64,000 bases of DNA from a virus: IMG/VR virus record IMGVR_UViG_3300025009_000050, positions 180,053 to 244,052 of that record, one strand, 5' to 3'. Shown here one piece after another: positions 1 through 64,000 of this stretch (its first letter is position 1; the number at the start of each line of letters is the position of its first letter). Under the pieces are notes generated by a model. The model was not told the origin of the DNA, searched no databases, and saw only the letters and a list, made by a program, of their open reading frames with translations. The position numbers were made by a program, and so were the translations under genes.

Positions 1-3000
1 TGAAGGTTTCTCTATCTCCACGAATCATTGCATTGACCATTTCGGATGAAGAACTTATTCTCTTATCAAGTAGCTTATTCCTCTCTGCTTCTTGTCCTGC
101 AGAATCTATTCCAGCCCATTCATCAATTGTTTTTGCTAGATGATCATCAAGTGCAGATTTCGAGAAGTGTTTAGACGAGATAGAAGACTGTGTTACCAAT
201 TCACCGAGGGCTGTTACAGCTTGTGCTTTCTTCAAGTCAAACGACTGAGGATTTATTCTCATAGCAATCTCTGCCATCTTACGCATTGAAGTAGCTACGT
301 TCGAAGAGTAACCAATATATGAGCGGCCAAGTCTTGCTTCTAATTCGGCTCTTGCGACGCTTCCTACGGTTTGTAGCTCTGCCTTTGGTAGATCTATATT
401 TTCACCCGTATAAGCCTTCACCCAATCTCCGTATGATGCACTGCTACTCTTTCTATTGTCTGCTTCATATAGCTTAGATACTAATTCATCATAGAACTGT
501 CTTCTAGGTTCTATCTCTCTTATATGCGCTGCTATTTCACCTATTGCACCTGTGCCAGACCGTAGTTGAGATTCAATCTGCCATCTGGTTTTGCCTTTGA
601 AGTGTGCAAGCAGAGTGGACATAAAATCACCATCGTTGTCTGCTGCATAAGCTACGGCATCACCAACAGTTACTTGAATTGCATGAGGAGCTAGCCTATC
701 TAATGCCTCGTTAACTCTGAGCCAGGTAGGTTCTATAGACCTTAAGCCTTCTGTAGGATAACGACCTACTATACCAGGCAGACCTTTAACTCCATACTTC
801 TCCTGAAGTTCTCTAGTGTCTCCGAGTGCTAATTCTTCTAATAGCTCAGGAACACCTTTCTTCATACCCTTAGTCATTTCTCTTAATCTACCAAGGGATA
901 TTTCAGCAGTAGCTGCTGCTTTCTTTTGTCCAGGAGAGAATGTTTGAACTAAGAATTGTCCGCTATGTTGGAGTCTAGCAGATTCTATACTGTTATAAAC
1001 AAGACCTTTAGAATCGCTGACACCTCTGATGTTTACGTTGGTGAAATGATCCATTGCCTTTTGTAGGCTTGTGCTTGCTTCTTTCCCTGTTAGGTCAAGC
1101 GTAGCTATGTCTTGGAGCGTTCTAATCACTCTACCACTTGCTGCTAATAATTCATTAGCCTGTGGCATTTGAGCAACCCCTAGTTTCCTAGGCTGTCCTA
1201 TAGGTAGAAAGACTTTATTGATTATATTATCACCAGCAGTTACATAGAACGGTAACTCAAATACCGCTCCACCACGGGACAATATTTTCTCTGCCTTCTT
1301 TGGAGTAAGAGCTCCAGGTTCTCCAGAATGTACTTGGTTATTAGCTATCTTCTCTATGTCGTCATACCACGTACCGGTATAGTCGATATCACTCTTGACA
1401 TCTCCAGAACGTAGGAATCTTTTAAATGATGATAATGATACTCTGCCTTCTCCAGTTTCTCCTATAGGAGTCTGAGAATGTATTACTGTGTCTCTACTGT
1501 CTATCATTCCAGTTAGACTATTAATTGACCTTTCATACTTTCTTAACTGTGACTTTACTTCCTTCTTCCCAGCTTCTATGCGTCCATTTTCGCTAAGCTT
1601 GTCTGCAACTGCGCCATCTAATAGATCTACTCCAGCTTGTTCTCTAACCATCTTCTCGTATTCTTTAGCTGTTGCAGTTAACCCATTAAGTCGAAACATG
1701 CCTATTTCCTTGGGTCCTATCTTGTATATACCACCCTCACTACCTACTGCTTTGAACCATGGTTCAATAGGTTGTGCTCCTACATTCTCATAACCAGTCA
1801 TTATATTACCAACACCAGCAACATTAATTAATAACTTGTCCGTTAAGTTGCTTCCTATAATGTCACTTACTTTATCAAGCACTTGCGTCTTGAATAGCTT
1901 GTGATCTATTACTTGGTTCTTAGGATTATTGATCATCACAAGCATTTTATTCTTGCTTCCTGGTACGTCTTCAAACTTGAACCCGCTATTGCCGAAGAAG
2001 TTATTGAGAACTTTGATTACATCATCTTCTACTTTGTTTCTTACTAGATTCTTTGTAGTAATCTGATTCTGTACTTCATTAACCATAGCCCTTACTTGGC
2101 TACTTATGATGTCTCCATGTCCGCCGTGCTTGAGTGCTTGCGAGCCCATTACAAGATGAAGCTTATCGGCCTCTGCTCCGAACAAACTGTTCCATCTATC
2201 GTTCTCAACCAGAGTCAAAGTCATCTTATCACCGCTAGAGGTTATAAGTTTAAGACCATTTGCTGCTGGTAGTGTTCTTTCTACTGAAACTTTATATTTG
2301 TTTTCTCCAAGTTTCGTTATAGCATTTACTACACCAGGCTGTTTCTTATTATACCTTGCATCTCCCTGAAGTACGCCGAAAGTATTACCTTCGCCATCTA
2401 CTATCTTAGACTCTACCAATTGACCAATGGTGAATGGCTTTTCAGAGGGAGCGATAGTATAAGGGTCGCCCTTCTCTATCGAAGCTAGTATCTCCTTATT
2501 AATGTCACTAACTACATACTCGTTAACCATCTTCATCTTGAGAAGATCATTAGCTATATCGCCACGCATAAATGCTCTGGCGTCATACGTCGATTCTACT
2601 AATCCGGTTAAAGGAGCTCCAGTCCTCTCAGCCTCAGCAATCATCTTCTGTACTTGGTTATCATCCATGTAAGCTGTCTTAACAGTAACCCATGGTGCTA
2701 AGTTATTACCTGTGACTCCATATCTAGCTTTCCCTGCTTCAGTCATGAGTAGGGGGTTAGCTAGTTCACTATACTTCGTTCTAAGTGCTTCTGCTGATTT
2801 AGGGTGGAATGGATGGATATTCTCTGCCTGTGTCATCCTCATTGTTGCTGCAGATGAATGGTATCCAAATGGAATGAACTGACGTATGTCATTGACACTA
2901 CGACTGATTCTTCCATTCTTACCAGTAAACTGAGCTTCCTTGAGTGTGTGAGGATTTAATACGTCATTTATAACATCGATAGGAGTACCAAGTTTTACAC

Positions 3001-6000
3001 TTAATCTCTCTGCAATGGTTCTATTCAGGTTTACAGAGTCAGTTAAGTTCAAACCTGAGATGTCCTTCCCAGCTAGGAATTCTTTTATTCCTTCAAAGTA
3101 GATTACTTCACTACGCTGTCTTATACTAGCATGACTTAGGTTGCGTATCTTCCTAGTATCCATTACTTCATCGGAGTCAAGGAAATTGGCACCAGATAAG
3201 TCTTTAAGTACTTTGTTCTGAGCCCAGTTGACAAGTGCCTGTGCTTGTGCATAGTCTCCTTTCAACATTGCTTCTTTAACTCGTTTAGATATACCAACCT
3301 GAGATTGTAGAATCTTATCGAAGCTTGTTTCAACACCAATGTTCTTACCATCAAGTGTGAAGTCCATCTGGTTAATTCTCATAACCCTACCAACAGTAAG
3401 AATCCTTCTTTCATCCACCAATGGGATGTTAACCTTAACTACATCGCTATTATTCATTATCTGTTCTACTGTCTGCTTACCTACTGTTGCTGCTTTCTTC
3501 TCATCATATAGAGCAAAGATAAAACCCTTATTGTCAGGTGATGACAATATAGTCCCATCTATATTTGCATCTGTAAGATACCTTGATAGTAGCTTCTTTA
3601 TTGGTTCTTCTGCTTTCCTATTAAGCCCGAATAAAGGCCCTAGTCTTTTTAGTGGAGAAAGCTGTTCATGAATAATAGCATTATGCGCTTCTAACATCTT
3701 AGCAAACTCTTGGTTTGCCGCTAGGTTAGGAACAAAAGCTTTATCTATCTTCTGCCATGCACTACTACCACGTCTTTGTCCTTCATCTAGCGCATGATTA
3801 GCTACCAACCGCATTTGATCAGGGGTAAGCTTTTCCCATATGCCTCCATTATTGGCATCAACATGGGCAACCTTATATGACAAGAACTCATTAGCTAAGT
3901 TCTTAGCTTGTATGTCGTCTATCTTCATACCAGAAACAATATCATTAGCTATCCTAGTCCTATCAAAAAGCTTTGCTGCTATTTGCTTAAGTACAAAGTT
4001 ACTTTCTCTCGGACCTTGCTTCTGGATCTCTGATAGTCTTAGAAAGTTAGTAACTTCAGTACGATCTAATATATGCTTACCACCTAACTTATTTATTAGC
4101 ACTGGTAGTTCGATTTTGTCGATGGGTCTTTTGGTGATTTGCCTTAGCTGTGACACTATACCTTTATAACTACCAAGATTAAGAACTATATTATCTGATA
4201 GTTGTAACATTCTATTGTTAGTTGTAGTCTTAATAACTTTCTTAGCTGGACTAATCCCACCAGTAGCTTTACGTAAGTCAGGTATTTGGACCCTACCTTC
4301 CATTATGTCTTGTAGGGCAGTAAGGGCAAAGTCCTTCTGTACTCCTTTAAGACTTTGGAATGTTCCGCTACTAATGACAGCATTAATCATTCCTCTCTCA
4401 GCTCTTAGCCTATCTTGCATATAGTAGAAGTTTCTAGCTTGTTGCTCAGAATTGAATAGATCTTTAAATTGTCCCTTAGTTAAATCATCCATAGAAGCTC
4501 TATTGACTCCAGCTTTATCAATTGCATCAAGAGCTCTCATGTATCTCTCCGCTCTTACATGGCCTCCATCGGTATCAAAGATTCTATAATATGCACGTAG
4601 AGCTCTGTCCTTCATTCTCTCTGTCCTAGTTTCTTCACCACTGACACCAGTAATATGTTCAGCATTATATGGTACTAAATGAGAGAATATACTACGTATA
4701 CTATCGAACCCAGTACCACTAATATTCTCAGGTCTAACAAAGGTATGGTATAATCCTTCATCTACATTACGTAGGGTTAATGCCCATCCACCATGTTCAA
4801 AACCTTCAAGAGCGCCCTTCTCTATCTGCTTAAAGCTATGAATTCTGTACTCGGTATTCTTATATAGGTTCCCACTAGATATAGGCTTATCGGGGTTGTC
4901 TGAGTAAGCATCTATGAATTTGCCTGTATCATCAAGTTTATATATCCCATCGTACTTATTCTTTTCATAAGGACTTAATCCGGAAATTGAGAATAGACTA
5001 CTATCAGACTTTATTGTCTTGTTGTCTATAGCAAGTACTCCACCACTTATAGCATTCCAGTCTAATGATATGCTAGCCCCAGCTGCTATTCTTCTAGCAC
5101 TAGCTATCTTACTATTAATATTACCTCCAATGGAGTTGAGTAACATAGGTACTGCTTCAGCATCTCCACCAGCAAAGTGTTCAATTCTATTATTGAAGGC
5201 ATTAGACAATACCTCTAATGTAGTTAGACCTTGTTTCCCTCTTATCCCACCACTTAATGTCTTGTAGTGTTCCCTCATTTTCTTGTCACCAATTAGCGGT
5301 GCTATCTGTCCGATAGGGTCATGATATGCAAGGTCAATAAGTCTATTAACATCCAACGCTCTATGAGTACTATTAATGATATGTAGGTTCTTCATTAGGG
5401 TTTCAATGCTACTACTAATAGGACTCTGTGGTCCAAGAGCAGTCCTAGTCTGATTAAAGTATTCCATCATGGCAGGGATATCGTGTTCTAAGAAGTTATA
5501 CCCCATGAGGTTACCGCCATTCTTAGCTATGTTCTCTACATGATGATTTATAGCTTTAATCATGCCATCAAGATAGCTACCTGAGTTTCCATTGCCATAT
5601 AAATTTTTTAAGCCATTTCTCATCTGTGAAGTGTATGCTTTCAAATTAGTAAATGTAGATCTGTCTGGTAACTCAGATGGTGACTTAAGCTTATCTTTAT
5701 TGACAAGTCTTACATCTCCTATGCCTGGGATTGTCTCTGTCTTAAATACCTCAGAATCTTGATACCTCATTAACCACCACAGTGTACGTCTATGATCATC
5801 TGTTAATCCAGCCATTCCTGTGCTCTCTACTTGTTTGATTAAATTTTTTAGTTCTACCTTCTGCTTTTCATCTACGAAGCCAGCTAATGTCATAGTATTC
5901 ATTTTATCTAGCATTGGAGAGCCACTCTTGAGGCCATTGAACTGCCAACTAGACAAACCTACCTCAGTCATAGCAAATAGATTCATGCTCTGATTCTTTG

Positions 6001-6418
6001 CAAGTGGACTGACACCGAGGTTTTCAATATCTAAGCTTAAGTGAGTCATGCCTACATTTTTAACCATGTTCTCCCATGCGGTTATTGTTCTTTGCGCTCT
6101 AGTAGCTCCCCTGGTATTTATGTAATTAAACACACTAGTGCTTGGGTTACTAAGTACCCCATTTATTTCAGCGTTTAGTGCCCTACTAACTTTAGATCTC
6201 TCTACTACGCCACCAATGTTTCTAGGTGCACCAATGAAGTCTGGGATATTCTTAGAACGTATTATCTGTTCTTTAGTCGGTTCTGAATTAGGGTCGTAGT
6301 AATTCCTACCTGAACCACCAAAGTTCATAAGAACTTTTGGAGTACCTATACTATTAATAATACCTTTCTGTTCCAATACACTAGGTATACTAAAGAGTTC
6401 GCTATCATTAAACTTCAT
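1..6418 (-). CDS. Giant single-chain RNA polymerase-like protein with N-terminal DEDDh exonuclease domain (partial)
   Basis: The frame is open from an ATG at 6418 (upstream AAGGTGG) through at least 2139 codons and leaves the window, so the C-terminus is missing. Near the N-terminus it has the DnaQ/DEDDh exonuclease signature: D130-I-E132, then N308..H312-D313, then H414-F-A-G-G-D419. Further on, SGDKM (K1398) follows a stretch resembling the RNAP beta-subunit VGDKM region, and a KHGGHGD segment (K1430) may be the second beta-like basic element. Residues 1927-1931 read D-N-D-G-D in the context YAADNDGDFMS, matching the metal-binding NADFDGD motif of beta'. It is preceded by a segment resembling the beta' region upstream of that motif. 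Both barrels in one chain recall YonO and crAss-like phage RNAPs. Its position after the tail genes suggests a virion-packaged polymerase. Promoter specificity and activity are inference. Confidence 0.8.
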   Translation of the reverse strand, partial: MKFNDSELFSIPSVLEQKGIINSIGTPKVLMNFGGSGRNYYDPNSEPTKEQIIRSKNIPDFIGAPRNIGGVVERSKVSRALNAEINGVLSNPSTSVFNYINTRGATRAQRTITAWENMVKNVGMTHLSLDIENLGVSPLAKNQSMNLFAMTEVGLSSWQFNGLKSGSPMLDKMNTMTLAGFVDEKQKVELKNLIKQVESTGMAGLTDDHRRTLWWLMRYQDSEVFKTETIPGIGDVRLVNKDKLKSPSELPDRSTFTNLKAYTSQMRNGLKNLYGNGNSGSYLDGMIKAINHHVENIAKNGGNLMGYNFLEHDIPAMMEYFNQTRTALGPQSPISSSIETLMKNLHIINSTHRALDVNRLIDLAYHDPIGQIAPLIGDKKMREHYKTLSGGIRGKQGLTTLEVLSNAFNNRIEHFAGGDAEAVPMLLNSIGGNINSKIASARRIAAGASISLDWNAISGGVLAIDNKTIKSDSSLFSISGLSPYEKNKYDGIYKLDDTGKFIDAYSDNPDKPISSGNLYKNTEYRIHSFKQIEKGALEGFEHGGWALTLRNVDEGLYHTFVRPENISGTGFDSIRSIFSHLVPYNAEHITGVSGEETRTERMKDRALRAYYRIFDTDGGHVRAERYMRALDAIDKAGVNRASMDDLTKGQFKDLFNSEQQARNFYYMQDRLRAERGMINAVISSGTFQSLKGVQKDFALTALQDIMEGRVQIPDLRKATGGISPAKKVIKTTTNNRMLQLSDNIVLNLGSYKGIVSQLRQITKRPIDKIELPVLINKLGGKHILDRTEVTNFLRLSEIQKQGPRESNFVLKQIAAKLFDRTRIANDIVSGMKIDDIQAKNLANEFLSYKVAHVDANNGGIWEKLTPDQMRLVANHALDEGQRRGSSAWQKIDKAFVPNLAANQEFAKMLEAHNAIIHEQLSPLKRLGPLFGLNRKAEEPIKKLLSRYLTDANIDGTILSSPDNKGFIFALYDEKKAATVGKQTVEQIMNNSDVVKVNIPLVDERRILTVGRVMRINQMDFTLDGKNIGVETSFDKILQSQVGISKRVKEAMLKGDYAQAQALVNWAQNKVLKDLSGANFLDSDEVMDTRKIRNLSHASIRQRSEVIYFEGIKEFLAGKDISGLNLTDSVNLNRTIAERLSVKLGTPIDVINDVLNPHTLKEAQFTGKNGRISRSVNDIRQFIPFGYHSSAATMRMTQAENIHPFHPKSAEALRTKYSELANPLLMTEAGKARYGVTGNNLAPWVTVKTAYMDDNQVQKMIAEAERTGAPLTGLVESTYDARAFMRGDIANDLLKMKMVNEYVVSDINKEILASIEKGDPYTIAPSEKPFTIGQLVESKIVDGEGNTFGVLQGDARYNKKQPGVVNAITKLGENKYKVSVERTLPAANGLKLITSSGDKMTLTLVENDRWNSLFGAEADKLHLVMGSQALKHGGHGDIISSQVRAMVNEVQNQITTKNLVRNKVEDDVIKVLNNFFGNSGFKFEDVPGSKNKMLVMINNPKNQVIDHKLFKTQVLDKVSDIIGSNLTDKLLINVAGVGNIMTGYENVGAQPIEPWFKAVGSEGGIYKIGPKEIGMFRLNGLTATAKEYEKMVREQAGVDLLDGAVADKLSENGRIEAGKKEVKSQLRKYERSINSLTGMIDSRDTVIHSQTPIGETGEGRVSLSSFKRFLRSGDVKSDIDYTGTWYDDIEKIANNQVHSGEPGALTPKKAEKILSRGGAVFELPFYVTAGDNIINKVFLPIGQPRKLGVAQMPQANELLAASGRVIRTLQDIATLDLTGKEASTSLQKAMDHFTNVNIRGVSDSKGLVYNSIESARLQHSGQFLVQTFSPGQKKAAATAEISLGRLREMTKGMKKGVPELLEELALGDTRELQEKYGVKGLPGIVGRYPTEGLRSIEPTWLRVNEALDRLAPHAIQVTVGDAVAYAADNDGDFMSTLLAHFKGKTRWQIESQLRSGTGAIGEIAAHIREIEPRRQFYDELVSKLYEADNRKSSSASYGDWVKAYTGENIDLPKAELQTVGSVARAELEARLGRSYIGYSSNVATSMRKMAEIAMRINPQSFDLKKAQAVTALGELVTQSSISSKHFSKSALDDHLAKTIDEWAGIDSAGQEAERNKLLDKRISSSSEMVNAMIRGDRETF

Positions 6419-6430
6419 TGGTGTCCCACC

Positions 6431-9400
6431 TTAAACATTGATTATATTTCCAGGATCTCTATTCATAACATTGATTATCTCATTGGTTCTATCCTTGTCT
6501 ATTGATACATTAACATTCATTGAATGGGCTTCCGCAGCTGGACCATGAGATATTTGCACATCTATATCAGACAGTCCCGCTCCACGTAGTACTTGACTTA
6601 GCCTAGTTTGTATACTTCCTATGTAACTACTAGGCTTGAAGGGATCTACATCAGGAGCAGCTTCAGCATATGCCTCATCATCGGGCCAGTATCCGAATTC
6701 AGACATATCTAGTGCTTCGTTCTTTATTACCTTGAGTTTAATGTCCTCCAAACTTACGTTAGCTTTCCAGCCTTCCCAGTTAGCAGTTGGGAGATAATGA
6801 CCACGGAAGTAATCAGTGATACCGACCTTCTCATTTTGTTCCATTCCCCATCTTGCCTGGTATAGTCTACGTTGGTTCTTAGGAACTAGACTGAGAATTT
6901 CCTTCCTCTCACTTTGGTCTGCGCTCATGAAGTACTGATAAAATTCTCTATCCTTCTTAGGTAAGGCACGATATATGTTTACCATATCTCCAAGTGGATC
7001 AACGCCATATAATGTTGACTTCGCTTGTAGATTGTAGTATAGAGCTTGGATTGCATCAGGACCTAGTTGAGTGAGTCTTCTATCCTCGTCTATAGCAGTT
7101 AGCTCTCTATTGATATCTTTAAGCTTAGACTTGTTCAGGTCTGTATCAAGTTGTCCATCAACATCTTGTAACTTAAGCCATCTCTTAAGTGACTTAAGGG
7201 TGTTTCTCCTAGCCTTATTAATTCTTCCGCGCTTAGTCTCATCAGCAATTATATCCTCTACATCTACGCCTTCTGTAGCTATAGCTTGCTTTCTAGCTTT
7301 CTCGTAGAGTCCCTTATATTTAACGTACTTGAGCATATCGAAGTATTCGTTGATCTCACGTTCTTTACGACGACGCTTGGGTATCCATACTTCACCTGAT
7401 GAGTCTGTAGTCTCCCCAAGTACACGAGCTGTTGATAAGCCACCAGCAGTTACAGCACCGGTAAATGTGCCAAGCTTTCTACCGAGTACATTAGAGCCGA
7501 ATAGCCTACCTAGTACTGCACCATATAAAGCAGCAATTGGTGGTGACTTGGCAGCGAATGCCTCTAGTGTTGGCTTCATAATTCCGCTCCAGGGATCGTA
7601 CCATGGTTGCCATGCTTTACCGTGTACTTCCGTACGCTTATACATTTCAAGCGGAGATCTCACTTGTAAGAACTTTGTATGGAAAGCTGTATCAAGGTGA
7701 GCAAACCATTCCCACCACTTACCTACTGTTATCTCCTCAGGATAGAATCTAGCGTTAACTCCAACAGCGCTGAAATCAGTCTCCTTCTCAGTAACCTGAT
7801 CTCCAACTGTTCTGAGTAATTTAGCTTGTAGTGGACCACCTTCTGGAGTATATACTACGGCATGCATGGTGCTCAGTACGTCCTTCCGGACTCTATTAAG
7901 CGGGTCCTTGTCTATACCTATCTGTACTTTAGCTCCAGGGTATATTATTGCTTCTATCTCAGCTCTTGCTTCTGCTGAAGCTTCATCAGCTACTGGTACA
8001 TGTATGCCAGCAAGTCTAATTGGATGGTCTGGATGTTCAGCAGTCATGAATGTATTGGCATCTATAACCTTAGTTACGTTAACTTCTTCATTAATTATGT
8101 CAGCAGTTCTGAATTTATATGGATATAAGTTATATTTCTTCTTCTGCTGAGATACTTGTTTCTTAATGGTAGTCACTTGTTTTCTTTCTAATGGATTAAG
8201 TGACATCCTAGATACTATATCTTTATACAGCTTATGTTGTTCTGAGTATGGAGCCACGTCTGCAAGTATCTTGAATCTATCGAATGCGCCGTACTCACCG
8301 AACTCATCTGGGTGTAGATTATTTAATCTTTCATATCCAGAGCCTGGTAGTCTAGCCTCACCATTTTGAATCTTACCATATGGGTCTCCATGTCTAAAGT
8401 CCATAATATATTCTGGACCTGGCAACCAATCAGGCATCTGGTTCCCATATGGGTTGTATTGATTGCGTCTATGTTTACTATTAGGAGCAAACCTACGGAA
8501 TATCTCAGATACCGCTCCACCCATGCCACCAAGGTTTTGATCCCAGAATCCACGTCCAAAGCTGTTCATATATGATGCAGAAGCTAAGGTATTCCTGCTT
8601 CGTGGGTTATTCTCTCCACCAAACATCTGTGTTAATGTGAATCCGTAGATACCAGCCATTTCAGTTAGGCTGTAATACGTTTCTCCAGCCCTATATGCTA
8701 AGCTATTCGGGCTCATTACTTCATCTAGATCTGATATATTATCTATACCACGCATGAGATCGTTCTTACTGAATCTCATACTTCTTATTGCTCCACGACT
8801 AATAATACCTTGGTTTATGGACGTAAGTTGTTGACCACTAGCTGTTGACCCACTACCAGGAGTTCCTATAATGGGTACTCCACCGATGTTAACATTGCCG
8901 CCTGGGCTTATTGAGTAACCACCCATTGTGGTTGCTATGCCTGGATATATATTAGATAGTGCTATTCCACCGGATGCTGTTGAGTAAGCATAACCTTGTT
9001 CCTCAGCTGCCTGAGACTTAATTGATTCATTAATATCCGTAAGATACTGTCTATGAGCCTTAGATAAGTCTCCACGTTGCATATCAGGAGCAATTCCAGC
9101 CATGCTTAATGTCTTTGATGCAAGTGGACCAAAGAGTGGTAGTTCTTCTAATATGGATGCTCCACCAGTACTTGGATAAGGTCTGTCTTCCTTATGTTTG
9201 TAAGCATAGTGGTGTGGGCTAGCAATTATAGCATTTATAGGACCAATTGGGTTCTCAAGTGTTGGGTACCACTGATTCCCATAATACTCAGCTCTACTAC
9301 CATACATGACATCACTCATCATGTAGTCCGTCATTTTTCTTCTATACCAGTTGGGCATAAAGTAATCTACTTTACCGCCAGACCATGGTGTATTAGAACC

Positions 9401-12400
9401 AGTCCCCCAGTACCTTCCCTTTCTAGCCGGGTCATTTCCATATGAGTAGTACTCAGTTAGTTCCTGAGAGCTACGAGTATCGCCGATCAATCCAAATGTA
9501 GCAAAGTTAATTGCCTTGGTAGGCAACCATTCTGCAAGTTGGTCTGAGCCAGAAAACATGTCTTTCCAGCGCTTCATCATACTAGTTACGCCAGTTGCAT
9601 CTTTAAACTTGGCCATGTCTATTCTAGCGCCTACGTAGGCGCTAGATAGCTCTTCACTGGGCTTAAAGCCTGTTATACTAGCTAAGTAATCTGAATACCC
9701 AAGGTATCCAACAGTAGCCATTGGTAACAAGAATCTTCTACCAATAAGATTTAGATACGCATCCTGAGCAGAACCCAGTGACTTATTACTTAATCCAAGT
9801 CCAGCCTTACCTATGGCTTCATTCAGACGGTTAAACATGTAGTAACTTATTACAGATGCAGTAGATACTTTATCAAGGTTATCTCTACCAGCTCTAAAGC
9901 CAAATCCAAAGTCAAAACCAAGTTGACCTATAGTACTCTCAGAGAATGCCTTGATGACTCCGCCTATTCCTTCCCCACTCTTGATGGCTTCGTTAACCAT
10001 TTTGATCGGGTTGACGGACTTATTAATAACTAGGCTTCTAGCATTACCAAAGTGTTCAGGAGGAGGGAACCCAGGGCCTGCCCCCCACCATGGAGTATGC
10101 CTCTTTACTGTAGCATTGAGGCTTTCAGAGAACCACGTATCTTCCCCAGCAAGTGACCCTAAGAATCTATTTGCTGCGTCTGCTTCGTCCTCTGCATTAA
10201 TAGGTCTAAATATACCTCTGAATAGTTCTGCATTTTCACCACGCATACGATTAAGCAGCAGTAACTCTTCTGCTCTTTCTGCGTCTTTACCAGTTAGTGT
10301 AGATCTTACTAAACTGGATACTGTAGACTGACCCTCTGTATCAAACGTCTTTTGTATTTGGTACAGTAAGTCCATATGCATAGCTCTTCTAGCGTCTTCT
10401 AGTTGGGTTACGAGTTTAGTACTACCCTCGTTCTCTATCATTGAGAATATGCCAGGTAGTGCCGGTAACTCATCAGTAAGAACACGTGGTGAGTTAGCAA
10501 ACTTCTTCGGATCTCTATATAACTTTACATATTTGTTTAATAGATCTTGTACCGGGCTTCCACTAGCTGCTGTAGTCCTATGCTCTACCATCTTTCCAAT
10601 AGTAAGCATAGTCTCTTCTTCGGTTCTTGTTACAAAGTCAGCAGGTTCTAAACCGAATCTACTAGCCATAGTGGTACCATCAGGACCTCTAAGAGCAGCT
10701 AACCTCTCTATTGCATTGTTACTTAAGGCAGATGACTTTTGACTTAATATATTGTAAGCAGATCTATATGAATCTACTAGCTTGTCAGTGTCATTAACAT
10801 GGAGCATAGAACGTTCAAGAGTTTCTTCTAGACTCGCTCCTGATTCTCTTGCTTCATTCCATAACGCTACTCTCTTGCCAGTATAGTCATATTGATTTCT
10901 AGCCCAGGATGGGTTCCAGAACTTTGTGAATACACTAGTTATTTTACTAACATCACTCTGAGAATCTTGCATCCCGTAGTCAAATAGTTTTCTTATCGGT
11001 CCACTACGTTCTCTAAGTATCCTGGTCTCTTCTCGTTCAAGTCCAGCCATAGCTGATAATGTACGTGGGAATAAGCCAAACCTAGCAGAAGCTCTATATA
11101 CATTATCCTTAACAAGATTTACTTCAGGACTAAGGTCGAACACTTTATCATTAACAGCTAAGTAGTCACGCCTTATAGGTGATGTATGTCCAGTAAGAAC
11201 TGGCTGCGCTTGTCCTGTACCACGTCTAAGTATTTCGCTAAAAGGTGCACTTCTTATTCCCTGCCAACTAATCCAGTGAGCCAATCTTAATGGGTTAATA
11301 TTAACGAATGGTATATGGAAATTATTAGCTAGGAACCCTAGCGTGCTGTGGAATGAATCAGATACATGGCGCAGATCTATTATGTCACCAGTATCTTGAT
11401 GTACAAATATATTTTTATCAACTCTGAGTTTAGCTAGTTCTGCATCTTTACTAATTAGAGACTCTATCTTCTGGTTCCATTTCATAGTCCTTTGGACTAC
11501 TCTAGTCCTGTCTGTTCCCTTGATCCTCTTTGAAAATGGTATTACGGTATTATTAAAGAAATCTCTCTTAACTGCTTCGCCAACAGTTAACTGTTGGTAT
11601 CCAGCACCTTCCATTACCCTGGTAAACCAGGTATCCTGCACACGCATAGATTCCTTGAACGTGCTACGTAAGCGCTTTGCAACATTTGATAATGTTCTAG
11701 TAAGGATATCTTGTGCTTCATTATCGAATGAAGGTATAGAACCATATTGTTTAGCTAGTAAGCTCTGATTTCTTATTGCTTGAGCTATTACATCTGTGGT
11801 ATGGTCAGCTTCTGTATCACGCAAGCCTGACTTTCTAACTAATTCCCTAATGGCATCTGGACTGGCACCACGAAAGAATGCATCGTTCTTTTGCTCTAAG
11901 TGTGGTTTAATGGCATCAAACATGTCATCCGTTAGATGACCATGCCTAGGATTTAGCTGCTTCATCACCCTACTATAAATAAGATTACCAGTAGACTTCT
12001 CTAGAGCTTCTTGTGGGGTATACATCAGCTCCATCCTAGTTCTTACAAATTCAGATGGAGCTCTTCCTACGCTGTTCTTAGGAGTAAGGTGGACATCTCT
12101 CATTCTACTTCTGAAATTCTTAGATATATCAGCGATTGTATCTTCACTAAATATAGAGAACAGACTCTTATCAGCTACTGCCTCGTCAATAGACTTACCA
12201 AATGCGCTTGTGGTTTCAAAGAGTCTTCTACTCTTAGAAAGAGCTGGTGCTATGTACTTTGCTAATAGACTAGTGCCGCCAGCTCTATGAAAACCATATG
12301 CGGCACCACTAATAGCAGTAAAACCCAGGGCTGACCTTACAAAGCTGCCCTGGGTTTCGTTAGGGGAGCTGTTGAGGTACTTTTGGTATTGGTTAGTATA

Positions 12401-12406
12401 ATCCAT
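6431..12406 (-). CDS. Giant tail/virion protein in tape-measure position with degenerate SNase-like domain
   Basis: This 1991-residue protein lies directly downstream of two chaperone-like genes, where contractile phages normally encode the tape measure. It starts at an ATG with AGGGGTG upstream. It lacks an obvious long heptad-repeat tape-measure pattern. The first half is helical and basic, and a hydrophobic segment (FLLPMATVGYLGY) lies near residue 895. Around residues 1437-1530 there is a staphylococcal-nuclease/OB-like stretch: VIDANTF, then IRLAGIHVP, then YPGAKVQIGID. The canonical acidic residues of DGDT and DTPE are replaced (DANT, HVPV), so nuclease activity is doubtful. The C-terminal third is rich in Arg and Lys. 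Alternatively it is an internal virion protein co-injected with the polymerase encoded next to it. Confidence 0.6.
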   Translation of the reverse strand: MDYTNQYQKYLNSSPNETQGSFVRSALGFTAISGAAYGFHRAGGTSLLAKYIAPALSKSRRLFETTSAFGKSIDEAVADKSLFSIFSEDTIADISKNFRSRMRDVHLTPKNSVGRAPSEFVRTRMELMYTPQEALEKSTGNLIYSRVMKQLNPRHGHLTDDMFDAIKPHLEQKNDAFFRGASPDAIRELVRKSGLRDTEADHTTDVIAQAIRNQSLLAKQYGSIPSFDNEAQDILTRTLSNVAKRLRSTFKESMRVQDTWFTRVMEGAGYQQLTVGEAVKRDFFNNTVIPFSKRIKGTDRTRVVQRTMKWNQKIESLISKDAELAKLRVDKNIFVHQDTGDIIDLRHVSDSFHSTLGFLANNFHIPFVNINPLRLAHWISWQGIRSAPFSEILRRGTGQAQPVLTGHTSPIRRDYLAVNDKVFDLSPEVNLVKDNVYRASARFGLFPRTLSAMAGLEREETRILRERSGPIRKLFDYGMQDSQSDVSKITSVFTKFWNPSWARNQYDYTGKRVALWNEARESGASLEETLERSMLHVNDTDKLVDSYRSAYNILSQKSSALSNNAIERLAALRGPDGTTMASRFGLEPADFVTRTEEETMLTIGKMVEHRTTAASGSPVQDLLNKYVKLYRDPKKFANSPRVLTDELPALPGIFSMIENEGSTKLVTQLEDARRAMHMDLLYQIQKTFDTEGQSTVSSLVRSTLTGKDAERAEELLLLNRMRGENAELFRGIFRPINAEDEADAANRFLGSLAGEDTWFSESLNATVKRHTPWWGAGPGFPPPEHFGNARSLVINKSVNPIKMVNEAIKSGEGIGGVIKAFSESTIGQLGFDFGFGFRAGRDNLDKVSTASVISYYMFNRLNEAIGKAGLGLSNKSLGSAQDAYLNLIGRRFLLPMATVGYLGYSDYLASITGFKPSEELSSAYVGARIDMAKFKDATGVTSMMKRWKDMFSGSDQLAEWLPTKAINFATFGLIGDTRSSQELTEYYSYGNDPARKGRYWGTGSNTPWSGGKVDYFMPNWYRRKMTDYMMSDVMYGSRAEYYGNQWYPTLENPIGPINAIIASPHHYAYKHKEDRPYPSTGGASILEELPLFGPLASKTLSMAGIAPDMQRGDLSKAHRQYLTDINESIKSQAAEEQGYAYSTASGGIALSNIYPGIATTMGGYSISPGGNVNIGGVPIIGTPGSGSTASGQQLTSINQGIISRGAIRSMRFSKNDLMRGIDNISDLDEVMSPNSLAYRAGETYYSLTEMAGIYGFTLTQMFGGENNPRSRNTLASASYMNSFGRGFWDQNLGGMGGAVSEIFRRFAPNSKHRRNQYNPYGNQMPDWLPGPEYIMDFRHGDPYGKIQNGEARLPGSGYERLNNLHPDEFGEYGAFDRFKILADVAPYSEQHKLYKDIVSRMSLNPLERKQVTTIKKQVSQQKKKYNLYPYKFRTADIINEEVNVTKVIDANTFMTAEHPDHPIRLAGIHVPVADEASAEARAEIEAIIYPGAKVQIGIDKDPLNRVRKDVLSTMHAVVYTPEGGPLQAKLLRTVGDQVTEKETDFSAVGVNARFYPEEITVGKWWEWFAHLDTAFHTKFLQVRSPLEMYKRTEVHGKAWQPWYDPWSGIMKPTLEAFAAKSPPIAALYGAVLGRLFGSNVLGRKLGTFTGAVTAGGLSTARVLGETTDSSGEVWIPKRRRKEREINEYFDMLKYVKYKGLYEKARKQAIATEGVDVEDIIADETKRGRINKARRNTLKSLKRWLKLQDVDGQLDTDLNKSKLKDINRELTAIDEDRRLTQLGPDAIQALYYNLQAKSTLYGVDPLGDMVNIYRALPKKDREFYQYFMSADQSERKEILSLVPKNQRRLYQARWGMEQNEKVGITDYFRGHYLPTANWEGWKANVSLEDIKLKVIKNEALDMSEFGYWPDDEAYAEAAPDVDPFKPSSYIGSIQTRLSQVLRGAGLSDIDVQISHGPAAEAHSMNVNVSIDKDRTNEIINVMNRDPGNIINV

Positions 12407-12409
12407 TCG

Positions 12410-12961
12410 TTACACCCCTCTACTGCTCCCATCGTTTTTCATTTTACGTAATTCTGGGAAAGCATCGTAATCTATTGGTTGTTCCTGCGACTCATTTGTC
12501 AACGTAACTCCATGCATTGTTGACAACATCCATTCTGCCCTCGACATATAGTAGAGCGTTTTCCTTACGGTCCAACCATTAATCTCATCAAGGTCAAACT
12601 TAGGAAAAGCTGCACAAATCATAGGGGCGATTTGATGTTCAAAATTCATGGCTTCTGACCTGTAATAGTTAAGCATACTCCTACTACTATCTCCCATAAA
12701 ACCAGATTCCTTAAGTATTAATATGGTCATAGTAGTTGGAATTCCAGCATAACAATTAGTGTAGTCATAGTCTACAGGTGAAATTACGCACAACCGACAT
12801 ACGTGCTCTTCTCTTTCCTCCTCATTAGGATAGAATCTTTTAGCCTTTTCAAACTCGTCCTTGGTTAGTTCTCGCCATATAAATGTTTCATCACATATCT
12901 CAGTTTTATATACTGATTCATATTTACTATTGATGGATAATAGTACTTTTGGGTCGAACAC
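12410..12961 (-). CDS. Tail assembly chaperone-like protein 2
   Basis: This 183-residue protein is paralogous to the one encoded just upstream. Both share an aromatic FIW motif followed by L(T/S)(K/R)xE(F/Y), then an E-E/R-V-C-x2-C-(V/I)-I-x-P-V segment, and an AGIPT stretch near the middle. The position between the tube-like genes and the giant tape-measure-position gene is the usual place for tail chaperones. Unlike the classic arrangement, the two copies are separate ORFs with a 19-base gap, so no ribosomal frameshift is needed. The CxxC pair may bind metal. The chaperone role is inferred from position. Confidence 0.55.
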   Translation of the reverse strand: MFDPKVLLSINSKYESVYKTEICDETFIWRELTKDEFEKAKRFYPNEEEREEHVCRLCVISPVDYDYTNCYAGIPTTMTILILKESGFMGDSSRSMLNYYRSEAMNFEHQIAPMICAAFPKFDLDEINGWTVRKTLYYMSRAEWMLSTMHGVTLTNESQEQPIDYDAFPELRKMKNDGSSRGV

Positions 12962-12980
12962 TATAATCCCACCCTGAGTT

Positions 12981-13418
12981 TTACAATTTTATAGCCGATG
13001 CTCTAGCTGAGAAACCGGATTTGTCCATAATCTGTTCACTAAGAAATGTAGGAATGCCTGCTTTACCGCTAGCCATATTTGAGAAATTGTAACTTACAGG
13101 CCATATGATGCATTTCTCACAGACACGTTCTTCCTTGTAGTAGCTATCAGCGCCCTGTACCTTCATAATGTCTTTGTATTCCTTACGAGACAAACAGTGC
13201 CAGATGAATACGTCTTCATCAAACTCTGTAAAGTAGATATCCTTATATCTAGACTTCCATTCTTCAATCTTGTTTAGTGTTGGACCTTCGGGGAATAGCA
13301 ATTCCTCACCATCGCTATTAAACACGGAACCATACTCTTCCTCAACAATATTGACTTCATCCACAACTTCTTCATCCATAATTTCTTCAACGACTTCTTC
13401 TTTCTTAATTTTAGCCAT
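12981..13418 (-). CDS. Tail assembly chaperone-like protein 1
   Basis: This 145-residue protein has a very acidic N-terminus (runs of E, D and V) followed by the same core as its downstream paralogue: DVFIWHCLSRKEY, ERVCEKCIIWPVSY, GIPTFLSEQ. A TCCTCC-complement ribosome site lies just upstream of the ATG at 13418. Its location after the tube genes supports a role in tail assembly. The extra acidic N-terminus and CxxC are the only distinguishing features. No enzymatic motif is seen. Confidence 0.55.
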   Translation of the reverse strand: MAKIKKEEVVEEIMDEEVVDEVNIVEEEYGSVFNSDGEELLFPEGPTLNKIEEWKSRYKDIYFTEFDEDVFIWHCLSRKEYKDIMKVQGADSYYKEERVCEKCIIWPVSYNFSNMASGKAGIPTFLSEQIMDKSGFSARASAIKL

Positions 13419-13432
13419 GATTATCCTCCTAA

Positions 13433-14230
13433 TTATTTGCCTAACCTAGTAAAATCACCATCTAGGTCTCTGGCTATAAATGAATACTCTTCAAACAATG
13501 GTTGTCCACTTGGGTCAATGCTTTGGCTACAACCAGTTAATTGCACACCAACAATAGTCTTAACTGTATGATTTATCGCTGTCTCTTGTTTGCCAGATAT
13601 CTCTGTTTCCCTTTCCATAGCTCCATATGTGATCATGATATTCAGACCATCCTTGTGTAGCGAAGGCTGTCTTCCTTTTGGATAAAAGTATGTCGAGTTC
13701 TCTTGTTCGTTTACTCTCTGTTTGAATGCCTCAGTACCAGAACCCCATAAGGACTCCTCATACACGTCTGCTAAGTTCTCGAACTTGTCTACTGTCATAT
13801 TACTTGCCGCAGCAAGAATACCTTCTATTGTATTTTCACGATATGTATTAGTAAATTCAAATGGAGGGTTTGTGGTTCCAGTTTTACGTTCATTTTCTAG
13901 TTCGTTAGTTACTGCATGAATATAATAAGCCTCTTTAAACGAGATACGAAACGATCCCTGGATAAGTCTAGTCCCTCTGGCTACAGCATCATAAGTATAG
14001 CTTGCATATCCATATATAGGGGCCACGTTCTCATTAATTGAGAACTGCATTGTTACTATGTCATCGACTAATACGTCTCCGAAATAGATACTGACATCAC
14101 AGCCACTAAAATATTCCTCACTGAATCTTTGATACTCAACCATACTACGTTGTCCAGAGACAAATCTTGGGCTCCTATGACTTCCATATTGAATGGCACT
14201 ACGCTCTGCACCTGGCCAATTTCTAATCAT
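13433..14230 (-). CDS. Tail tube-like or baseplate hub-like structural protein
   Basis: This 265-residue protein contains a block (YFGDVLVDDIVTMQFSINEN, then PIYGYASYTYDAVARGTRLI, then QGSFRISF) that parallels the core of the two smaller tube-like proteins encoded upstream: a beta strand, 'P-I-Y-x-G/Y' and 'G-x-R/K-x-I-x-G-S-x-x-x-x-F'. It carries roughly 80 extra residues. It is separated by only three bases from the preceding gene. It is probably a third tube-fold protein, such as a tube terminator or baseplate tube component. The exact role is not visible. Confidence 0.55.
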   Translation of the reverse strand: MIRNWPGAERSAIQYGSHRSPRFVSGQRSMVEYQRFSEEYFSGCDVSIYFGDVLVDDIVTMQFSINENVAPIYGYASYTYDAVARGTRLIQGSFRISFKEAYYIHAVTNELENERKTGTTNPPFEFTNTYRENTIEGILAAASNMTVDKFENLADVYEESLWGSGTEAFKQRVNEQENSTYFYPKGRQPSLHKDGLNIMITYGAMERETEISGKQETAINHTVKTIVGVQLTGCSQSIDPSGQPLFEEYSFIARDLDGDFTRLGK

Positions 14231-14233
14231 ACT

Positions 14234-14779
14234 TTAACCTCCAATTAACCAGCTATAATCTTCTTCTTCAATTTCAGTCAGCACCTCTATATCTATAGCC
14301 ATGTAAGACATGGTTTGTTCTGTGATCATATCTTCGATACTCATTGTCTGTCCTTCGTCTATGAAGGTGATACCATATAAACGGATAACTGCCCTCTGGC
14401 CATATTCGTTATTGAATGTGATTGTTATATCTATTGGAGGCATTTCATCCATCTTCATATTAACCATCATATCCTTCTTATCGAGTTCAGGTATGCTGCT
14501 GTAAGATGTTCCTACCAATCCTTTCTCGATGAGTTTTCTTATAATGTGTCGATCAAATACTGTGAATATTAGCGACCCAGCTATAGTACGTGGTCCCTTT
14601 GTAAAGCCTTTAGGATTAATTCTACCAAGCGTTCTCACTGGAAACTTCTCTCTATGAATACTGTAGGATATAGTTTGCAATTCTCCAATCACCATAGTTG
14701 AACCACCAACTGGAGTGATTGTAGCTACAATATCTGAACCAGAAAAGCTAGTATATGTCTTAGTATATTTGCTTGTCAT
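14234..14779 (-). CDS. Tail tube protein paralogue B
   Basis: This 181-residue protein is clearly paralogous to the next upstream gene. Shared features are KYTKTYTSFSGSDIVAT, VIGELQ-S/T-ISYS-x-x-RE-K, and RTIAGSLIFTVFDRHII aligned with RGIAGSLVFQVFDRDVF. Such beta-rich proteins next to a sheath gene are typical tail tube (gp19-like) proteins. A strong hairpin lies between the two copies, which could set their relative expression. Tandem tube paralogues imply either a mixed tube or a specialised ring. Confidence 0.7.
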   Translation of the reverse strand: MTSKYTKTYTSFSGSDIVATITPVGGSTMVIGELQTISYSIHREKFPVRTLGRINPKGFTKGPRTIAGSLIFTVFDRHIIRKLIEKGLVGTSYSSIPELDKKDMMVNMKMDEMPPIDITITFNNEYGQRAVIRLYGITFIDEGQTMSIEDMITEQTMSYMAIDIEVLTEIEEEDYSWLIGG

Positions 14780-14797
14780 AGTATTTCTCCTTATGTA

Positions 14798-14827
14798 TAA
14801 GTGATGGGGCTATAGCCCCATCACTTA
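14798..14827 (-). promoter_or_regulatory. Perfect 13-bp hairpin between tube genes
   Basis: TAAGTGATGGGGC and its exact complement flank a TATA loop. The hairpin starts right after the stop codon of one tube gene and precedes the ribosome site of the next. It is not followed by a T-run on the minus strand, so an RNA-stability, processing or partial-termination role is more likely than full termination. Confidence 0.7.
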
Positions 14828-15367
14828 TTAGCTTTTAGGTATCATATGGCTGAGTCCACGAGCAACGAATGTGCAAGCTTTCTCAGTAGTTATATCGTCA
14901 ATTGATAAACCCATACCTTCATTGAGTATTTCTACACCATAAATAGACATAGTAGAAGATTGACCATACTCGTTCATGAATGTTATTACGATATCAAACG
15001 GAGGAATTTGGTCAGCATAGATTGCGTCAGCCTCAACGAATTCGTTATTATTATCCTGAGCAGTATCCCATTCATCCATACTCATGGGATCTTTTGTGTT
15101 GGCACTAGCAGTCATGTACTTACTGTCATCCTTCATATTGTGGAATACATCACGGTCAAACACTTGGAACACTAAGGAACCAGCAATACCGCGTTTACCA
15201 CGGCTAAAGGACCTAGGGTCAGGAGAACCCATTGTGTAGATCGGAGCTTTTTCACGGGTGACTGAATAAGTAATAGCTTGTAATTCACCAATTACCTTTC
15301 CAGCAAATGTTGCAACAATGTCAGCACCGCTGAAACTAGTATATGTCTTTGTGTAACTTGATTTCAT
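14828..15367 (-). CDS. Tail tube protein paralogue A
   Basis: This 179-residue protein opens with SSYTKTYTSFSGADIVAT and contains VIGELQAITYSVTREKAPIY and GIAGSLVFQVFDRDVF, all mirrored in the downstream paralogue. It follows the sheath gene after 16 bases with a good AGGAGG site. The size, gene order (sheath then tube) and predicted beta-rich content match the inner tube of contractile tails. This copy is first after the sheath and is followed by the strong hairpin, so it is likely the main tube subunit. Confidence 0.75.
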   Translation of the reverse strand: MKSSYTKTYTSFSGADIVATFAGKVIGELQAITYSVTREKAPIYTMGSPDPRSFSRGKRGIAGSLVFQVFDRDVFHNMKDDSKYMTASANTKDPMSMDEWDTAQDNNNEFVEADAIYADQIPPFDIVITFMNEYGQSSTMSIYGVEILNEGMGLSIDDITTEKACTFVARGLSHMIPKS

Positions 15368-15383
15368 TGGAAAACCTCCTCAT

Positions 15384-17024
15384 TTAGAATGTGGCCCTTA
15401 AAGATACATTAACTCTGATCTTGCGATTCTCTAATGCAGGAACCAATTCAAGGTCAATATATGATTCGCCAAGAATTTTCTGCTCTAATGTAGCAGTGAT
15501 GCTGAATCTATGGGCAGTTATAGCACCAGCAGTTTTCATCTTATTGAGTCCAGATTTGATTGCTGTGTTAAGTGCATTACGTTGCGGAAGTTCATTAGGC
15601 TCACCAATGAATGGCTCAGCTTCTTCACGCACTAATTTAACTGCAGCAAAAACAATTCTCATCGTACTTAAACGAGAATAATCGGATTTCTGTCCATTAG
15701 CTAATGGAGCTGATGCTGTACAACCATCTGTAACAGCTACGCCTTCAGTACGATTTTTAAATGTCACGTAGTTATATTCAGTCAGATCATTGAGTTGGGC
15801 TGGACTTAGCTTGTAGCGGAGGGAACGAACATTAGATAGAATTTTATTTGTGGGAGCAGATTCTGCTGGCAAACTAGATATTAAACCAGCATAAGCAGCG
15901 GCACCAGGAGCATAATATCTACCGATAACTGGGTGAACAAATTGCAATTCCGGCATTGCTACTACATTTACATAATGACCAACTGAAATTTGTATACCAG
16001 TCAATACGTTCTTCTCATAAGCAGGGAATGTGAAGGTCCCAGCCTCCTCATCATGAGTAACCTTTATCTTGTAATATTTATTTGCATTGGTTCTAGTCCT
16101 AAGCGCTGTTACCTTAGTCTTTACGTTAGTCTGACTTACCGTAGCAATTGGCTTACAAGCGATAACACCGAATGTTTCGATGCCTCTCTCAGATACATTA
16201 GCACAATGGTTAGCTAGTTGTTCTGCATAACCGATTTCTTCACCAGCTTTGGCATGACCTACCGGATACACATCATCTGCATACAAACCAAGTACAGAAA
16301 TAGAATCTGTTTCATAATCCTCTATTGCCTGGTATGCATGATACATTTCATGATAAGTATCGTCGGCAGTCATATTAAGACCATCGCTACCGCCTGTTAA
16401 CTTAGTAGCTGGTTTAACAGCTAATACATCTGCAGCTACATCAGCTAAGATACCATCTTCTCCTAACTCAGCAATAACAACGTTGTTATTAGGATTGTCA
16501 TTGATAAGTTTAATGAGTTCTTCTATAGTCATGGTAGGTGTGATATTGAAGGTTAGAGTTGAACTACCCTTCTCTGCTGGTTTAGTAATAGTTAATGTGG
16601 TTGCTTTAGATTCTACTACAATAACTGTATACGCAGTGTTATTGTATAGGGAGCCTGCATAAACGGCTGTTAGTTTAATTGCTTTTCCGGGTGTTACCGC
16701 AGTAATGTCTTCAATGTTGGCAGACGCAAACTCGCCACCTACTCTGACTAAACGGATATCGCGGCAACCTGCATTGTAACTCTCCAACATTCCAAGCAAG
16801 AGACTTGTTCCATTGGCTATGCCATTAGCAACATTGTATGGTTTTCCAAAAACTAATTCAGCATCTTCTGGACGATATACAGATACAGGTTCATGCTTTG
16901 GACCATCGGTAGCAGTACCAATCAGTGTTACACTATTAGTTGTTACTGTCTCACGAGGTATAGTCAAACCTCCATCTTTATATTCGATAGTAAAACCAGG
17001 AAGATATTGATATAAGTCTGTCAT
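15384..17024 (-). CDS. Tail sheath protein
   Basis: This 546-residue protein has the hallmark layout of contractile-tail sheaths. The N-terminus reads YLPGFTIEYKDGG, then TLIGTATDGP and EPVSVYRPEDAELVFG, the typical 'G-x-A-x-x-G-P' strand of sheath subunits. The C-terminal domain includes ENRKIRVNVSLRA, typical of the sheath's C-terminal arm. It has a strong ribosome site (AAGGAGG). The adjacent tube genes support the assignment. Contraction of the polymer of this subunit drives the tube through the host envelope. Confidence 0.8.
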   Translation of the reverse strand: MTDLYQYLPGFTIEYKDGGLTIPRETVTTNSVTLIGTATDGPKHEPVSVYRPEDAELVFGKPYNVANGIANGTSLLLGMLESYNAGCRDIRLVRVGGEFASANIEDITAVTPGKAIKLTAVYAGSLYNNTAYTVIVVESKATTLTITKPAEKGSSTLTFNITPTMTIEELIKLINDNPNNNVVIAELGEDGILADVAADVLAVKPATKLTGGSDGLNMTADDTYHEMYHAYQAIEDYETDSISVLGLYADDVYPVGHAKAGEEIGYAEQLANHCANVSERGIETFGVIACKPIATVSQTNVKTKVTALRTRTNANKYYKIKVTHDEEAGTFTFPAYEKNVLTGIQISVGHYVNVVAMPELQFVHPVIGRYYAPGAAAYAGLISSLPAESAPTNKILSNVRSLRYKLSPAQLNDLTEYNYVTFKNRTEGVAVTDGCTASAPLANGQKSDYSRLSTMRIVFAAVKLVREEAEPFIGEPNELPQRNALNTAIKSGLNKMKTAGAITAHRFSITATLEQKILGESYIDLELVPALENRKIRVNVSLRATF

Positions 17025-17050
17025 TGAGATATTCCTCCTTGATTAGTTTG

Positions 17051-17629
17051 TCAATCTTCTACTTTAAATACAAGATCGCCATTAACTCTTACTGTAATCA
17101 TATTAAGTTTAGATGAGCTTACCGATGTAAGTTTTTCTAAACGAACTTGATATAGTAATGTTCTATGAGCTAATTTGACTCTAGAACTACTTTCGCTGTT
17201 ATCTTCTAACTGCTGGTTGAACAAGATGTTTTGCACTCCACTACGCATCAAATCGCCTTTATAGATTATTAATGTGTCTTCAAACTCATTCATGAGTTTG
17301 TTAGCTGATTCATTAGTAGCGCACCATATACTAAATTCAATTATATAGTCAAACTTTTGACCATATATTAATATGGTTTTATTAGGTTGATTGGGATCTT
17401 CGAATGGGAGTTCTCTAATCTTAGGCGTAATCTCTTTATTTGATGGAACCCTGCTCATTACCTTATATGTTATTAAAGGAGGTTTTATTTGTTCAGGGTC
17501 TGTTCCACTTGGGAATGCTTCTACAAATGTTACACCCTCCATAGTGTTATCGACTAAAGACTTGAGAAGAGTTGTGAATCCTTCGAAGTCACAGCTACTA
17601 TCTGCCTGTAATCTAAATTCCTTAGGCAT
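17051..17629 (-). CDS. Tail completion or tail terminator-like protein
   Basis: This 192-residue protein sits between two sheath-like genes. It contains a mixed alpha/beta pattern with 'IKPPLITYKVMSRVPSNKEI' near the middle and 'FDYIIEFSIWCATNESANKL', a pattern seen in phage tail terminators, where a strand of 'P-x-I-x-Y' precedes 'W-A-x-S-x-x-x-A-n'. No catalytic motif is visible. The assignment rests on position, size and this pattern. Confidence 0.45.
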   Translation of the reverse strand: MPKEFRLQADSSCDFEGFTTLLKSLVDNTMEGVTFVEAFPSGTDPEQIKPPLITYKVMSRVPSNKEITPKIRELPFEDPNQPNKTILIYGQKFDYIIEFSIWCATNESANKLMNEFEDTLIIYKGDLMRSGVQNILFNQQLEDNSESSSRVKLAHRTLLYQVRLEKLTSVSSSKLNMITVRVNGDLVFKVED

Positions 17630-17641
17630 AATAATCCCTCA

Positions 17642-19069
17642 TTATACTCTTACTGTTACAGTTATTGACTTTATCTCGCCAATAGGTACAGCAGTTATAG
17701 TTATAATCTTCTCGTCAGTTGATTCAGTAATGTTTATTGAGAATTCTCTTACATAATTATTAGTAACTAGATTCGACATAACAGTCGTAACCTTTTGCAC
17801 AATATATGAGGAGTTAAATCCAGTGTCTATACTACCTATAAAATTTGATAGGACTTCTTGCACATCATTCGATATCTTCTGGGATATCCGAACATATGTT
17901 AGTGATTTATATATACTTTTGTCTTTATCTAAAGTTAAGGCCGAATTTACAACTGGACCATTACGAATAGAATTTCTTACTGGGTTTAATCCTACATTAG
18001 TAAGTGCATTAATTTCCTTCTGGCTAAATGAGTACAATAATTCACCAGAGCAAAGACGTTTGTTCATAACGCTATTACTACTAGGAAGCAATGTGCACAA
18101 TCCACCAATTGCTGGAGCTAATGTAGTCTTGAACGTACTTGTGCCATCATATATGTTTGCTTCTCCAACAATTACAGATACGAAACGGCCAGAATCACCA
18201 TCATTTTCAGTTAAATCATTCTTGTGTTCTGACGTAATTAAACTATTGACATACTCTTCGACAGTTTCAATGTCTGTCTTTGGTCTTGCAGAAACAATTC
18301 CAATAGTACTCATGCCTGTCTCATTCCGTTTATAGCAGAATGAAGCTAAGTCCTTAATGTAATTTTCATTACCAGCGTAATAAGCACCGCTAAGTACAAT
18401 AACTTCAGCTGGAAAATTGAAAATCATGTCCTCGTATCCTTCTAAAAGTGACTGTGCAAGTGTTTCAGAATCATAGTCACGTCCATTACTAAGCATTGTG
18501 AAAGGTTGACTAGCTAATGAACTAGTATGGATAGAAGCTGATGACAAGTCATCATTTAATATCGCACAAACATCTACAAGCCCAATCTTAGAGTCGTCAT
18601 TTATGGCCTCACATAGATGGCCTAATGTAGGGTAAATAGTCAAATCATAAGTTCTATTAGTGTTATTAATATTCTTTATAATTAGCTTATCTGCTAGTCC
18701 TGATGCTACCGTTACACTAAAGCTTATTGCATCATTATACTTAACTCCAGCATTCTTACTATATAAAGTAAAGGCCACATCTGTTGGACTATCTATTATA
18801 TCTGGCTGTGTTCTATATGGTACTTGGTACCAAGAGGCACATCCATTTACTCTCATTAGATATATATCGACAGCACCAACTTCGCTAGCAACATACCAGG
18901 CTTCAGATAAATCACAACTGCCGAAAGTACTACTAGCAACTTCATAAGAATTGATATATGTTGGTTCCCATACGGGACCATCACTTGCGTATCCAATTAT
19001 GAGGACAGTATTGCTGGGGACAATATCATAGCTAATTTTAGGAGATGAAAATACGATATGGATACTCAA
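17642..19069 (-). CDS. Second tail sheath-like protein
   Basis: This 475-residue protein resembles the larger sheath. Its N-terminus has NTVLIIGYASDGPVWEPTYI followed by a strand-rich domain, GLADKLIIKN-type beta segments, and a C-terminal stretch ending in KIITITAVPIGEIKSITVTV. The 'G-x-A-x-D/G-G-P' motif and the paired arrangement with 15384-17024 suggest duplication of the sheath gene. It may form a neck-proximal or baseplate-proximal sheath ring, or a sheath initiator. It ends 12 bases before the next gene. Confidence 0.6.
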   Translation of the reverse strand: MSIHIVFSSPKISYDIVPSNTVLIIGYASDGPVWEPTYINSYEVASSTFGSCDLSEAWYVASEVGAVDIYLMRVNGCASWYQVPYRTQPDIIDSPTDVAFTLYSKNAGVKYNDAISFSVTVASGLADKLIIKNINNTNRTYDLTIYPTLGHLCEAINDDSKIGLVDVCAILNDDLSSASIHTSSLASQPFTMLSNGRDYDSETLAQSLLEGYEDMIFNFPAEVIVLSGAYYAGNENYIKDLASFCYKRNETGMSTIGIVSARPKTDIETVEEYVNSLITSEHKNDLTENDGDSGRFVSVIVGEANIYDGTSTFKTTLAPAIGGLCTLLPSSNSVMNKRLCSGELLYSFSQKEINALTNVGLNPVRNSIRNGPVVNSALTLDKDKSIYKSLTYVRISQKISNDVQEVLSNFIGSIDTGFNSSYIVQKVTTVMSNLVTNNYVREFSINITESTDEKIITITAVPIGEIKSITVTVRV

Positions 19070-19073
19070 TTAT

Positions 19074-19607
19074 TTACCTCCTAAAACCAATATCATATAT
19101 TAGATCTACTCCAGATTTACGTACATTGAAAGCAACGATTTCCTTTTGAACTGCTTGGATTCCACAAAATATTTTAGAGTATTCTACTCTTCCATTATCG
19201 CTTCTAAGATTATCAATTGTATTTATCTCATAAATGGAGTAGTCAGATAGTATCGGTAATCCATTTTTGTCAAAGTCACAATCTATCAGCAAATCCTTGA
19301 TATTGGGTTTGACATTATATCTAAAGTAAAATACTCTTGATGGAACGGCTACCTGCCCATAATCAGTTTGTTTGTTAGACCTTGCTAGTGTTTCAGGTAT
19401 ATTTGCTATACCGCTTCTACATCTATGTCTCTCAACTACAGATATAAAGCCAAGTCCATAGCAATATGGACAAGTTACTGGAGACTCTTGAGTTTTATCA
19501 TTCCAGCAGATACATCTTCGGTTTTTACCACTACGGATAAGTAATACAGAATAACCATATTTAGAAAGCAGGTCTTCAAATTCTTTTCTAAGATCCAACG
19601 ACCTCAC
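19074..19607 (-). CDS. Neck or head-closure protein with Cys4 element
   Basis: This 177-residue protein overlaps the preceding gene by four bases (ATGA-type coupling). It has a small zinc-finger-like region near residues 27-50: CICWND, then TCPYCYGLGF, giving two Cys clusters. The rest is beta-rich. Proteins of this size between the capsid/connector and sheath genes are usually neck or head-tail joining proteins. The Cys element resembles those found in some phage neck proteins, but the exact role is inferred. Confidence 0.45.
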   Translation of the reverse strand: MRSLDLRKEFEDLLSKYGYSVLLIRSGKNRRCICWNDKTQESPVTCPYCYGLGFISVVERHRCRSGIANIPETLARSNKQTDYGQVAVPSRVFYFRYNVKPNIKDLLIDCDFDKNGLPILSDYSIYEINTIDNLRSDNGRVEYSKIFCGIQAVQKEIVAFNVRKSGVDLIYDIGFRR

Positions 19608-21082
19608 TCCTTGTATGCTATTCTATCGTGGAATGATTGATAAGCAGAGACATTTTCTCCTCTTACGGCTGATTTAGGAGTTGCATATCCTCGGTTAAAG
19701 CCTAGATTCATTAATTGGTCTAACCAAGGTTTAATTCTTTCCTTAAGCATACGTAGGATGTTTGTTGCGTCACCCAATATAGGTAGAAGAGATTGGACAT
19801 GGAAGTCTCCTAATTCCTTACTCATACCTACAGTAGATGACTTCTCCATATATGCATATAAGAAAGTGTCATATCCAGCTTGATATCTAACATACTGTTT
19901 TATATAGAAAGGAAGGTTAGCTGTATCGGTCCAATCCGTTGGAACTGAACCTATAACGCTAGCTTCGACTAATGTTCTAAGTTCTCTAGCATTTATGCTT
20001 GCATCTCTTATCGCTTTATAGATAATATGAGGAGGTAGGTGACCAGTGATTGGATAAATATCTGTAGCAACATCACTGAACTCACAATATAGTGGCGAAT
20101 AAGTTGTAGTGAATATATACTCATAGTCATATATCAGTTCATCACCATCTATAGATGATATCGAATTATTAACTATGATTCGATACTCTTTATTGATTAG
20201 TAGTGATGATGTAGGGACTATTGTGATTGTATCTTCATTGAGGGTTATAGTTACTTCGATATTGCCTGAAGGGAATTCCTGAAGGGTTATTCTATTGGAT
20301 ATTGAATCAGGGTCAATATTGTAATTAAAGGTTATACTCAGAGGAGTATTTATTCCGATGTTACATGCTTTATCGAGTGGTGAGGTATGTATGACCTCTA
20401 ATGATCTAGATTCTATGTATGAACTACTAACTATATTAGAATAATAGAACCTTACAGTATCGCTAAATTCACTTTGACCATTAGATGTTGTATACAACAT
20501 TCTACAAAAGTATGGACCATCAATAAAAACTATATTAGGGGTTACTGATGTTGAACCATCTATGATAGAAGTAAACCATAAATCTACACTAAAATCTGAG
20601 GATGGACTAATCTGTATATCGTATGTTAGGGCTTCGTTAATACTACTCCAACTAATTGTTGGGGCATTACTGATTGTTGTGTTAGATGCTGGACTAATTA
20701 TAACTGGCTTAATCAATATCGGAGCATCTACAGTAGAAAATAGATATTGGAATTTTCCTAACATTCCATTGCCGAATATGTCTTTAATACCAGTTACGAT
20801 ACTGTCATTCCCATTAAGATCACCTATTACAGTGACGCGATATACAGTATTAGCGTCTAATGGTTCTGATGGTATGAATGTAGCTACTTTCTTACTATAA
20901 GAGATTGTACCGCTGATATTAGTGAATATATTATCGACTTTCTTGTCTAATAGGATATTACCAGCCAACGTAGTTGGGCTTAAATCCCTATTAAATGTGA
21001 TATTAATTGATGTACTTCGAAGTACATCAATGGAATCCTGATTTGGAGATACATCATCAATTGTCAATAAATAAGTTGGCAT
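19604..21082 (-). CDS. Head-tail connector with N-terminal Ig-like domains
   Basis: The N-terminal two thirds of this 492-residue protein contain two SbsA/Big-5-type immunoglobulin-like modules. Each has 'D-x-x-x-S-I-N/S-I-T-F-N' followed by 'T-I/F-x-P-S-x-x-L-x-x-x-x-x-Y-R-V/I', at about residues 5-115 and 235-330. A fibronectin-like segment lies between them. The final 150 residues (YPITGHLPPHIIYKAIRDAS onward) are helical and resemble head-tail adaptor proteins. Ig modules on phage capsids or necks often bind glycans on the cell surface. The gene lies directly downstream of the capsid gene. Confidence 0.55.
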   Translation of the reverse strand: MPTYLLTIDDVSPNQDSIDVLRSTSINITFNRDLSPTTLAGNILLDKKVDNIFTNISGTISYSKKVATFIPSEPLDANTVYRVTVIGDLNGNDSIVTGIKDIFGNGMLGKFQYLFSTVDAPILIKPVIISPASNTTISNAPTISWSSINEALTYDIQISPSSDFSVDLWFTSIIDGSTSVTPNIVFIDGPYFCRMLYTTSNGQSEFSDTVRFYYSNIVSSSYIESRSLEVIHTSPLDKACNIGINTPLSITFNYNIDPDSISNRITLQEFPSGNIEVTITLNEDTITIVPTSSLLINKEYRIIVNNSISSIDGDELIYDYEYIFTTTYSPLYCEFSDVATDIYPITGHLPPHIIYKAIRDASINARELRTLVEASVIGSVPTDWTDTANLPFYIKQYVRYQAGYDTFLYAYMEKSSTVGMSKELGDFHVQSLLPILGDATNILRMLKERIKPWLDQLMNLGFNRGYATPKSAVRGENVSAYQSFHDRIAYKE

Positions 21083-21156
21083 CTGTTATCACTCCTTACA
21101 ATCAGGTTTTATGTAGATGAAGGGCAGACAGACTAAGCCGCCCGCCCTCGTTATTC

Positions 21157-22254
21157 TTACAGGATAGCATCGGTAATTTCATTGGCAGTACCAGAAGCAG
21201 GTAAATCAACTTGGAAGTTAGCTTGCGGCAGCGGATAAGTCTTCTTGAATGGAATGTTCTTAGCTACGGCAATACCGTACCCGCCATTTAATATACCAAT
21301 TCCATAGCGCTCTCTTACTTTCATAGCCTGGATATCTCTAGTAGGATCGTCGAATTGTTCGGTAGACATGTCGTCTTTAACTAACATTACACCTACGTTA
21401 TTGCGGTCCAAGATATAGAAACTGAACTTCTTATTAGCTTGATCAAACGGAACCCATGGAGAGAAGGACAGATTAAGTCCACCAACAGGAATACCAGTAT
21501 TGATGCCTACTTGAGGCGGTGCTTGAGCAATTGAAGTTGCAGGAGCACTTTGACCAAATGCAGAAACCTTCAAGCTATCGAGGATCTCATTCTTATAGAA
21601 GAGTGTCCAGCATAATGGGTGCATGATAATATCGGTAGGATTAAAACCAGCAGCGATGATGGAAGTACACATATCTACGAGATCTTCTGCAGTCAGAGTA
21701 CCATTCTTATTACCGTAGAAGTCACGACCATTACCTTTAGCTTTGGGATCTGCAGAGTCGCCATCGAATACAATATGACCGTGCTTATTAAACTCACGGA
21801 AAATATTTTCTTCCTTGAGGCGAGCCATAGCAGCACCAGCAGCACGTAAATGCATACCAATTACATCCCACTGTGAGTCAGAAATCATTTCATCAGTGAC
21901 CTTAATTTTAAGACCATATTTCTTTACTTTGACTTCAGTGGTCATCTTATCAATGTGGTAATTCAAGGTTTGCTCAGGATATTCCTGTCCCTCAGCGACT
22001 TCGAATGCACGAATAGCGCCAAAGATAGGGAATTCCATGGAACGGCCTTCGGTAAGTTGAATACGCTGTAAAAACTTAGAAGCTAAGTATGCTGGTTCGG
22101 CAGCTTCTAACATCATAGTACTTACTACCTTGGGGAAGAGAATGGATGCATCAGGAGTTGATAAAGCTTCAGCTACCGCAATGCGGTCTTTATTGGGAAC
22201 TTTACCTCCGGGAGCAACCTCCATAATCTTCATATATTTTTCCATTAAATCCAT
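21157..22254 (-). CDS. Major capsid protein (HK97 fold)
   Basis: This 365-residue protein has the usual HK97-type profile. A helical N-terminus is followed by PKVVSTMMLEAAEPAYLAS, an E-loop region 'GRSMEFPIFGAIRAFEVAEG', then 'KKYGLKIKVTDEMISDS', a common signature of phage capsid proteins. Order (protease/scaffold, then capsid, then connector) supports it. Hairpins lie on both sides of the gene, consistent with a highly expressed mRNA. The C-terminal part includes a P-domain-like stretch with 'NNVGVMLVKDDMSTEQFDDP'. Confidence 0.8.
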   Translation of the reverse strand: MDLMEKYMKIMEVAPGGKVPNKDRIAVAEALSTPDASILFPKVVSTMMLEAAEPAYLASKFLQRIQLTEGRSMEFPIFGAIRAFEVAEGQEYPEQTLNYHIDKMTTEVKVKKYGLKIKVTDEMISDSQWDVIGMHLRAAGAAMARLKEENIFREFNKHGHIVFDGDSADPKAKGNGRDFYGNKNGTLTAEDLVDMCTSIIAAGFNPTDIIMHPLCWTLFYKNEILDSLKVSAFGQSAPATSIAQAPPQVGINTGIPVGGLNLSFSPWVPFDQANKKFSFYILDRNNVGVMLVKDDMSTEQFDDPTRDIQAMKVRERYGIGILNGGYGIAVAKNIPFKKTYPLPQANFQVDLPASGTANEITDAIL

Positions 22255-22281
22255 TGGATATTTCCTCCTTAGTCTATATGG

Positions 22282-22304
22282 AGAGTGGAGACAAGCTCCA
22301 CTCT
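22282..22304 (-). promoter_or_regulatory. Hairpin upstream of the capsid gene
   Basis: AGAGTGGAG and CTCCACTCT form a perfect 9-bp stem with a 5-base loop in the gap between the upstream structural gene and the capsid gene. No T-run follows on the minus strand. It probably stabilises or separates the capsid mRNA. Confidence 0.6.
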
Positions 22305-22314
22305 AATCAATTAA

Positions 22315-23799
22315 TTATTTGCAAAGCAGAACTCTAATCGCACCAATAGTTCCACTGTAATCCCATTCAGTCGGCAGACCAGGGAGTTGATCTTCAATCA
22401 ACGCACATGTAATGGTTACTACTTTACCATTGTCATTTGCATCCAACAGAAGAATTACAGTATCATTCTTGTAGTCAACGTGATATTTCTTACGCTCTGC
22501 TACTTGTACACCATCAAAGTATACTTTGATACCAGTAAAGCCACGGCTGTTGCTATAGTCACGAATGTCACCATCAACGGCAATCGGAGCTTTCATCTTG
22601 ATATACAAGTTAGTGTCTCTTGCAGTAACTGGAACAGCTAATGTACCGTTAGCATCAGCGAAGCCAACATTAGCAGTTTCGGAGAACGGAGTGACACCAG
22701 CAGCTGCCAAACTATTAATAGCGACTGGAGTGCTAGCCCCATAAGTTTTCTTAGCTCTGAAATAACCATCAGTCAAGAATGGAATACCTTTAGGACTTTG
22801 AGCATCAAAGAGTTTCTTCATTTGAGATACGTAGTTCTGAGCATAACCATATGCAGGATAGCCACCTTCAGCAGCCGGAGGATAGCTGGTTTGTTTCATG
22901 GCGTTATTCAATTCATTGTCAGCATCCTGACGAATATCCATGAAATATGCTAACCATCCCAGCGGAGGAAGATCAGTTTCTACTGCAAGTGTTTGACCTA
23001 CCATCTGTTCAACAGGATCAGATAATGCCGAAGTGTAATTGACAGTCAGGTCCTTATCAGCTGCTACAAGACCTTCCTTTGCAACAGTGATAATAGCACT
23101 GCCGTACCATACAGTAATATTTGCGCCTGCAATGGCGGTCTCTTGACCTTCTTCTGTAATAGTTACGGTTGTACTAGGCTTAATGGGCTCATTAATGTGT
23201 AAAACAACATCAGAAAGAGTATCTCCAGTTGCATCTGTGAAAACTTGAGTCATAGGTTTGTTGCTGAACCACTTAACAAAGCGACCCTTACCGTCTGGTT
23301 TCACAAAGTCACCAGCTGAGAGCATTGCTAATGTATTAGTTGTATAGGTAGAATTGAAGATACGTGAACTTGCACAGCCCCAACGCATTTCGCTAAGACT
23401 TGCGCCTTGAGCAGTTGCATCAGCATTGTGAAAATAAGGAACTTCGATATAGGTACGATTCTCGATAGAGAGTTGGTTGTCGCCCATACGATCTTTATTC
23501 TTTTCATAGAAGTTGTATGGAGCTACACCGATAGGAGTGTTAGCACCGTTAGCAATTGTTAAACAGTTGACAATCTTCTCAGTTTCCCAATCGTATTTCG
23601 GAGCAGTTACAGAAACGATAGCACCTTTCGGAACAACTACCATACCAAAACCACCGAAACGATATTCGAAGAGACCGGGAAGATCCGGGTCTAAAATCCA
23701 TTTTTCTGCAGGAGACATGCCTTCAGAGCGAACTAGATTGGTATGAGTCCGATCATTAAGACCTCCAAGTGTGAAATATTGCTGAGGGAATAAAGCCAT
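22315..23799 (-). CDS. Virion structural protein, possible capsid decoration
   Basis: This 494-residue beta-rich protein lies between the protease/scaffold gene and the capsid gene. It contains FEYRFGGFGMVVVPKGAIVS early on, suggesting a structural beta domain. A later module (STTVTITEEGQETAIAGANI onward) looks Ig-like, and it ends in a compact C-terminal domain. No enzyme motif is seen. Its location suggests a decoration or accessory capsid protein. Family identity was not recognised with certainty. Confidence 0.5.
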   Translation of the reverse strand: MALFPQQYFTLGGLNDRTHTNLVRSEGMSPAEKWILDPDLPGLFEYRFGGFGMVVVPKGAIVSVTAPKYDWETEKIVNCLTIANGANTPIGVAPYNFYEKNKDRMGDNQLSIENRTYIEVPYFHNADATAQGASLSEMRWGCASSRIFNSTYTTNTLAMLSAGDFVKPDGKGRFVKWFSNKPMTQVFTDATGDTLSDVVLHINEPIKPSTTVTITEEGQETAIAGANITVWYGSAIITVAKEGLVAADKDLTVNYTSALSDPVEQMVGQTLAVETDLPPLGWLAYFMDIRQDADNELNNAMKQTSYPPAAEGGYPAYGYAQNYVSQMKKLFDAQSPKGIPFLTDGYFRAKKTYGASTPVAINSLAAAGVTPFSETANVGFADANGTLAVPVTARDTNLYIKMKAPIAVDGDIRDYSNSRGFTGIKVYFDGVQVAERKKYHVDYKNDTVILLLDANDNGKVVTITCALIEDQLPGLPTEWDYSGTIGAIRVLLCK

Positions 23800-23820
23800 C
23801 TCGTGTTTCCTCCTTTAGGA

Positions 23821-25149
23821 TTACTTACGTTTTGAACGATTTAATAGGCCATAGAAGACATCTTCAGTTGTTATTTTGTTATCTTCTTTGCATTCTTTAA
23901 CAGTGACGTCACCAGGTTGCTTATTGCCACTGTTATCAACACCAGGATGTTGTATTTTTTCTACAACGAATTTACCAGGTGTCTTTTCCATTTCTACAAG
24001 TAAATCAATTAATGAGTCTTGTAATGACTGAGCAGATCTTTCAATATGTGCTGAAACTGCTTCTTCTCTGGTTTCTACTCCAGGCTTACTAAGTACTCGT
24101 TTGATATCAACAACTCTCTCAGCCAATGTTTTATGGATTTGAGTTGCCATATTAGAATTCTCTTCTAGCAACCTATCGTTCTCAGCTTTGAATGTGTTGT
24201 TTTTATCTTCAAGTTCTTGTTTGCTTTGAGTAAGTTCAGTAATTTGAGTTGCAAAGTTTGAATTATCTACTGTAAGCTTCTGGATTTGTTCATCTAACTG
24301 ACTAATCTTATCGTTAGATTCCTGCAATTTAGAATCCTTAGCAGATAGCTCAGTTTCTAATTCTTCAATAGTTTTCAAGATTGTAGTTCCTCCTTTATGG
24401 GATTCTTCAAGCTTATCTATATCTGGAGCTGTAATTCCTTCCAGATTCGCTTGTTCATTAGTCATCAGACTTTTATCTGATGGGACCTGTAAGTTATATA
24501 AGTTATTATCCTTATATGCGTAACATTCCATCATCATAATCTCTCCAGTAGCTACAACTTGAGCATGCTGGTCTGCTGGAACATTAACGAAACTGACCTC
24601 ATTAAACCATATATTACCGGCTTCCCAATAACATTCTTGTAATTGGCCTTTAACTTCATATTTCTGACCACGAATATGCTCACACCAACCTTCTTCAACT
24701 ACGTTGGTGCCACATATGCTACAAGTAGCAGAATCGGTTTCAGCTCCAATGGATACAGTTAAATATCTGCCATCAAGAATCTTTGCTATTGCGTCTTTAT
24801 CCGTAATAGTAGGCATAACTACTACAGCATTCTTTCCAGTTGTAGAATCGGTGATAAATTGAGCGTTAGTAACTCGACCTAGTGGTTCTGTTTCAGTGTC
24901 ATGATTCTTTAATACTGGCTTAGGGTATGGATGGGTCCAACTGTATATCCCACTACGTAAATCAACAGTACCCTGTAATCCTTGACTACTGTACATAACC
25001 TTGTTCTTTGTGATTCCAGCATGTATAGCCTCGATTTTAGGTATAAGTACAGAGTCACCGAATGACTCAGTTAATATAGCTGCACTATCTTGTCTAGAAA
25101 TCTTACTCTCAACAATGAATTGCTCTGTTAAACGCAGTCTCTCAGCCAC
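23821..25149 (-). CDS. Prohead protease with C-terminal scaffold-like coiled coil
   Basis: The N-terminal half of this 442-residue protein resembles phage prohead proteases: YPKPVLKNHDTETEPLGRV (a His in the KNHD context) and later RYLTVSIGAE (a candidate Ser). A Cys4 cluster (CSICGTNVVEEGWCEH) is inserted after the candidate Ser, near residue 170. From about residue 265 to 350 there is a long coiled coil with heptads rich in E, K, L and Q, as in scaffolds. Fusion of protease and scaffold in one chain is known in other phages. It lies immediately downstream of the portal. Confidence 0.65.
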   Translation of the reverse strand: MAERLRLTEQFIVESKISRQDSAAILTESFGDSVLIPKIEAIHAGITKNKVMYSSQGLQGTVDLRSGIYSWTHPYPKPVLKNHDTETEPLGRVTNAQFITDSTTGKNAVVVMPTITDKDAIAKILDGRYLTVSIGAETDSATCSICGTNVVEEGWCEHIRGQKYEVKGQLQECYWEAGNIWFNEVSFVNVPADQHAQVVATGEIMMMECYAYKDNNLYNLQVPSDKSLMTNEQANLEGITAPDIDKLEESHKGGTTILKTIEELETELSAKDSKLQESNDKISQLDEQIQKLTVDNSNFATQITELTQSKQELEDKNNTFKAENDRLLEENSNMATQIHKTLAERVVDIKRVLSKPGVETREEAVSAHIERSAQSLQDSLIDLLVEMEKTPGKFVVEKIQHPGVDNSGNKQPGDVTVKECKEDNKITTEDVFYGLLNRSKRK

Positions 25150-25153
25150 CTAT

Positions 25154-27241
25154 CTACACCTCCTTATTAGATATTTTTAATATGCATGTACAGTTAGGAT
25201 GTAGCGGTGGTATAGACTGTGATATTGTAGTAGCATTCTTAGTTGAAATTCTATTACCGTGGGCAGTCGAACAAATATCACAACCATTAGTACTAACTAC
25301 TTCTACTTCGTCAATACCCATAGCTGCAGCACATTTAATAAAACCATAATTATACGCAGTATAAAGTTCTGAATTAGCAATAAACTCTAATCTATAATTA
25401 AGTGCTTGGAAAGCACCCATTATCTTTGCAATTGCGTTCTCTACAGTTGCTGATCTTATAGAAACTGTTATCAGATGATTTAGATCTTCATCAAGTAATC
25501 TAATGATAGAGTCCTTCTGATGGCTAAGTACTTCTTTAATCCCTGCATCGTAATTAACACTAGGTATTAGTTGCTTCCCTGCTTGTACTCTAGCAGCATC
25601 CACACCATGAATAAAGGATGGTCTGATGTACTTCTCAGATACTCTCTGCATTGACTCACGGGTAAGATGTAATATCCCATTAATCTCATTAGAATCATAA
25701 GATCCAAATGTACGTTCTTTGTTAACGTAGTATTGTTTAACTAGATCTATCACATCAGAACGAGTGAGTTCCCAATGATATTGCAACATCTCGTGATATT
25801 CTATAGTTGACACAGAATATGATTCAGACATGCTTGCTGCTGTCTTTTTCTTAGCAGGAGCTGCTTTCGGAGTTGCTTTAGCCTTAGCAACTGCAACCTC
25901 AACATCAGCTTCAGCCTGGGTAGTTGTTTCTGTAGCTCCGACGACATTCAAGTACAATCTTGATTCATCTGCAACAGGATCACGGCCAATAGCTTGTCTA
26001 GCTTCTTCAAATGTAATGAGGTTATTTAACCATAATTGAGTGATATTATTTTCAAGCTTGGTTCTCATATCAAGATCTATTTCTTTGAAGTTAAAATCTA
26101 CATCATCATCAGGAGTTGTTAGTGGATCAAATCCACCCTCCTGTAGTAATTCTCTAATGATGAAGTAATCAATTGCTTCAGCCATAACACGCTGAAATGC
26201 TTTAATCCTATCATGCATCTCAGTAGTCATTGATTCTGCTGTCGATCTGTTAGACGAATCGCCTATGCCCATAACGGTTTCAGACACACCCATACCAGTG
26301 AATACTCGCTTACGGAAATATTCTAGGTATCCTTCTACATCAAGTGCTTCACCTTGAGATCCAACAACTGTTATATTATGTCTCTCAGGAACTACTATGC
26401 CGCCATCAAGTGGCATGTTCCTGATTTGCTCCCTAACTAACTCAATCTCTTCATCAGAAGCTTCAAAGCCTGGTTTATCAATACCAACTTGGTACTGATG
26501 GAGTGGGAAGAGGTGTCTGTATACTAATCTTATGACGTCTTCTTCCATCTGTCTTAAGATCTTAACATCATCTAACACTGGAATTAGGAATGGCACACCA
26601 AATGCTTGCCCGCGCTCCTTCTTCCATGCTATATGGATAATATCTTCTGGTTTGTACTCCACCGGAGTTTTACCAGCAACGTTTTGTTGATAGTTAACTA
26701 TAGTACCAACTTCATCTCTAGCTATCTTGATTGTGGTTGGTGGGAGTACAAAATACCCTGCTATCGGAGCTGCACCAGTTATAGGTTGAGCTTGTACACC
26801 AGCAGGTAATAGATATGTTCCCTTAGCTCTAGCTTTAATTAGAAATGAATTACCGTATTTAACAAGGTCTTCAGCAATGTTAAGTAGAAATTGCTTAATT
26901 GGAGTTTGGGTTGCTTCAGACATTACAGTAAGTCTAATTTTTATGTAATCAACAGAGTTTTGGTTCTTACCTGTTATATCCCAGTCTGCCTTGAACATAA
27001 GATCCACATATTTGTCTATAGCTTGTCTTATATATGAGTCAGTGTTGTAAGCCTTAGTAATTTCCTCTAAATCGAAGACAGGCTCTTCAAAGTTCTTTTT
27101 ACCACCTGTACCTTTTGTAAATGCGAGACCCAGTCTCTTAATTATTGTTTTCTTGGGGTCTATCTTAGCAGAGCTAGATGGCGCATTAGTTATTCCAATT
27201 CTATTACGTATATATTCGAGAAATGTCACAACATCATCCAC
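25154..27241 (-). CDS. Portal protein fused to MuF-like C-terminal domain
   Basis: The first about 450 of 695 residues fit phage portals: EEITKAYNTDSYIRQAIDKY, VKYGNSFLIKARAKG, a long helix with TGMGVSETVMGIGDSS, and 'TAESMTTEMHDRIKAFQRVM'. A low-complexity Ala/Lys/Thr linker follows (about 450-475). The C-terminal part ends with NGCDICSTAHGNRIS and IPPLHPNCTCIL, the CxxC...HPxCxC signature of Mu gpF-like minor head proteins. So one gene encodes both the DNA gate and the minor head protein. It starts eight bases downstream of the previous gene. Confidence 0.8.
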   Translation of the reverse strand: MDDVVTFLEYIRNRIGITNAPSSSAKIDPKKTIIKRLGLAFTKGTGGKKNFEEPVFDLEEITKAYNTDSYIRQAIDKYVDLMFKADWDITGKNQNSVDYIKIRLTVMSEATQTPIKQFLLNIAEDLVKYGNSFLIKARAKGTYLLPAGVQAQPITGAAPIAGYFVLPPTTIKIARDEVGTIVNYQQNVAGKTPVEYKPEDIIHIAWKKERGQAFGVPFLIPVLDDVKILRQMEEDVIRLVYRHLFPLHQYQVGIDKPGFEASDEEIELVREQIRNMPLDGGIVVPERHNITVVGSQGEALDVEGYLEYFRKRVFTGMGVSETVMGIGDSSNRSTAESMTTEMHDRIKAFQRVMAEAIDYFIIRELLQEGGFDPLTTPDDDVDFNFKEIDLDMRTKLENNITQLWLNNLITFEEARQAIGRDPVADESRLYLNVVGATETTTQAEADVEVAVAKAKATPKAAPAKKKTAASMSESYSVSTIEYHEMLQYHWELTRSDVIDLVKQYYVNKERTFGSYDSNEINGILHLTRESMQRVSEKYIRPSFIHGVDAARVQAGKQLIPSVNYDAGIKEVLSHQKDSIIRLLDEDLNHLITVSIRSATVENAIAKIMGAFQALNYRLEFIANSELYTAYNYGFIKCAAAMGIDEVEVVSTNGCDICSTAHGNRISTKNATTISQSIPPLHPNCTCILKISNKEV

Positions 27242-27248
27242 CTCCTAG

Positions 27249-28643
27249 TCATTTGATGTTCTTTATAATGCTATCTATGTCTGTATCAGAAGGAACATTG
27301 CCAGTATCTTGTATGAACTTTGATATGGAACTCATAACCTTATAATAACTACGAGTATAATGTTTGTCTTCTATTTCATTGAAACGGGAAGTTCTCATAT
27401 CATTATCTACTTTATCGATACTATGATATGCATCTAATTGGTTAGTATATTTCTTCTCTGATTCTACAATCCCATTAGCTATCCTATCTATCATGTATAT
27501 GGCATTAGGAATATCGTCGTCATTTATGTTCATAAGTTTACGAGTCAGTGGTTTAGTAAGATTCGATCTCATATGTGATTCATAAGTTAAATCATTATTT
27601 ATTTGTGATTTAGTCTTATTACTAACAAACGATCTACGCTTCTTGTCAATATCCCTTAACCTAGTTTCATGAGTCTTCATCATACTACTCAGACTTACTA
27701 TTACAGATTGAATATCGCTCTTATCTATGACATTAAGTAGTTCCTTTACAGAAACATTAATCTCACTAGAGTAGGCATCCTCTAACTGTAGGGAAACTAG
27801 ACTCTGTACCTTATCAAGTGCATTTCTAACGTATGAAAGTTTGAGATTCGTAGCATTGGTAGTTTCTGCTTTATTGTTGAGTTTATCTTGTTGAGTGTTA
27901 ATAAGTGAGTGTAACCTTGTATATTCATTCTCCTTAGCAGTAAGTGGTTCTCCAGAGTTGTTAAGTATAATTCTAGATATTTCACTCTCTAATCTAGCTT
28001 TATCAATAGTCATAGAAATCAGATCTGATATTTCGCTATGCTCTTTATCTGATAGCCTGCTCAAACCATCTCCACCAGAGGTTAAGGAACTTGGTGCACT
28101 CTTATCTACCTTCGTTAATACAACATTTAAGAAGAAGCTCTTATTCATTGACCAATCTTCATAAATTTCTCTCAAATCCCTATACACTTCAACCTCGTTA
28201 ATACCATTGACACCCATATGATATGACTCATAGATTTCCATAATGAAGCTACGCAATGGCTCTGGAGCCTCATCTATAGCTAATCTATAAGTTCTAAATG
28301 ATATTCCATTGGATATGTCAGGAACGAAATAGATTGTATCGAATGCCTTAATGTAGTCCCTATCTTCATCAGATAATGGAGCTACTGCATCAATTGCTGT
28401 AGGTAATGAATCATCTAAATATCTGCTCTCAATGCCACTAATCATGACAGAAAGATACGTAAGGAGATCCTGGATATTAACCCATGTATCGGTTGCTATA
28501 TTAGAAAGAAGGAAGGAGTTTTGTTCGTTGAATACATTCGTTTTGTTATATCCAGGACTTGATATCTTCTCACGTATATACTTTAGAGACGGATGATATG
28601 TTAGTAGTTGTTTTTCTTTATCAGTTAATTTCCACTTATTCAA
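27249..28643 (-). CDS. Helical structural or morphogenesis protein of unknown function
   Basis: This 464-residue, highly charged and helical protein lies between small genes and the portal gene. It contains long Ser/Lys/Asp-rich helices, including possible coiled coils around residues 180-330. No known domain or catalytic motif was recognised. Its place next to the portal suggests a role in capsid assembly or DNA packaging. A hairpin lies just upstream of its start. Confidence 0.5.
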   Translation of the reverse strand: MNKWKLTDKEKQLLTYHPSLKYIREKISSPGYNKTNVFNEQNSFLLSNIATDTWVNIQDLLTYLSVMISGIESRYLDDSLPTAIDAVAPLSDEDRDYIKAFDTIYFVPDISNGISFRTYRLAIDEAPEPLRSFIMEIYESYHMGVNGINEVEVYRDLREIYEDWSMNKSFFLNVVLTKVDKSAPSSLTSGGDGLSRLSDKEHSEISDLISMTIDKARLESEISRIILNNSGEPLTAKENEYTRLHSLINTQQDKLNNKAETTNATNLKLSYVRNALDKVQSLVSLQLEDAYSSEINVSVKELLNVIDKSDIQSVIVSLSSMMKTHETRLRDIDKKRRSFVSNKTKSQINNDLTYESHMRSNLTKPLTRKLMNINDDDIPNAIYMIDRIANGIVESEKKYTNQLDAYHSIDKVDNDMRTSRFNEIEDKHYTRSYYKVMSSISKFIQDTGNVPSDTDIDSIIKNIK

Positions 28644-28669
28644 ATTGTCACCTCATAGAAAGAGAGCAA

Positions 28670-28693
28670 TGATGTCTGTTGGGGCAGACATCA
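28670..28693 (-). promoter_or_regulatory. Hairpin upstream of the portal-side gene
   Basis: TGATGTCTG and CAGACATCA form a perfect 9-bp stem with a 6-base loop. It sits in the 120-base gap between a zinc-ribbon gene and the 464-residue gene. On the minus strand it is followed by a pyrimidine-rich stretch, so it may attenuate transcription. Confidence 0.55.
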
Positions 28694-28766
28694 CCACATA
28701 AGAAGGGAGGATAAATGCTATTGAATAATAGCAAGGGAGGGCCTGTGTTTGAGGTCTTGTAACCTC

Positions 28767-28913
28767 TTATATATAGTCTGTGACATCTAAGTTAGTTAAC
28801 ATAGTTCCACAGCTAGAACACTTCCAATTCTCTCCCTCTTGTATTGCAGATCCTCTACACTTACTACATGTTCCATCTGGATACATAATGTATATTTCAT
28901 ATGTTACATTCAT
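28767..28913 (-). CDS. 48-residue zinc-ribbon miniprotein
   Basis: A short ORF whose ATG overlaps the stop of the upstream gene (ATGA), implying translational coupling. It encodes two CxxC knuckles, TCSKCRG and KCSSCGT, separated by about 15 residues, the layout of a zinc ribbon. Its function is unknown. It lies in the packaging block. Confidence 0.6.
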   Translation of the reverse strand: MNVTYEIYIMYPDGTCSKCRGSAIQEGENWKCSSCGTMLTNLDVTDYI

Positions 28914-29146
28914 AATGAGTCAACCTTTACTAGTTCTAAGTTCTCTACAAGCGCATTAGAATAGATAGTCAGCGTATTAATTAACAATAGTTTAGCTGCT
29001 TTATCCTGCTTGTCAGATAGACCAAGAACTTCCACTACATTATCTAATTCATACCCAAGATCTACAAACATATTCTTAGTAAGACCTCTCAGGTAGTTTA
29101 TTTGATCTGCATCAAATAGCTTTGGTAAGTTAGTCGAATCTCTCAT
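28910..29146 (-). CDS. Small helical protein of unknown function
   Basis: A 78-residue protein with good ribosome site AGGAGG upstream of ATG at 29146. It is mostly helical and amphipathic, with LPKLFDADQINYLRGLTKNM near the N-terminus. It is coupled to the zinc-ribbon miniprotein by a 4-base overlap. No family was recognised. Confidence 0.55.
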   Translation of the reverse strand: MRDSTNLPKLFDADQINYLRGLTKNMFVDLGYELDNVVEVLGLSDKQDKAAKLLLINTLTIYSNALVENLELVKVDSL

Positions 29147-29211
29147 TATTGCCCTCCTATAAAATTAATCATTAGAGACGAGCTATGGTCTCCGATATTG
29201 GCATTCCGCCA

Positions 29212-29283
29212 TTATTTCTTAGGTTTTTTAGGCTTCTTCTTAGTAGGCTTAATCTTGCCCATGTCACCAGAACTTAGAGCCAT
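29212..29283 (-). CDS. 23-residue Lys/Pro-rich basic peptide
   Basis: ATG at 29283 is preceded by AGGAGG at the correct spacing. The peptide reads MALSSGDMGKIKPTKKKPKK and ends in three further residues, PKK. The C-terminal half is almost all Lys and Pro, a nucleic-acid-binding composition. Its short length makes it easy to miss, but the ribosome site supports it. Confidence 0.5.
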   Translation of the reverse strand: MALSSGDMGKIKPTKKKPKKPKK

Positions 29284-29294
29284 CGTCTAGCCTC

Positions 29295-29975
29295 CTAGCA
29301 TTTACCGCAACCACCAAGCATGTTAATCATACTAGCCTTGAGTAACAGTAGCGTTGCTGTTATAATCCCAATCCCTCTAGAGTCACCCTTCATGGTTTTG
29401 ATTAGCATCTTTCCAACTTGAGCACCATCTATGACTCTATCATGATCTAGATACCCAGTCTCGCGAGCCATAGACATATAGGCTATTGCTTCATCTGCAT
29501 TAAACCAACTAATAGCTATATCTAATAGCTCAAGATAATTGACGCCATTTAACATGCAGATATTAGATAACCTCTCTACTGCTTCAAGATCTACAGCTGG
29601 TATGAAGTACTTAGAACCTTTCTCTTCACCACTACTCTTATGGAGATGAGCATCTAATGCGTGATCATCTTCAAGATACATCATTGTTAGTACCATTGGC
29701 TTCAATGCGTATATGATGGCACGAACCCTCTGCCTATTATCTAAGCATTCATTGATCAAGAACTTTCCGCCAACCTCAGCTAACTCTATGGCTTCCTTAT
29801 ACAGCTCAACGTCAAATTGTTCGTCGTAACATAGTCTTATCAATGCCAGAGTAGCCCCTATATCCAGCAGGTGTTCCCATTCAAGCTTGTTATCCCCACA
29901 TGTCTTAGCTACTACCCTTATCTTTCCTTCCTCAACATTTGGCTTGAATACATTGATTTCAGGCCCGACCTCCAT
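29295..29975 (-). CDS. Helical protein downstream of large terminase
   Basis: The start was set at ATG 29975 (MEVGPEINV), which has GGGAG upstream; longer in-frame starts lack a ribosome site. The 226-residue product is helical, with a Cys-containing tail (GGCGKC). No domain was recognised. Its position right after the terminase suggests an accessory packaging or head protein. Confidence 0.5.
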   Translation of the reverse strand: MEVGPEINVFKPNVEEGKIRVVAKTCGDNKLEWEHLLDIGATLALIRLCYDEQFDVELYKEAIELAEVGGKFLINECLDNRQRVRAIIYALKPMVLTMMYLEDDHALDAHLHKSSGEEKGSKYFIPAVDLEAVERLSNICMLNGVNYLELLDIAISWFNADEAIAYMSMARETGYLDHDRVIDGAQVGKMLIKTMKGDSRGIGIITATLLLLKASMINMLGGCGKC

Positions 29976-30134
29976 AATAATTTCTCCCTTATTCCATGTC
30001 ATCCACACCAATCCTATGAATTTCGGTATCCATATGATATATAGGTACAAATGCATGTATTATATGTTCTAATGCATGTTTAACAGAATATAAAGCGCAA
30101 TGCAGGTTTAATCCCATATGCATGAAATAACTCA

Positions 30135-31757
30135 CTACCACATCTTCCTCCTAGGCTCACCAGTTTGCTTACTGCTTCCTCTCTTGCCCCATCCATATTG
30201 TTGACCGTCCTTCTTTGGATTATATCCAACTGGAACCTTACGTAACGGAGGTGAGGGCTCGTCCCAATCGTCCTCCTTCTTATTCTTGTCGAAAGAAACA
30301 AGTGATTTAAGTGGGTCTGGGAATTGAAACTTTGTTTCTCTCATTATGCGAGCTATTTTCTTATCTTTGAGTATAGATGCTAGATTAGGAAATTCTAGTT
30401 GAAAAGCTAGTATTGCTAGCATTAAAGCATCTACAGTGTGTTCATTCTCACTTGTGAATACTGGTTGTCCAGTTTGTGTGAATCTTACAACCTGATAGTT
30501 CTCAAGTTGCTTCCATATCATCTCGTCATAGTCACAAAGTGCTAGTAAATCTCTCTCCAGAACATATACTAATTGATTAACCATGAACGGCTTTAATGGA
30601 GTATTACGAAGTTCCTTAGTTATAGGATCTTGAACTTCATAGGATGATCCAAAGGACCAACCCTTAACTTTACGTCTAAGACCTGATTCTGGATGTTCAT
30701 CTCCATATATGTGTAATGTTTCTACCTGATATTCGCCGTAGCCTCTATCGACATATATGAAATCCGGATTGAAGTTATTATTCAGCTGTATTATCTTCTT
30801 AACGGCGTTGTGTAATGTGAACTCGCCCTTTTCAATTTCCTCCCGATTAATTACCTTAAACTTACCTAATTCCATGTCGTACTCTACTACTACTATCTGA
30901 CTTGCATTGGAATATTTATCCCAGTCTACTCCTATGCAAGTATACGATGTATTCTTAGATTCCTTGACGTATTCGTAGTCCATCCTAGCTCTATCGATGT
31001 ATTCCTTCTTGAATACACCTACGGTCTCTTCACCAAACTCTGCTAGTACTTCATGTTCCCATGCTACTTGAGTGGAGAACATACCGCGAAGTTCTTTCTC
31101 CATTGATGCGTCCCATTCTGGGTTTACCATGGTTGTATAGTGGAATTCTTTCCATCCTATGCTCTTATCGGTACATAATTTCCAGAACATACCCCTACGT
31201 CCAGTAGGTGTGGATGCAATGGTGATTCCAATTCTACTGGGTGCTTCTAGTGATATAGCATATATAGTATCGAAATCATTATCTGTCATATAATCTACTT
31301 CATCTAGGTATAGCCAATCTGCTCTCTGACCTCTTAAACTACCACCTGCAGCTCCTGATTTAGTACCCGCTGTGAATCCCTTGATGTATGAACCGTTCTT
31401 CAGTTCTATGTGTTGAGGATGTCGTCTATCTTGCCTTACACTATCTTGTAATTCTGGTGCCTTATCTATGAATCTACGTAGTTGGTCGAATATCAGTGAT
31501 ATTTGATTTTCGTAAGGGGCTGCAACGATTAGTGCAGCATTCTTTCTAGTAAAGGCCATCCATAACATGTGCGCGCACATTGACCAAGTTTTACCCGTTC
31601 TTCGGCCAAGTCTATAAACTTTGCGTATGGATGGATGACGTATCATATCAGATTGGTAGTAACGTGCCTTCTCCCCAGTAGTTGATTCTATCCAGAGTAC
31701 TGGGTCCTCAAGCACAGCTAATAATTCTAATTCTGATTCGGTAAATATGTGAGACAT
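30135..31757 (-). CDS. terL: Terminase large subunit
   Basis: This 540-residue packaging motor has a Walker A motif GRRTGKT (51-57), a Walker B strand LYLDE (149-153) followed by the adenine/coupling region, and a conserved STPTGRRGMF motif near 182. The C-terminal nuclease domain shows GVDWD (D278), a YVDRGYGEY stretch, and NEHTVDALMLAI with the third acidic residue. Together these are the ATPase plus RNase H-like nuclease that pumps and cuts DNA into the prohead. It slightly overlaps the small gene upstream. Confidence 0.9.
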   Translation of the reverse strand: MSHIFTESELELLAVLEDPVLWIESTTGEKARYYQSDMIRHPSIRKVYRLGRRTGKTWSMCAHMLWMAFTRKNAALIVAAPYENQISLIFDQLRRFIDKAPELQDSVRQDRRHPQHIELKNGSYIKGFTAGTKSGAAGGSLRGQRADWLYLDEVDYMTDNDFDTIYAISLEAPSRIGITIASTPTGRRGMFWKLCTDKSIGWKEFHYTTMVNPEWDASMEKELRGMFSTQVAWEHEVLAEFGEETVGVFKKEYIDRARMDYEYVKESKNTSYTCIGVDWDKYSNASQIVVVEYDMELGKFKVINREEIEKGEFTLHNAVKKIIQLNNNFNPDFIYVDRGYGEYQVETLHIYGDEHPESGLRRKVKGWSFGSSYEVQDPITKELRNTPLKPFMVNQLVYVLERDLLALCDYDEMIWKQLENYQVVRFTQTGQPVFTSENEHTVDALMLAILAFQLEFPNLASILKDKKIARIMRETKFQFPDPLKSLVSFDKNKKEDDWDEPSPPLRKVPVGYNPKKDGQQYGWGKRGSSKQTGEPRRKMW

Positions 31758-31900
31758 GCCATCAACTCTTTAATATCCCTAAGTTCCCTAAGCCATTCAG
31801 CTAGTTGTTTATGTTCCATTGCGCAAGCACAGTCAGGTTCTGTGTCCTGATAGGATTGATACACTCCCTCGGAGTGTTTAATTGCTTCATCTAGTGTCAT
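31727..31900 (-). CDS. Small phage protein between the two terminase-like genes
   Basis: Start set at ATG 31900 (MTLDEAIKHS); a longer start is possible. The 57-residue product contains CACAMEHKQLAEWLRELRDI, resembling the 'EHxQLAEWLxELKxLK' pattern common in small phage proteins of unknown function. It overlaps the ATPase gene by four bases upstream and the terminase gene by 31 bases downstream. Translation of all three is probably coupled. Confidence 0.6.
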   Translation of the reverse strand: MTLDEAIKHSEGVYQSYQDTEPDCACAMEHKQLAEWLRELRDIKELMACLTYLPNQN

Positions 31901-32430
31901 ACTGTATCCTCCCAATTAATTCTATATCTTGACCATCTTGGGTCGTAATAGTAATCATATAATGTGTCTGGCATACCTAATGGAGTTCCAATTAGTAATT
32001 TAGTGGCGTTCATACCTGATGCAAAGATATCGGAGATCGTGTCCTCATCCATGTATGATGGTTCATCGATCATTATGTGGTCATATGTTCTACCAAGTAG
32101 AGATCCAGTATTTGAGACGATGTGGACTGTAGCGCCATATGTAGTTTCTATCTCCTTAGATGAGCTTCTAGAGACACTCAGCAACCTCTCAGGTATTGCC
32201 GCCTTAATCTTATCGAACATTATACTAGCTAACATACTATTATGCGTTGCAATTAATATTCTACCAGTTAACTTTAATGCCCTCTGGACGACTACTTGAG
32301 ACTTTCCAGACCTTCTGCCCATTATTACTACAATCCTATCAGACCTATCATTAAAGATTTGGCCTTGGTAGTGATATTGATTTGATTCCATCTCATCAAT
32401 TAATTGACTGTACTTAGTTAATAGATCCAT
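31897..32430 (-). CDS. Stand-alone terminase-like ATPase domain
   Basis: This 177-residue protein has a Walker A GRRSGKS (38-44), a Walker B-like IMIDEP (119-124) and a motif-III-like LLIGTPLG, in the same order as the N-terminal ATPase of large terminases. It has no nuclease domain and ends shortly after motif III. The full-length terminase is encoded immediately downstream, so this is not simply the missing half of a split gene. It may be an accessory packaging ATPase or a decayed terminase copy under selection. Confidence 0.6.
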   Translation of the reverse strand: MDLLTKYSQLIDEMESNQYHYQGQIFNDRSDRIVVIMGRRSGKSQVVVQRALKLTGRILIATHNSMLASIMFDKIKAAIPERLLSVSRSSSKEIETTYGATVHIVSNTGSLLGRTYDHIMIDEPSYMDEDTISDIFASGMNATKLLIGTPLGMPDTLYDYYYDPRWSRYRINWEDTV

Positions 32431-32439
32431 TATGTCTCC

Positions 32440-33102
32440 TTAGTAAGTATACGGACGGTGGAACATCCTGGCCTCTCCGCCCAATGCACTCCTAGCATTC
32501 AGCTTAGAACCGGATATTGCTTGTACGGCAGCTTGACGCATAGTAATGGCTTGCTGAGTGTCACGATATCCACCGCCAAAGCTTGGTCGGTGAGCCTGAT
32601 TCCACCATCTGCCCTGAGCCCTAACCCTATCAGCAACTGCCATACCAGCGCTTGGTAGTGTAGTAGCTAGTTGATAACCAATCATAGCTCCAGGTGCAAA
32701 TTCCCAGAGTAAGCTCTCGCCAATACCCTTGGCTACAGCGTTACCCATGCTCTCTCCACCGTACATCTCCATACCAGCGAATAATGCTGAGAAGGCCCAG
32801 AATGAGGGTTTAACACCCATGTGCTTATTAACGGCACCTAGTTGCTTCTGAGTTACGCTAGGATCATGAGGAGTTATCCTCATACCTTGTTCTCCTGTGT
32901 CTGTACGGTATCTATTACTGTGCATTTTACGTCCATGAGTAGGAGCATCCCATTCCTTCGATGGGGTGAGATAGAAGAATGGATCTTGAGTTACATTAAC
33001 TATCTTGCCATTTCTCATATGAACGTTCGGTATTGTTCCTCTATTGAGTGTCGGATTGATCATATCTAGATTCTGTATTCTACTACGGGATTTCCAGTCC
33101 AT
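32440..33102 (-). CDS. Gly/Ala-rich putative virion protein
   Basis: A 220-residue protein whose middle contains a glycine-rich hydrophobic region (about residues 95-150), suggesting membrane interaction or an internal virion protein. The C-terminus is basic with a QAITMRQAAVQAISG helix. It belongs to a run of four small structural-type genes ahead of the ATPase. No family was recognised. Confidence 0.45.
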   Translation of the reverse strand: MDWKSRSRIQNLDMINPTLNRGTIPNVHMRNGKIVNVTQDPFFYLTPSKEWDAPTHGRKMHSNRYRTDTGEQGMRITPHDPSVTQKQLGAVNKHMGVKPSFWAFSALFAGMEMYGGESMGNAVAKGIGESLLWEFAPGAMIGYQLATTLPSAGMAVADRVRAQGRWWNQAHRPSFGGGYRDTQQAITMRQAAVQAISGSKLNARSALGGEARMFHRPYTY

Positions 33103-33104
33103 AG

Positions 33105-33563
33105 CTATCCTCTCCTATTAGCACTCATAGCAAGTACTAGATCTCCGGTAGCACCAAAGTCACGTTTACCAGTAGCAGAGTTCACATTACCAGATCCATC
33201 ATAAGCTTGTGATGGTAATCCACCACTATATGCTACCTGACCCATGGCCTTATTCTGGTAGGCAGTACCAACTCCCCAGTTATTGTATGCCTGGTATGAT
33301 CCATATGCTCCCGCAATGCCAATACCAGCACCACTTAGGGCAGCTGTCCAGTTACCAGGTCCGCTCATCTTGTGTCCAGTATAGAAGTTGGATGCTGTCC
33401 TTCCTGCTTCTTTCTGAAAGAAACTGCTACCAGCCCATGTAGCTGCATTGAATACGGGCCTTGATGTCACATCTGCAGCCTTATATGCGATCTTACCAGC
33501 TTTGTTTACAGTATTAACGGAACCAGATAACATGCGCTTAGTTACATATCCAAGTACACCCAT
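33105..33563 (-). CDS. Small Gly/Ala-rich protein
   Basis: A 152-residue protein with a glycine-zipper-like segment (LSGAGIGIAGAYGSYQA, near 85-105). It is tightly spaced to its neighbours. Such Gly/Ala-rich proteins are often internal virion or membrane-interacting proteins. No catalytic motif is visible. Confidence 0.45.
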   Translation of the reverse strand: MGVLGYVTKRMLSGSVNTVNKAGKIAYKAADVTSRPVFNAATWAGSSFFQKEAGRTASNFYTGHKMSGPGNWTAALSGAGIGIAGAYGSYQAYNNWGVGTAYQNKAMGQVAYSGGLPSQAYDGSGNVNSATGKRDFGATGDLVLAMSANRRG

Positions 33564-33564
33564 G

Positions 33565-34110
33565 TTACGCCCTCTTTGTTATAGCTTCAGCTTGTCTATT
33601 AGCTTTAGCGGCTCTAGATATAGCCATAACTTGTTTGCTTATGCTTTGATCTCCACGATATGCATCTATGGCCTCACGGAATCCACGATTCTTGTATGCT
33701 CCAGCGAATGGGGCTTGCTTCACTGCACGGAATCCAGCACCGGCGAAGGCACCTCTCCATGCTCCTGATTTAGCACCTTCCCAAAAGCTTCCACCCTGGG
33801 ACCATTCAGATATACCACCGAATGCACCAAAACCCATAGCACCCTTAATTGCGCTACCAGCCCATGCATCTAGTGGAACATCAGCTAAGCGATCAGCTAA
33901 TCCAGTGAATCCTGAAACTGCGTTAGTACCTGTAGCTCCAAGTTCAGACTGAGCCTGCAGGAGTCTCTCAGCCAGTCCTTCATGTTCAGGACCTAGTGCC
34001 CTAATCTTTGGAATATTTCCTTCAACGGCAGCTAGCACGCTTCTGCCCTCAGATGCCTTTAGTCCACCGATAAGACTGCCGAATGCACCGACTTTACTCA
34101 CAATTATCAC
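33565..34110 (-). CDS. Small Gly/Ala-rich protein
   Basis: A 181-residue protein with a long GAFGGISEWSQGGSFWEGAK-type glycine/aromatic segment and a basic Ala-rich C-terminus (AISRAAKANRQAEAITKR). The start overlaps the preceding gene. It resembles its neighbour in composition, suggesting a family of internal virion proteins. Function unknown. Confidence 0.45.
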   Translation of the reverse strand: MIIVSKVGAFGSLIGGLKASEGRSVLAAVEGNIPKIRALGPEHEGLAERLLQAQSELGATGTNAVSGFTGLADRLADVPLDAWAGSAIKGAMGFGAFGGISEWSQGGSFWEGAKSGAWRGAFAGAGFRAVKQAPFAGAYKNRGFREAIDAYRGDQSISKQVMAISRAAKANRQAEAITKRA

Positions 34111-34493
34111 ATCCTAGTATGATTAGTCCTTTGATCAAACATATTCTGGACCATACCTAGGAATGGATCACCGGGTAGTCCAGCTATCTCTGCATTACGC
34201 TTACGTCTAGCTATATTGTCGCGCCTCACTAATTCTAATTCTTGCTTATGTAATTCCCTGGCCTCGTCAGCATTCTCCCGTAGACCACGGTCTATATCCA
34301 TGAAGGTCGCTAGTCCGAATAGTGTTACTCCAGTACCAGCTAATAACTTTCCATACTTACCCATATACCTAGTTAGCTTACTCGCTGAGCTACGTGCTCT
34401 AACCTTAGCATACACTCTACGATATGTGTCTTCACTAGTCGACTTCTTACTCCTAGCTGCATTTCTTCTAACTATATACTCTGCTGCGGTCAT
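34107..34493 (-). CDS. Small basic membrane-anchored protein
   Basis: A 128-residue very basic protein with one possible membrane segment (LLAGTGVTLFGLATFM, near 50-66) between Arg/Lys-rich flanks. It overlaps both neighbours by four bases. Function unknown; consistent with a virion protein. Confidence 0.45.
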   Translation of the reverse strand: MTAAEYIVRRNAARSKKSTSEDTYRRVYAKVRARSSASKLTRYMGKYGKLLAGTGVTLFGLATFMDIDRGLRENADEARELHKQELELVRRDNIARRKRNAEIAGLPGDPFLGMVQNMFDQRTNHTRM

Positions 34494-35155
34494 GGCGTCA
34501 CGTCTATAGTATTATCTTCTAATCTCTGCATTTCTGCACGACGAGCGAGTAATTTAGCAGCATAGTTACTTGCATCAATATTGATACTTAGTTTATCTGC
34601 CGCTTTATCCTTACGAGTAGCATGAAGTATCCCTAATAGTCTACAATGTTCTGATATGAGCCTAAGTTTAAAGTCTGCTGCCTTACCAAGTTCAGGCTTG
34701 TAGTATGCGTCACCATGCGCTGATATAGCAGCAATGACGTTGTCTATGAAGTCACCATTAATGGCTATCTTCTTATCTGCCCTAACTATCTGTATCTCGA
34801 TGTCCACCAGGTTCTTGAGTATACCTAGATCTACAGCGTTATCTTCCTCTATACCAAGTTGTCTCATATACTTATCGAATCTATCCATAATTGCCGCTAT
34901 CTCTAGTGGGCACCTTTCTCCTGGTGCATGTAGATCACGGAGTACTAGGATGCATGTATCTGCATATGGACATTGTTCACCCTTACACATGATGGGTACG
35001 TGCGCAAATAATCCATGCTTGGTATTACTCATAGCAACTGATACTCGAATGGCCTCTACGCCACGTTCGGATATACTCCATTCTGCTGGTAATTCAGTTG
35101 GTAAATTCTTAGTAACTTTAGCTATAGCTTCTGGTGTCTTTGGTCCTGGTTTCAT
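34490..35155 (-). CDS. Possible small terminase subunit or packaging regulator
   Basis: The 221-residue product begins KPGPKTPEAIAKVTKNL, like many small terminase N-termini, and is mostly helical. It has a Cys cluster (CKGEQCPYADTC, then a further C) that may bind zinc or an iron-sulfur centre. It lies at the upstream end of the structural block, ahead of the terminase genes. The assignment as TerS is positional and tentative. Confidence 0.4.
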   Translation of the reverse strand: MKPGPKTPEAIAKVTKNLPTELPAEWSISERGVEAIRVSVAMSNTKHGLFAHVPIMCKGEQCPYADTCILVLRDLHAPGERCPLEIAAIMDRFDKYMRQLGIEEDNAVDLGILKNLVDIEIQIVRADKKIAINGDFIDNVIAAISAHGDAYYKPELGKAADFKLRLISEHCRLLGILHATRKDKAADKLSINIDASNYAAKLLARRAEMQRLEDNTIDVTP

Positions 35156-35261
35156 AATTTTAATACCTCTCTAGTGGAGCTTGATGTTTAGTTCTCTGCC
35201 TCCTATGGAGGTACTTATACTATATAATACCTAAATTTGGGGTGTTTTATTACATGCCCTA
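35156..35261 (-). promoter_or_regulatory. Upstream region of the structural block
   Basis: Contains a CCTCC-TAT-GGAGG mini-hairpin, an AT-rich TATAGTATA stretch, and a copy of the 'TAATACCTA-ATTT-GG' motif (35225-35254) that recurs at 35625-35652. It is a candidate promoter or operator for the minus-strand structural block. No sigma-type -35/-10 pair is convincing. Confidence 0.4.
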
Positions 35262-35606
35262 CTAAATTTTTCTTCTACACCCACATGACTTAGGAATCTT
35301 ATTAGCTCTGACCTTCAATTCCTTCCCACATTCGCAGCGACACAGATATAGTAGCTCTCCACGATCATTATGACCATAGTCACCAAGTATGGTTAACATC
35401 CCAACCTTATCACCAATCACATACTTCCTACGACCACTAATCCTATCTAGTTCACTACTGGTCTTATGACATTCAGACCTGCTCCGTAGTGGTATACCAA
35501 GTCTCTTCAACTTCCTTTGCACCGTAGTACTGTACTCGCCAAGGGTAGCACCTATCTCGTAAGTACTCAGTTCTTGAGTGATGTACATATTATATAAATT
35601 CTCCAC
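35262..35606 (-). CDS. DNA-binding protein: helix-turn-helix plus zinc-ribbon-like C-terminus
   Basis: The 114-residue product starts at GTG 35606 behind GAGGTGAT. The N-terminal half resembles a helix-turn-helix (STYEIGATLGEYSTTVQRKL). The C-terminal half has the CRCECGKELKVRANKIPKSC signature found in small phage DNA-binding and homing-endonuclease-associated zinc domains. It lies beside the divergent control region and is a good candidate for regulating it. Confidence 0.6.
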   Translation of the reverse strand: MENLYNMYITQELSTYEIGATLGEYSTTVQRKLKRLGIPLRSRSECHKTSSELDRISGRRKYVIGDKVGMLTILGDYGHNDRGELLYLCRCECGKELKVRANKIPKSCGCRRKI

Positions 35607-35828
35607 ATTATCACCTCATACTACTAATACCTACATTTTGGAGTAATTTACACATGGGAATTTCATGTAGAGTGAAATTATTTTATACTAGGGTCTAAAA
35701 CTTGAATTATTTTATACTAGGGTATTATGTATATGATGGAATATCAACTTTCGTGTTTTACCCACCCCCATCAATATATACCTGTAAGACCTGACCAGAT
35801 GGCAGGCATGGATGAAGGAGAATGTATA
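35607..35828. promoter_or_regulatory. Divergent control region between minus and plus blocks
   Basis: The only gap between the large minus-strand block and the plus-strand block. It contains a second copy of the TAATACCTA motif (35625-35652), two tandem 19-base repeats with TATACT cores, and the first copy of a conserved leader (35781-35831). It likely drives transcription in both directions. Confidence 0.55.
35676..35723. repeat. Tandem 19-base direct repeat with TATACTAGGG core
   Basis: AATTATTTTATACTAGGGT occurs at 35676-35694 and 35705-35723, 29 bases apart. TATACT could be a -10 element, but no convincing -35 is in place. It may be an operator or a phage-specific promoter. Confidence 0.75.
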
Positions 35829-36023
35829 ATGAGATTAGCAACTATTAATGGTAGTACTGTAACTGTAGCCTTAAATCAACCTACTCTTGTGTATTACAAA
35901 GGTAGAGACATATGGGTAACAGTAGAACAGATACAACTACTACATGATAATGGTGAGCATGTACTAGCCGATGTACTTGATGTGTATAGACAGAACATTA
36001 AGTACTTCTGGAATGTACAATAG
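35829..36023 (+). CDS. 64-residue protein, first plus-strand gene
   Basis: Start set at ATG 35829 behind AAGGAG; an upstream in-frame ATG (35807) would add MDEGECI. Contains VALNQPTLVYYKGRDIWVTV, a small beta-rich fold, and an amphipathic helix. Function unknown. Its leader closely matches that of the gene at 36575. Confidence 0.55.
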   Translation: MRLATINGSTVTVALNQPTLVYYKGRDIWVTVEQIQLLHDNGEHVLADVLDVYRQNIKYFWNVQ

Positions 36024-36103
36024 TCGAAACATGGGTGTATGCCCATGTATACATAGGTAGCCTCTATGTACTGATGAGACAGACTAGAGAGGATGTGGTA
36101 TAT

Positions 36104-36226
36104 ATGATAGAACATGAGTATGAGATTACGTGTAATGAGTATGAGTACAGTGTAGTGCACTACTACATGTATGTACTCATGAGTATTATGTATAAGTATA
36201 TATCTATAGTAGATATAGTACTGTAG
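36104..36226 (+). CDS. Possible 40-residue ORF
   Basis: Open frame behind a weak GAGAGGATGTGG site. The surrounding sequence is low-complexity TA/TG-rich, so this may not be coding. Rich in Tyr, Met and Ile. Confidence 0.25.
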   Translation: MIEHEYEITCNEYEYSVVHYYMYVLMSIMYKYISIVDIVL

Positions 36227-36239
36227 GTGTACCCATAGT

Positions 36240-36276
36240 AGCCCTGTATGTATGCGCACAGTGTATGTACAGGGCT
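36240..36276. repeat. Hairpin before the 36302 ORF
   Basis: AGCCCTGTA and TACAGGGCT form a perfect 9-bp stem around a 19-base loop, upstream of the ribosome site. Confidence 0.5.
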
Positions 36277-36301
36277 ATACTTATGTAGAGGAGGTGGCTA
36301 C

Positions 36302-36424
36302 ATGTATATAGTCACATATGTAGTAGATAACATAGAGCACACAAGACTCACTGCTAGCATGATGTACGTCAGCATCATGTGTGACATCTATACTGTAGTA
36401 GGTATACAGTATATAAGTAGATAG
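36302..36424 (+). CDS. Possible 40-residue ORF with strong ribosome site
   Basis: ATG at 36302 lies behind GAGGAGGTGG. The product starts MYIVTYVVDNIEHTRLTASM. No family was recognised. The region is repeat-rich, so coding status depends on the ribosome site. Confidence 0.4.
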   Translation: MYIVTYVVDNIEHTRLTASMMYVSIMCDIYTVVGIQYISR

Positions 36425-36427
36425 TAT

Positions 36428-36445
36428 ATATGTATGCATACATAT
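36428..36445. repeat. 18-bp perfect palindrome
   Basis: ATATGTATGCATACATAT is a perfect 18-bp palindrome in a low-complexity alternating purine-pyrimidine stretch. It could be a dimeric-regulator site or a cruciform-prone sequence. Confidence 0.5.
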
Positions 36446-36574
36446 GTGTATAAGTACTTCTATGTATGCATATGGGCTCTATAGTGCATATATGTGTATG
36501 TAGTATAGGGTCTATATGCCCTACCTGTAAGACCTTACCCTGTATGGGAAGGCATGGATAAAGGAGAATGCGCA

Positions 36575-36724
36575 ATGACAATGTACTGGGTATGGGTTAA
36601 GGCTAGGAACGAGAACAATGAAGAATTCGAGTTCCTGGAGAGGGTAAGAGCAAGAAATAGATATATGGCTGAGGCGTTATGCCTTGACATGTATAGATGG
36701 GCCTTATCCGCTAAGGCAGTATAG
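36575..36724 (+). CDS. 49-residue protein with duplicated leader
   Basis: Start at ATG 36575 behind AAGGAG. The product, MTMYWVWVKARNENNEEFEF onward, is charged. The leader (36524-36577) closely matches the one before 35829, including CCTGTAAGACC, GGCATGGAT and AAGGAGAATG. Function unknown. Confidence 0.55.
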   Translation: MTMYWVWVKARNENNEEFEFLERVRARNRYMAEALCLDMYRWALSAKAV

Positions 36725-36804
36725 TAGATTGCTTGTGTGCACTGGCTTATATAGCGGTGCACGCTATGGAGTCTATTAGACTACTAATTAAGGAGGTATG
36801 TACA

Positions 36805-36948
36805 ATGAAATGGAACGTAGAAGAAACAAAGTTAGCTGCCAGGATGATGGAAAGAGAAAAGAGAAGAAAGGTAGATCAAGCCTACCTAGCGATGAAGGTA
36901 GGTGACTACCGTAAGTTCATGGAGGCAATGAAAAAGTTAACCAAGTAG
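36805..36948 (+). CDS. 47-residue basic helical protein
   Basis: ATG at 36805 behind AAGGAGG. Very basic and helical (ARMMEREKRRKVDQAYLAMK). Possibly nucleic-acid binding. Function unknown. Confidence 0.55.
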   Translation: MKWNVEETKLAARMMEREKRRKVDQAYLAMKVGDYRKFMEAMKKLTK

Positions 36949-37053
36949 GGCGCTATATGCGCTCTACTATATCTATTCATAGTAGTAGGTATAGTAGGGC
37001 TCATATGAGTTACTATTAGCTGGCGAGCATGATACGCGGAAGGAGAATGTGTT

Positions 37054-37248
37054 ATGAAATTTGGATTAGTAGGAACTAGGAAGGCTATCACAATTGGAAA
37101 CGCTCTTATTGTAGATGCACCTATTGGTATCATCACTTTAAGAACAGACATCATCGTAATGCCTGAGGTTGAAAGCTCTTCTCCGTTCATCGAGGTACCG
37201 GATGTAGACAAGAATGAGTACCTGCACCTAGTACCTAAATGTAATTGA
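37054..37248 (+). CDS. 64-residue beta-rich protein
   Basis: ATG at 37054 behind GGAAGGAG. The product is probably beta-rich (ITIGNALIVDAPIGIITL). It shares the AAGGAGAATG leader element with the two preceding leader copies. Function unknown. Confidence 0.55.
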   Translation: MKFGLVGTRKAITIGNALIVDAPIGIITLRTDIIVMPEVESSSPFIEVPDVDKNEYLHLVPKCN

Positions 37249-37276
37249 GGATGAACTATACGGTGACTAGAACTAG

Positions 37277-37296
37277 GGACACTCCGAAGAGTGTCC
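37277..37296 (+). terminator. Hairpin with CGAA loop after the 37054 gene
   Basis: GGACACTC-CGAA-GAGTGTCC followed by TTCTTC. A compact terminator or attenuator between small genes. Confidence 0.55.
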
Positions 37297-37358
37297 TTCT
37301 TCATGTCTACTGTTGTGGATATGAAAAGGGGCATTCCCTTAGTAAGGAGGTGAGAAAT

Positions 37359-37535
37359 ATGGCAGTATTCAATCTAGTTGAAATTATGGCAATTGCACCT
37401 ACTCTATCTGAAGCAAAGAACCAAGTAAGGTTAGCTAAGATGTTCGCTGAGAAGACAGGGATTGCATTAGACAAGATCCTTGGTGTCTTCAATGAAGTGA
37501 ACCAGGAAATCAAAATAGTAGAGGAGGCTGAATAG
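37359..37535 (+). CDS. 58-residue helical protein
   Basis: Start set at ATG 37359 behind AAGGAGGTGAG rather than further upstream. Helical throughout (LSEAKNQVRLAKMFAEKTGI). Function unknown. Confidence 0.6.
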   Translation: MAVFNLVEIMAIAPTLSEAKNQVRLAKMFAEKTGIALDKILGVFNEVNQEIKIVEEAE

Positions 37536-37536
37536 T

Positions 37537-37794
37537 ATGCGTGATAGTTTATATGTTTATGTTGAGCATCAGCGTGAAGTAAAGTCTGCTGCTCGTAGTG
37601 CTTGTAAGCAGACTCATGGACGCAGAAATAAGCGTCCTAACCTGAGTATTGTGGACAACGCCCCCAGTGGTATGGTTGTCACACGTCCTGATGGCTTACA
37701 GATGTATATTCCTCCTGAAAGACTAACAAAGCAAGGCAAGGTTCGTAAAGGCTATCGCAAGATAGTTCGTGCCTTCCTTGAATTGGAGGGATAA
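37537..37794 (+). CDS. 85-residue basic protein
   Basis: Begins one base after the previous stop. The first part is basic (CKQTHGRRNKRPNL), the rest small and mixed, with a basic C-terminus (KQGKVRKGYRKIVRAFLELE). Possible nucleic-acid binding. Function unknown. Confidence 0.6.
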   Translation: MRDSLYVYVEHQREVKSAARSACKQTHGRRNKRPNLSIVDNAPSGMVVTRPDGLQMYIPPERLTKQGKVRKGYRKIVRAFLELEG

Positions 37795-37796
37795 CG

Positions 37797-38336
37797 ATGA
37801 AATATATTATCCCTCGCGCACTGCACAAGCTTGGGTTCTGGATTACCGAGAATGAACTGCTTGACATGGGCAGGCAGATCATTGACGAGTATTCAGAACC
37901 AATTATTGCTGACTTATGTGCCGAATTCGGCATCGAGTCAGATGGAATAGAAGACAGAATGTTTGTGAGTGCGTCTGCTCACTGCATTACAACTGGCCAA
38001 CTATATTATCAATATCATATGGATGGCTATTATCATAAGTATACGTTAGGTTCAGCTAGTATTACATTATTCCCATTGGTATCCCAGTTCAAATACATTA
38101 ATGGTAAAAGATATAGAATACCATTATGCGAAATGATACCAAGAAGTGTATATAAAATGTTTCTTATAAAAAATCTTATTCATGAGCTACGTCATTGGGC
38201 ACAATTAGTGACTGGTAAGATATTCTATCATGATATGTGGTTCAACGGAGAATCACTTATCGAGTATGGTAATCGGTGGAGTGAACACGATGCTCAGTCC
38301 TATTCTATTCACTATATAACTAATAAGTTAAAGTGA
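37797..38336 (+). CDS. Zincin-like putative metallopeptidase
   Basis: A 179-residue protein with an HELRH motif (H129-E130-L-R-H133) in the context IHELRHWAQ, and a downstream Glu in RWSEHDAQSY (about E163) that could be the third zinc ligand. This HExxH...E arrangement is typical of small zincin proteases such as SprT- or ImmA-like families, though the overall fold was not recognised. It starts two bases after the preceding gene. Possible roles include cleaving a host regulator or processing phage proteins. Activity is unproven. Confidence 0.6.
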   Translation: MKYIIPRALHKLGFWITENELLDMGRQIIDEYSEPIIADLCAEFGIESDGIEDRMFVSASAHCITTGQLYYQYHMDGYYHKYTLGSASITLFPLVSQFKYINGKRYRIPLCEMIPRSVYKMFLIKNLIHELRHWAQLVTGKIFYHDMWFNGESLIEYGNRWSEHDAQSYSIHYITNKLK

Positions 38337-38343
38337 GTAGATT

Positions 38344-38367
38344 GAGCCCAGTATACCCGCTGGGCTC
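38344..38367 (+). terminator. Hairpin after the zincin gene
   Basis: GAGCCCAG and CTGGGCTC form an 8-bp stem with an 8-base loop just after the stop codon. A moderate terminator or processing site. Confidence 0.5.
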
Positions 38368-38436
38368 TATTGTGCTCATGCACAGGAAAGGTGGGTAGCA
38401 TCAAACAGATTATGAAGAAGGAGGTGGATAAAGTAC

Positions 38437-38562
38437 ATGGAAATTGTTCTGGGAATCATCTACGTAGTAGTTGCAACAACCGTCCTGACTATTAATCACA
38501 TGACATCTAGCAACTGTCCTACTAATATTGTTGACGAAACAATAATAGAGGAGGATGTCTAG
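38437..38562 (+). CDS. 41-residue single-pass membrane protein
   Basis: ATG at 38437 behind AAGGAGGTGG. N-terminal membrane segment (IVLGIIYVVVATTVLTI). Overlaps the next gene's GTG start (TAGTG). Function unknown. Confidence 0.6.
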   Translation: MEIVLGIIYVVVATTVLTINHMTSSNCPTNIVDETIIEEDV

Positions 38563-38789
38563 TGTTTAATGATTCAGTAAGAAGGGAGCTTCTTGACGTA
38601 GTCAGGAGGCTCAATTGCGGTATATGTGATGTTGAGGAGTTCAGATCTGATATTAAGTTTGTGTATCGGTTTGGCTTACATCAGACAGATATTGATGAGG
38701 CCAAGCTTAATCGCATTACTATCAGAGTCCTGAATTGTCCTGCAAACAAATTAGCAGGTGTGGTGAACCACATACTGCAAATATTATAG
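38562..38789 (+). CDS. 75-residue protein (GTG start)
   Basis: GTG start overlapping the previous stop, with GAGGAGG upstream. Product is mixed and charged, FNDSVRRELLDVVRRLNCG onward. Function unknown. Confidence 0.6.
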   Translation: MFNDSVRRELLDVVRRLNCGICDVEEFRSDIKFVYRFGLHQTDIDEAKLNRITIRVLNCPANKLAGVVNHILQIL

Positions 38790-38799
38790 GAGGGATAAC

Positions 38800-39318
38800 A
38801 TGAAACGTCCAGGAATGTGCACCATGATAGCTTCATTGGTTGTTCTGTGCTTTATCTCGTTCGCTAGTTTCTATCAGGCTGTGCAAGCACGTCCACAGCA
38901 AGTGGTAGAGTACGCGTCTATTCCTGCGCCTAGTTACCAGGTCAACGGCCTAACCACTGACCAGGTTAAGTGGATCAAGAGTCAGCTCAAATCAACTGTC
39001 ACCATAGATGCGCGTAAGCTGTGGGACAAGCAGTTATACGCTGACTTGAAACACGGCTGGCACAATGGTCTCCTAGGAGACATCAGTGTTGTCAATGGCG
39101 GCTGGCTTGAGGACAGGTATGGCAACGTCTTCAAGTTGCAGGAAGATCCCGGTCTCTTTAACGACAAGATAGTGGATGTTCGCGCTTTTGCCAAGCGCTC
39201 ATTTCTTGTCCAATATGAGTCTGGCATCTATGGTTTATACGATAGCCAGGGTTATAACTATTATACATCATGGAAGGAGGTAGATGTGAATGAAGAGTCT
39301 AATTATGAAGGCAATTAA
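38800..39318 (+). CDS. Secreted or membrane-anchored protein, 172 residues
   Basis: A hydrophobic N-terminus (MIASLVVLCFISFASFY) serves as signal anchor or signal peptide. The remainder is soluble-looking, with WLEDRYGNVFKLQ. The next gene's start lies inside this one (39290). Function unknown. Confidence 0.6.
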   Translation: MKRPGMCTMIASLVVLCFISFASFYQAVQARPQQVVEYASIPAPSYQVNGLTTDQVKWIKSQLKSTVTIDARKLWDKQLYADLKHGWHNGLLGDISVVNGGWLEDRYGNVFKLQEDPGLFNDKIVDVRAFAKRSFLVQYESGIYGLYDSQGYNYYTSWKEVDVNEESNYEGN

Positions 39319-39811
39319 TGCAGTAAAGTCATTGTTTAAGAGACCAGATCCAGCATTAGAGCAGTTTAATGCTGCCATAAATAACTGGATAACAAATGGT
39401 CCTCGTGTACACAGACACAGGACCATTGCAACTCCAGTAGAAGCTGAGATAGTGCAGCCCAGCTCCTATGACCCTTGCGGAGCTAGCATTATCATTAGCG
39501 CTGACTCAAAGTATGTCGAGATATCGAATGACGATATCCTCGTTTGCTTGTACCGCAATGGGAATAACGATACTCTGATTATTCATTCGGTGTCTGGATT
39601 CAGAGCTTATGTATGGTTGAATACCAGAGATGAGCTCTCCGCATTAGATCGTGCCATTGCTGTATATTCCATGCAATGTAATGGCACTGTGCAGGAACCA
39701 GTAACTGTCGGCCCCACAGGCAAGGAATTATTCGCAAAGCGTCTGTGGTTGATTGACCGCTACATGCTAGCGGATAAGTTAAAGAAGGATATGGAGGGAT
39801 GTACATGTTAG
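39290..39811 (+). CDS. 173-residue protein of unknown function
   Basis: ATG at 39290 lies behind AAGGAGG, giving a 29-base overlap with the previous gene. The middle (VEISNDDILVCLYRNGNNDT) is beta-rich. No domain was recognised. Confidence 0.6.
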   Translation: MKSLIMKAINAVKSLFKRPDPALEQFNAAINNWITNGPRVHRHRTIATPVEAEIVQPSSYDPCGASIIISADSKYVEISNDDILVCLYRNGNNDTLIIHSVSGFRAYVWLNTRDELSALDRAIAVYSMQCNGTVQEPVTVGPTGKELFAKRLWLIDRYMLADKLKKDMEGCTC

Positions 39812-40185
39812 TATCTAACCTGTTTTTCGCGCTCGGTTGCATCAGCACATTAGGTGCTATCGTAGTAGCAGTTATGATTGGTGCTGAGTTGGCATCATCG
39901 CGGGCTAATAAGTCATCTGCTGATGAGGCTGGGAGGTTCGCTGAATTGTTGTGCGAAGCAGAAAAGATTATTGCTTCGTATAAGCAAGAGGTCGCTGCCC
40001 TCAGGAACCAAGTCAGTCAGATAGACAGGCTTAAAGAGTCTGTCGAGTTTTGGAAAGGTTTTGGCCAGAGAATGGCCAGGGAATATAGGATAGAAGGGCT
40101 TACTGCCTTGTCTACCTTTAACGGGATACCTGTGGTAGATATCCCTCCCTACGACATAGAGTTTGAGCGTTCTATGGGAATGTAA
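39805..40185 (+). CDS. Membrane-anchored coiled-coil protein
   Basis: Start set at ATG 39805, because the ATG at 39799 lies too close to the ribosome site. N-terminal membrane segment (FALGCISTLGAIVVAVMIGA) followed by a helical, coiled-coil-like region. Resembles small phage membrane proteins of unknown function. Confidence 0.6.
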   Translation: MLVSNLFFALGCISTLGAIVVAVMIGAELASSRANKSSADEAGRFAELLCEAEKIIASYKQEVAALRNQVSQIDRLKESVEFWKGFGQRMAREYRIEGLTALSTFNGIPVVDIPPYDIEFERSMGM

Positions 40186-40233
40186 CAACCCCAATTGCTT
40201 AATATTAAATTCATAATATGGGGGGGAACACAC

Positions 40234-40749
40234 ATGACAATCATAATTTCAATCATAGCAGCTATATACATTGCTTATATGTTACAAACAAAATTGATAT
40301 CATTCACCAATCAGTTAGAATATAGGATTAAAGCAATAACGGCTTGTGTTGATGATTACTCCGGGAGATTAATCTCCGGTAATTATCACGTAGAGAACTT
40401 CCACGTTAAGTGCTACGTAAGAGCCGTGTCATACTGCTTGAGTAGCAAGATACGTAGAGTGGAAACAATTAACATCCTGATGGGTAGAGAACTTGAACTC
40501 CCTTTACTCTATCCATTGCAGCTTGAGACTACTGTCGAGAGAGAGATTGAACAACTATCCCGATTAGCAGCTGTTATTTACCGGGATAGACAGAAAAAGA
40601 CACTCAGAAGACTACGAGCTATAATAGTGGTGCCAAAGATTATGCCACTTATGGTGAGGGCAGTCAGGAGAGCAGTAACATTCATATTATTTAAACACGG
40701 AAGGAGAGACTCCAATGCGGAAGACAGCGGAGCAGATTCTCAGAGTTAA
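40234..40749 (+). CDS. 171-residue membrane-anchored protein
   Basis: ATG at 40234 behind GGGGGGAA. N-terminal membrane segment (IIISIIAAIYIAYML) then a basic, helical region. Overlaps the next gene by 35 bases. Function unknown. Confidence 0.6.
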   Translation: MTIIISIIAAIYIAYMLQTKLISFTNQLEYRIKAITACVDDYSGRLISGNYHVENFHVKCYVRAVSYCLSSKIRRVETINILMGRELELPLLYPLQLETTVEREIEQLSRLAAVIYRDRQKKTLRRLRAIIVVPKIMPLMVRAVRRAVTFILFKHGRRDSNAEDSGADSQS

Positions 40750-41107
40750 GAAAATAGATTATCCCCATTTAAGTCAACATGAGCGTGCCGTGTTCTCATT
40801 AGTCAGGGGTTTAGACGAATACGGTACCTGCGTATACCACAGAGTTGAAGGTTACGTAGTTGATATTCGCTATGGACTTCGTGTAGGACCGACACATACC
40901 ACTGTTAATTTACCACCACAGAAAGCAAAAGCTTCCGTGTTTTTCGGTAAGTTATCAAGGTGCAGGGAATGTGTTCATCCGTATGAGTTGAAACAACTAC
41001 GTGATGACTATACCTACGATAATGGCACTATGAAGCGCAAAATGGCTAATAGAGCATCTTCTGCCCTTGAAGATGCTGCAAGGGCAAAAAGAACACGTCG
41101 TAGGTAA
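40715..41107 (+). CDS. 130-residue basic protein
   Basis: ATG at 40715 behind AAGGAG, overlapping the previous gene by 35 bases. Basic C-terminus (RAKRTRRR). Possible nucleic-acid binding. Function unknown. Confidence 0.6.
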   Translation: MRKTAEQILRVKKIDYPHLSQHERAVFSLVRGLDEYGTCVYHRVEGYVVDIRYGLRVGPTHTTVNLPPQKAKASVFFGKLSRCRECVHPYELKQLRDDYTYDNGTMKRKMANRASSALEDAARAKRTRRR

Positions 41108-41506
41108 TAGTATATAGTTCCTCTGTGGTAAATGGGGTAGAGTTAGCTATGCTCTACAAGGTGGGTGGGCAAGAAAAGTATTTAGCAGGAGGAGGGTTGC
41201 CTAGTCTTTCCGCAATACAGCATCATTCAATATACACAGTCTAAACATACTAATCGTCAGAAAAGGGGTTTTAACAATCATGCTCCAATATTCACAGCAA
41301 CATTATAACACTGCAAGACCTAGTAGTACCGTAATACCGAATGCCTGCGGTGTAGGCGTTCTACTGCGCCCCGATAACTTGTACCCGCGCATCGTCTTGA
41401 TCTTCGTATAACCAACATTTAGCCCATAGGAGGTGAATTGGGTCAGCTCATGGCGCTATAGTCCATGTATAATGGTCGATAAATAATTAATTAGGAGGAC
41501 GTGGGT
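41108..41506 (+). other. About 400 bases without a convincing gene
   Basis: Contains a GTAGAG/CTCTAC hairpin (41137-41157) and a ribosome-site-like AGGAGGAGGG followed only by a very short TTG ORF. No convincing coding sequence or RNA gene is visible, though a small RNA cannot be excluded. Confidence 0.4.
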
Positions 41507-41671
41507 ATGCATAAAATTGATGATGAGCTGTTAAGGATATCACGTTATATCAGCGAGTACGTTGCTGATCCCAGTGGAAGAGATCCTCTGCGTGTGCTCG
41601 CCACTATAGCAAAGAATGCAAGTAAAATTACTAGGAAGGAAGTGGAGAAGAGAAAACTAGCAATGCATTAA
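41507..41671 (+). CDS. 54-residue helical protein
   Basis: ATG at 41507 behind AGGAGGACG. Helical and charged, MHKIDDELLRISRYISEYVA onward. Function unknown. Confidence 0.6.
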   Translation: MHKIDDELLRISRYISEYVADPSGRDPLRVLATIAKNASKITRKEVEKRKLAMH

Positions 41672-41676
41672 TCTTG

Positions 41677-41692
41677 GCCCTCATATGAGGGC
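41677..41692 (+). terminator. 16-bp palindrome after the 41507 gene
   Basis: GCCCTCATATGAGGGC followed by TTTAACC; a possible weak terminator. Confidence 0.45.
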
Positions 41693-41693
41693 T

Positions 41694-41721
41694 TTAACCT
41701 GGAGGAGGTGAAACAGGTTAA
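41694..41721 (+). promoter_or_regulatory. Hairpin carrying a ribosome-site sequence in its loop
   Basis: TTAACCTG and CAGGTTAA form an 8-bp stem with AGGAGGTG in the 12-base loop. An overlapping short GTG ORF of about 18 codons (41708-41764) may be a leader peptide. Confidence 0.4.
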
Positions 41722-41787
41722 TCAACTAGCTAGTGGTCGACATGCAGTTGAAAGACTGACATAAAATTATATTGGAGGAATTTAATA

Positions 41788-42381
41788 ATGAAAAACATTA
41801 AAGGCGTAGTAATCGTGAATAAGAATGGCAAGGAAATGAATGTGACTGATGTGCAGAAGGTCGCGTTCCTCACTATCACAAAGATATTCGAGGATAATGA
41901 ACAGCATAAGGCTGTCCGCATGATCAATAGCCAGACCCGTGGTCTTCAGGACGATATCAACGATGAAGACGATGAGGATACTATCGATCAATTACAGGAA
42001 GAGCTCAACGCCATCGATTGGGCCATGGCTAAACGTGCCCGTGGTTATGAGGTTAAGAAGGGCATTGTTGGTTCAGCATTAAAGAACCTGAAATGCACGG
42101 TTGATTACCGTACAAAGTGCAAGGAACTTGAGAAAGAACTGGAAGAAGTCAAGGATGAGAATGAACAACTCCTTGATGCTGCCGAAGAGTTACTAGAACA
42201 GCGTGATGCTCTTAATGAGCACTGTGCTGATCTTAAGAAACAAATTGCCGAATTAACCAAACAGTTAGAGGATCTTACTGCTCCTACTGTTAAACCTAAT
42301 GCTACAGTTAAAGATAATAAGAAACGCACTGAGAAATTACTCCAGCAGATCGAAGCTGGTACACCTGAATTTGATAGCTAG
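41788..42381 (+). CDS. Acidic coiled-coil protein A
   Basis: This 197-residue protein is paralogous to 42461-42982. Both share a 'VxNxxG-x-x-V-T-x-x-Q' start, 'KIFEDNEQHKAVRMI'-type helix, an acidic DEDDED-like stretch, and 'AIDWAMAKRARGYEVKK'. The C-terminal half has a long coiled coil (ELEKELEEVKDENEQLLDA). Likely a dimeric structural or scaffolding protein. Function unknown. Confidence 0.6.
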   Translation: MKNIKGVVIVNKNGKEMNVTDVQKVAFLTITKIFEDNEQHKAVRMINSQTRGLQDDINDEDDEDTIDQLQEELNAIDWAMAKRARGYEVKKGIVGSALKNLKCTVDYRTKCKELEKELEEVKDENEQLLDAAEELLEQRDALNEHCADLKKQIAELTKQLEDLTAPTVKPNATVKDNKKRTEKLLQQIEAGTPEFDS

Positions 42382-42399
42382 ATAATCAGTCGGCATTAA

Positions 42400-42432
42400 C
42401 CCCTAGCATGCCAAATGCATTTGTGCTAGGGG
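42400..42432 (+). promoter_or_regulatory. Hairpin between coiled-coil paralogues
   Basis: CCCCTAGCA and TGCTAGGGG form a 9-bp stem around a 15-base loop. Possible attenuator or RNA-processing site. Confidence 0.5.
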
Positions 42433-42460
42433 AAATTAAAATATATTAGGAGGAATATCA

Positions 42461-42982
42461 GTGAAAAAGTTAACAGTTGTTAGTTCAAACGGTATAGTAT
42501 TGCGCAAAGTCACTGAACTACAGGCAGAGACCCTACTTGAGGTCATTAGGTTATTCGACAAGAATAACAAGCGCAAGGCAAAGAAACTCATCTCAGAGAT
42601 CGTTGAGGACCTTAACGAGGAACTCGAAGATGTTGATGACGAGGATGAAGAAGAGTCCATTCTCGAAGAGATAGAAGCCTATGAATGGGCTTTAGAGAAG
42701 TATGAGGATGGCTATGAAGTTAAGTCCACTAGTGCTTCTCATGGAAGGATTGTCAATGATGTTATATTAACCACTAAGAATGTATTCAGCGCAATAGCTG
42801 ATGTATTGAGTGAATCTAGGACAACCACATCTAGAAGGTCAGATGCTGCAGAGGTTAAACGCCTCAAGAAGAACTATGAGAACCTGAAGAAGGATTTCAT
42901 AGCACTTGTAGAGGAGCAGGAAACTAAGTCTAAGCGCAAGAAAAAGAAGTCAAGGTTGGATAGCTTACTTGACCGTATATAA
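42461..42982 (+). CDS. Acidic coiled-coil protein B (GTG start)
   Basis: GTG start behind AGGAGGAA. The 173-residue product aligns with the previous gene through the acidic EDVDDEDEEE stretch and GYEVK, then has a basic C-terminus (KSKRKKKKSR). Tandem paralogues suggest a duplicated, co-expressed pair. Confidence 0.6.
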   Translation: MKKLTVVSSNGIVLRKVTELQAETLLEVIRLFDKNNKRKAKKLISEIVEDLNEELEDVDDEDEEESILEEIEAYEWALEKYEDGYEVKSTSASHGRIVNDVILTTKNVFSAIADVLSESRTTTSRRSDAAEVKRLKKNYENLKKDFIALVEEQETKSKRKKKKSRLDSLLDRI

Positions 42983-42990
42983 GTAGCTTG

Positions 42991-43018
42991 AGCCCAGGAG
43001 TAACATCCTGGGTTTTCT
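42991..43018 (+). terminator. Terminator-like hairpin after coiled-coil protein B
   Basis: CCCAGGA and TCCTGGG form a 7-bp stem with a short loop, followed by TTTTCTGG. Confidence 0.5.
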
Positions 43019-43074
43019 GGTGCTTATGCACTAATATTGGGTGGCGACCTAACCGCCGAAAGGAGTGTGTCCAC

Positions 43075-44973
43075 ATGACACAAACCATATTAGCAAATCT
43101 CAGCAGAGAGAATGCTGAGGAGAAGATCAAAGCTTTATCCCTGGAAGCCAGAGAGTTAAAGTCCAGGGACGATCTTACACAGGCACAAAAGAATGACCGC
43201 CTGTCGCAGATCCATTCGGTGATTCTTCTACTGAAGGACGCTCATAGTAAACACGTTGGTACCGATGTATCAACTAAGAAGGAGGTGTCAGTCAAATATT
43301 CATCAGTTGATATTGGTGAAACCCCACTGGAGAAGATCCAGGAAATTACTACTGAAATAGTAGTAGTTGATGCTGAGGGATTTGGCTCGAAGCCAATGCG
43401 TTCCTTCACGTTTGACAAGCGTGATGCAGAGGGAAAGAAAACTGGAGAGAGAGGAACTGGACACCTACATGGTAGACTCTTGGTTCAACTACCTCCTGGA
43501 GTTGTTACCACTGGAATGTTCTACCGCTTTGGTAGTAAGAAGGAAGATTGGGTGTTGATAAAGGATATTGATGCCGCAACACTCAATTGTGTACCTGTAC
43601 GCAGGAAGGAAGGTTTTATTAAATCCGAGGGTACTGGCCTTTGGGTATTAGAAGCCATGAGTTGGGATGATGGCCCAGTAATGTGTGGCTTCCCGACTAG
43701 GAAGTCTAAAACCGATGGGAAATATTATAGTGACGTATGGATCACTAATAGATTCCAAGCGCTTGATCCAGCTTATTGCGGGAAAGGTGCACCAGTAGTC
43801 CAGGAGGTGAATGCCTGCCTCACTGCCATCGCCAATATGTTTAAGGGTACACATACCATTCATGATGGTAGTCCTGGAGTATGGCCTGATGGTGGTGTAA
43901 AAGTTCAGAGTTGCGTAACATGCGTGAACTTCAAGCGCATGTATCCTGATCATGAAGGGCACATGTTCTTATCCTTATCTGATTATACAATATCAGATAA
44001 GAAGAGGACAGGCAAGGATGCTAATAGCAGTAGTGTGTGTTGCATGACACTCACTAATCCTATGCTGGATGCTGAGAATGTCCGCAATGAGTGGGCATTC
44101 AGAGATAAAGAGGATGTCAATGCAATTATAGGTCATAAGAGGTTGGAGGTAGTTGATGCTACCACTGGTGAAAAGAGATATGAATACGAGTTGGATGAAT
44201 ACGGCAATCGCATACCAATATATGGTTATGGTGCTGTTGGAGGTGCAACATACCGTTATCCATATGGTGGAAAGATTGTGAACTGGACTGGTTTACTCTA
44301 CGATGTTGGGACCAAGATGGGTGGAAGCTGCCCATACTATAGGTTTAGCGGTCCTAGTGGTAGAATTCCTGGCTTATGGCATAGAGATTCATGGAACATT
44401 GAACATAAGATCGCTGCATTCACTGAGCGCATTCCTAAGGGTGCTAGTATCCCGTCATGGAGCATTGGTCTTCCTGGTGATGGTCATGGAATCAATGCTG
44501 AATACACTGGACGTGTGATGTTTAATACCGGGCATGGTATATACATCACGATTATACCTGAGCTATTCGAGGTAGTCAGGGATTTGAAGACTGTCAAGAG
44601 TAAAGTTGAGAATAATTTCGTTAAACCTACTCCTTATGACATACAAGGTAGAGAGAGGGAGCAATTCATTAGTGATGTACTCGGCATATTCTCTGAGTAT
44701 ATCTTTTCTAATATTGTTAAGTCAACTGATGAGTTACTCGTTGACTTAGTACCTATGGTTGAGGATATGCCTGCTGCACACCACAAGGAACTCGCCATAG
44801 CATTGGATGATGCAACTAAGGCTAGAGATTTCCTAGTCCAAGTTGCGGACAATATTGTGAAAGGCTCAATATTACCAGACAAAGGAGTTGAGGCCGTCTA
44901 TGAGTGTGTAGAAAAGCTGCATCCTGTCTTTCGAGATAAGATGTATGCTCTATTCACCAGTCTTTGTGGCTAA
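43075..44973 (+). CDS. Large protein of unknown function, 632 residues
   Basis: Start set at ATG 43075 behind AAAGGAG. The N-terminus is a charged helix; the middle is beta-rich with GRLLVQLPPGVVTTGMFYRF, then DDGPVMCGFPTRKSK. It has many Cys, including CVTCVNFKRMYPDHEGH, which could bind metal. No enzyme motif was recognised. It is one of the two largest plus-strand genes and probably functionally important. Confidence 0.55.
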   Translation: MTQTILANLSRENAEEKIKALSLEARELKSRDDLTQAQKNDRLSQIHSVILLLKDAHSKHVGTDVSTKKEVSVKYSSVDIGETPLEKIQEITTEIVVVDAEGFGSKPMRSFTFDKRDAEGKKTGERGTGHLHGRLLVQLPPGVVTTGMFYRFGSKKEDWVLIKDIDAATLNCVPVRRKEGFIKSEGTGLWVLEAMSWDDGPVMCGFPTRKSKTDGKYYSDVWITNRFQALDPAYCGKGAPVVQEVNACLTAIANMFKGTHTIHDGSPGVWPDGGVKVQSCVTCVNFKRMYPDHEGHMFLSLSDYTISDKKRTGKDANSSSVCCMTLTNPMLDAENVRNEWAFRDKEDVNAIIGHKRLEVVDATTGEKRYEYELDEYGNRIPIYGYGAVGGATYRYPYGGKIVNWTGLLYDVGTKMGGSCPYYRFSGPSGRIPGLWHRDSWNIEHKIAAFTERIPKGASIPSWSIGLPGDGHGINAEYTGRVMFNTGHGIYITIIPELFEVVRDLKTVKSKVENNFVKPTPYDIQGREREQFISDVLGIFSEYIFSNIVKSTDELLVDLVPMVEDMPAAHHKELAIALDDATKARDFLVQVADNIVKGSILPDKGVEAVYECVEKLHPVFRDKMYALFTSLCG

Positions 44974-44983
44974 TCACAGGGGC

Positions 44984-45046
44984 GCGGGGGCGCAAGCCCC
45001 CGCTAATAAGGAGAGGGGCAGGGAGGACGTGAGTCCTCCCTTTGTT
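44984..45046 (+). terminator. Twin hairpins with GNRA-type loops
   Basis: Two strong stems in tandem: GCGGGGGC-GCAA-GCCCCCGC (44984-45003) and GGGAGGAC-GTGA-GTCCTCCC (45021-45040) followed by TTTGTT. The second is a good intrinsic terminator; the first may be a processing or protective stem. Confidence 0.65.
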
Positions 45047-45174
45047 CATTTCTCCTACCATTTTGCCGTTACCGAGCGAGCGTAGCGAGCGAGGTAAGGA
45101 AGGGCCAGGGAAACCATAGGTGTACCCTGCGCTGTGACAACTGAATACAAAATAATATGAGGAGGTCATTTAAA

Positions 45175-46527
45175 ATGACTAAGAAAAACACTGTACAATT
45201 TCCTGAAATGATTAACGAAAGCACTGTAACTGATGTTGAGCTGGTTGTTCCCGTGCCTAGTATGGATGAGATTATTGCTAAGTGCATGGGTGCTGGTACT
45301 AAGATGAATCAGCATGATTTATTCAAGGGTTATGATACCCTTAAGATATTGGCTCCTGGTCTGTTCTTGCTCCTCTATGGTGGTAATGCCTATTATAGCA
45401 GTGATGCTGGGAATGTCGCGTTAGATGCTAGATTCAGAGTGGCTATGGTTAAGGGTCCTGTCCACTCATTGCTGGTTGAAATCCCTTATCGCTTAGCCCA
45501 TAGTGAATGGGAAATGGGCGAGTTAATTAATATGTTGGTTGACCGTGCAGAAGAGTTAGCAGCTCATCACGGTTTAACTGAAGTTAATAATACTAAGGAG
45601 GCTACTACTATGAATTCAGTAACTGAGGCTCAAACTAAATTGGCTGCATTAATCAACAATAATAAGGGGGAATCCACAATGACTAACGCTATGACAAATA
45701 ACATCCAGAACAAACTCAACCAACTTACAGGTGCTACCAAAGATGCTACTGCACCTGCTACCAATGGCGCTACCACCACTGCTACCGTTGATGTTAAGAT
45801 CAGCGACAAGACCATAAGTGCTAAAGGTGGTAACATGGCCAGTGCACTTGCTGCCTTACGTAACAGCACTGCTACCACTCGTCCGACCATTGGTGCTGCT
45901 GGTAGGCCGTCCATTACTGGTATGTTGAGTAGTGCTGGTGCTACTGGCCGTCCTGACACTGCTGAGATTGCAGCTGATTATGAGGCTGGAGCATTTGATG
46001 GTGACTATACACCTACTATGGGTGCTGGTGCTACATTAAAGAACAAATTGTGGTACTTAGAGCGTGGGTCATTATTCGTTGGTCCTAAGCAGATCGATAT
46101 GAGTATGGTGACTGATGAACAAATCAATGAGGAGTTGGGATTTATTACCATTGGTGATCAGCCCATCATGAAATTCAAGAGTGTAACTGAAGCACTCGTC
46201 AAGAATGTTGGCTGGATGACACGTGATGGTCATCAGGTAATATTATCCATTCGTGGAGTAGCAGGTGATGCTGAAGACTATGCCATAATTCAGGAGACTG
46301 ATGAGCTTGGTCGTATGTACGTCCGTCTCTCTGGTATATATGCTAGAGTAGAGAAGAAAGACAAGGACGGCAACCCTATGTTGGATGACAAGGGTGAGCA
46401 AGTTGTTGACTACTACTTCAAGAGAGCTGGTATGACTCATCAGATCTATGCGCAAATGTTAGGCTATGCTCATAAGCGCTTAGTCAACTACTTGACTATC
46501 AAGGCTGCTAGAGCAGCAAGAGTATAA
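45175..46527 (+). CDS. Large protein of unknown function, 450 residues
   Basis: Start set at ATG 45175 behind GAGGAGG; an earlier ATG overlaps the ribosome site. The middle is low-complexity, with repeated Ala/Thr/Asn (ATGAT, TTATV) linkers, and the C-terminus is a globular, mixed fold. Possibly a modular protein with a disordered linker. Function unknown. Confidence 0.55.
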   Translation: MTKKNTVQFPEMINESTVTDVELVVPVPSMDEIIAKCMGAGTKMNQHDLFKGYDTLKILAPGLFLLLYGGNAYYSSDAGNVALDARFRVAMVKGPVHSLLVEIPYRLAHSEWEMGELINMLVDRAEELAAHHGLTEVNNTKEATTMNSVTEAQTKLAALINNNKGESTMTNAMTNNIQNKLNQLTGATKDATAPATNGATTTATVDVKISDKTISAKGGNMASALAALRNSTATTRPTIGAAGRPSITGMLSSAGATGRPDTAEIAADYEAGAFDGDYTPTMGAGATLKNKLWYLERGSLFVGPKQIDMSMVTDEQINEELGFITIGDQPIMKFKSVTEALVKNVGWMTRDGHQVILSIRGVAGDAEDYAIIQETDELGRMYVRLSGIYARVEKKDKDGNPMLDDKGEQVVDYYFKRAGMTHQIYAQMLGYAHKRLVNYLTIKAARAARV

Positions 46528-46621
46528 CATATTAAGTTAATTGTGACATACTAATACGATTATCTCTATATAGGGAAATACCGTATTAGTATAACACATT
46601 AGTAATTAGTATAACACATTA
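46521..46621. repeat. Three direct repeats of AGTATAACACATTA type plus inverted repeat
   Basis: ATTAGTATAACACATTA occurs at 46585-46601 and 46605-46621, with a third variant at 46521-46536 (AGTATAACATATTAAG) at the end of the preceding gene. ATACTAATACG and CGTATTAGTAT form an 11-bp inverted repeat at 46548-46592. Looks like a protein-binding region and/or a promoter. Confidence 0.6.
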
Positions 46622-46647
46622 AGATATCCTAGTTGCTTTGATTTAAG

Positions 46648-46718
46648 GCCCGTACAGTAGCTAATTTTCACTTCAGGACTCGTAATACCTGAAGTGGAGT
46701 TAGCTCATGCTGTAGGGC
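46648..46718 (+). ncRNA. Long structured RNA element
   Basis: A nested stem of about 24 base pairs with small internal loops: GCCC/GGGC, TACAG/CTGTA, AGCTAA/TTAGCT and CACTTCAGG/CCTGAAGTG, with a 10-base loop. A second hairpin region follows at about 46740-46783. It lies in a 330-base gap without a gene and is a candidate noncoding RNA or leader. Confidence 0.45.
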
Positions 46719-46873
46719 ATCCTGGTGAGAATTAAGGGCATTGTGAGCTAAGCCTTCGGCTATATCATAGGCTTTCAGCTACAATAGGATTTGAATGCGG
46801 CACTAGTGTATATGTGTGTATATATTTATGATGTGCACTTATAGTCTTATATATAGCATAAGGAGGTGATATA

Positions 46874-46939
46874 ATGTTACAAACTGTTGTACTAATAATA
46901 ATAGCAGTCATTCTATGGAAGATACTCTGTAAGATGTAA
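46874..46939 (+). CDS. 21-residue hydrophobic miniprotein
   Basis: ATG at 46874 behind AGGAGGTGAT. Entirely hydrophobic (VVLIIIAVILWKILCKM), so probably a membrane peptide. Function unknown. Confidence 0.45.
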   Translation: MLQTVVLIIIAVILWKILCKM

Positions 46940-46943
46940 TGTT

Positions 46944-47010
46944 AGTCCCTATATAGGGAGAAATCTGAGAATTATCTGACAATTCCTATATAGGGAAGAT
47001 ATTAATATAA
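46944..47010. repeat. Recurring TATATAGGG(A) palindromic element
   Basis: CCCTATATAGGGA (46947-46959) and TCCTATATAGGGA (46984-46996) flank a 25-base spacer; similar copies are at about 46566 and 47326. CCTATATAGG is a palindrome. Candidate operator or promoter element for the small genes here. Confidence 0.5.
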
Positions 47011-47028
47011 ATATATAGGGGTGATAGC

Positions 47029-47253
47029 ATATATAGTATAACTAGTAAGTGTCCATACTATAATGATGGTATGTGCAATAGAAAGTGTAGGGCATTACTA
47101 AACTATAAGGGAGAAATAGTATATACACTTAAAGATATGATTATAGAGGACTATCATATATATAAGTGCTGTATAAACTGTGCTGACCTTAGTAATGGGT
47201 GCCATTGCCTCAGGATTGGTGATAAATTGATTGAGATTAGAAATACTCTCTAA
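47029..47253 (+). CDS. Cys-rich miniprotein family member (AUA start)
   Basis: The frame from ATA 47029 reads (M)YSITSKCPYYNDGMCNRKC, then YKCCINCADLSNGCHCLRIG. It aligns codon for codon with the ATG-starting paralogue at 48976 (MYDITSKCPYF). AGGGGTGAT lies upstream, with no ATG, GTG or TTG between the in-frame stop at 47008 and the ATA. The shared Cys pattern suggests a zinc-binding or disulfide fold. Function unknown. Confidence 0.65.
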   Translation: MYSITSKCPYYNDGMCNRKCRALLNYKGEIVYTLKDMIIEDYHIYKCCINCADLSNGCHCLRIGDKLIEIRNTL

Positions 47254-47435
47254 ATGAGAGGGAGATACCCTGTAAGGCAATATGAAGCTCTGTCCGGTGA
47301 TAAGTGGCCATAAGTAGTCCTGTGCCCTATATAGAGGAGAAAATATATAGTTATCTAGGCTATATAGTAGATATATAGTATGAGAGATATGGCCTTAGTT
47401 CTAATGGGTGCATGAATAGTTACAGGAGGTATATA

Positions 47436-47630
47436 ATGCACAGTATCTACAATGTAACTAATAAGTGTATATGGTATGATAACGGTATGTGTAAGTTTAT
47501 GTGTAGTATACCATATGGTAAATACGAAGGTATGGCATTTGAGGATAGTCCTGCTCCATGTTGTATAAATTGCGTTCATCTCAGTTACAGGTGTTGTTGC
47601 CAAAAAATAAGATTTGTGATACAGCATTAG
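47436..47630 (+). CDS. Cys-rich miniprotein family member
   Basis: ATG 47436 behind GGAGGTAT. The product has NKCIWYDNGMCKFMC then PCCINCVHLSYRCCC, the family pattern. Function unknown. Confidence 0.65.
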   Translation: MHSIYNVTNKCIWYDNGMCKFMCSIPYGKYEGMAFEDSPAPCCINCVHLSYRCCCQKIRFVIQH

Positions 47631-47642
47631 GAGGAATGTAAC

Positions 47643-47846
47643 ATAGCAGATACACTGGCGTACGTCATAATGATTATAGCATTACTAATAATGATAGGCC
47701 CACTTATTGTATCACTAGTATGTAAGGGAAAGATTAGTAATGAGCAGCTTATACGTATGTATGATTGTATTATGTGCTCCATTATCATTCTGATAGTAAC
47801 TATGATTATATTCTGTATAATATACGATACGGGAGGAGTGATATAA
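47643..47846 (+). CDS. Small two-segment membrane protein (AUA start)
   Basis: AGGAGG is followed eight bases later by ATA 47643. The frame has two hydrophobic segments (YVIMIIALLIMIGPLIVSLV; SIIILIVTMIIFCIIY) and no earlier start. Its stop overlaps the next ATG by one base. Function unknown. Confidence 0.55.
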   Translation: MADTLAYVIMIIALLIMIGPLIVSLVCKGKISNEQLIRMYDCIMCSIIILIVTMIIFCIIYDTGGVI

Positions 47847-47989
47847 TGGAATATGATAAGAATTGTGAGACTAGTATACCTATGAAAGACGAATGTAAAG
47901 ACACTAAACCAAAGTGTTGTAGGAAATGTACCATAGATTGTAGCGAACCATGTGATGCATGGTATGAAGAATGTTTTGGGCCAGATTAG
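47846..47989 (+). CDS. 47-residue Cys-rich acidic protein
   Basis: ATG 47846 behind GGAGGAGTGAT. Nine Cys in 47 residues, with CCRKCTIDCSEPC, but the spacing differs from the main family. Function unknown. Confidence 0.6.
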   Translation: MEYDKNCETSIPMKDECKDTKPKCCRKCTIDCSEPCDAWYEECFGPD

Positions 47990-48022
47990 TTGTCTACATT
48001 CTAATCACTAGGAAGTGATATC

Positions 48023-48209
48023 ATAGATGTATTTAACATAGTGACTAAATGTACTAGCTTCAAGAACGGTATATGTAATAGAAATTGTTGTGGCTGCAGC
48101 ACCAAAGATATGGGAGGATACAATCTATCCATTGTGTACAGGCAATGGTAATGAAAAATGTAAGACATGCTCACTATGGATAGATTTAGATTATAATAGG
48201 TATGAATAG
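48023..48209 (+). pseudogene. Frameshifted Cys-rich family member
   Basis: One frame gives (I)DVFNIVTKCTSFKNGICNRN then stops at 48151. The +1 frame continues with GNEKCKTCSLWIDLDYN, matching the family's second half. Either a real frameshift mutation or programmed shifting. The likely start is ATA 48023 behind GGAAGTGAT. Confidence 0.4.
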
Positions 48210-48219
48210 GAGGTCCATC

Positions 48220-48774
48220 ATGCTTAAAATAGGCAAATTCAATGGTTGCGGAAATTGTCCTGCATGCAAACATGATAGTTGTGTAGGTAAGGAAATCCCA
48301 GTTACTATTACATTCATTAAGGATGAGTATGCCGATAACTGTGGTAGATTCGTGGTAGTATTCAGAAAGGGCGAGAAAGTAAAGGCTATGGCCCGTGTTC
48401 TGGATGACACTATCCACTGTGTAACTGCTGAGAGCAATATATACAATGGATATTCAGATTATGTGTCCTTAGACAATGTTGTTGTCGTTGGATGTAATAT
48501 AGAGTACATTGCAAGCATCTACCAACAGCCTATGATGTTTAGTGATTATCAATTAGTGTATACGGATAAGGGTGAATTCACGCCTAATCCTGATAATTAC
48601 CCGACTGAGGAACTGGCAGAACACTTATTCACTAAATTTAATGTATATCGTCCTGATGACTATAGGGGAAGATCCATGTCTGTAGGAGATATCATTAAGG
48701 TTACGATGACTGATGGCTCGTGTACACTCAGTGATGTGTTCATTGTTCAGTTATCTGGATTCATAAAGCTATAA
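48220..48774 (+). CDS. 184-residue protein with N-terminal Cys cluster
   Basis: Start set at ATG 48220 behind AGGAGG. N-terminus CGNCPACKHDSC may bind metal. The middle (GEKVKAMARVLDDTIHCV) looks like a small beta domain. Function unknown. Confidence 0.55.
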   Translation: MLKIGKFNGCGNCPACKHDSCVGKEIPVTITFIKDEYADNCGRFVVVFRKGEKVKAMARVLDDTIHCVTAESNIYNGYSDYVSLDNVVVVGCNIEYIASIYQQPMMFSDYQLVYTDKGEFTPNPDNYPTEELAEHLFTKFNVYRPDDYRGRSMSVGDIIKVTMTDGSCTLSDVFIVQLSGFIKL

Positions 48775-48983
48775 TGTATGACATAACTAGTAGGTGTGTC
48801 TACTTTAAAAATGGTATGTGTCGTCTACCATGTATGAAAACGTTACTTGGTACGACTACAATAAAGTATAGTGGCCATGCATCTGATATGTATGAGTATA
48901 AATGCTGCGCTAATTGTGTGAACGTTAGCGCAGATTGTGGATGTTATAAAATGAGATTACACATGAGGAATAGTAATGTATGA
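48774..48983 (+). CDS. Cys-rich miniprotein family member
   Basis: MYDITSRCVYFKNGMCRLPC and YKCCANCVNVSADCGC, the family pattern. Shares one base with the previous stop, and its stop overlaps the next start. Function unknown. Confidence 0.65.
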   Translation: MYDITSRCVYFKNGMCRLPCMKTLLGTTTIKYSGHASDMYEYKCCANCVNVSADCGCYKMRLHMRNSNV

Positions 48984-49182
48984 CATAACTAGTAAATGCC
49001 CATACTTCTATGATGGAAGCTGTAGAATGCCTTGTAAAACTATTTGCGGCATAACATTAAAATCTTATTCTCGTAGAAGTGATAAGCATAGATATAAATG
49101 TTGTATTAATTGCGCAAGTCTCAGTTATAGATGTGGTTGCGCTTATCTAAGGGAGGCGTGTGGATGGATAAAGCAAGAGTGA
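48976..49182 (+). CDS. Cys-rich miniprotein family member
   Basis: MYDITSKCPYFYDGSCRMPC then YKCCINCASLSYRCGC; the clearest family example. The downstream radical SAM gene starts inside it (49164). Function unknown. Confidence 0.65.
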   Translation: MYDITSKCPYFYDGSCRMPCKTICGITLKSYSRRSDKHRYKCCINCASLSYRCGCAYLREACGWIKQE

Positions 49183-49700
49183 TTACTACACTGAGGTGTG
49201 ATAGGAAGTGTCCTAACTGCTCAACTACCGATATGATTGGTAGGGCAAAACTCATTTCAAATCCAAATGATCTCCTAGATTATAAGGAGATCATTATCAC
49301 AGGTGGTGAGCCTTGTAAGATACCTAAAAATATATTAGAATTTGTACAACGGCTCAATGATGTAAAATACAATGGTAAGGTTTATCTCTATAGTGCATTG
49401 TATAATAATGAGCTTAGAGATTTCTATAAAGTAATATTCAGATACATTCACGGACTACACTATACAGTCCATTATGAATCCACTGACGCTGATATTGTTG
49501 CTTTAAAACAACTGTCAGAAGTTCTTATTCAGTACTGCCCAGATTATATTTCATTACGTTTATCAATTGACAGTAGATTGTATGATAAGTATGACTTTAG
49601 TAATATTAACTTTAATGGGTGGTCAGTGGTCAGGAAACTACAGTGGAAGGAACACTGTCCATTGCCGCCTGGTGAAGAGTTACTACTTTATTTTTTATAA
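49164..49700 (+). CDS. Small radical SAM protein
   Basis: Start set at ATG 49164 behind GGGAGG. A CX3CX2C iron-sulfur motif (C12, C16, C19 in RCDRKCPNC) is followed by ITGGEP at 45-50, the SAM-binding 'GGE' element. At 178 residues it is short for the superfamily, similar to the size of QueE- or NrdG-type activating enzymes, but the substrate cannot be told. The start overlaps the Cys-rich gene by 19 bases. Confidence 0.75.
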   Translation: MDKARVITTLRCDRKCPNCSTTDMIGRAKLISNPNDLLDYKEIIITGGEPCKIPKNILEFVQRLNDVKYNGKVYLYSALYNNELRDFYKVIFRYIHGLHYTVHYESTDADIVALKQLSEVLIQYCPDYISLRLSIDSRLYDKYDFSNINFNGWSVVRKLQWKEHCPLPPGEELLLYFL

Positions 49701-49716
49701 GGAAGAAGTGTTAGAT

Positions 49717-49890
49717 ATGTTTATATTGATTTTAGAGATATTGCTTACAGTAACAATTACTGCATCCATAGTAACTTTCCTATTACATCAATTTGGGATG
49801 TTAAAGGAAAAATTATTCAATATTGCAGTCATAACATGTGCAGGTTCATTTGTATTCATAACTGGGTTATTAATGATTTTTGGAGATTAG
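49717..49890 (+). CDS. 57-residue membrane protein
   Basis: ATG 49717 behind GGAAGAAG. Two hydrophobic segments (ILEILLTVTITASIVTFLL; AVITCAGSFVFITGLLMI). Function unknown. Confidence 0.6.
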   Translation: MFILILEILLTVTITASIVTFLLHQFGMLKEKLFNIAVITCAGSFVFITGLLMIFGD

Positions 49891-49981
49891 TTATGCCACA
49901 AGTATGGTTAGAGTCCCGAAGTAGTTGATGGTCTATGCACTAATTGTAGCTTTGAGAATTTAGTCCAAGGAGGAATATGCA

Positions 49982-50557
49982 ATGAGCGCAACAACATTGA
50001 TTGAAGACGTTCATAGTGGCTGGTTTAGTAAAGCAGTAGCTGCTAAGATTAAGGTCATGACAGATAATCCTGTAATGCCATATACTAATATTGCGTGGCA
50101 AGTACAAGGAACTCAGGAATACATGATGAAAGCTTATGCTGAACTTATTGAGGATTACATACCTGAATTATTGGCTCAGGTTCCATTGCCTGAAGGATTC
50201 AGGTATAGGTCTTATACTGGTCAAGGAGAACATGGCTATATTGCTGCTGTCATCCTTGAATGGACTCCTAACTTCTATAAAATTAACTGCAAGTACCACA
50301 TGATACATGAGACTTTAATTCATGAGTTAAGTGGTATCTACGCAGGAACTAGTCCTGAAAATGCATTGCAAGGCTTGCACAATTGGTGCAGTCATGCATA
50401 CACCATTGTTGAAGCTAAGATTATTGAAAAACTGAAGAAGAAACAGCTCAGATGGTATGGGCTAGTTCGATATACCAAAAATGGAGTCTATGGATATCAT
50501 GATAGCTATAAGTGTTATGATATGCACAATATCTTCAATCGTAAGAAAGGAGCATAA
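49982..50557 (+). CDS. 191-residue protein of unknown function
   Basis: ATG 49982 behind AGGAGGAA. Contains YHMIHETLIHELSGIYAGTS, where HE-x-L-x-H-E could be metal-binding, but a canonical HExxH is absent. Ends at the start of the next gene. Function unknown. Confidence 0.5.
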   Translation: MSATTLIEDVHSGWFSKAVAAKIKVMTDNPVMPYTNIAWQVQGTQEYMMKAYAELIEDYIPELLAQVPLPEGFRYRSYTGQGEHGYIAAVILEWTPNFYKINCKYHMIHETLIHELSGIYAGTSPENALQGLHNWCSHAYTIVEAKIIEKLKKKQLRWYGLVRYTKNGVYGYHDSYKCYDMHNIFNRKKGA

Positions 50558-50742
50558 TGTTAGATACGCTAACTATGTTATTGGTAATAAGCTTTGTAAT
50601 AACATTAATGATGTGGACATTATCAATGTGTAATATAATTGAAGATAAGTATTACGAATGCAGTAGTAATATCACATTAGTATTATTGTTAATACAGGCT
50701 TTAGTATTTATGGTGATAGCATTCAAAGGTATTGTAACATGA
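50557..50742 (+). CDS. 61-residue membrane protein
   Basis: Starts within the previous stop (overlap of one base). Two hydrophobic segments. Function unknown. Confidence 0.6.
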   Translation: MLDTLTMLLVISFVITLMMWTLSMCNIIEDKYYECSSNITLVLLLIQALVFMVIAFKGIVT

Positions 50743-50822
50743 CATTTGGCACTATATTACAGATCTAAGTTGCTATATACCATATATTGGTAATTGTTAA
50801 CCTCCTCTATAATATGCTATCC

Positions 50823-50885
50823 CTGCTCATCTGGGCAATGAGCAGTGGTGGTAATATTATAATGCCCGCAGGAGCAATATCCTGC
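50823..50885 (+). promoter_or_regulatory. Two hairpins before the 50930 gene
   Basis: CTGCTCAT/ATGAGCAG (50823-50845) and GCAGGA/TCCTGC (50868-50885). No T-run; likely RNA-processing or regulatory. Confidence 0.45.
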
Positions 50886-50929
50886 ACCATTAGCTATTAA
50901 AAAATGTAGCTAGTGTATAAGGAGGTAGT

Positions 50930-51490
50930 ATGAAAGGATATATGTTTAAAACCTTGACCGAGCTTGAGAAGAAAGCTATGTTGACTGGTGTGCTAATTAA
51001 GCGCACTGGTGGTAGACTTGATAAGCTTAGGATTGAGTCTGTCATTAATAATCTTGATATTAATATCCAATATGGCATTAAGGTATTTGAAGATGCCAAG
51101 GAATTTGGGAAGGCAATAACTTTACCTAACCACATAATGGAACATTCATGGGCAGGTAGTAAAGAACATATAGGCCAAGGTATTAACTTGCTTGGTACAG
51201 ATCTTGTATTCGGTGAGAGTAAGACATATGAATATAGTGGTAATGGTAATATCACTAAGGATGAGAAAGAAATGACATTACCAGATTTTGGCATGCTTGA
51301 TATTCATGCTGTCTATGTGTTCGAGCATAATAAGAGCACATACGAAGGTAATGAGTATGACAATAAGTATAACCATATCTATGTATATCTACCAAGTGGT
51401 AATCCGTTCATCATGAATCCAGATGTTGAATATATCCTTGCTAACTTTGACCTCAGTAAACCTAAACTTGGGTTCGTGGGGGTGGAATAA
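50930..51490 (+). CDS. 186-residue protein of unknown function
   Basis: ATG 50930 behind AAGGAGGTAG. Mixed alpha/beta with a C-terminal segment HAVYVFEHNKSTYEG. Function unknown. Confidence 0.55.
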   Translation: MKGYMFKTLTELEKKAMLTGVLIKRTGGRLDKLRIESVINNLDINIQYGIKVFEDAKEFGKAITLPNHIMEHSWAGSKEHIGQGINLLGTDLVFGESKTYEYSGNGNITKDEKEMTLPDFGMLDIHAVYVFEHNKSTYEGNEYDNKYNHIYVYLPSGNPFIMNPDVEYILANFDLSKPKLGFVGVE

Positions 51491-51631
51491 TTGCCTTTTA
51501 TATCTAATGGTTTCGAAGCTGTGGTGTTTGGTGGTAGAGACACTCAGCTTCGAATTAAAGTAGACCCGTATCTTGATGTAAATCTAAGTCCAGAAGACAC
51601 ACAGGCATTTATGGCCTACTTATCTAGGTAA
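51491..51631 (+). CDS. 46-residue protein (TTG start)
   Basis: TTG 51491 behind GGGGGTGGA, directly after the previous stop. Beta-rich. Function unknown. Confidence 0.5.
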   Translation: MPFISNGFEAVVFGGRDTQLRIKVDPYLDVNLSPEDTQAFMAYLSR

Positions 51632-51802
51632 ATGCCTCACCCAATAATTGAAGGTGAGATAACAAAATTACTGACTGAGATAGTCAATATAATGCCAGAG
51701 ACTAAAGGTTCTAGTATTAGTGCTACAATTGCTAGGACTAAAGTTGATATTCTGTTAGATGTCATAAAAGACCTTAACAGAATATACGGAGGAGAATTAT
51801 GA
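51632..51802 (+). CDS. 56-residue helical protein
   Basis: ATG 51632 directly follows the previous stop; its stop overlaps the next start (ATGA). Helical. Function unknown. Confidence 0.55.
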   Translation: MPHPIIEGEITKLLTEIVNIMPETKGSSISATIARTKVDILLDVIKDLNRIYGGEL

Positions 51803-52092
51803 GACAGTTATTCGGAGACTTATTGAATAACTACATAGCATCAGAGAATGCAGACATCTATGATGATGCAGATCTTGTGCAACTGAGTATTGAAGTTAAG
51901 AAGTACCGCGATAAATATGACGACATCATCGGAGGTTGTCGTTATGCTGTAAGAGTACTGAAGGCTGAGAGGAAAGCCCTTATTTCTATCATACGTGGCT
52001 TTGTTGTTGCTGATAAGCATGATAATATGGAGGCTCGGCTTAATGCCCTCAGACAAGTGAACAAAGCTCTCAGATTACTGCAGGGAAGATAA
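51799..52092 (+). CDS. 97-residue helical protein
   Basis: ATG 51799 behind GGAGGAGAA. Helical and charged. Function unknown. Confidence 0.55.
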   Translation: MRQLFGDLLNNYIASENADIYDDADLVQLSIEVKKYRDKYDDIIGGCRYAVRVLKAERKALISIIRGFVVADKHDNMEARLNALRQVNKALRLLQGR

Positions 52093-52104
52093 GGGGTGAT
52101 AGTT

Positions 52105-52368
52105 ATGGTTTGTGGTAAAACTAATAGATTAGTTAATCCTGAAGAATGCCATAGTTGTGATCAATTCGTTATAAATGACAAAGCTAGAAGTAAGTTTGAT
52201 GTGTTTAATACGATATGTAAGATGGAAGATCAAATTAAATATGATCCTGAAGTTTGTGCTAATTGTGCTGATAATCTGGAGCCATGCAATTGTTCCTACT
52301 CTTATCATGCTGCTTATACAAGACATTGTAAATCCTGCAATGGTTGTAAGACGAAGAGCTGCAAATGA
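52105..52368 (+). CDS. Cys-rich protein, divergent family member
   Basis: Start at ATG 52105 behind AGGGGTGAT. Contains CHSC, VCANCADNLEPCNCS and CKSCNGCKTKSC, a longer Cys-rich pattern. Possibly a zinc protein. Confidence 0.6.
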   Translation: MVCGKTNRLVNPEECHSCDQFVINDKARSKFDVFNTICKMEDQIKYDPEVCANCADNLEPCNCSYSYHAAYTRHCKSCNGCKTKSCK

Positions 52369-52398
52369 ATAATCTGCGTAGAAGGAGTGACTAATATA

Positions 52399-52563
52399 AT
52401 GCGTCGTTCTACATATTGCTATAAACCTATGCTACGGGATTTTTGTAGGGATTGTGCCTTCTATCTGACTAGCGTAAATAAATGCACAAAGTGTAAAGGC
52501 TTAACTAAGCCTTTTAACCTTGCCTGCAGGAAGTTTAAAGCAGGATATAAGAAAAGGAAATAG
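52399..52563 (+). CDS. 54-residue zinc-ribbon-like protein
   Basis: ATG 52399 behind GAAGGAGTGA. CRDC and CTKC knuckles. Function unknown. Confidence 0.6.
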   Translation: MRRSTYCYKPMLRDFCRDCAFYLTSVNKCTKCKGLTKPFNLACRKFKAGYKKRK

Positions 52564-52578
52564 TTAGAGGTGACATCT

Positions 52579-53025
52579 ATGCGCTATAAGAATGATCGGC
52601 ATCGTATGTTCACAATATTATGCTACCTGTATCACTATCCTGGTGATGAAGGCATAGGTGGTATAAGAGCTGATTTACATAATGGTCATTGGAGAGCTGG
52701 TACTAGATTACGTGCTCCATGGGGACCGTTATGGGGAATGAATAAGAGTAAGAGGCTATCGTATCTTAATAAGTTAGTTGAAACTGATTGTCTACTAACT
52801 GATGGATCAGATTATGTAGTTACCGAGTATGGTCTGTCTCTACTCAAGAGATATCCTTACAGGCTCGTAGACTATGTAACATGGTACAAGCATATGGGTA
52901 CTGGAAAAATGAGTAGATCCAGTAGATATGCATACTGCGATCCAAATAAGATAATTTCCTTAGTGCAAGCTATATTGCCTGGATCTAACTATGGCATTAG
53001 TATATCAAAGATATACGACTTATAG
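52579..53025 (+). CDS. 148-residue winged-helix-like protein
   Basis: Start at ATG 52579 behind GAGGTGAC. Basic, with an N-terminal helix-turn-helix-like segment and a TDGSDYVVTEYGLSLL motif resembling winged-helix regulators. DNA binding is inferred. Confidence 0.45.
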   Translation: MRYKNDRHRMFTILCYLYHYPGDEGIGGIRADLHNGHWRAGTRLRAPWGPLWGMNKSKRLSYLNKLVETDCLLTDGSDYVVTEYGLSLLKRYPYRLVDYVTWYKHMGTGKMSRSSRYAYCDPNKIISLVQAILPGSNYGISISKIYDL

Positions 53026-53036
53026 GAGGCAAAATT

Positions 53037-53228
53037 ATGAATAACATATCACTTATAGTAAGCTCATTCGTTATTTTTATAACGACACAAATCTTATTCT
53101 ATAAGACTTTTGAAGAAAGGAATATTAATATCCCAGCGCTTGGATTATATGTATCTTCATTTGTGGTATTCGTTATGTCTCTAGCATACTTCATATGCGA
53201 TAATATCATTATATATATTACGAGGTGA
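53037..53228 (+). CDS. 63-residue membrane protein
   Basis: ATG 53037 behind AGGAGGCAA. Two hydrophobic segments. Function unknown. Confidence 0.6.
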   Translation: MNNISLIVSSFVIFITTQILFYKTFEERNINIPALGLYVSSFVVFVMSLAYFICDNIIIYITR

Positions 53229-53232
53229 TATA

Positions 53233-53598
53233 ATGCTACAAGTATTACTGATTATAGAAGCCCTAGTGATCATCACACTATTTGCATTAATTAGTATATG
53301 CATACAATTAGACAGATATAAGCCTTGCCCTAAGTGGTTAAAGTTATCTCTTGGTATAATGGCTGCGCTACCATTCTCTATAACTATAGCCATTGGCATT
53401 ATAGAGAATGCATACACAGTAACAATAGTATTTATTCTCTTAATCATAAATATGGCAGCATCTATGTGTGCTGCCGGATATCTTATAGATAGAAAACGTG
53501 AGCCGCATACTTCATTGGCAGCTAATATAGTAATATCTCTCATCATCTTAGCTATACAAGCAATATATATAACACTGAATGCGCTTGAGAAGATATGA
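53233..53598 (+). CDS. 121-residue membrane protein
   Basis: ATG 53233 behind GAGGTGAT. Three to four hydrophobic segments. Its stop overlaps the next start by four bases. Confidence 0.6.
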   Translation: MLQVLLIIEALVIITLFALISICIQLDRYKPCPKWLKLSLGIMAALPFSITIAIGIIENAYTVTIVFILLIINMAASMCAAGYLIDRKREPHTSLAANIVISLIILAIQAIYITLNALEKI

Positions 53599-53906
53599 GA
53601 GTATTATTACTTTCAGCATTGATACTATTGGTATATTGGATTTATAGAATACATCATCCTAAATTGCCTTCACATGAAGTTGGAAAATGTGAAAGCTTTT
53701 CTAATGGAATGTGTATATACAAGTGCATGAGTATTGGAGGTGTTGGGCTCAAGAATCGTATACATGTATATGATGCAGATTGGATTCATAGTATATTAAA
53801 TGGGCATATCAAGAATGAATTTGCATGCTGCATTAATTGTGCTGAATTCGGACCTGAATGTGCTTGTCTTTTCTTACGATATAAATTTGAGGAGGGTAAT
53901 GCATGA
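53595..53906 (+). CDS. Membrane-anchored Cys-rich family member
   Basis: An N-terminal membrane segment (LLLSALILLVYWIYRI) precedes the family pattern: KCESFSNGMCIYKC and ACCINCAEFGPECAC. It tethers the family fold to the membrane, suggesting an envelope-related role. Starts inside the previous stop. Confidence 0.65.
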   Translation: MRVLLLSALILLVYWIYRIHHPKLPSHEVGKCESFSNGMCIYKCMSIGGVGLKNRIHVYDADWIHSILNGHIKNEFACCINCAEFGPECACLFLRYKFEEGNA

Positions 53907-54169
53907 GAGTGCTATATATAATACTGCTTATATTATTATGCACAGGATGCGCTCCTATACATACTGATGTAGTTAAAATATATGATGCTAAGGAGTTTGA
54001 TTACGACTGTTCTCGTTCCTACTCTATCTATGTATTAATAGAAGGTAGGAAAGTAGAATATATAGTGGGTAAAGCAATGTACCTTAAAGCTCTTAATGCT
54101 AATGAGGCTAGGGTTACATATAACTTTGAAAATGGCATTGTAACCCCACGTGATATTGGAGTGAGATAA
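53903..54169 (+). CDS. Small lipoprotein
   Basis: MRVLYIILLILLCTGC is a short signal sequence with a lipobox-like LLCTGC (Cys16), typical of phage superinfection-exclusion lipoproteins. The mature part is small. It overlaps both neighbours by a few bases. Confidence 0.6.
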   Translation: MRVLYIILLILLCTGCAPIHTDVVKIYDAKEFDYDCSRSYSIYVLIEGRKVEYIVGKAMYLKALNANEARVTYNFENGIVTPRDIGVR

Positions 54170-54369
54170 TGGAAGTTGCAGTATGCCCTAAGTGTGATAA
54201 GATTAATATACTAGATAAATGGGATGAATCTACTAAGTATACATTCGGTGGAGTAGTATCTATAACTAATAAAATTAGTGTGCTTTTATATGTATGTCCT
54301 AATTGTGGAAAGTTTGTTCATCTCTACAGTATTATATTTATTGATATTACTAAGGAGGTAAAATGTTAA
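54169..54369 (+). CDS. Zinc-ribbon protein, tandem copy 1
   Basis: CPKCDKINILDKWDE and YVCPNCGKF flank a WD/FGG core. First of four tandem, overlapping paralogues. Function unknown. Confidence 0.65.
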   Translation: MEVAVCPKCDKINILDKWDESTKYTFGGVVSITNKISVLLYVCPNCGKFVHLYSIIFIDITKEVKC

Positions 54370-54578
54370 CTATTGATGCAGCTATTTGCCCAAGGTGTGA
54401 TAAGATGAGCACCTTTGGTGAATGGGATAATGGAACTCTTAAATATTATAATAGAATAGTGTCCATGACAGATTTAAAGAATAGGAATGGTTGCTATTAT
54501 CATTGTCCTCATTGTGGGAAAAAGTCTGAATTTGTTCAACTTATATTAACAAAGTTGAACATAAAGCTGAAGAGATGA
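54363..54578 (+). CDS. Zinc-ribbon protein, tandem copy 2
   Basis: CPRCDKMSTFGEWDN and YHCPHCGKKSE, aligned with copy 1. Overlaps both neighbours. Confidence 0.65.
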   Translation: MLTIDAAICPRCDKMSTFGEWDNGTLKYYNRIVSMTDLKNRNGCYYHCPHCGKKSEFVQLILTKLNIKLKR

Positions 54579-54769
54579 TTAAACATATATGTCCCAAATG
54601 TGATGCTATAAATTCTGAGGAAGAATGGGATAAGGCTACTACCAAATTCTTTGGTCAGATTACTAGTATTACTGATAAACTACGCAGAAATCTATATGTA
54701 TATATGTGCCCTTATTGTAAGGGTATAGTTCGGTATATGAAATTAATAGAATTGGAGGATAATGAATGA
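54575..54769 (+). CDS. Zinc-ribbon protein, tandem copy 3
   Basis: CPKCDAINSEEEWDK and YMCPYCKGIVR, aligned with copies 1 and 2. The start overlaps the previous stop (ATGA). Confidence 0.65.
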   Translation: MIKHICPKCDAINSEEEWDKATTKFFGQITSITDKLRRNLYVYMCPYCKGIVRYMKLIELEDNE

Positions 54770-54909
54770 AATGTCCGGTTTGCGGGTACGAAGGTACGGT
54801 GTATGATTTCATTCATATTATTGGAGATTTTGAAGCATACATAAACCAGAGTATGGTGCCCGTAACATTGTATGCTTGTCCCAAGTGTAAAATTATAATA
54901 ATGGATTAA
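54766..54909 (+). CDS. Zinc-ribbon protein, tandem copy 4 (short)
   Basis: MKCPVCGYEG and YACPKCK; shorter but the same architecture. Starts at ATG 54766 overlapping the previous stop. Confidence 0.6.
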   Translation: MKCPVCGYEGTVYDFIHIIGDFEAYINQSMVPVTLYACPKCKIIIMD

Positions 54910-54918
54910 GGAGGTAAT

Positions 54919-55461
54919 ATGATGCCAGCTAAGATTGAAAAGTTAATACATGGTGAAACTGTATTCCGAGGAAAAAGGATGGCCGTAAGAGTTGATAAAG
55001 TGCAAGTGGATGATTGTAAGCCTACAATAAGAGAGGTCGTTGAATCTTGTAATGCTGTAGCTATATTAGGTATCGACAAGAGTAACAATATGATCTTTAT
55101 CAGGCAGTATAGGCATGCTGTAGGAAGAATACTTCTAGAACTTCCAGCTGGTAAGATAGATCCAGGCGAATCTAAATATATGGCTGGTCTAAGGGAATTC
55201 AAGGAGGAAACTGGATATACTGCTGGTAGCATTGAGACTCTACTTTCTGGTTTAAGTTCACCAGGATTCTTAACTGAGAATATACATATACTACTTGCAA
55301 CCGATCTCACTGAAGGCAATCCAGAGCCCACAGAGAATGAGAACATAGAAGTAGTCGGGATTCCAATTCCCGATGTATTGGGTAAGATAGATAGTGGTGA
55401 GATCAGCTGCCTCAAATCTATTGCAGCTGTATATGCTTATATGGTAAAAGTTCTTTCATAA
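54919..55461 (+). CDS. Nudix hydrolase, ADP-ribose pyrophosphatase-like
   Basis: A 180-residue protein with a complete Nudix box at 78-100 (GKIDPGESKY then LREFKEETGY). An SPGFLTE motif about 14 residues later is the hallmark of NudF-type ADP-ribose pyrophosphatases, which split ADP-ribose into AMP and ribose-5-phosphate. It starts behind AAGGAGG, just after the zinc-ribbon array. Substrate is inferred from the SPGF motif. Confidence 0.75.
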   Translation: MMPAKIEKLIHGETVFRGKRMAVRVDKVQVDDCKPTIREVVESCNAVAILGIDKSNNMIFIRQYRHAVGRILLELPAGKIDPGESKYMAGLREFKEETGYTAGSIETLLSGLSSPGFLTENIHILLATDLTEGNPEPTENENIEVVGIPIPDVLGKIDSGEISCLKSIAAVYAYMVKVLS

Positions 55462-55475
55462 CTGGAGGTTAATAT

Positions 55476-55640
55476 GTGTTTCTTATGCCTATGCCAGCAC
55501 CTATAATTAAACCGCCGGATATCTCTATTGTTACTCCACCTTCAATAGTAGAGTTAGTGATATTTTATGGGATGATAGGATCGCTATTTATTGCAGTACT
55601 AGTATCTCTATATATATTCATCATTACTTATAGGAGGTAA
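55476..55640 (+). CDS. 54-residue membrane protein (GTG start)
   Basis: GTG 55476 behind TGGAGGTTAA. A Pro-rich N-terminus then one membrane segment (VIFYGMIGSLFIAVLVSLYI). Ends just before the next GTG-starting gene. Confidence 0.5.
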   Translation: MFLMPMPAPIIKPPDISIVTPPSIVELVIFYGMIGSLFIAVLVSLYIFIITYRR

Positions 55641-55641
55641 G

Positions 55642-55812
55642 GTGTATAATTTAGTTAAAAACTGTGGATTCTTCAGTAATGGAATATGTAAATCAGCACC
55701 ATGTTCTAAAACAGGCGATAAGTTTTGCTGTATAAATTGCTCTAAGTTAAGTGCTGACTGCTCTTGTGCAACATTAAGTAGAAGAATAAAGGAGTTAGAT
55801 AACAATGGGTAG
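55642..55812 (+). CDS. Cys-rich miniprotein family member (GTG start)
   Basis: GTG 55642 behind AGGAGGTAAG. NCGFFSNGICKSAPC and FCCINCSKLSADCSC, the family pattern. Overlaps the next gene. Confidence 0.6.
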   Translation: MYNLVKNCGFFSNGICKSAPCSKTGDKFCCINCSKLSADCSCATLSRRIKELDNNG

Positions 55813-55975
55813 GTGTGTTAGTTGTGGAACTAAGGTCAACAGAGAAGAGAACATGGAAATGCTTGAGGACATATTTGAATCTGTTGACCTGTGTGGTGTT
55901 GAGTCACTACCTGAAGATGCACAGGTTGTCTATGAGGATAAGATGTGCTGGCAATGTTATGAGAAGAGGTGTTAA
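55805..55975 (+). CDS. 56-residue zinc-binding protein
   Basis: ATG 55805 overlapping the previous stop. CVSCGTK and CWQCYEK pairs. Function unknown. Confidence 0.6.
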   Translation: MGRCVSCGTKVNREENMEMLEDIFESVDLCGVESLPEDAQVVYEDKMCWQCYEKRC

Positions 55976-56021
55976 TTTACTGCTCTCACCTCTTTTCATG
56001 AGAGGTGTATGGAGTAAATTA
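55973..56021 (+). promoter_or_regulatory. Nested long hairpin before the 56036 gene
   Basis: Outer stem TAATTTACT/AGTAAATTA (9 bp) encloses an inner stem CACCTCT/AGAGGTG (7 bp). The last base of the outer stem lies just before AGGAGG of the next gene, so the structure could control its translation. Confidence 0.55.
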
Positions 56022-56035
56022 TAGGAGGAATGCTA

Positions 56036-56383
56036 ATGTTTGATGTAAAGGTATTTCAGTTTATACTAACTAATGATAAAATTCTACTTGTTGAAGCAGA
56101 CAGCATATCTGAAGCTTTCCAGGATCAACAGTTGTGGAATTTACGTGCAACTGAAATAAAAGATTTCAAACAGTTGAATTACCTCGAATTAAAAGATAAA
56201 ATAATTTATGCAGCAGACGATGTTGGTATTTTTAAAGTTCAGAATACTAATTTTATTGAAGTTATTAGAAATATTCCTAATTTGAAACAGCGTGATATCA
56301 TTACATGGGAATATGCAAGACATAAACGCATGTATAGAGTTATGATATTCAATACTCATATTATACTTACCACAGCTAATTAG
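56036..56383 (+). CDS. 115-residue protein of unknown function
   Basis: ATG 56036 behind AGGAGGAA and the nested hairpin. Mixed alpha/beta. Function unknown. Confidence 0.55.
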   Translation: MFDVKVFQFILTNDKILLVEADSISEAFQDQQLWNLRATEIKDFKQLNYLELKDKIIYAADDVGIFKVQNTNFIEVIRNIPNLKQRDIITWEYARHKRMYRVMIFNTHIILTTAN

Positions 56384-56394
56384 GAGGGTGCAAT

Positions 56395-56970
56395 ATGCAA
56401 TATGTTAGTTTGGAAGATAATACTTTAGATCTACAAACTGGCTCAAGAGTCTTCTCAAACTTTATATTTGACTACTTATTTAAGTATAAAGTATATCTAT
56501 TTCAATCCATAGTTGTCATTTGCATAGGAACTGACCGTTCCACAGGTGACAGCTTAGGACCGTTAACTGGACATATACTGAGCTCAATGGATAATGAGTT
56601 CCACTTGTATGGAACATTAGATAAGCCAGTTGGTGCAAGTGATTTAGAAGAAACAATTGAGATAATTAATGCTAATCACCCAGGTGCATTCATAATTGCT
56701 ATTGATGCTTGTCTTGGCAAATCAGAGAATATAGGACATGTACGCATAGAAGATGGCCCTATACACCCTGGATCTGGTGTAAATAAGAAATTACCTCCCG
56801 TAGGATGCATTCATATTATTGGAATAGTAAATGTAGCTGGCTATATGGAATACCTTGTTTTACAAAATACCAGATTGAATATTGTAATGAAGATGGCTAA
56901 CATCATAGCTCCTGCATTGAATTCAGCTATCAGTAGATATAATTTACTAATCAGTAAAACTGCTGTATAA
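56395..56970 (+). CDS. YyaC/DUF1256-family sporulation-type protein
   Basis: A 191-residue protein with the full YyaC signature: CIGTDRSTGDSLGPLTG, then YGTLDKPVGASDLEE, AIDACLG, DGPIHPGSGVNKKLPPVG and GIVNVAGYMEYLVLQNTRLN. In spore formers the family is thought to be a peptidase-like protein related to hydrogenase maturation and spore (GPR) proteases. Finding it in a phage suggests a spore-forming host and possibly interference with, or adaptation to, sporulation. Confidence 0.85.
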   Translation: MQYVSLEDNTLDLQTGSRVFSNFIFDYLFKYKVYLFQSIVVICIGTDRSTGDSLGPLTGHILSSMDNEFHLYGTLDKPVGASDLEETIEIINANHPGAFIIAIDACLGKSENIGHVRIEDGPIHPGSGVNKKLPPVGCIHIIGIVNVAGYMEYLVLQNTRLNIVMKMANIIAPALNSAISRYNLLISKTAV

Positions 56971-57000
56971 TGAGCTTGGGGCCAGCTTAGCCCCGCCAGA

Positions 57001-57076
57001 GGAGGAGAGCCTGGGTTCGAATCCCAGTAGCACTGATCATGCTATAGCCAAGTGGTCCAAGGCGCCTCCATGACTT
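57001..57076 (+). tRNA. tRNA halves in permuted order (3' half before 5' half)
   Basis: 57001-57035 reads as the 3' half of a tRNA: GGAGG (anticodon stem 3' strand), AGAGC variable loop, CTGGG-TTCGAAT-CCCAG T-arm, TAGCACT acceptor 3' strand and G73. 57038-57076 reads as the 5' half: CATGCTA acceptor 5' strand, T8, GCC/GGC D-stem with G18G19 and A21, G26, CCTCC anticodon stem 5' strand and T33. CCTCC and GGAGG pair fully, and 5 of 7 acceptor pairs form. G15 and C48 can form the Levitt pair. The acceptor strands are joined by a short loop. It could be a circularly permuted tRNA, a remnant of a tandem tRNA array, or a tRNA-like leader. The anticodon cannot be set, and the top acceptor pairs are mismatched. 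Confidence 0.55.
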
Positions 57077-57093
57077 TATCAAGGAGTGGTTAT

Positions 57094-57492
57094 ATGCAAT
57101 TCATAGTTTGTGCTTGTAGTAAGAATGTTGATACTAGAGCAGTTGATCTTCCTAATATAGAAGTTGGATTAAAACTGCTGGGTGAACTGAGAAAGGCAGC
57201 AGGTAAGGATCTTGATATCTCAGTTATTAAGTCGTATGTAAATTCTTATTCTGAATATAGAGTTGAAATTGCAATTCCTGAAAAACTTGCTATTCAGTGC
57301 AATGATCTATTCAATGATAAGAATATTGTATATATTAAGGTTCCAGATAAGCATCTTAATCAATATGCAAGTATTGTCCCAATTATAGATCTAGAAGGTG
57401 ATATCCCTTCTGCTCACATGGAGTACCATCTTGATGGAGATAAATTCATTAAGGATTGGATGGAGGCAGGATGTCCGACAACATTACTATAA
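57094..57492 (+). CDS. 132-residue protein downstream of the tRNA-like element
   Basis: Start set at ATG 57094 behind AAGGAG, seven bases after the tRNA-like 5' half. Mixed alpha/beta, with NIEVGLKLLGELRKAAGKDL and EYRVEIAIPEKLAIQC. No domain was recognised. The CTCC in the tRNA-like element could pair with this gene's AAGGAG, suggesting coupled control. Confidence 0.55.
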   Translation: MQFIVCACSKNVDTRAVDLPNIEVGLKLLGELRKAAGKDLDISVIKSYVNSYSEYRVEIAIPEKLAIQCNDLFNDKNIVYIKVPDKHLNQYASIVPIIDLEGDIPSAHMEYHLDGDKFIKDWMEAGCPTTLL

Positions 57493-57701
57493 TTGAATGC
57501 ACTGAATTCAAAGATGGGATGTGCAGTATAATGTGCCCCAGATTAAAGAGAAAGATATTGCACGAAGAAGTAGAACCTAACGCGGATTTAATGGTATGCT
57601 GCATAAACTGCTCTCAACTTGAAGCAGATTGTAATTGTGGTACAATTAGAAGTTGCATCAGGAATGGAGTGAAGTTCTTTGTTACACATTCGAACAGCTG
57701 A
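57471..57701 (+). CDS. Cys-rich miniprotein family member
   Basis: Start set at ATG 57471 behind GGAGG, inside the previous gene's end. ECTEFKDGMCSIMC and VCCINCSQLEADCNC, the family pattern. Function unknown. Confidence 0.6.
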   Translation: MSDNITIIECTEFKDGMCSIMCPRLKRKILHEEVEPNADLMVCCINCSQLEADCNCGTIRSCIRNGVKFFVTHSNS

Positions 57702-58020
57702 TATGAGTTATAACGGACTTAGTGGTCTTGATATAACAAGAAAGACAGCTGATATAACTGGTGATGAGACATTCGCTCCTAGTTGGAAAATTGTACGTGA
57801 TCATCAACAAGGTAAGATAACTGATGACCAGTACATAGAAGTCTATTATAAGATGATGCTCGATTCACAGATTAAGTATGCTGATAGGTGGAAGTGGCTA
57901 CTAGATCAGAATTATATAGTTCTTAAGTGCTTCTGTAAGAAGAATAAATTCTGTCATAGAATAGTATTAGCCCTGATACTTAAGAGCTTAGGGGCTAAAT
58001 ACTTAGGAGAAGTTGCATGA
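57679..58020 (+). CDS. DUF488-like protein (TTG start)
   Basis: TTG 57679 behind GGAGTGA. LDITRKTADITGDETFAPSW, ITDDQYIEVYYKMM, VLKCFCKKNKFCHRIVLA and GAKYLGE match the DUF488 pattern, including the Cys-rich 'CFC...FCHR' loop. DUF488 proteins are of unknown function, often near restriction or stress genes. Confidence 0.65.
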   Translation: MLHIRTADMSYNGLSGLDITRKTADITGDETFAPSWKIVRDHQQGKITDDQYIEVYYKMMLDSQIKYADRWKWLLDQNYIVLKCFCKKNKFCHRIVLALILKSLGAKYLGEVA

Positions 58021-58202
58021 GTGTATTAAAATGTGAGAATTATGTAGAAGGATATTGTACAAAACATTGTAATACAATTAATCTAGATTGCACAGTAAAC
58101 AACAGAAAGGTTCATTCAATTTGTTGCTTAAATTGTGCTTTAAGAAATAAAAGTTGCTACTGCTCTACAGTAGCAAACCTAGTTGAAATATGGCTTTGCT
58201 AG
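58017..58202 (+). CDS. Cys-rich miniprotein family member
   Basis: ATG 58017 overlaps the previous stop (ATGA). KCENYVEGYCTKHC and ICCLNCALRNKSCYC, the family pattern. Function unknown. Confidence 0.6.
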   Translation: MSVLKCENYVEGYCTKHCNTINLDCTVNNRKVHSICCLNCALRNKSCYCSTVANLVEIWLC

Positions 58203-58331
58203 TTACACTATATGTGTTTCTATACAGTTACGCCATAGGTACCTGCCTAGGTGTAATCTATCCCGTATAAGTTAGTTGATTGACCTTAATAAGCTGGAAG
58301 GAGGTAGCACTTAATTTCACACATCATACTA

Positions 58332-58366
58332 AGGTGGTAGTCTCCTCTACCACCTATTCTTTTTTT
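58332..58366 (+). terminator. Strong intrinsic terminator
   Basis: AGGTGGTAG and CTACCACCT form a 9-bp stem with a 6-base loop, followed by ATTCTTTTTTT. Confidence 0.8.
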
Positions 58367-58380
58367 AAGGAGGTGTTCTG

Positions 58381-58527
58381 ATGGGAGATATACTGTTTGG
58401 ATACTTTTTTGTACTACTACTTATTGTACTAACATGCGGTGCTGCGTACGCTATATATATGATGTATTTATCGTTCATAGAAGAAAGGAGGAAGCATAAA
58501 GAGAAAGAAGCTAAATATAAGTTATGA
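58381..58527 (+). CDS. 48-residue membrane protein
   Basis: ATG 58381 behind AAGGAGGTG. One long hydrophobic segment then a charged tail (EERRKHKEKEAKYKL). Function unknown. Confidence 0.6.
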   Translation: MGDILFGYFFVLLLIVLTCGAAYAIYMMYLSFIEERRKHKEKEAKYKL

Positions 58528-58544
58528 CGAGGAGGGAGTAAACT

Positions 58545-58700
58545 ATGGGTTTTTGGTCATATATCGGGTTATTAATATGCATCATGGCTACTGGTGTTAC
58601 CGTCATAGTGCTATATTTTTTAGTCATGACTATCATTGATAATATTAATGATAGGAGGGAAATACGTAATCAAAACAATCAAAGAGATGTTGACCAATAA
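58545..58700 (+). CDS. 51-residue membrane protein
   Basis: ATG 58545 behind GAGGGAG. N-terminal membrane segment (YIGLLICIMATGVTVIVLYF). The next gene's ribosome site lies inside it. Function unknown. Confidence 0.55.
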   Translation: MGFWSYIGLLICIMATGVTVIVLYFLVMTIIDNINDRREIRNQNNQRDVDQ

Positions 58701-58953
58701 TAAACTTGAACTTGCAATAATACTCTTAGCTGGCATTATAATCGCCGTATCTCTGTATCCTATAGGACTTAATGCAGCCATCAAACATACCCTTCAAATA
58801 CCAAGGAATTTATATCCACACCAAGTTATAACTATACTAACATACCTAAGTACAAGTTATTTTTTATATTACGTCCAAGTAATCTTCTTTATATCGATGT
58901 TTAGTGTTGCTGTATTTGGGCTTAAAAAGCATTATACTAGTAGGGCTGAATAG
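58666..58953 (+). CDS. Membrane protein with uncertain non-AUG start
   Basis: AGGAGG at 58653-58658 points to a start near 58666-58669 (GTA or ATC), as no ATG, GTG or TTG lies at the right distance; the next in-frame ATG is 58687. Two membrane segments (LELAIILLAGIIIAVSLYPI; YYVQVIFFISMFSVAVFGL). The stop lies inside the following terminator. Confidence 0.45.
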   Translation, partial: VIKTIKEMLTNNKLELAIILLAGIIIAVSLYPIGLNAAIKHTLQIPRNLYPHQVITILTYLSTSYFLYYVQVIFFISMFSVAVFGLKKHYTSRAE

Positions 58954-58970
58954 TATCAGCCCTATTTTTG
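58942..58970 (+). terminator. Intrinsic terminator overlapping the stop codon
   Basis: AGGGCTGA and TCAGCCCT (8 bp) with a 6-base loop, followed by ATTTTTG. Confidence 0.75.
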
Positions 58971-58988
58971 TTGAGAAGGAGTGATGCT

Positions 58989-59213
58989 ATGGATATTGAA
59001 ACATTAAAAGAACATTATGCTAAGAGTGGATTTGTATTCTTCGGTTTTACTGCAGAGGGCAAACTTATATTCGCTCGCAAATGTGTTTCAGGAATTCAGT
59101 ATGTAAAGGTGAAACAAAATGGTATACAAGATACTGGTATACCTGCTATAATATCTACTGAAGATGCAGAAATTATGTATCTTACATATCAAGAATTTTA
59201 CGGAGGTGATTGA
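58989..59213 (+). CDS. 74-residue protein of unknown function
   Basis: Start set at ATG 58989 behind AAGGAGTGAT. Beta-rich (FVFFGFTAEGKLIFARK). Function unknown. Confidence 0.55.
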   Translation: MDIETLKEHYAKSGFVFFGFTAEGKLIFARKCVSGIQYVKVKQNGIQDTGIPAIISTEDAEIMYLTYQEFYGGD

Positions 59214-59214
59214 G

Positions 59215-59397
59215 CTGACTAGTTTACTAGATAGCATACCTTTATTAACTATGGATCTAGCCTATGTCGAAAAACCAGATCCTGTGCTTAATGAGAAAAA
59301 GGAGCTTGTACCTGATATAGGTTGGATGCTAAGCCCACGTTTTATCTTAGATATAGGTGTTATAGCTAATAATTGGAAGATTGCTATACTTAATTAG
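59215..59397 (+). CDS. 60-residue protein with likely CUG start
   Basis: GGAGGTGAT is followed by CTG at 59215; no ATG lies at the right spacing (GTG and ATT overlap the ribosome site). The product starts (M)TSLLDSIPLLTMDLAYVEKP. Start codon uncertain. Confidence 0.45.
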   Translation: MTSLLDSIPLLTMDLAYVEKPDPVLNEKKELVPDIGWMLSPRFILDIGVIANNWKIAILN

Positions 59398-59405
59398 GAG
59401 GATAT

Positions 59406-59570
59406 ATGATCTGCATCAATTGTAAGAAGGCTGCTGCACTCAAGAAGAGTTTATTCTGTAGTAAGAAGTGCAGTGCTAGATGGAGATCTGCCTTTGGCAA
59501 TCGAGATGAGTTTAAACTCATTGGTGCTCCTAGACTTAAAGAATTAAAAGAAAAATATTTGGGGGTGTAA
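59406..59570 (+). CDS. 54-residue zinc-knuckle protein
   Basis: ATG 59406 behind AGGAGGATAT. CINC and CSKKC pairs then a charged helix. Function unknown. Confidence 0.55.
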   Translation: MICINCKKAAALKKSLFCSKKCSARWRSAFGNRDEFKLIGAPRLKELKEKYLGV

Positions 59571-59572
59571 AC

Positions 59573-60106
59573 TTGCCACCAAGTCTTAGTGAATTGTTAA
59601 AATTCCTAGGTAATGCCAAGACAGTGAATATTGGATTACTCAGACGTAAGTATAATGCTGAGCAAAACTATGAACTATATAAAGGTAGGCTTGAGGAAGC
59701 CTTTGAAGTATACAGCAAGGAAGAAGCTATAATGGAAGGTCTTAAAGCTCGCTATGAACGTAAAGTTGAGGAACTTAAAGCATACGGTAAAACTCTTCAA
59801 GAGAAATATGCTGAATATGAGCGAGCTGCTGATACGTTAGATGAGATCGATAATGAAATTCTGATGGCTAATGGTAGACCTAAAGTAGAAGCACCTAAAC
59901 CTAAGCCTAAGCCTCGTAAGAAAATGACTGTAGCTGAAGCCTTTGCTGTAATGGAACTGCAACAAACCAGGGACATGAACGTTATCCGTAGTAAATATCG
60001 TGACCTGGCTAAAGTTCTTCACCCTGATAGGAAAGATACAGGGAGTGAGGTAAAGTTTAAAGTTCTCAACGAAGCCCATACTATAATAAAGGAGTGGGCG
60101 GAATGA
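59573..60106 (+). CDS. Coiled-coil protein with C-terminal J-domain (TTG start)
   Basis: TTG 59573 behind GGGGGTG. The N-terminal two thirds form a long charged coiled coil (EEAFEVYSKEEAIMEGLKAR). The C-terminus has a J-domain-like helix pair with HPD at 150-152 (YRDLAKVLHPDRKD). It probably recruits the host DnaK chaperone. Overlaps the next J-protein gene by four bases. Confidence 0.7.
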   Translation: MPPSLSELLKFLGNAKTVNIGLLRRKYNAEQNYELYKGRLEEAFEVYSKEEAIMEGLKARYERKVEELKAYGKTLQEKYAEYERAADTLDEIDNEILMANGRPKVEAPKPKPKPRKKMTVAEAFAVMELQQTRDMNVIRSKYRDLAKVLHPDRKDTGSEVKFKVLNEAHTIIKEWAE

Positions 60107-60663
60107 GTATATTAAAGTTCTGGTATACACTGTTCTTTAAATCCAAGTCAACCAAGATAAATGTTATTGGTAATGAGCTTGGTAGTGACGCAAATAATGC
60201 CTCTCTTATGATCTTCCTTTCGTCTATAGTAGTATCTTATGTACTTTATGATATCTTATTCTCACTGCTATCTCTCACAGCATTAATTCATGAAATCATT
60301 GTATTATACATCATACGTAAATATCGTCTTTATTATTCCAACATACAAATGATTGAAAGACAAGAAGTAACAAAAGAGGCCATAAAGGAATGGGCCAAGA
60401 AGATACACGAGGAACGTGCTAAGCTTGCTCAAGAAAAATTAAGTACTACTCAGAGGAATAACCTGATTAGTAAGACAGTTGAGGATTGGCTAGTAGTTCT
60501 AAATCTTGAACCTAAAGTCAGTAGTCTTAATCTAAAGATGATTAAGGATAGGTACTGGAAACTAGCTCAACGTTATCATCCGGACAATAAGGACACTGGT
60601 GATCATGATAGATTTGCAGAGATCAACCAGGCTTATCATAATTTAAATTCATTATTGAGGTGA
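60103..60663 (+). CDS. Membrane protein with C-terminal J-domain
   Basis: Start set at ATG 60103 behind AAGGAG. Two hydrophobic segments (LMIFLSSIVVSYVLYDILFS; LSLTALIHEIIVLYII) then a charged helix and a C-terminal J-domain with HPD at 159-161 (YWKLAQRYHPDNKD). It would position the DnaK system at the membrane. Confidence 0.7.
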   Translation: MSILKFWYTLFFKSKSTKINVIGNELGSDANNASLMIFLSSIVVSYVLYDILFSLLSLTALIHEIIVLYIIRKYRLYYSNIQMIERQEVTKEAIKEWAKKIHEERAKLAQEKLSTTQRNNLISKTVEDWLVVLNLEPKVSSLNLKMIKDRYWKLAQRYHPDNKDTGDHDRFAEINQAYHNLNSLLR

Positions 60664-60668
60664 TAAAA

Positions 60669-60923
60669 ATGGAATTCTATGCACTTGATCTATCACTTTT
60701 AATTATCATGAGCATGTCTATCATTGTCTGTATATACGAGAAACATTATATTCAGGCTGGTACTTGTGTTGGATATATTATAATTATATTGCATACGTTA
60801 TTCGATGCTGCCTTTTCTTCTTTCCCGACTTATGCATTACATCCATTTGTATATATATTAATCTTTGTACAATCATACTTAGTATTCTCATACTTTATAG
60901 ATAATAAAGGAGTAATTCAGTGA
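60669..60923 (+). CDS. 84-residue membrane protein
   Basis: Start set at ATG 60669 behind GAGGTGAT. Three hydrophobic segments. Overlaps the next gene's GTG. Function unknown. Confidence 0.55.
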   Translation: MEFYALDLSLLIIMSMSIIVCIYEKHYIQAGTCVGYIIIILHTLFDAAFSSFPTYALHPFVYILIFVQSYLVFSYFIDNKGVIQ

Positions 60924-61156
60924 TACATGTTCCTTCATTTGGTATATCGGCTCTTATCATTGCAATAATCCTTTTAGTCTATCTTCTATGGAAGAAACAT
61001 CACAATGAAGCATTAGCCTATTTATTTTTTATAGCAGGTGTATCCATAAAGCTGTTTCTTGGCCCTGAGGTGCTAGTGATATCTATGGGCTTTATGTCTC
61101 TTACATTAGGAACTGCAATAGTTTCTATCATCTATAACAATGAGAGGACACTATAA
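60920..61156 (+). CDS. 78-residue membrane protein (GTG start)
   Basis: GTG 60920 behind AAAGGAG, overlapping the previous stop. Two to three hydrophobic segments. The stop lies within a hairpin. Function unknown. Confidence 0.55.
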   Translation: MIHVPSFGISALIIAIILLVYLLWKKHHNEALAYLFFIAGVSIKLFLGPEVLVISMGFMSLTLGTAIVSIIYNNERTL

Positions 61157-61165
61157 TGTGTCCTC
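61144..61165. terminator. Hairpin at the end of the membrane-gene run
   Basis: GAGGACAC-TATAAT-GTGTCCTC, an 8-bp stem near the 61156 stop. It also overlaps the end of the possible minus-strand ORF, so it could act in both directions. Confidence 0.55.
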
Positions 61166-61358
61166 AAAATGACCAAATAGGATTATAAAAGTGACTCAAC
61201 AAGCGGAAGTAGCAATCAGAGGTATATAGTGGGATTTGATCATAGTTATCCTTAAGCCAGTTCTTTATTAGTAATGATTCATTACATTCAGTAGTGTTAT
61301 AGTCTTGTATGATGTAGTTGAGACTTATGCACTTTAATTGTAAATCAGAACTAATCAT
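61164..61358 (-). CDS. Possible minus-strand ORF
   Basis: A 64-residue ORF starting at 61358, divergent from 61608. No clear ribosome site. Its stop falls in the bidirectional hairpin. Included with low confidence. Confidence 0.3.
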   Translation of the reverse strand: MISSDLQLKCISLNYIIQDYNTTECNESLLIKNWLKDNYDQIPLYTSDCYFRLLSHFYNPIWSF

Positions 61359-61607
61359 TCATGAGGTTTAATATCCATTAGTGATTAGTTAGTTCTGATA
61401 AGTGAGTAAACTTACTTCTTTATGATGCATGTTATATATTTATTAATCATGTATCATTAATATATACTCAATGAGTATTGAAGCATTACTAATGAAGAAG
61501 TTTTAAGCTCCCAAAACCATTATACAGTAATGGGCTTATCTGTGTCAAGTTTTATTCCGCTCCTTAACATAAACTTAACACTATCTTAACATTTAGGAAG
61601 TAACAGG
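61359..61607. promoter_or_regulatory. Control region with 11-bp-period TTAACA repeats
   Basis: CTTAACA occurs three times at exactly 11-bp spacing (61563-61569, 61574-61580, 61585-61591), matching the B. subtilis PhoP box layout (TT-[A/T/C]-ACA repeats). An interrupted palindrome ATACTCA-A-TGAGTAT lies at 61464-61478, and a CCATTA/TAATGG hairpin further on. The last TTAACA is only 16 bases before the start codon, which is close for a PhoP promoter. Confidence 0.45.
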
Positions 61608-61796
61608 ATGGAAGAAAAAGAAACGTGTTACCGTTGTAGGTATATGAGACAATATACTCATTTCTATGCTGATTATTCATCTCTGTATGAATGTCTGAAA
61701 CCTAATAATGATCATAACACTTCACTGTACTATGATAAGCGTATGGAAATAAAAGACCCTACAATTAGTAAAGGGTGTTTTGAGATGAAAAAATAG
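61608..61796 (+). CDS. 62-residue Cys-containing protein
   Basis: ATG 61608 behind AGGAAG. CYRC near the N-terminus and two later Cys. First gene of the right-end operon. Function unknown. Confidence 0.5.
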   Translation: MEEKETCYRCRYMRQYTHFYADYSSLYECLKPNNDHNTSLYYDKRMEIKDPTISKGCFEMKK

Positions 61797-61810
61797 ACTA
61801 GGAGGTTACA

Positions 61811-62116
61811 ATGTTTGGTGAATTTATAAGAGAACTTAGAACATCAAAGAATATAACCAAAGAAGATTTCGCAAAGGCAATAGGACTTAAAGACGTGAAA
61901 GGAGTAGATGTGATAGAAGAGAATAAACTTGAAATTGATTCATTTTCACATCTACTAGAACCAATGGCCAATTACTTTGAAGTAGATCTGCATGTGATAT
62001 ATGATCAGTATTACAAGTGTCTTATATCAGAAAGGTTTGCAACTCTTGGAATGTATTATAACAGAATTGTAGATAAACGGGTTAAGGACGAAGTGCTAGA
62101 CAACCTTAAGTTATAG
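61811..62116 (+). CDS. Xre-like helix-turn-helix regulator
   Basis: ATG 61811 behind AGGAGGTTAC. The N-terminal 70 residues resemble Xre-type domains (FIRELRTSKNITKEDFAKAI then VIEENKLEIDSFSHLLEPMA). It may control the upstream region containing the repeats. Confidence 0.6.
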   Translation: MFGEFIRELRTSKNITKEDFAKAIGLKDVKGVDVIEENKLEIDSFSHLLEPMANYFEVDLHVIYDQYYKCLISERFATLGMYYNRIVDKRVKDEVLDNLKL

Positions 62117-62129
62117 GAGGTGATAGACA

Positions 62130-62549
62130 ATAAAAATCATTCCATATGACGTTAAATACGTTAAAGTTCTTGTTCCACTTCATGTATGTCTTGATCATGT
62201 TGATTTTAAAACATTGATGGATTATTATGACATAACAAGATGGAATACATTCTGTGGAATACCAAATTATCATCAGCATGAATTAATTAATGCAATGGTA
62301 GAGAGACTTGGTTTTTACCCCAATTTATATTATAATGATTATGGTAGTGCAGGTTGGGGCTTTGTGCTTACTGACGATGAAGGTTCAGTGGATACTAATA
62401 ATGTATTTATGCTGAGACTCAATAAAGTAGGCGCATGTATTAATGTGCATGAGGACTTTCCTGAAGCACAAATAATTCCTTTGATTATATACATGAAACA
62501 ACTTATGTTCAACGAAGTTAAGCAGCCATTATTGATTGCTGCTGGTTAG
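62130..62549 (+). CDS. 139-residue protein with AUA start
   Basis: AGGAGGTGAT is followed by ATA 62130, giving (M)KIIPYDVKYVKVLVPLHVCL. An in-frame stop lies just upstream at 62124, and the first in-frame ATG is 62217 with no ribosome site. The product is mixed alpha/beta. Function unknown. Confidence 0.6.
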   Translation: MKIIPYDVKYVKVLVPLHVCLDHVDFKTLMDYYDITRWNTFCGIPNYHQHELINAMVERLGFYPNLYYNDYGSAGWGFVLTDDEGSVDTNNVFMLRLNKVGACINVHEDFPEAQIIPLIIYMKQLMFNEVKQPLLIAAG

Positions 62550-62557
62550 GAGGTTAT

Positions 62558-62998
62558 ATGTTAATTGACATATCAGGTAATCTATTAACTTCTGACTGTA
62601 ATATTATGCTTCATCAAGTTAATTCCTGTGGTAAATTTGCATCAGGTATAGCTGGTCAGATAAGAGAGATGTTTCCCCAAGTTTACCTAGACTATATGAC
62701 CGCTTACAGAAATGGTAGACTTACCTTAGGAAACATAGTAATTACTTACCTACCTAAATTAACATTTGTAAGTATGTGTGCTCAAGCTACTTATGGTAGG
62801 ACAGGTAAGCACACAAATGAAGAAGCATTCAGATTATGCTGCAATAGAGTAAAGCTGTTGATTGATTCTACACCAGGTAAGAAAGTTGGTGTTCCTTGTG
62901 GCATAGGGTGTGGGCTAGGCGGGGCATCATGGTCAGTTATAAGGAACATCATAGATGAAGTGTTTAGGGAGAACACAATCCACATCTATAAGAAATAA
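62558..62998 (+). CDS. Macrodomain protein (ADP-ribose binding or hydrolase)
   Basis: A 146-residue protein with the macrodomain core: HQVNSCGKFASGIAGQI near 19-35 and VGVPCGIGCGLGGASW near the C-terminus. Some members remove ADP-ribose from proteins or hydrolyse ADP-ribose derivatives (TARG1/Poa1-like). It starts behind AGGAGGTTAT and is followed by NAMPT, which supports a role in ADP-ribose/NAD+ metabolism. Confidence 0.75.
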   Translation: MLIDISGNLLTSDCNIMLHQVNSCGKFASGIAGQIREMFPQVYLDYMTAYRNGRLTLGNIVITYLPKLTFVSMCAQATYGRTGKHTNEEAFRLCCNRVKLLIDSTPGKKVGVPCGIGCGLGGASWSVIRNIIDEVFRENTIHIYKK

Positions 62999-63021
62999 TT
63001 AAATAAAGGGGAGAGATTAGG

Positions 63022-64000
63022 ATGAGTTTAGAGACACTAGGTCAAAATCCATTATTTCATACCGATACCTATAATCTTGGACATGGGAGTTTCAAGATTG
63101 ATGTTGGCTTTGAGGGGAGCCACATGTACAATAGGGCGGCAGGCCAGATCTTATTTGGTCTTAGTGAGATAGCTAAACGATGTTTGAATGTGATATTAAC
63201 ACACGAACATATTGACAGAGCTATTAATCGGGCCAAGTTTATGAATCTTGAGTTTCCTGAAGCATTATTCAGACGAGTGGTCAATGAGCTTGATGGCCGT
63301 ATACCACTTAAGGTTGAAATGTTGCCGGAAGGTATCTGGTGTCCAAAAGGTACTCCATTTGCTCAGATACAGAACACCGTTAAAGGTTTTGGTGAGCTCG
63401 TTACCTGGTGGGAAGGTAGACTAATGAAGGGCTGGTGGCCCACGGCACTAGCTACAGAAGCCTTTTATATGAGGCAATACTTACTCCAGACTTGTAAAGA
63501 ACATGGATTTGACTGGGAGAAGTATAAGTGGAGATTCCACAGCTTCGGCTACAGAGGTCATAATTCAGAAGAAGCTGCATATTGGGCTGCAATTGCTTGG
63601 CCATTATTCCTGCATGGGACCGATGATTTCTTGGCTGCAGAGCATGCTGGTTCTAGTGCAGTTATAGGTAGTATTCCAGCACTAGCCCATAAGGTAACAC
63701 AGCAGTTTGATGTTGAAATGGACTGTTGTATACGTGCAATTGATGTTGCAGCAGCTAAAGGTTGGGGCATCGTAGCAATGCCAATTGACACATGGGATGC
63801 TAACAAATTTATCAGCAGAAATATGTACTATCTGCTTCACCGTGCAAAGAATGCTGGTGTGCACGTAGTACTTCGCCCTGATTCAGGACTTGTTGTTGAA
63901 CAAGCCATAGAAATATATAAGTCAGTACAAGAAATTGGAACTGGCAATTGTTCAACAATCATTGGAGAATCAATGTCATTGAGGATAGCCAGAATCAGAG
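63022..64000 (+). CDS. nampT: Nicotinamide phosphoribosyltransferase (partial)
   Basis: The first 326 residues of NAMPT: HTDTYNLGH (13-21), FHSFGYRGHNSEEAAYW (near 172-188), GTDDFLAAEH with the likely catalytic His208, and MPIDTWD then VLRPDSG (near 253-289). NAMPT joins nicotinamide and PRPP to make NMN, the first step of NAD+ salvage. It starts behind GGGGAGAG and is cut off at the right edge. Whether an NMN adenylyltransferase follows outside the window cannot be seen. Confidence 0.85.
   Translation, partial: MSLETLGQNPLFHTDTYNLGHGSFKIDVGFEGSHMYNRAAGQILFGLSEIAKRCLNVILTHEHIDRAINRAKFMNLEFPEALFRRVVNELDGRIPLKVEMLPEGIWCPKGTPFAQIQNTVKGFGELVTWWEGRLMKGWWPTALATEAFYMRQYLLQTCKEHGFDWEKYKWRFHSFGYRGHNSEEAAYWAAIAWPLFLHGTDDFLAAEHAGSSAVIGSIPALAHKVTQQFDVEMDCCIRAIDVAAAKGWGIVAMPIDTWDANKFISRNMYYLLHRAKNAGVHVVLRPDSGLVVEQAIEIYKSVQEIGTGNCSTIIGESMSLRIARIR

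What the first reader, a model, noticed from the sequence alone, without database searches (positions are those of the whole stretch)
56978..57086. Circularly permuted tRNA or tRNA-like riboregulator
The 3' half of a canonical tRNA (T-arm CTGGG-TTCGAAT-CCCAG, variable loop, GGAGG) lies upstream of a canonical 5' half (T8, D-arm with G18G19 and A21, G26, CCTCC, T33). CCTCC pairs perfectly with GGAGG, five acceptor pairs form, and G15-C48 can pair. Chance agreement seems unlikely. Permuted tRNA genes are known in algae and some archaea; I know of none in a bacteriophage. A second reading is a switch: CTCC of the element can also pair with the AAGGAG of the 57094 gene, so the tRNA-like fold would free that ribosome site.
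Basis: partly seen in the sequence, partly recalled or inferred. Interest (0 to 1): 0.88.

Follow-up and report, generated by a model that had tools for sequence, protein, structure and literature searches.

The report
Solitary Y-RNA-type tRNA mimic in phage
A large phage carries, just ahead of a small unknown gene, a tRNA-shaped RNA element whose two halves are in swapped order; it is the same module that bacterial and phage 'Y RNAs' use to imitate tRNA, but here it stands alone, without the usual stem for the Ro60 protein, and may control the gene behind it.

Summary
A covariance model built from 23 phage permuted-tRNA modules, target left out, finds window 57001-57069 with 55.4 bits, E=3e-14 in the 244-kb genome; a strict descriptor gives 0 hits in 100 shuffled genomes. 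It is not a lone curiosity, nor most likely a permuted tRNA gene. The same phage has a seven-unit array of Y RNA-like cassettes, four with this module (one weak), directly upstream of a Ro60/TROVE gene, and an RtcB ligase. Such modules lie beside TROVE genes in other phages, including named ones. A bacterial Y RNA is already described as a circularly permuted tRNA fold (PMC11472068). What is unusual: the target lies 170 kb from the Y RNA array, in a 123-nt gap between genes, and has no flanking Ro stem (z=-0.01, against -2.1 to -3.5 for the array). Its closing strand CCTCC can instead pair with the Shine-Dalgarno of the next gene. Best reading: an orphan Y-RNA-type tRNA mimic placed in a gene leader. 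The leader switch is plausible but weakly supported. A true permuted tRNA is unlikely: five acceptor pairs, no CCA, no uninterrupted canonical anticodon loop.

The parts
57001..57069 (+). Circularly permuted tRNA-like module (T-arm, capped acceptor, D-arm, closing 'anticodon' stem)
   Evidence: Model R1 (target excluded) 55.4 bits, E=3e-14; descriptor 0/100 shuffled genomes
57001..57005 (+). GGAGG, 5' strand of closing stem (tRNA positions 39-43)
   Evidence: Pairs 5/5 with 57065-57069; this stem covaries in 23 phage modules
57011..57027 (+). T-arm CTGGG TTCGAAT CCCAG
   Evidence: Direct reading; model alignment
57028..57044 (+). Acceptor hairpin TAGCA-ctgatca-TGCTA (3' strand, cap loop, 5' strand)
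   Evidence: Five Watson-Crick pairs; same capped acceptor in array Y RNAs and other phages
57047..57063 (+). D-arm GCC AAGTGGTCCAA GGC with G18G19, A14, A21
   Evidence: Direct reading; nearly identical to the D-arm of array Y RNA U3 (GCC AAGCGGTCCAA GGC)
57065..57069 (+). CCTCC, 3' strand of closing stem (positions 27-31); also anti-Shine-Dalgarno
   Evidence: Pairs with 57001-57005, or its CTCC with GGAG 57083-57086
57066..57086 (+). Competing hairpin CTCC-A-TGA-cttta-TCA-A-GGAG that hides the Shine-Dalgarno
   Evidence: -5.8 kcal/mol alone; P 0.74-0.99 in longer leader folds
57081..57086 (+). Shine-Dalgarno AAGGAG of the downstream gene
   Evidence: Direct reading; 7 nt before ATG 57094
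57094..57492 (+). Downstream ORF, 132 aa from ATG, function unknown
   Evidence: ORF list; no Pfam, PHROG, phage or viral-contig match
56978..56994 (+). Hairpin GGGGC-cagctta-GCCCC at the likely 5' end of the leader
   Evidence: Predicted in folds from 56978
56943..56971 (+). Promoter-like TTTACT-17-TATAAT; expected transcript start about 56978
   Evidence: Consensus scan only, not above chance number in region
56395..56970 (+). Upstream gene, DUF1256/YyaC-like spore protease relative
   Evidence: Pfam DUF1256 E=2.3e-58; PHROG spore protease

Best explanation
The element is a tRNA-mimic module of the kind found in bacterial and phage Y RNAs: T-arm, an acceptor stem capped by a loop, D-arm, and a closing stem in the place of the anticodon stem, in circularly permuted order. 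Here it is an orphan: no Ro60-binding stem flanks it, and it sits in the 123-nt leader between a YyaC-like gene and the 57094 gene. Shown: the module, its homology to the phage's own Y RNA modules, the absence of a flanking stem. Inferred: it is transcribed from a promoter-like site ending at 56971, folds into a tRNA shape and is bound by a tRNA-recognising factor (tRNA modification enzyme, tRNA nuclease, or an RNase that processes the leader). Inferred with less support: because its closing strand CCTCC also pairs with the Shine-Dalgarno, formation or stabilisation of the tRNA shape changes translation of the 57094 gene.
For: Model R1 built without it: 55.4 bits, E=3e-14, close to the array Y RNAs at 58.8, 66.0 and 67.9 and above the weak fourth at 36.1. 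All module helices covary across 23 phage modules, closing stem included. Y RNA array U1-U7 (C1:66572-67395) with covarying Ro-type stems, Rfam YrlA hits and a TROVE/Ro60 ORF starting right behind it. Same modules beside TROVE genes in Streptomyces phages BRock and LuckySocke, Arthrobacter phage Atuin, Caulobacter phage CcrColossus, Brevundimonas phage Kabachok. D-arm almost identical to array unit U3. No flanking stem: z=-0.01. CTCC/Shine-Dalgarno pairing P=0.74-0.99 in free leader folds; about 3% of 87 GGAG-led ORFs of the genome have a Shine-Dalgarno this paired.
Against: No relative of either neighbour gene with this leader was found, so conservation of the leader arrangement is untested. 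RNA folding z-scores are ordinary. With the module enforced the model still half-hides the Shine-Dalgarno by other weak pairs. No expression data. The promoter-like site is no more than chance would give in the region.
Confidence: 0.6

Rival explanations
1. A stray or decaying copy of a phage Y RNA: the tRNA-like module of array unit U3 was duplicated into the operon and has lost the Ro stem; it does nothing now.
For: D-arm nearly identical to U3; no Ro stem; no T33 in the 5'-side loop, unlike most TROVE-linked modules.
Against: All 18 pairs of the four helices and the tRNA-typical nucleotides are intact and the score is near that of working array units, while array unit U4 scores far lower. 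T-arm, acceptor and closing stem differ from U3 yet still pair, which points to selection on the fold.
Confidence: 0.22
2. A genuine permuted tRNA gene: the transcript is cut in the cap and joined at the anticodon loop to give a tRNA (loop AT+CCAGA would read CCA, tryptophan).
For: Re-joined halves are called a tRNA by ARAGORN; a loop spliced after T33 would have T33, CCA, G37, A38; the phage encodes an RtcB ligase.
Against: Five acceptor pairs with mismatches at 1-72 and 2-71, no CCA; no uninterrupted canonical anticodon loop on either side; no bulge-helix-bulge evident; homologous modules in other phages often have 5-bp acceptors closed by GAAA loops, i.e. built to stay closed.
Confidence: 0.06
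3. An ordinary Y RNA whose Ro60-binding part is a divergent stem formed with neighbouring sequence.
For: The phage has Ro60; the fullest fold pairs the end of the upstream gene with the start of the 57094 gene.
Against: Flank pairing is no better than shuffles (z=-0.01, rank 142/300), and neither Ro-stem motif of the phage Y RNAs (AGTGT...GTTACTTC or CAGCAA) is present; the partner strand would lie in the ribosome site and start codon.
Confidence: 0.1

Closest known systems
Bacterial Y RNAs of the YrlA type (Rfam RF02553; Chen et al. 2014; structure PDB 6CU1, described as a circular permutation of tRNA in PMC11472068)
   Same: Same permuted order T-arm, capped acceptor, D-arm, closing stem; same tRNA-typical nucleotides; the same phage has such RNAs beside Ro60.
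   Different: No Ro60-binding stem, not next to the Ro60 gene, lies in a gene leader; Rfam YrlA does not match it.
Y RNAs of phages with TROVE/Ro60 (mycobacteriophages after Chen et al. 2014, cited in PMC12282133; Listeria phage CKA15, proposed in PMC12282133)
   Same: Phage-encoded; the TROVE-linked phage modules checked here have the same structure.
   Different: Those lie close to the Ro60 gene; those checked here mostly have the extended Ro stem.
Permuted tRNA genes of algae and archaea (PMC3978253, PMC3218864)
   Same: 3' half precedes 5' half with a short intervening stretch.
   Different: Those yield working tRNAs by splicing at a bulge-helix-bulge motif; here acceptor, CCA and anticodon loop are defective.
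tRNA-mimicking translational operators (E. coli thrS leader; own knowledge)
   Same: tRNA-like element ahead of a gene, next to its ribosome site.
   Different: thrS is in normal order and bound by the gene product; no such link is known here.

Membership tests
Y RNA tRNA-like module (YrlA effector domain) | Permuted T-arm, capped acceptor, D-arm, closing stem with tRNA-typical nucleotides | tested here: met
   Model R1 55.4 bits, E=3e-14, target not in the model
Bacterial/phage Y RNA | Extended Ro60-binding stem around the module | tested here: not met
   Flank duplex z=-0.01 for the target against -2.1 to -3.5 for the array units; motifs AGTGT..GTTACTTC and CAGCAA absent
Bacterial/phage Y RNA | Encoded near the Ro60/TROVE gene | tested here: not met
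   TROVE at C1:67.4-69 kb, target at C1:237 kb; the genome does encode Ro60
Rfam YrlA RF02553 | Match over gathering score | tested here: not met
   No match up to E=5; array units 39-43 bits, also under the cut-off of 69
Permuted tRNA gene | Seven-pair acceptor stem and CCA end | tested here: not met
   Five pairs, then A-C and C-T; ATCA in place of CCA
Permuted tRNA gene | Canonical anticodon loop (T33, purine 37) | tested here: inconclusive
   5' side CGCCAGA lacks T33, 3' side ATGACTT has T37; a spliced AT+CCAGA loop would pass
Permuted tRNA gene | Joined mature tRNA in RNA | not testable with these tools
   No RNA data
Translational riboregulator | Mutually exclusive pairing of the Shine-Dalgarno with the element | tested here: met
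   CTCC 57066-57069 pairs with either the GGAGG closing strand or GGAG of the Shine-Dalgarno
Translational riboregulator | Conservation of both pairings in relatives | tested here: inconclusive
   No relatives of the locus found

The most novel reading that the evidence does not exclude
Phages have detached the permuted tRNA mimic of Y RNAs from Ro60 and use it as a stand-alone regulatory domain: here it works as a cis-acting switch in an mRNA leader that senses a tRNA-binding protein (or tRNA nuclease) and opens or closes the ribosome site through the GGAGG/CCTCC versus CTCC/Shine-Dalgarno choice.
Probability: 0.22. Interest if true: 0.78.

Novelty: new variant of a known kind. Interest (0 to 1): 0.52.

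Why it matters
It ties an odd-looking 'permuted tRNA' to the Ro60/Y RNA system, which many phages carry and whose phage role is unknown. A free-standing module without the Ro stem separates the two functions of a Y RNA (Ro binding and tRNA mimicry), so the second can be tested alone. If it controls a gene in cis it would be a regulatory use of this mimic that I know of no earlier case for. In passing, many phage Y RNA modules beside Ro60 keep an anticodon-like loop (T33 in 13, A37 in 17, A38 in 17 of 21), which suits a decoy for tRNA-cleaving enzymes, an idea already raised for YrlA (PMC7790460).

Tried and rejected
Conventional tRNA at 56959-57035: 18.2 bits only, driven by the T-arm. Permuted group I intron carrying tRNA exons, suggested by the array repeats: dropped when the repeats proved to be Y RNA stems with Rfam YrlA hits and a TROVE gene behind them. 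Tandem tRNA remnants: rejected, since acceptor and closing stems complement each other fully and the model scores it like the array modules; tandem tRNA pairs can also score up to about 53 bits under R1, so ARAGORN/Rfam calls were used to tell them apart. Ro stem in the flanks: no signal. Relatives of the neighbouring proteins or of the leader DNA: none by protein patterns, by tblastn for the 57094 protein, or by blastn; DUF1256 relatives occur in other phages, whose leaders were not examined.

Full report
Setting. The window is bases 180053-244052 of a 244,052-base virus record, a large phage. Its gene neighbours include a DUF1256/YyaC-like spore protease relative, which suggests a spore-forming host (inference). 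The element lies in the 123-nt gap between that gene (ends 56970) and a 132-aa ORF of unknown function starting at ATG 57094.

In genomic order no tRNA is called. Read in permuted order, T-arm, acceptor 3' strand, seven-base cap, acceptor 5' strand, T8A9, D-arm and the closing stem GGAGG/CCTCC are all present with every pair Watson-Crick. Re-joined, ARAGORN calls a tRNA. A strict descriptor for this layout hits the 244-kb genome at two places, the target and C1:66786, and hits 0 of 100 shuffled genomes.

It has siblings in the same phage. At C1:66572-67395 there is an array of seven repeated cassettes. Each has two nested stems around conserved AGTGT, GTT.CT..TC and ATTCT stretches; the stems covary between the units (19 cells changed on both sides against 7.1 in shuffles). 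Four cassettes enclose a permuted tRNA-like module; two of these match Rfam YrlA (Y RNA-like) at 39-43 bits, below the cut-off of 69. The next ORF is a TROVE/Ro60 protein whose nearest solved relatives are TROVE proteins and RO60. These are best read as Y RNAs next to their Ro60 gene. The phage also has an RtcB RNA ligase; Ro60, Y RNAs and RtcB occur together in bacterial RNA-repair operons (PMC7790460).

Homology test. Permuted modules were collected from viral contigs by pattern and separated from tandem tRNAs with ARAGORN. Twenty-three were aligned without the target; all four helices covary, closing stem included. The model R1 then found five places above 30 bits in the whole genome: the four array modules and the target at window 57001-57069, 55.4 bits, E=3e-14. 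The same modules lie within a few kilobases of TROVE genes in many viral contigs and in named phages such as Streptomyces phages BRock and LuckySocke, Arthrobacter phage Atuin, Caulobacter phage CcrColossus and Brevundimonas phage Kabachok. TROVE genes occur in 274 of 50,697 phage records. So the kind is known: bacterial Y RNA structure 6CU1 superposes on tRNA with a circular permutation (PMC11472068), and Y RNAs have been reported or proposed in phages (PMC12282133, PMC7765460).

What differs. The target is 170 kb from the array and no flanking stem is detectable: its flanks pair no better than shuffled ones (z=-0.01), while the array units give z of -2.1 to -3.5. It is therefore an orphan module, not an ordinary Y RNA. 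The flank test is not perfect: some TROVE-linked modules with Ro-type motifs also score weakly (L082, L090). A few other modules found here lack such a stem too (L055, L056, L072, L079, L080), so detached modules may recur.

Is it a tRNA gene? Unlikely. The acceptor has five pairs followed by A-C and C-T, there is no CCA, the 5' side offers CGCCAGA (no T33) and the 3' side ATGACTT (T37, T38). A loop spliced from both sides (AT+CCAGA) would look canonical and would read CCA; this is one of several possible junctions and is counted as a weak point in favour. Related modules with GAAA-capped 5-bp acceptors look built to stay closed.

Is it a switch? CTCC at 57066-57069 can close the module or pair with GGAG of the Shine-Dalgarno in the hairpin CTCC-A-TGA-CTTTA-TCA-A-GGAG (-5.8 kcal/mol). 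In free leader folds the second pairing has probability 0.74-0.99. Of 87 ORFs in this genome with a GGAG site, 3 have CTCC close upstream and 3.4% have a site this paired. If only sequence up to 57080 is present, the closing stem forms with P=0.92; when the ribosome site is added it falls to 0.2-0.6. That is the behaviour of a co-transcriptional competitor. However, with the tRNA-like fold enforced the model still leaves the site largely paired in other ways, and no relatives were found to show conservation. A promoter-like TTTACT-17-TATAAT ends at 56971, so a transcript might start near 56978, but such sites are no more common here than by chance.

Verdict. Identity as a Y-RNA-type permuted tRNA mimic: well supported (about 0.85 by my judgement). 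Orphan and in a gene leader: shown. Cis regulation of the 57094 gene: plausible, about 0.2-0.3. True permuted tRNA: about 0.06. New variant of a known kind.

Noticed in passing
G000 C1:66572-67395 (L010 10573-11396): Array of seven Y RNA cassettes, four with permuted tRNA modules and three without, directly upstream of a TROVE/Ro60 gene in the same phage.
   Followed up: yes
L048, L064, L070, L073, L089, L090, L092, L093, L147, L152 and others: Many phage Y RNA modules beside Ro60 keep an anticodon-like loop just 5' of the closing stem (T33 13/21, A37 17/21, A38 17/21), so they look like whole tRNAs opened at positions 31/32.
   Followed up: partly
L066, L072, L076, L079, L080: Permuted tRNA modules inside larger (about 350 nt by eye) intergenic RNAs, some closed by long outer stems (e.g. 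TTAACCGGCCATGC...GCATGGCCGGTTAA in L072), with no Rfam match at gathering score.
   Followed up: partly
L124, L106, L122, L131, L141 (bacterial contigs): Two or three permuted tRNA modules in tandem (T-arm, capped acceptor, D-arm repeated), not called as tRNAs.
   Followed up: no
L100, L108, L112, L137 (bacterial contigs), L043 (viral contig): Permuted modules followed by a complete anticodon arm 3' of the D-arm (e.g. AGACC CTGTTAA GGTCT in L108), as if permuted at the variable loop.
   Followed up: no
G000 C1:3190-3940 (L011): tmRNA-like 5' part at about 3190 and 3' part (Rfam tmRNA 29.6 bits at 3882-3939) about 750 bases apart, with an intron- or tRNA-like element (acceptor TCACTGG/CCAGTGA) between them.
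   Followed up: no
G000 C1:2760-2825 (L011): A tRNA-like element in normal order without an anticodon arm (CGGGC..TAGCTAGTGGACTAG..GTAGG TTCGATT CCTAC..GCCCG), just ahead of an AAGGAGGTGA ribosome site; another leader with a tRNA-like fold.
   Followed up: no
G000 C1:59940-60100 (L010 3941-4101): Two T-arm-like hairpins inside a long TTATGATGT/ACGTCATAA stem, followed by a GGTGAAG..AGTGTAG..CTTCACC stem that resembles a Y RNA stem.
   Followed up: no
L010 9440-9660, 9830-10030, 10040-10240: Three tRNA genes apparently interrupted by long inserts (acceptors TAAGCGG/CCGCTTA, TTGAATAG/CTATTCAA, GGCCGG/CCGGTC) that match no Rfam intron.
   Followed up: no
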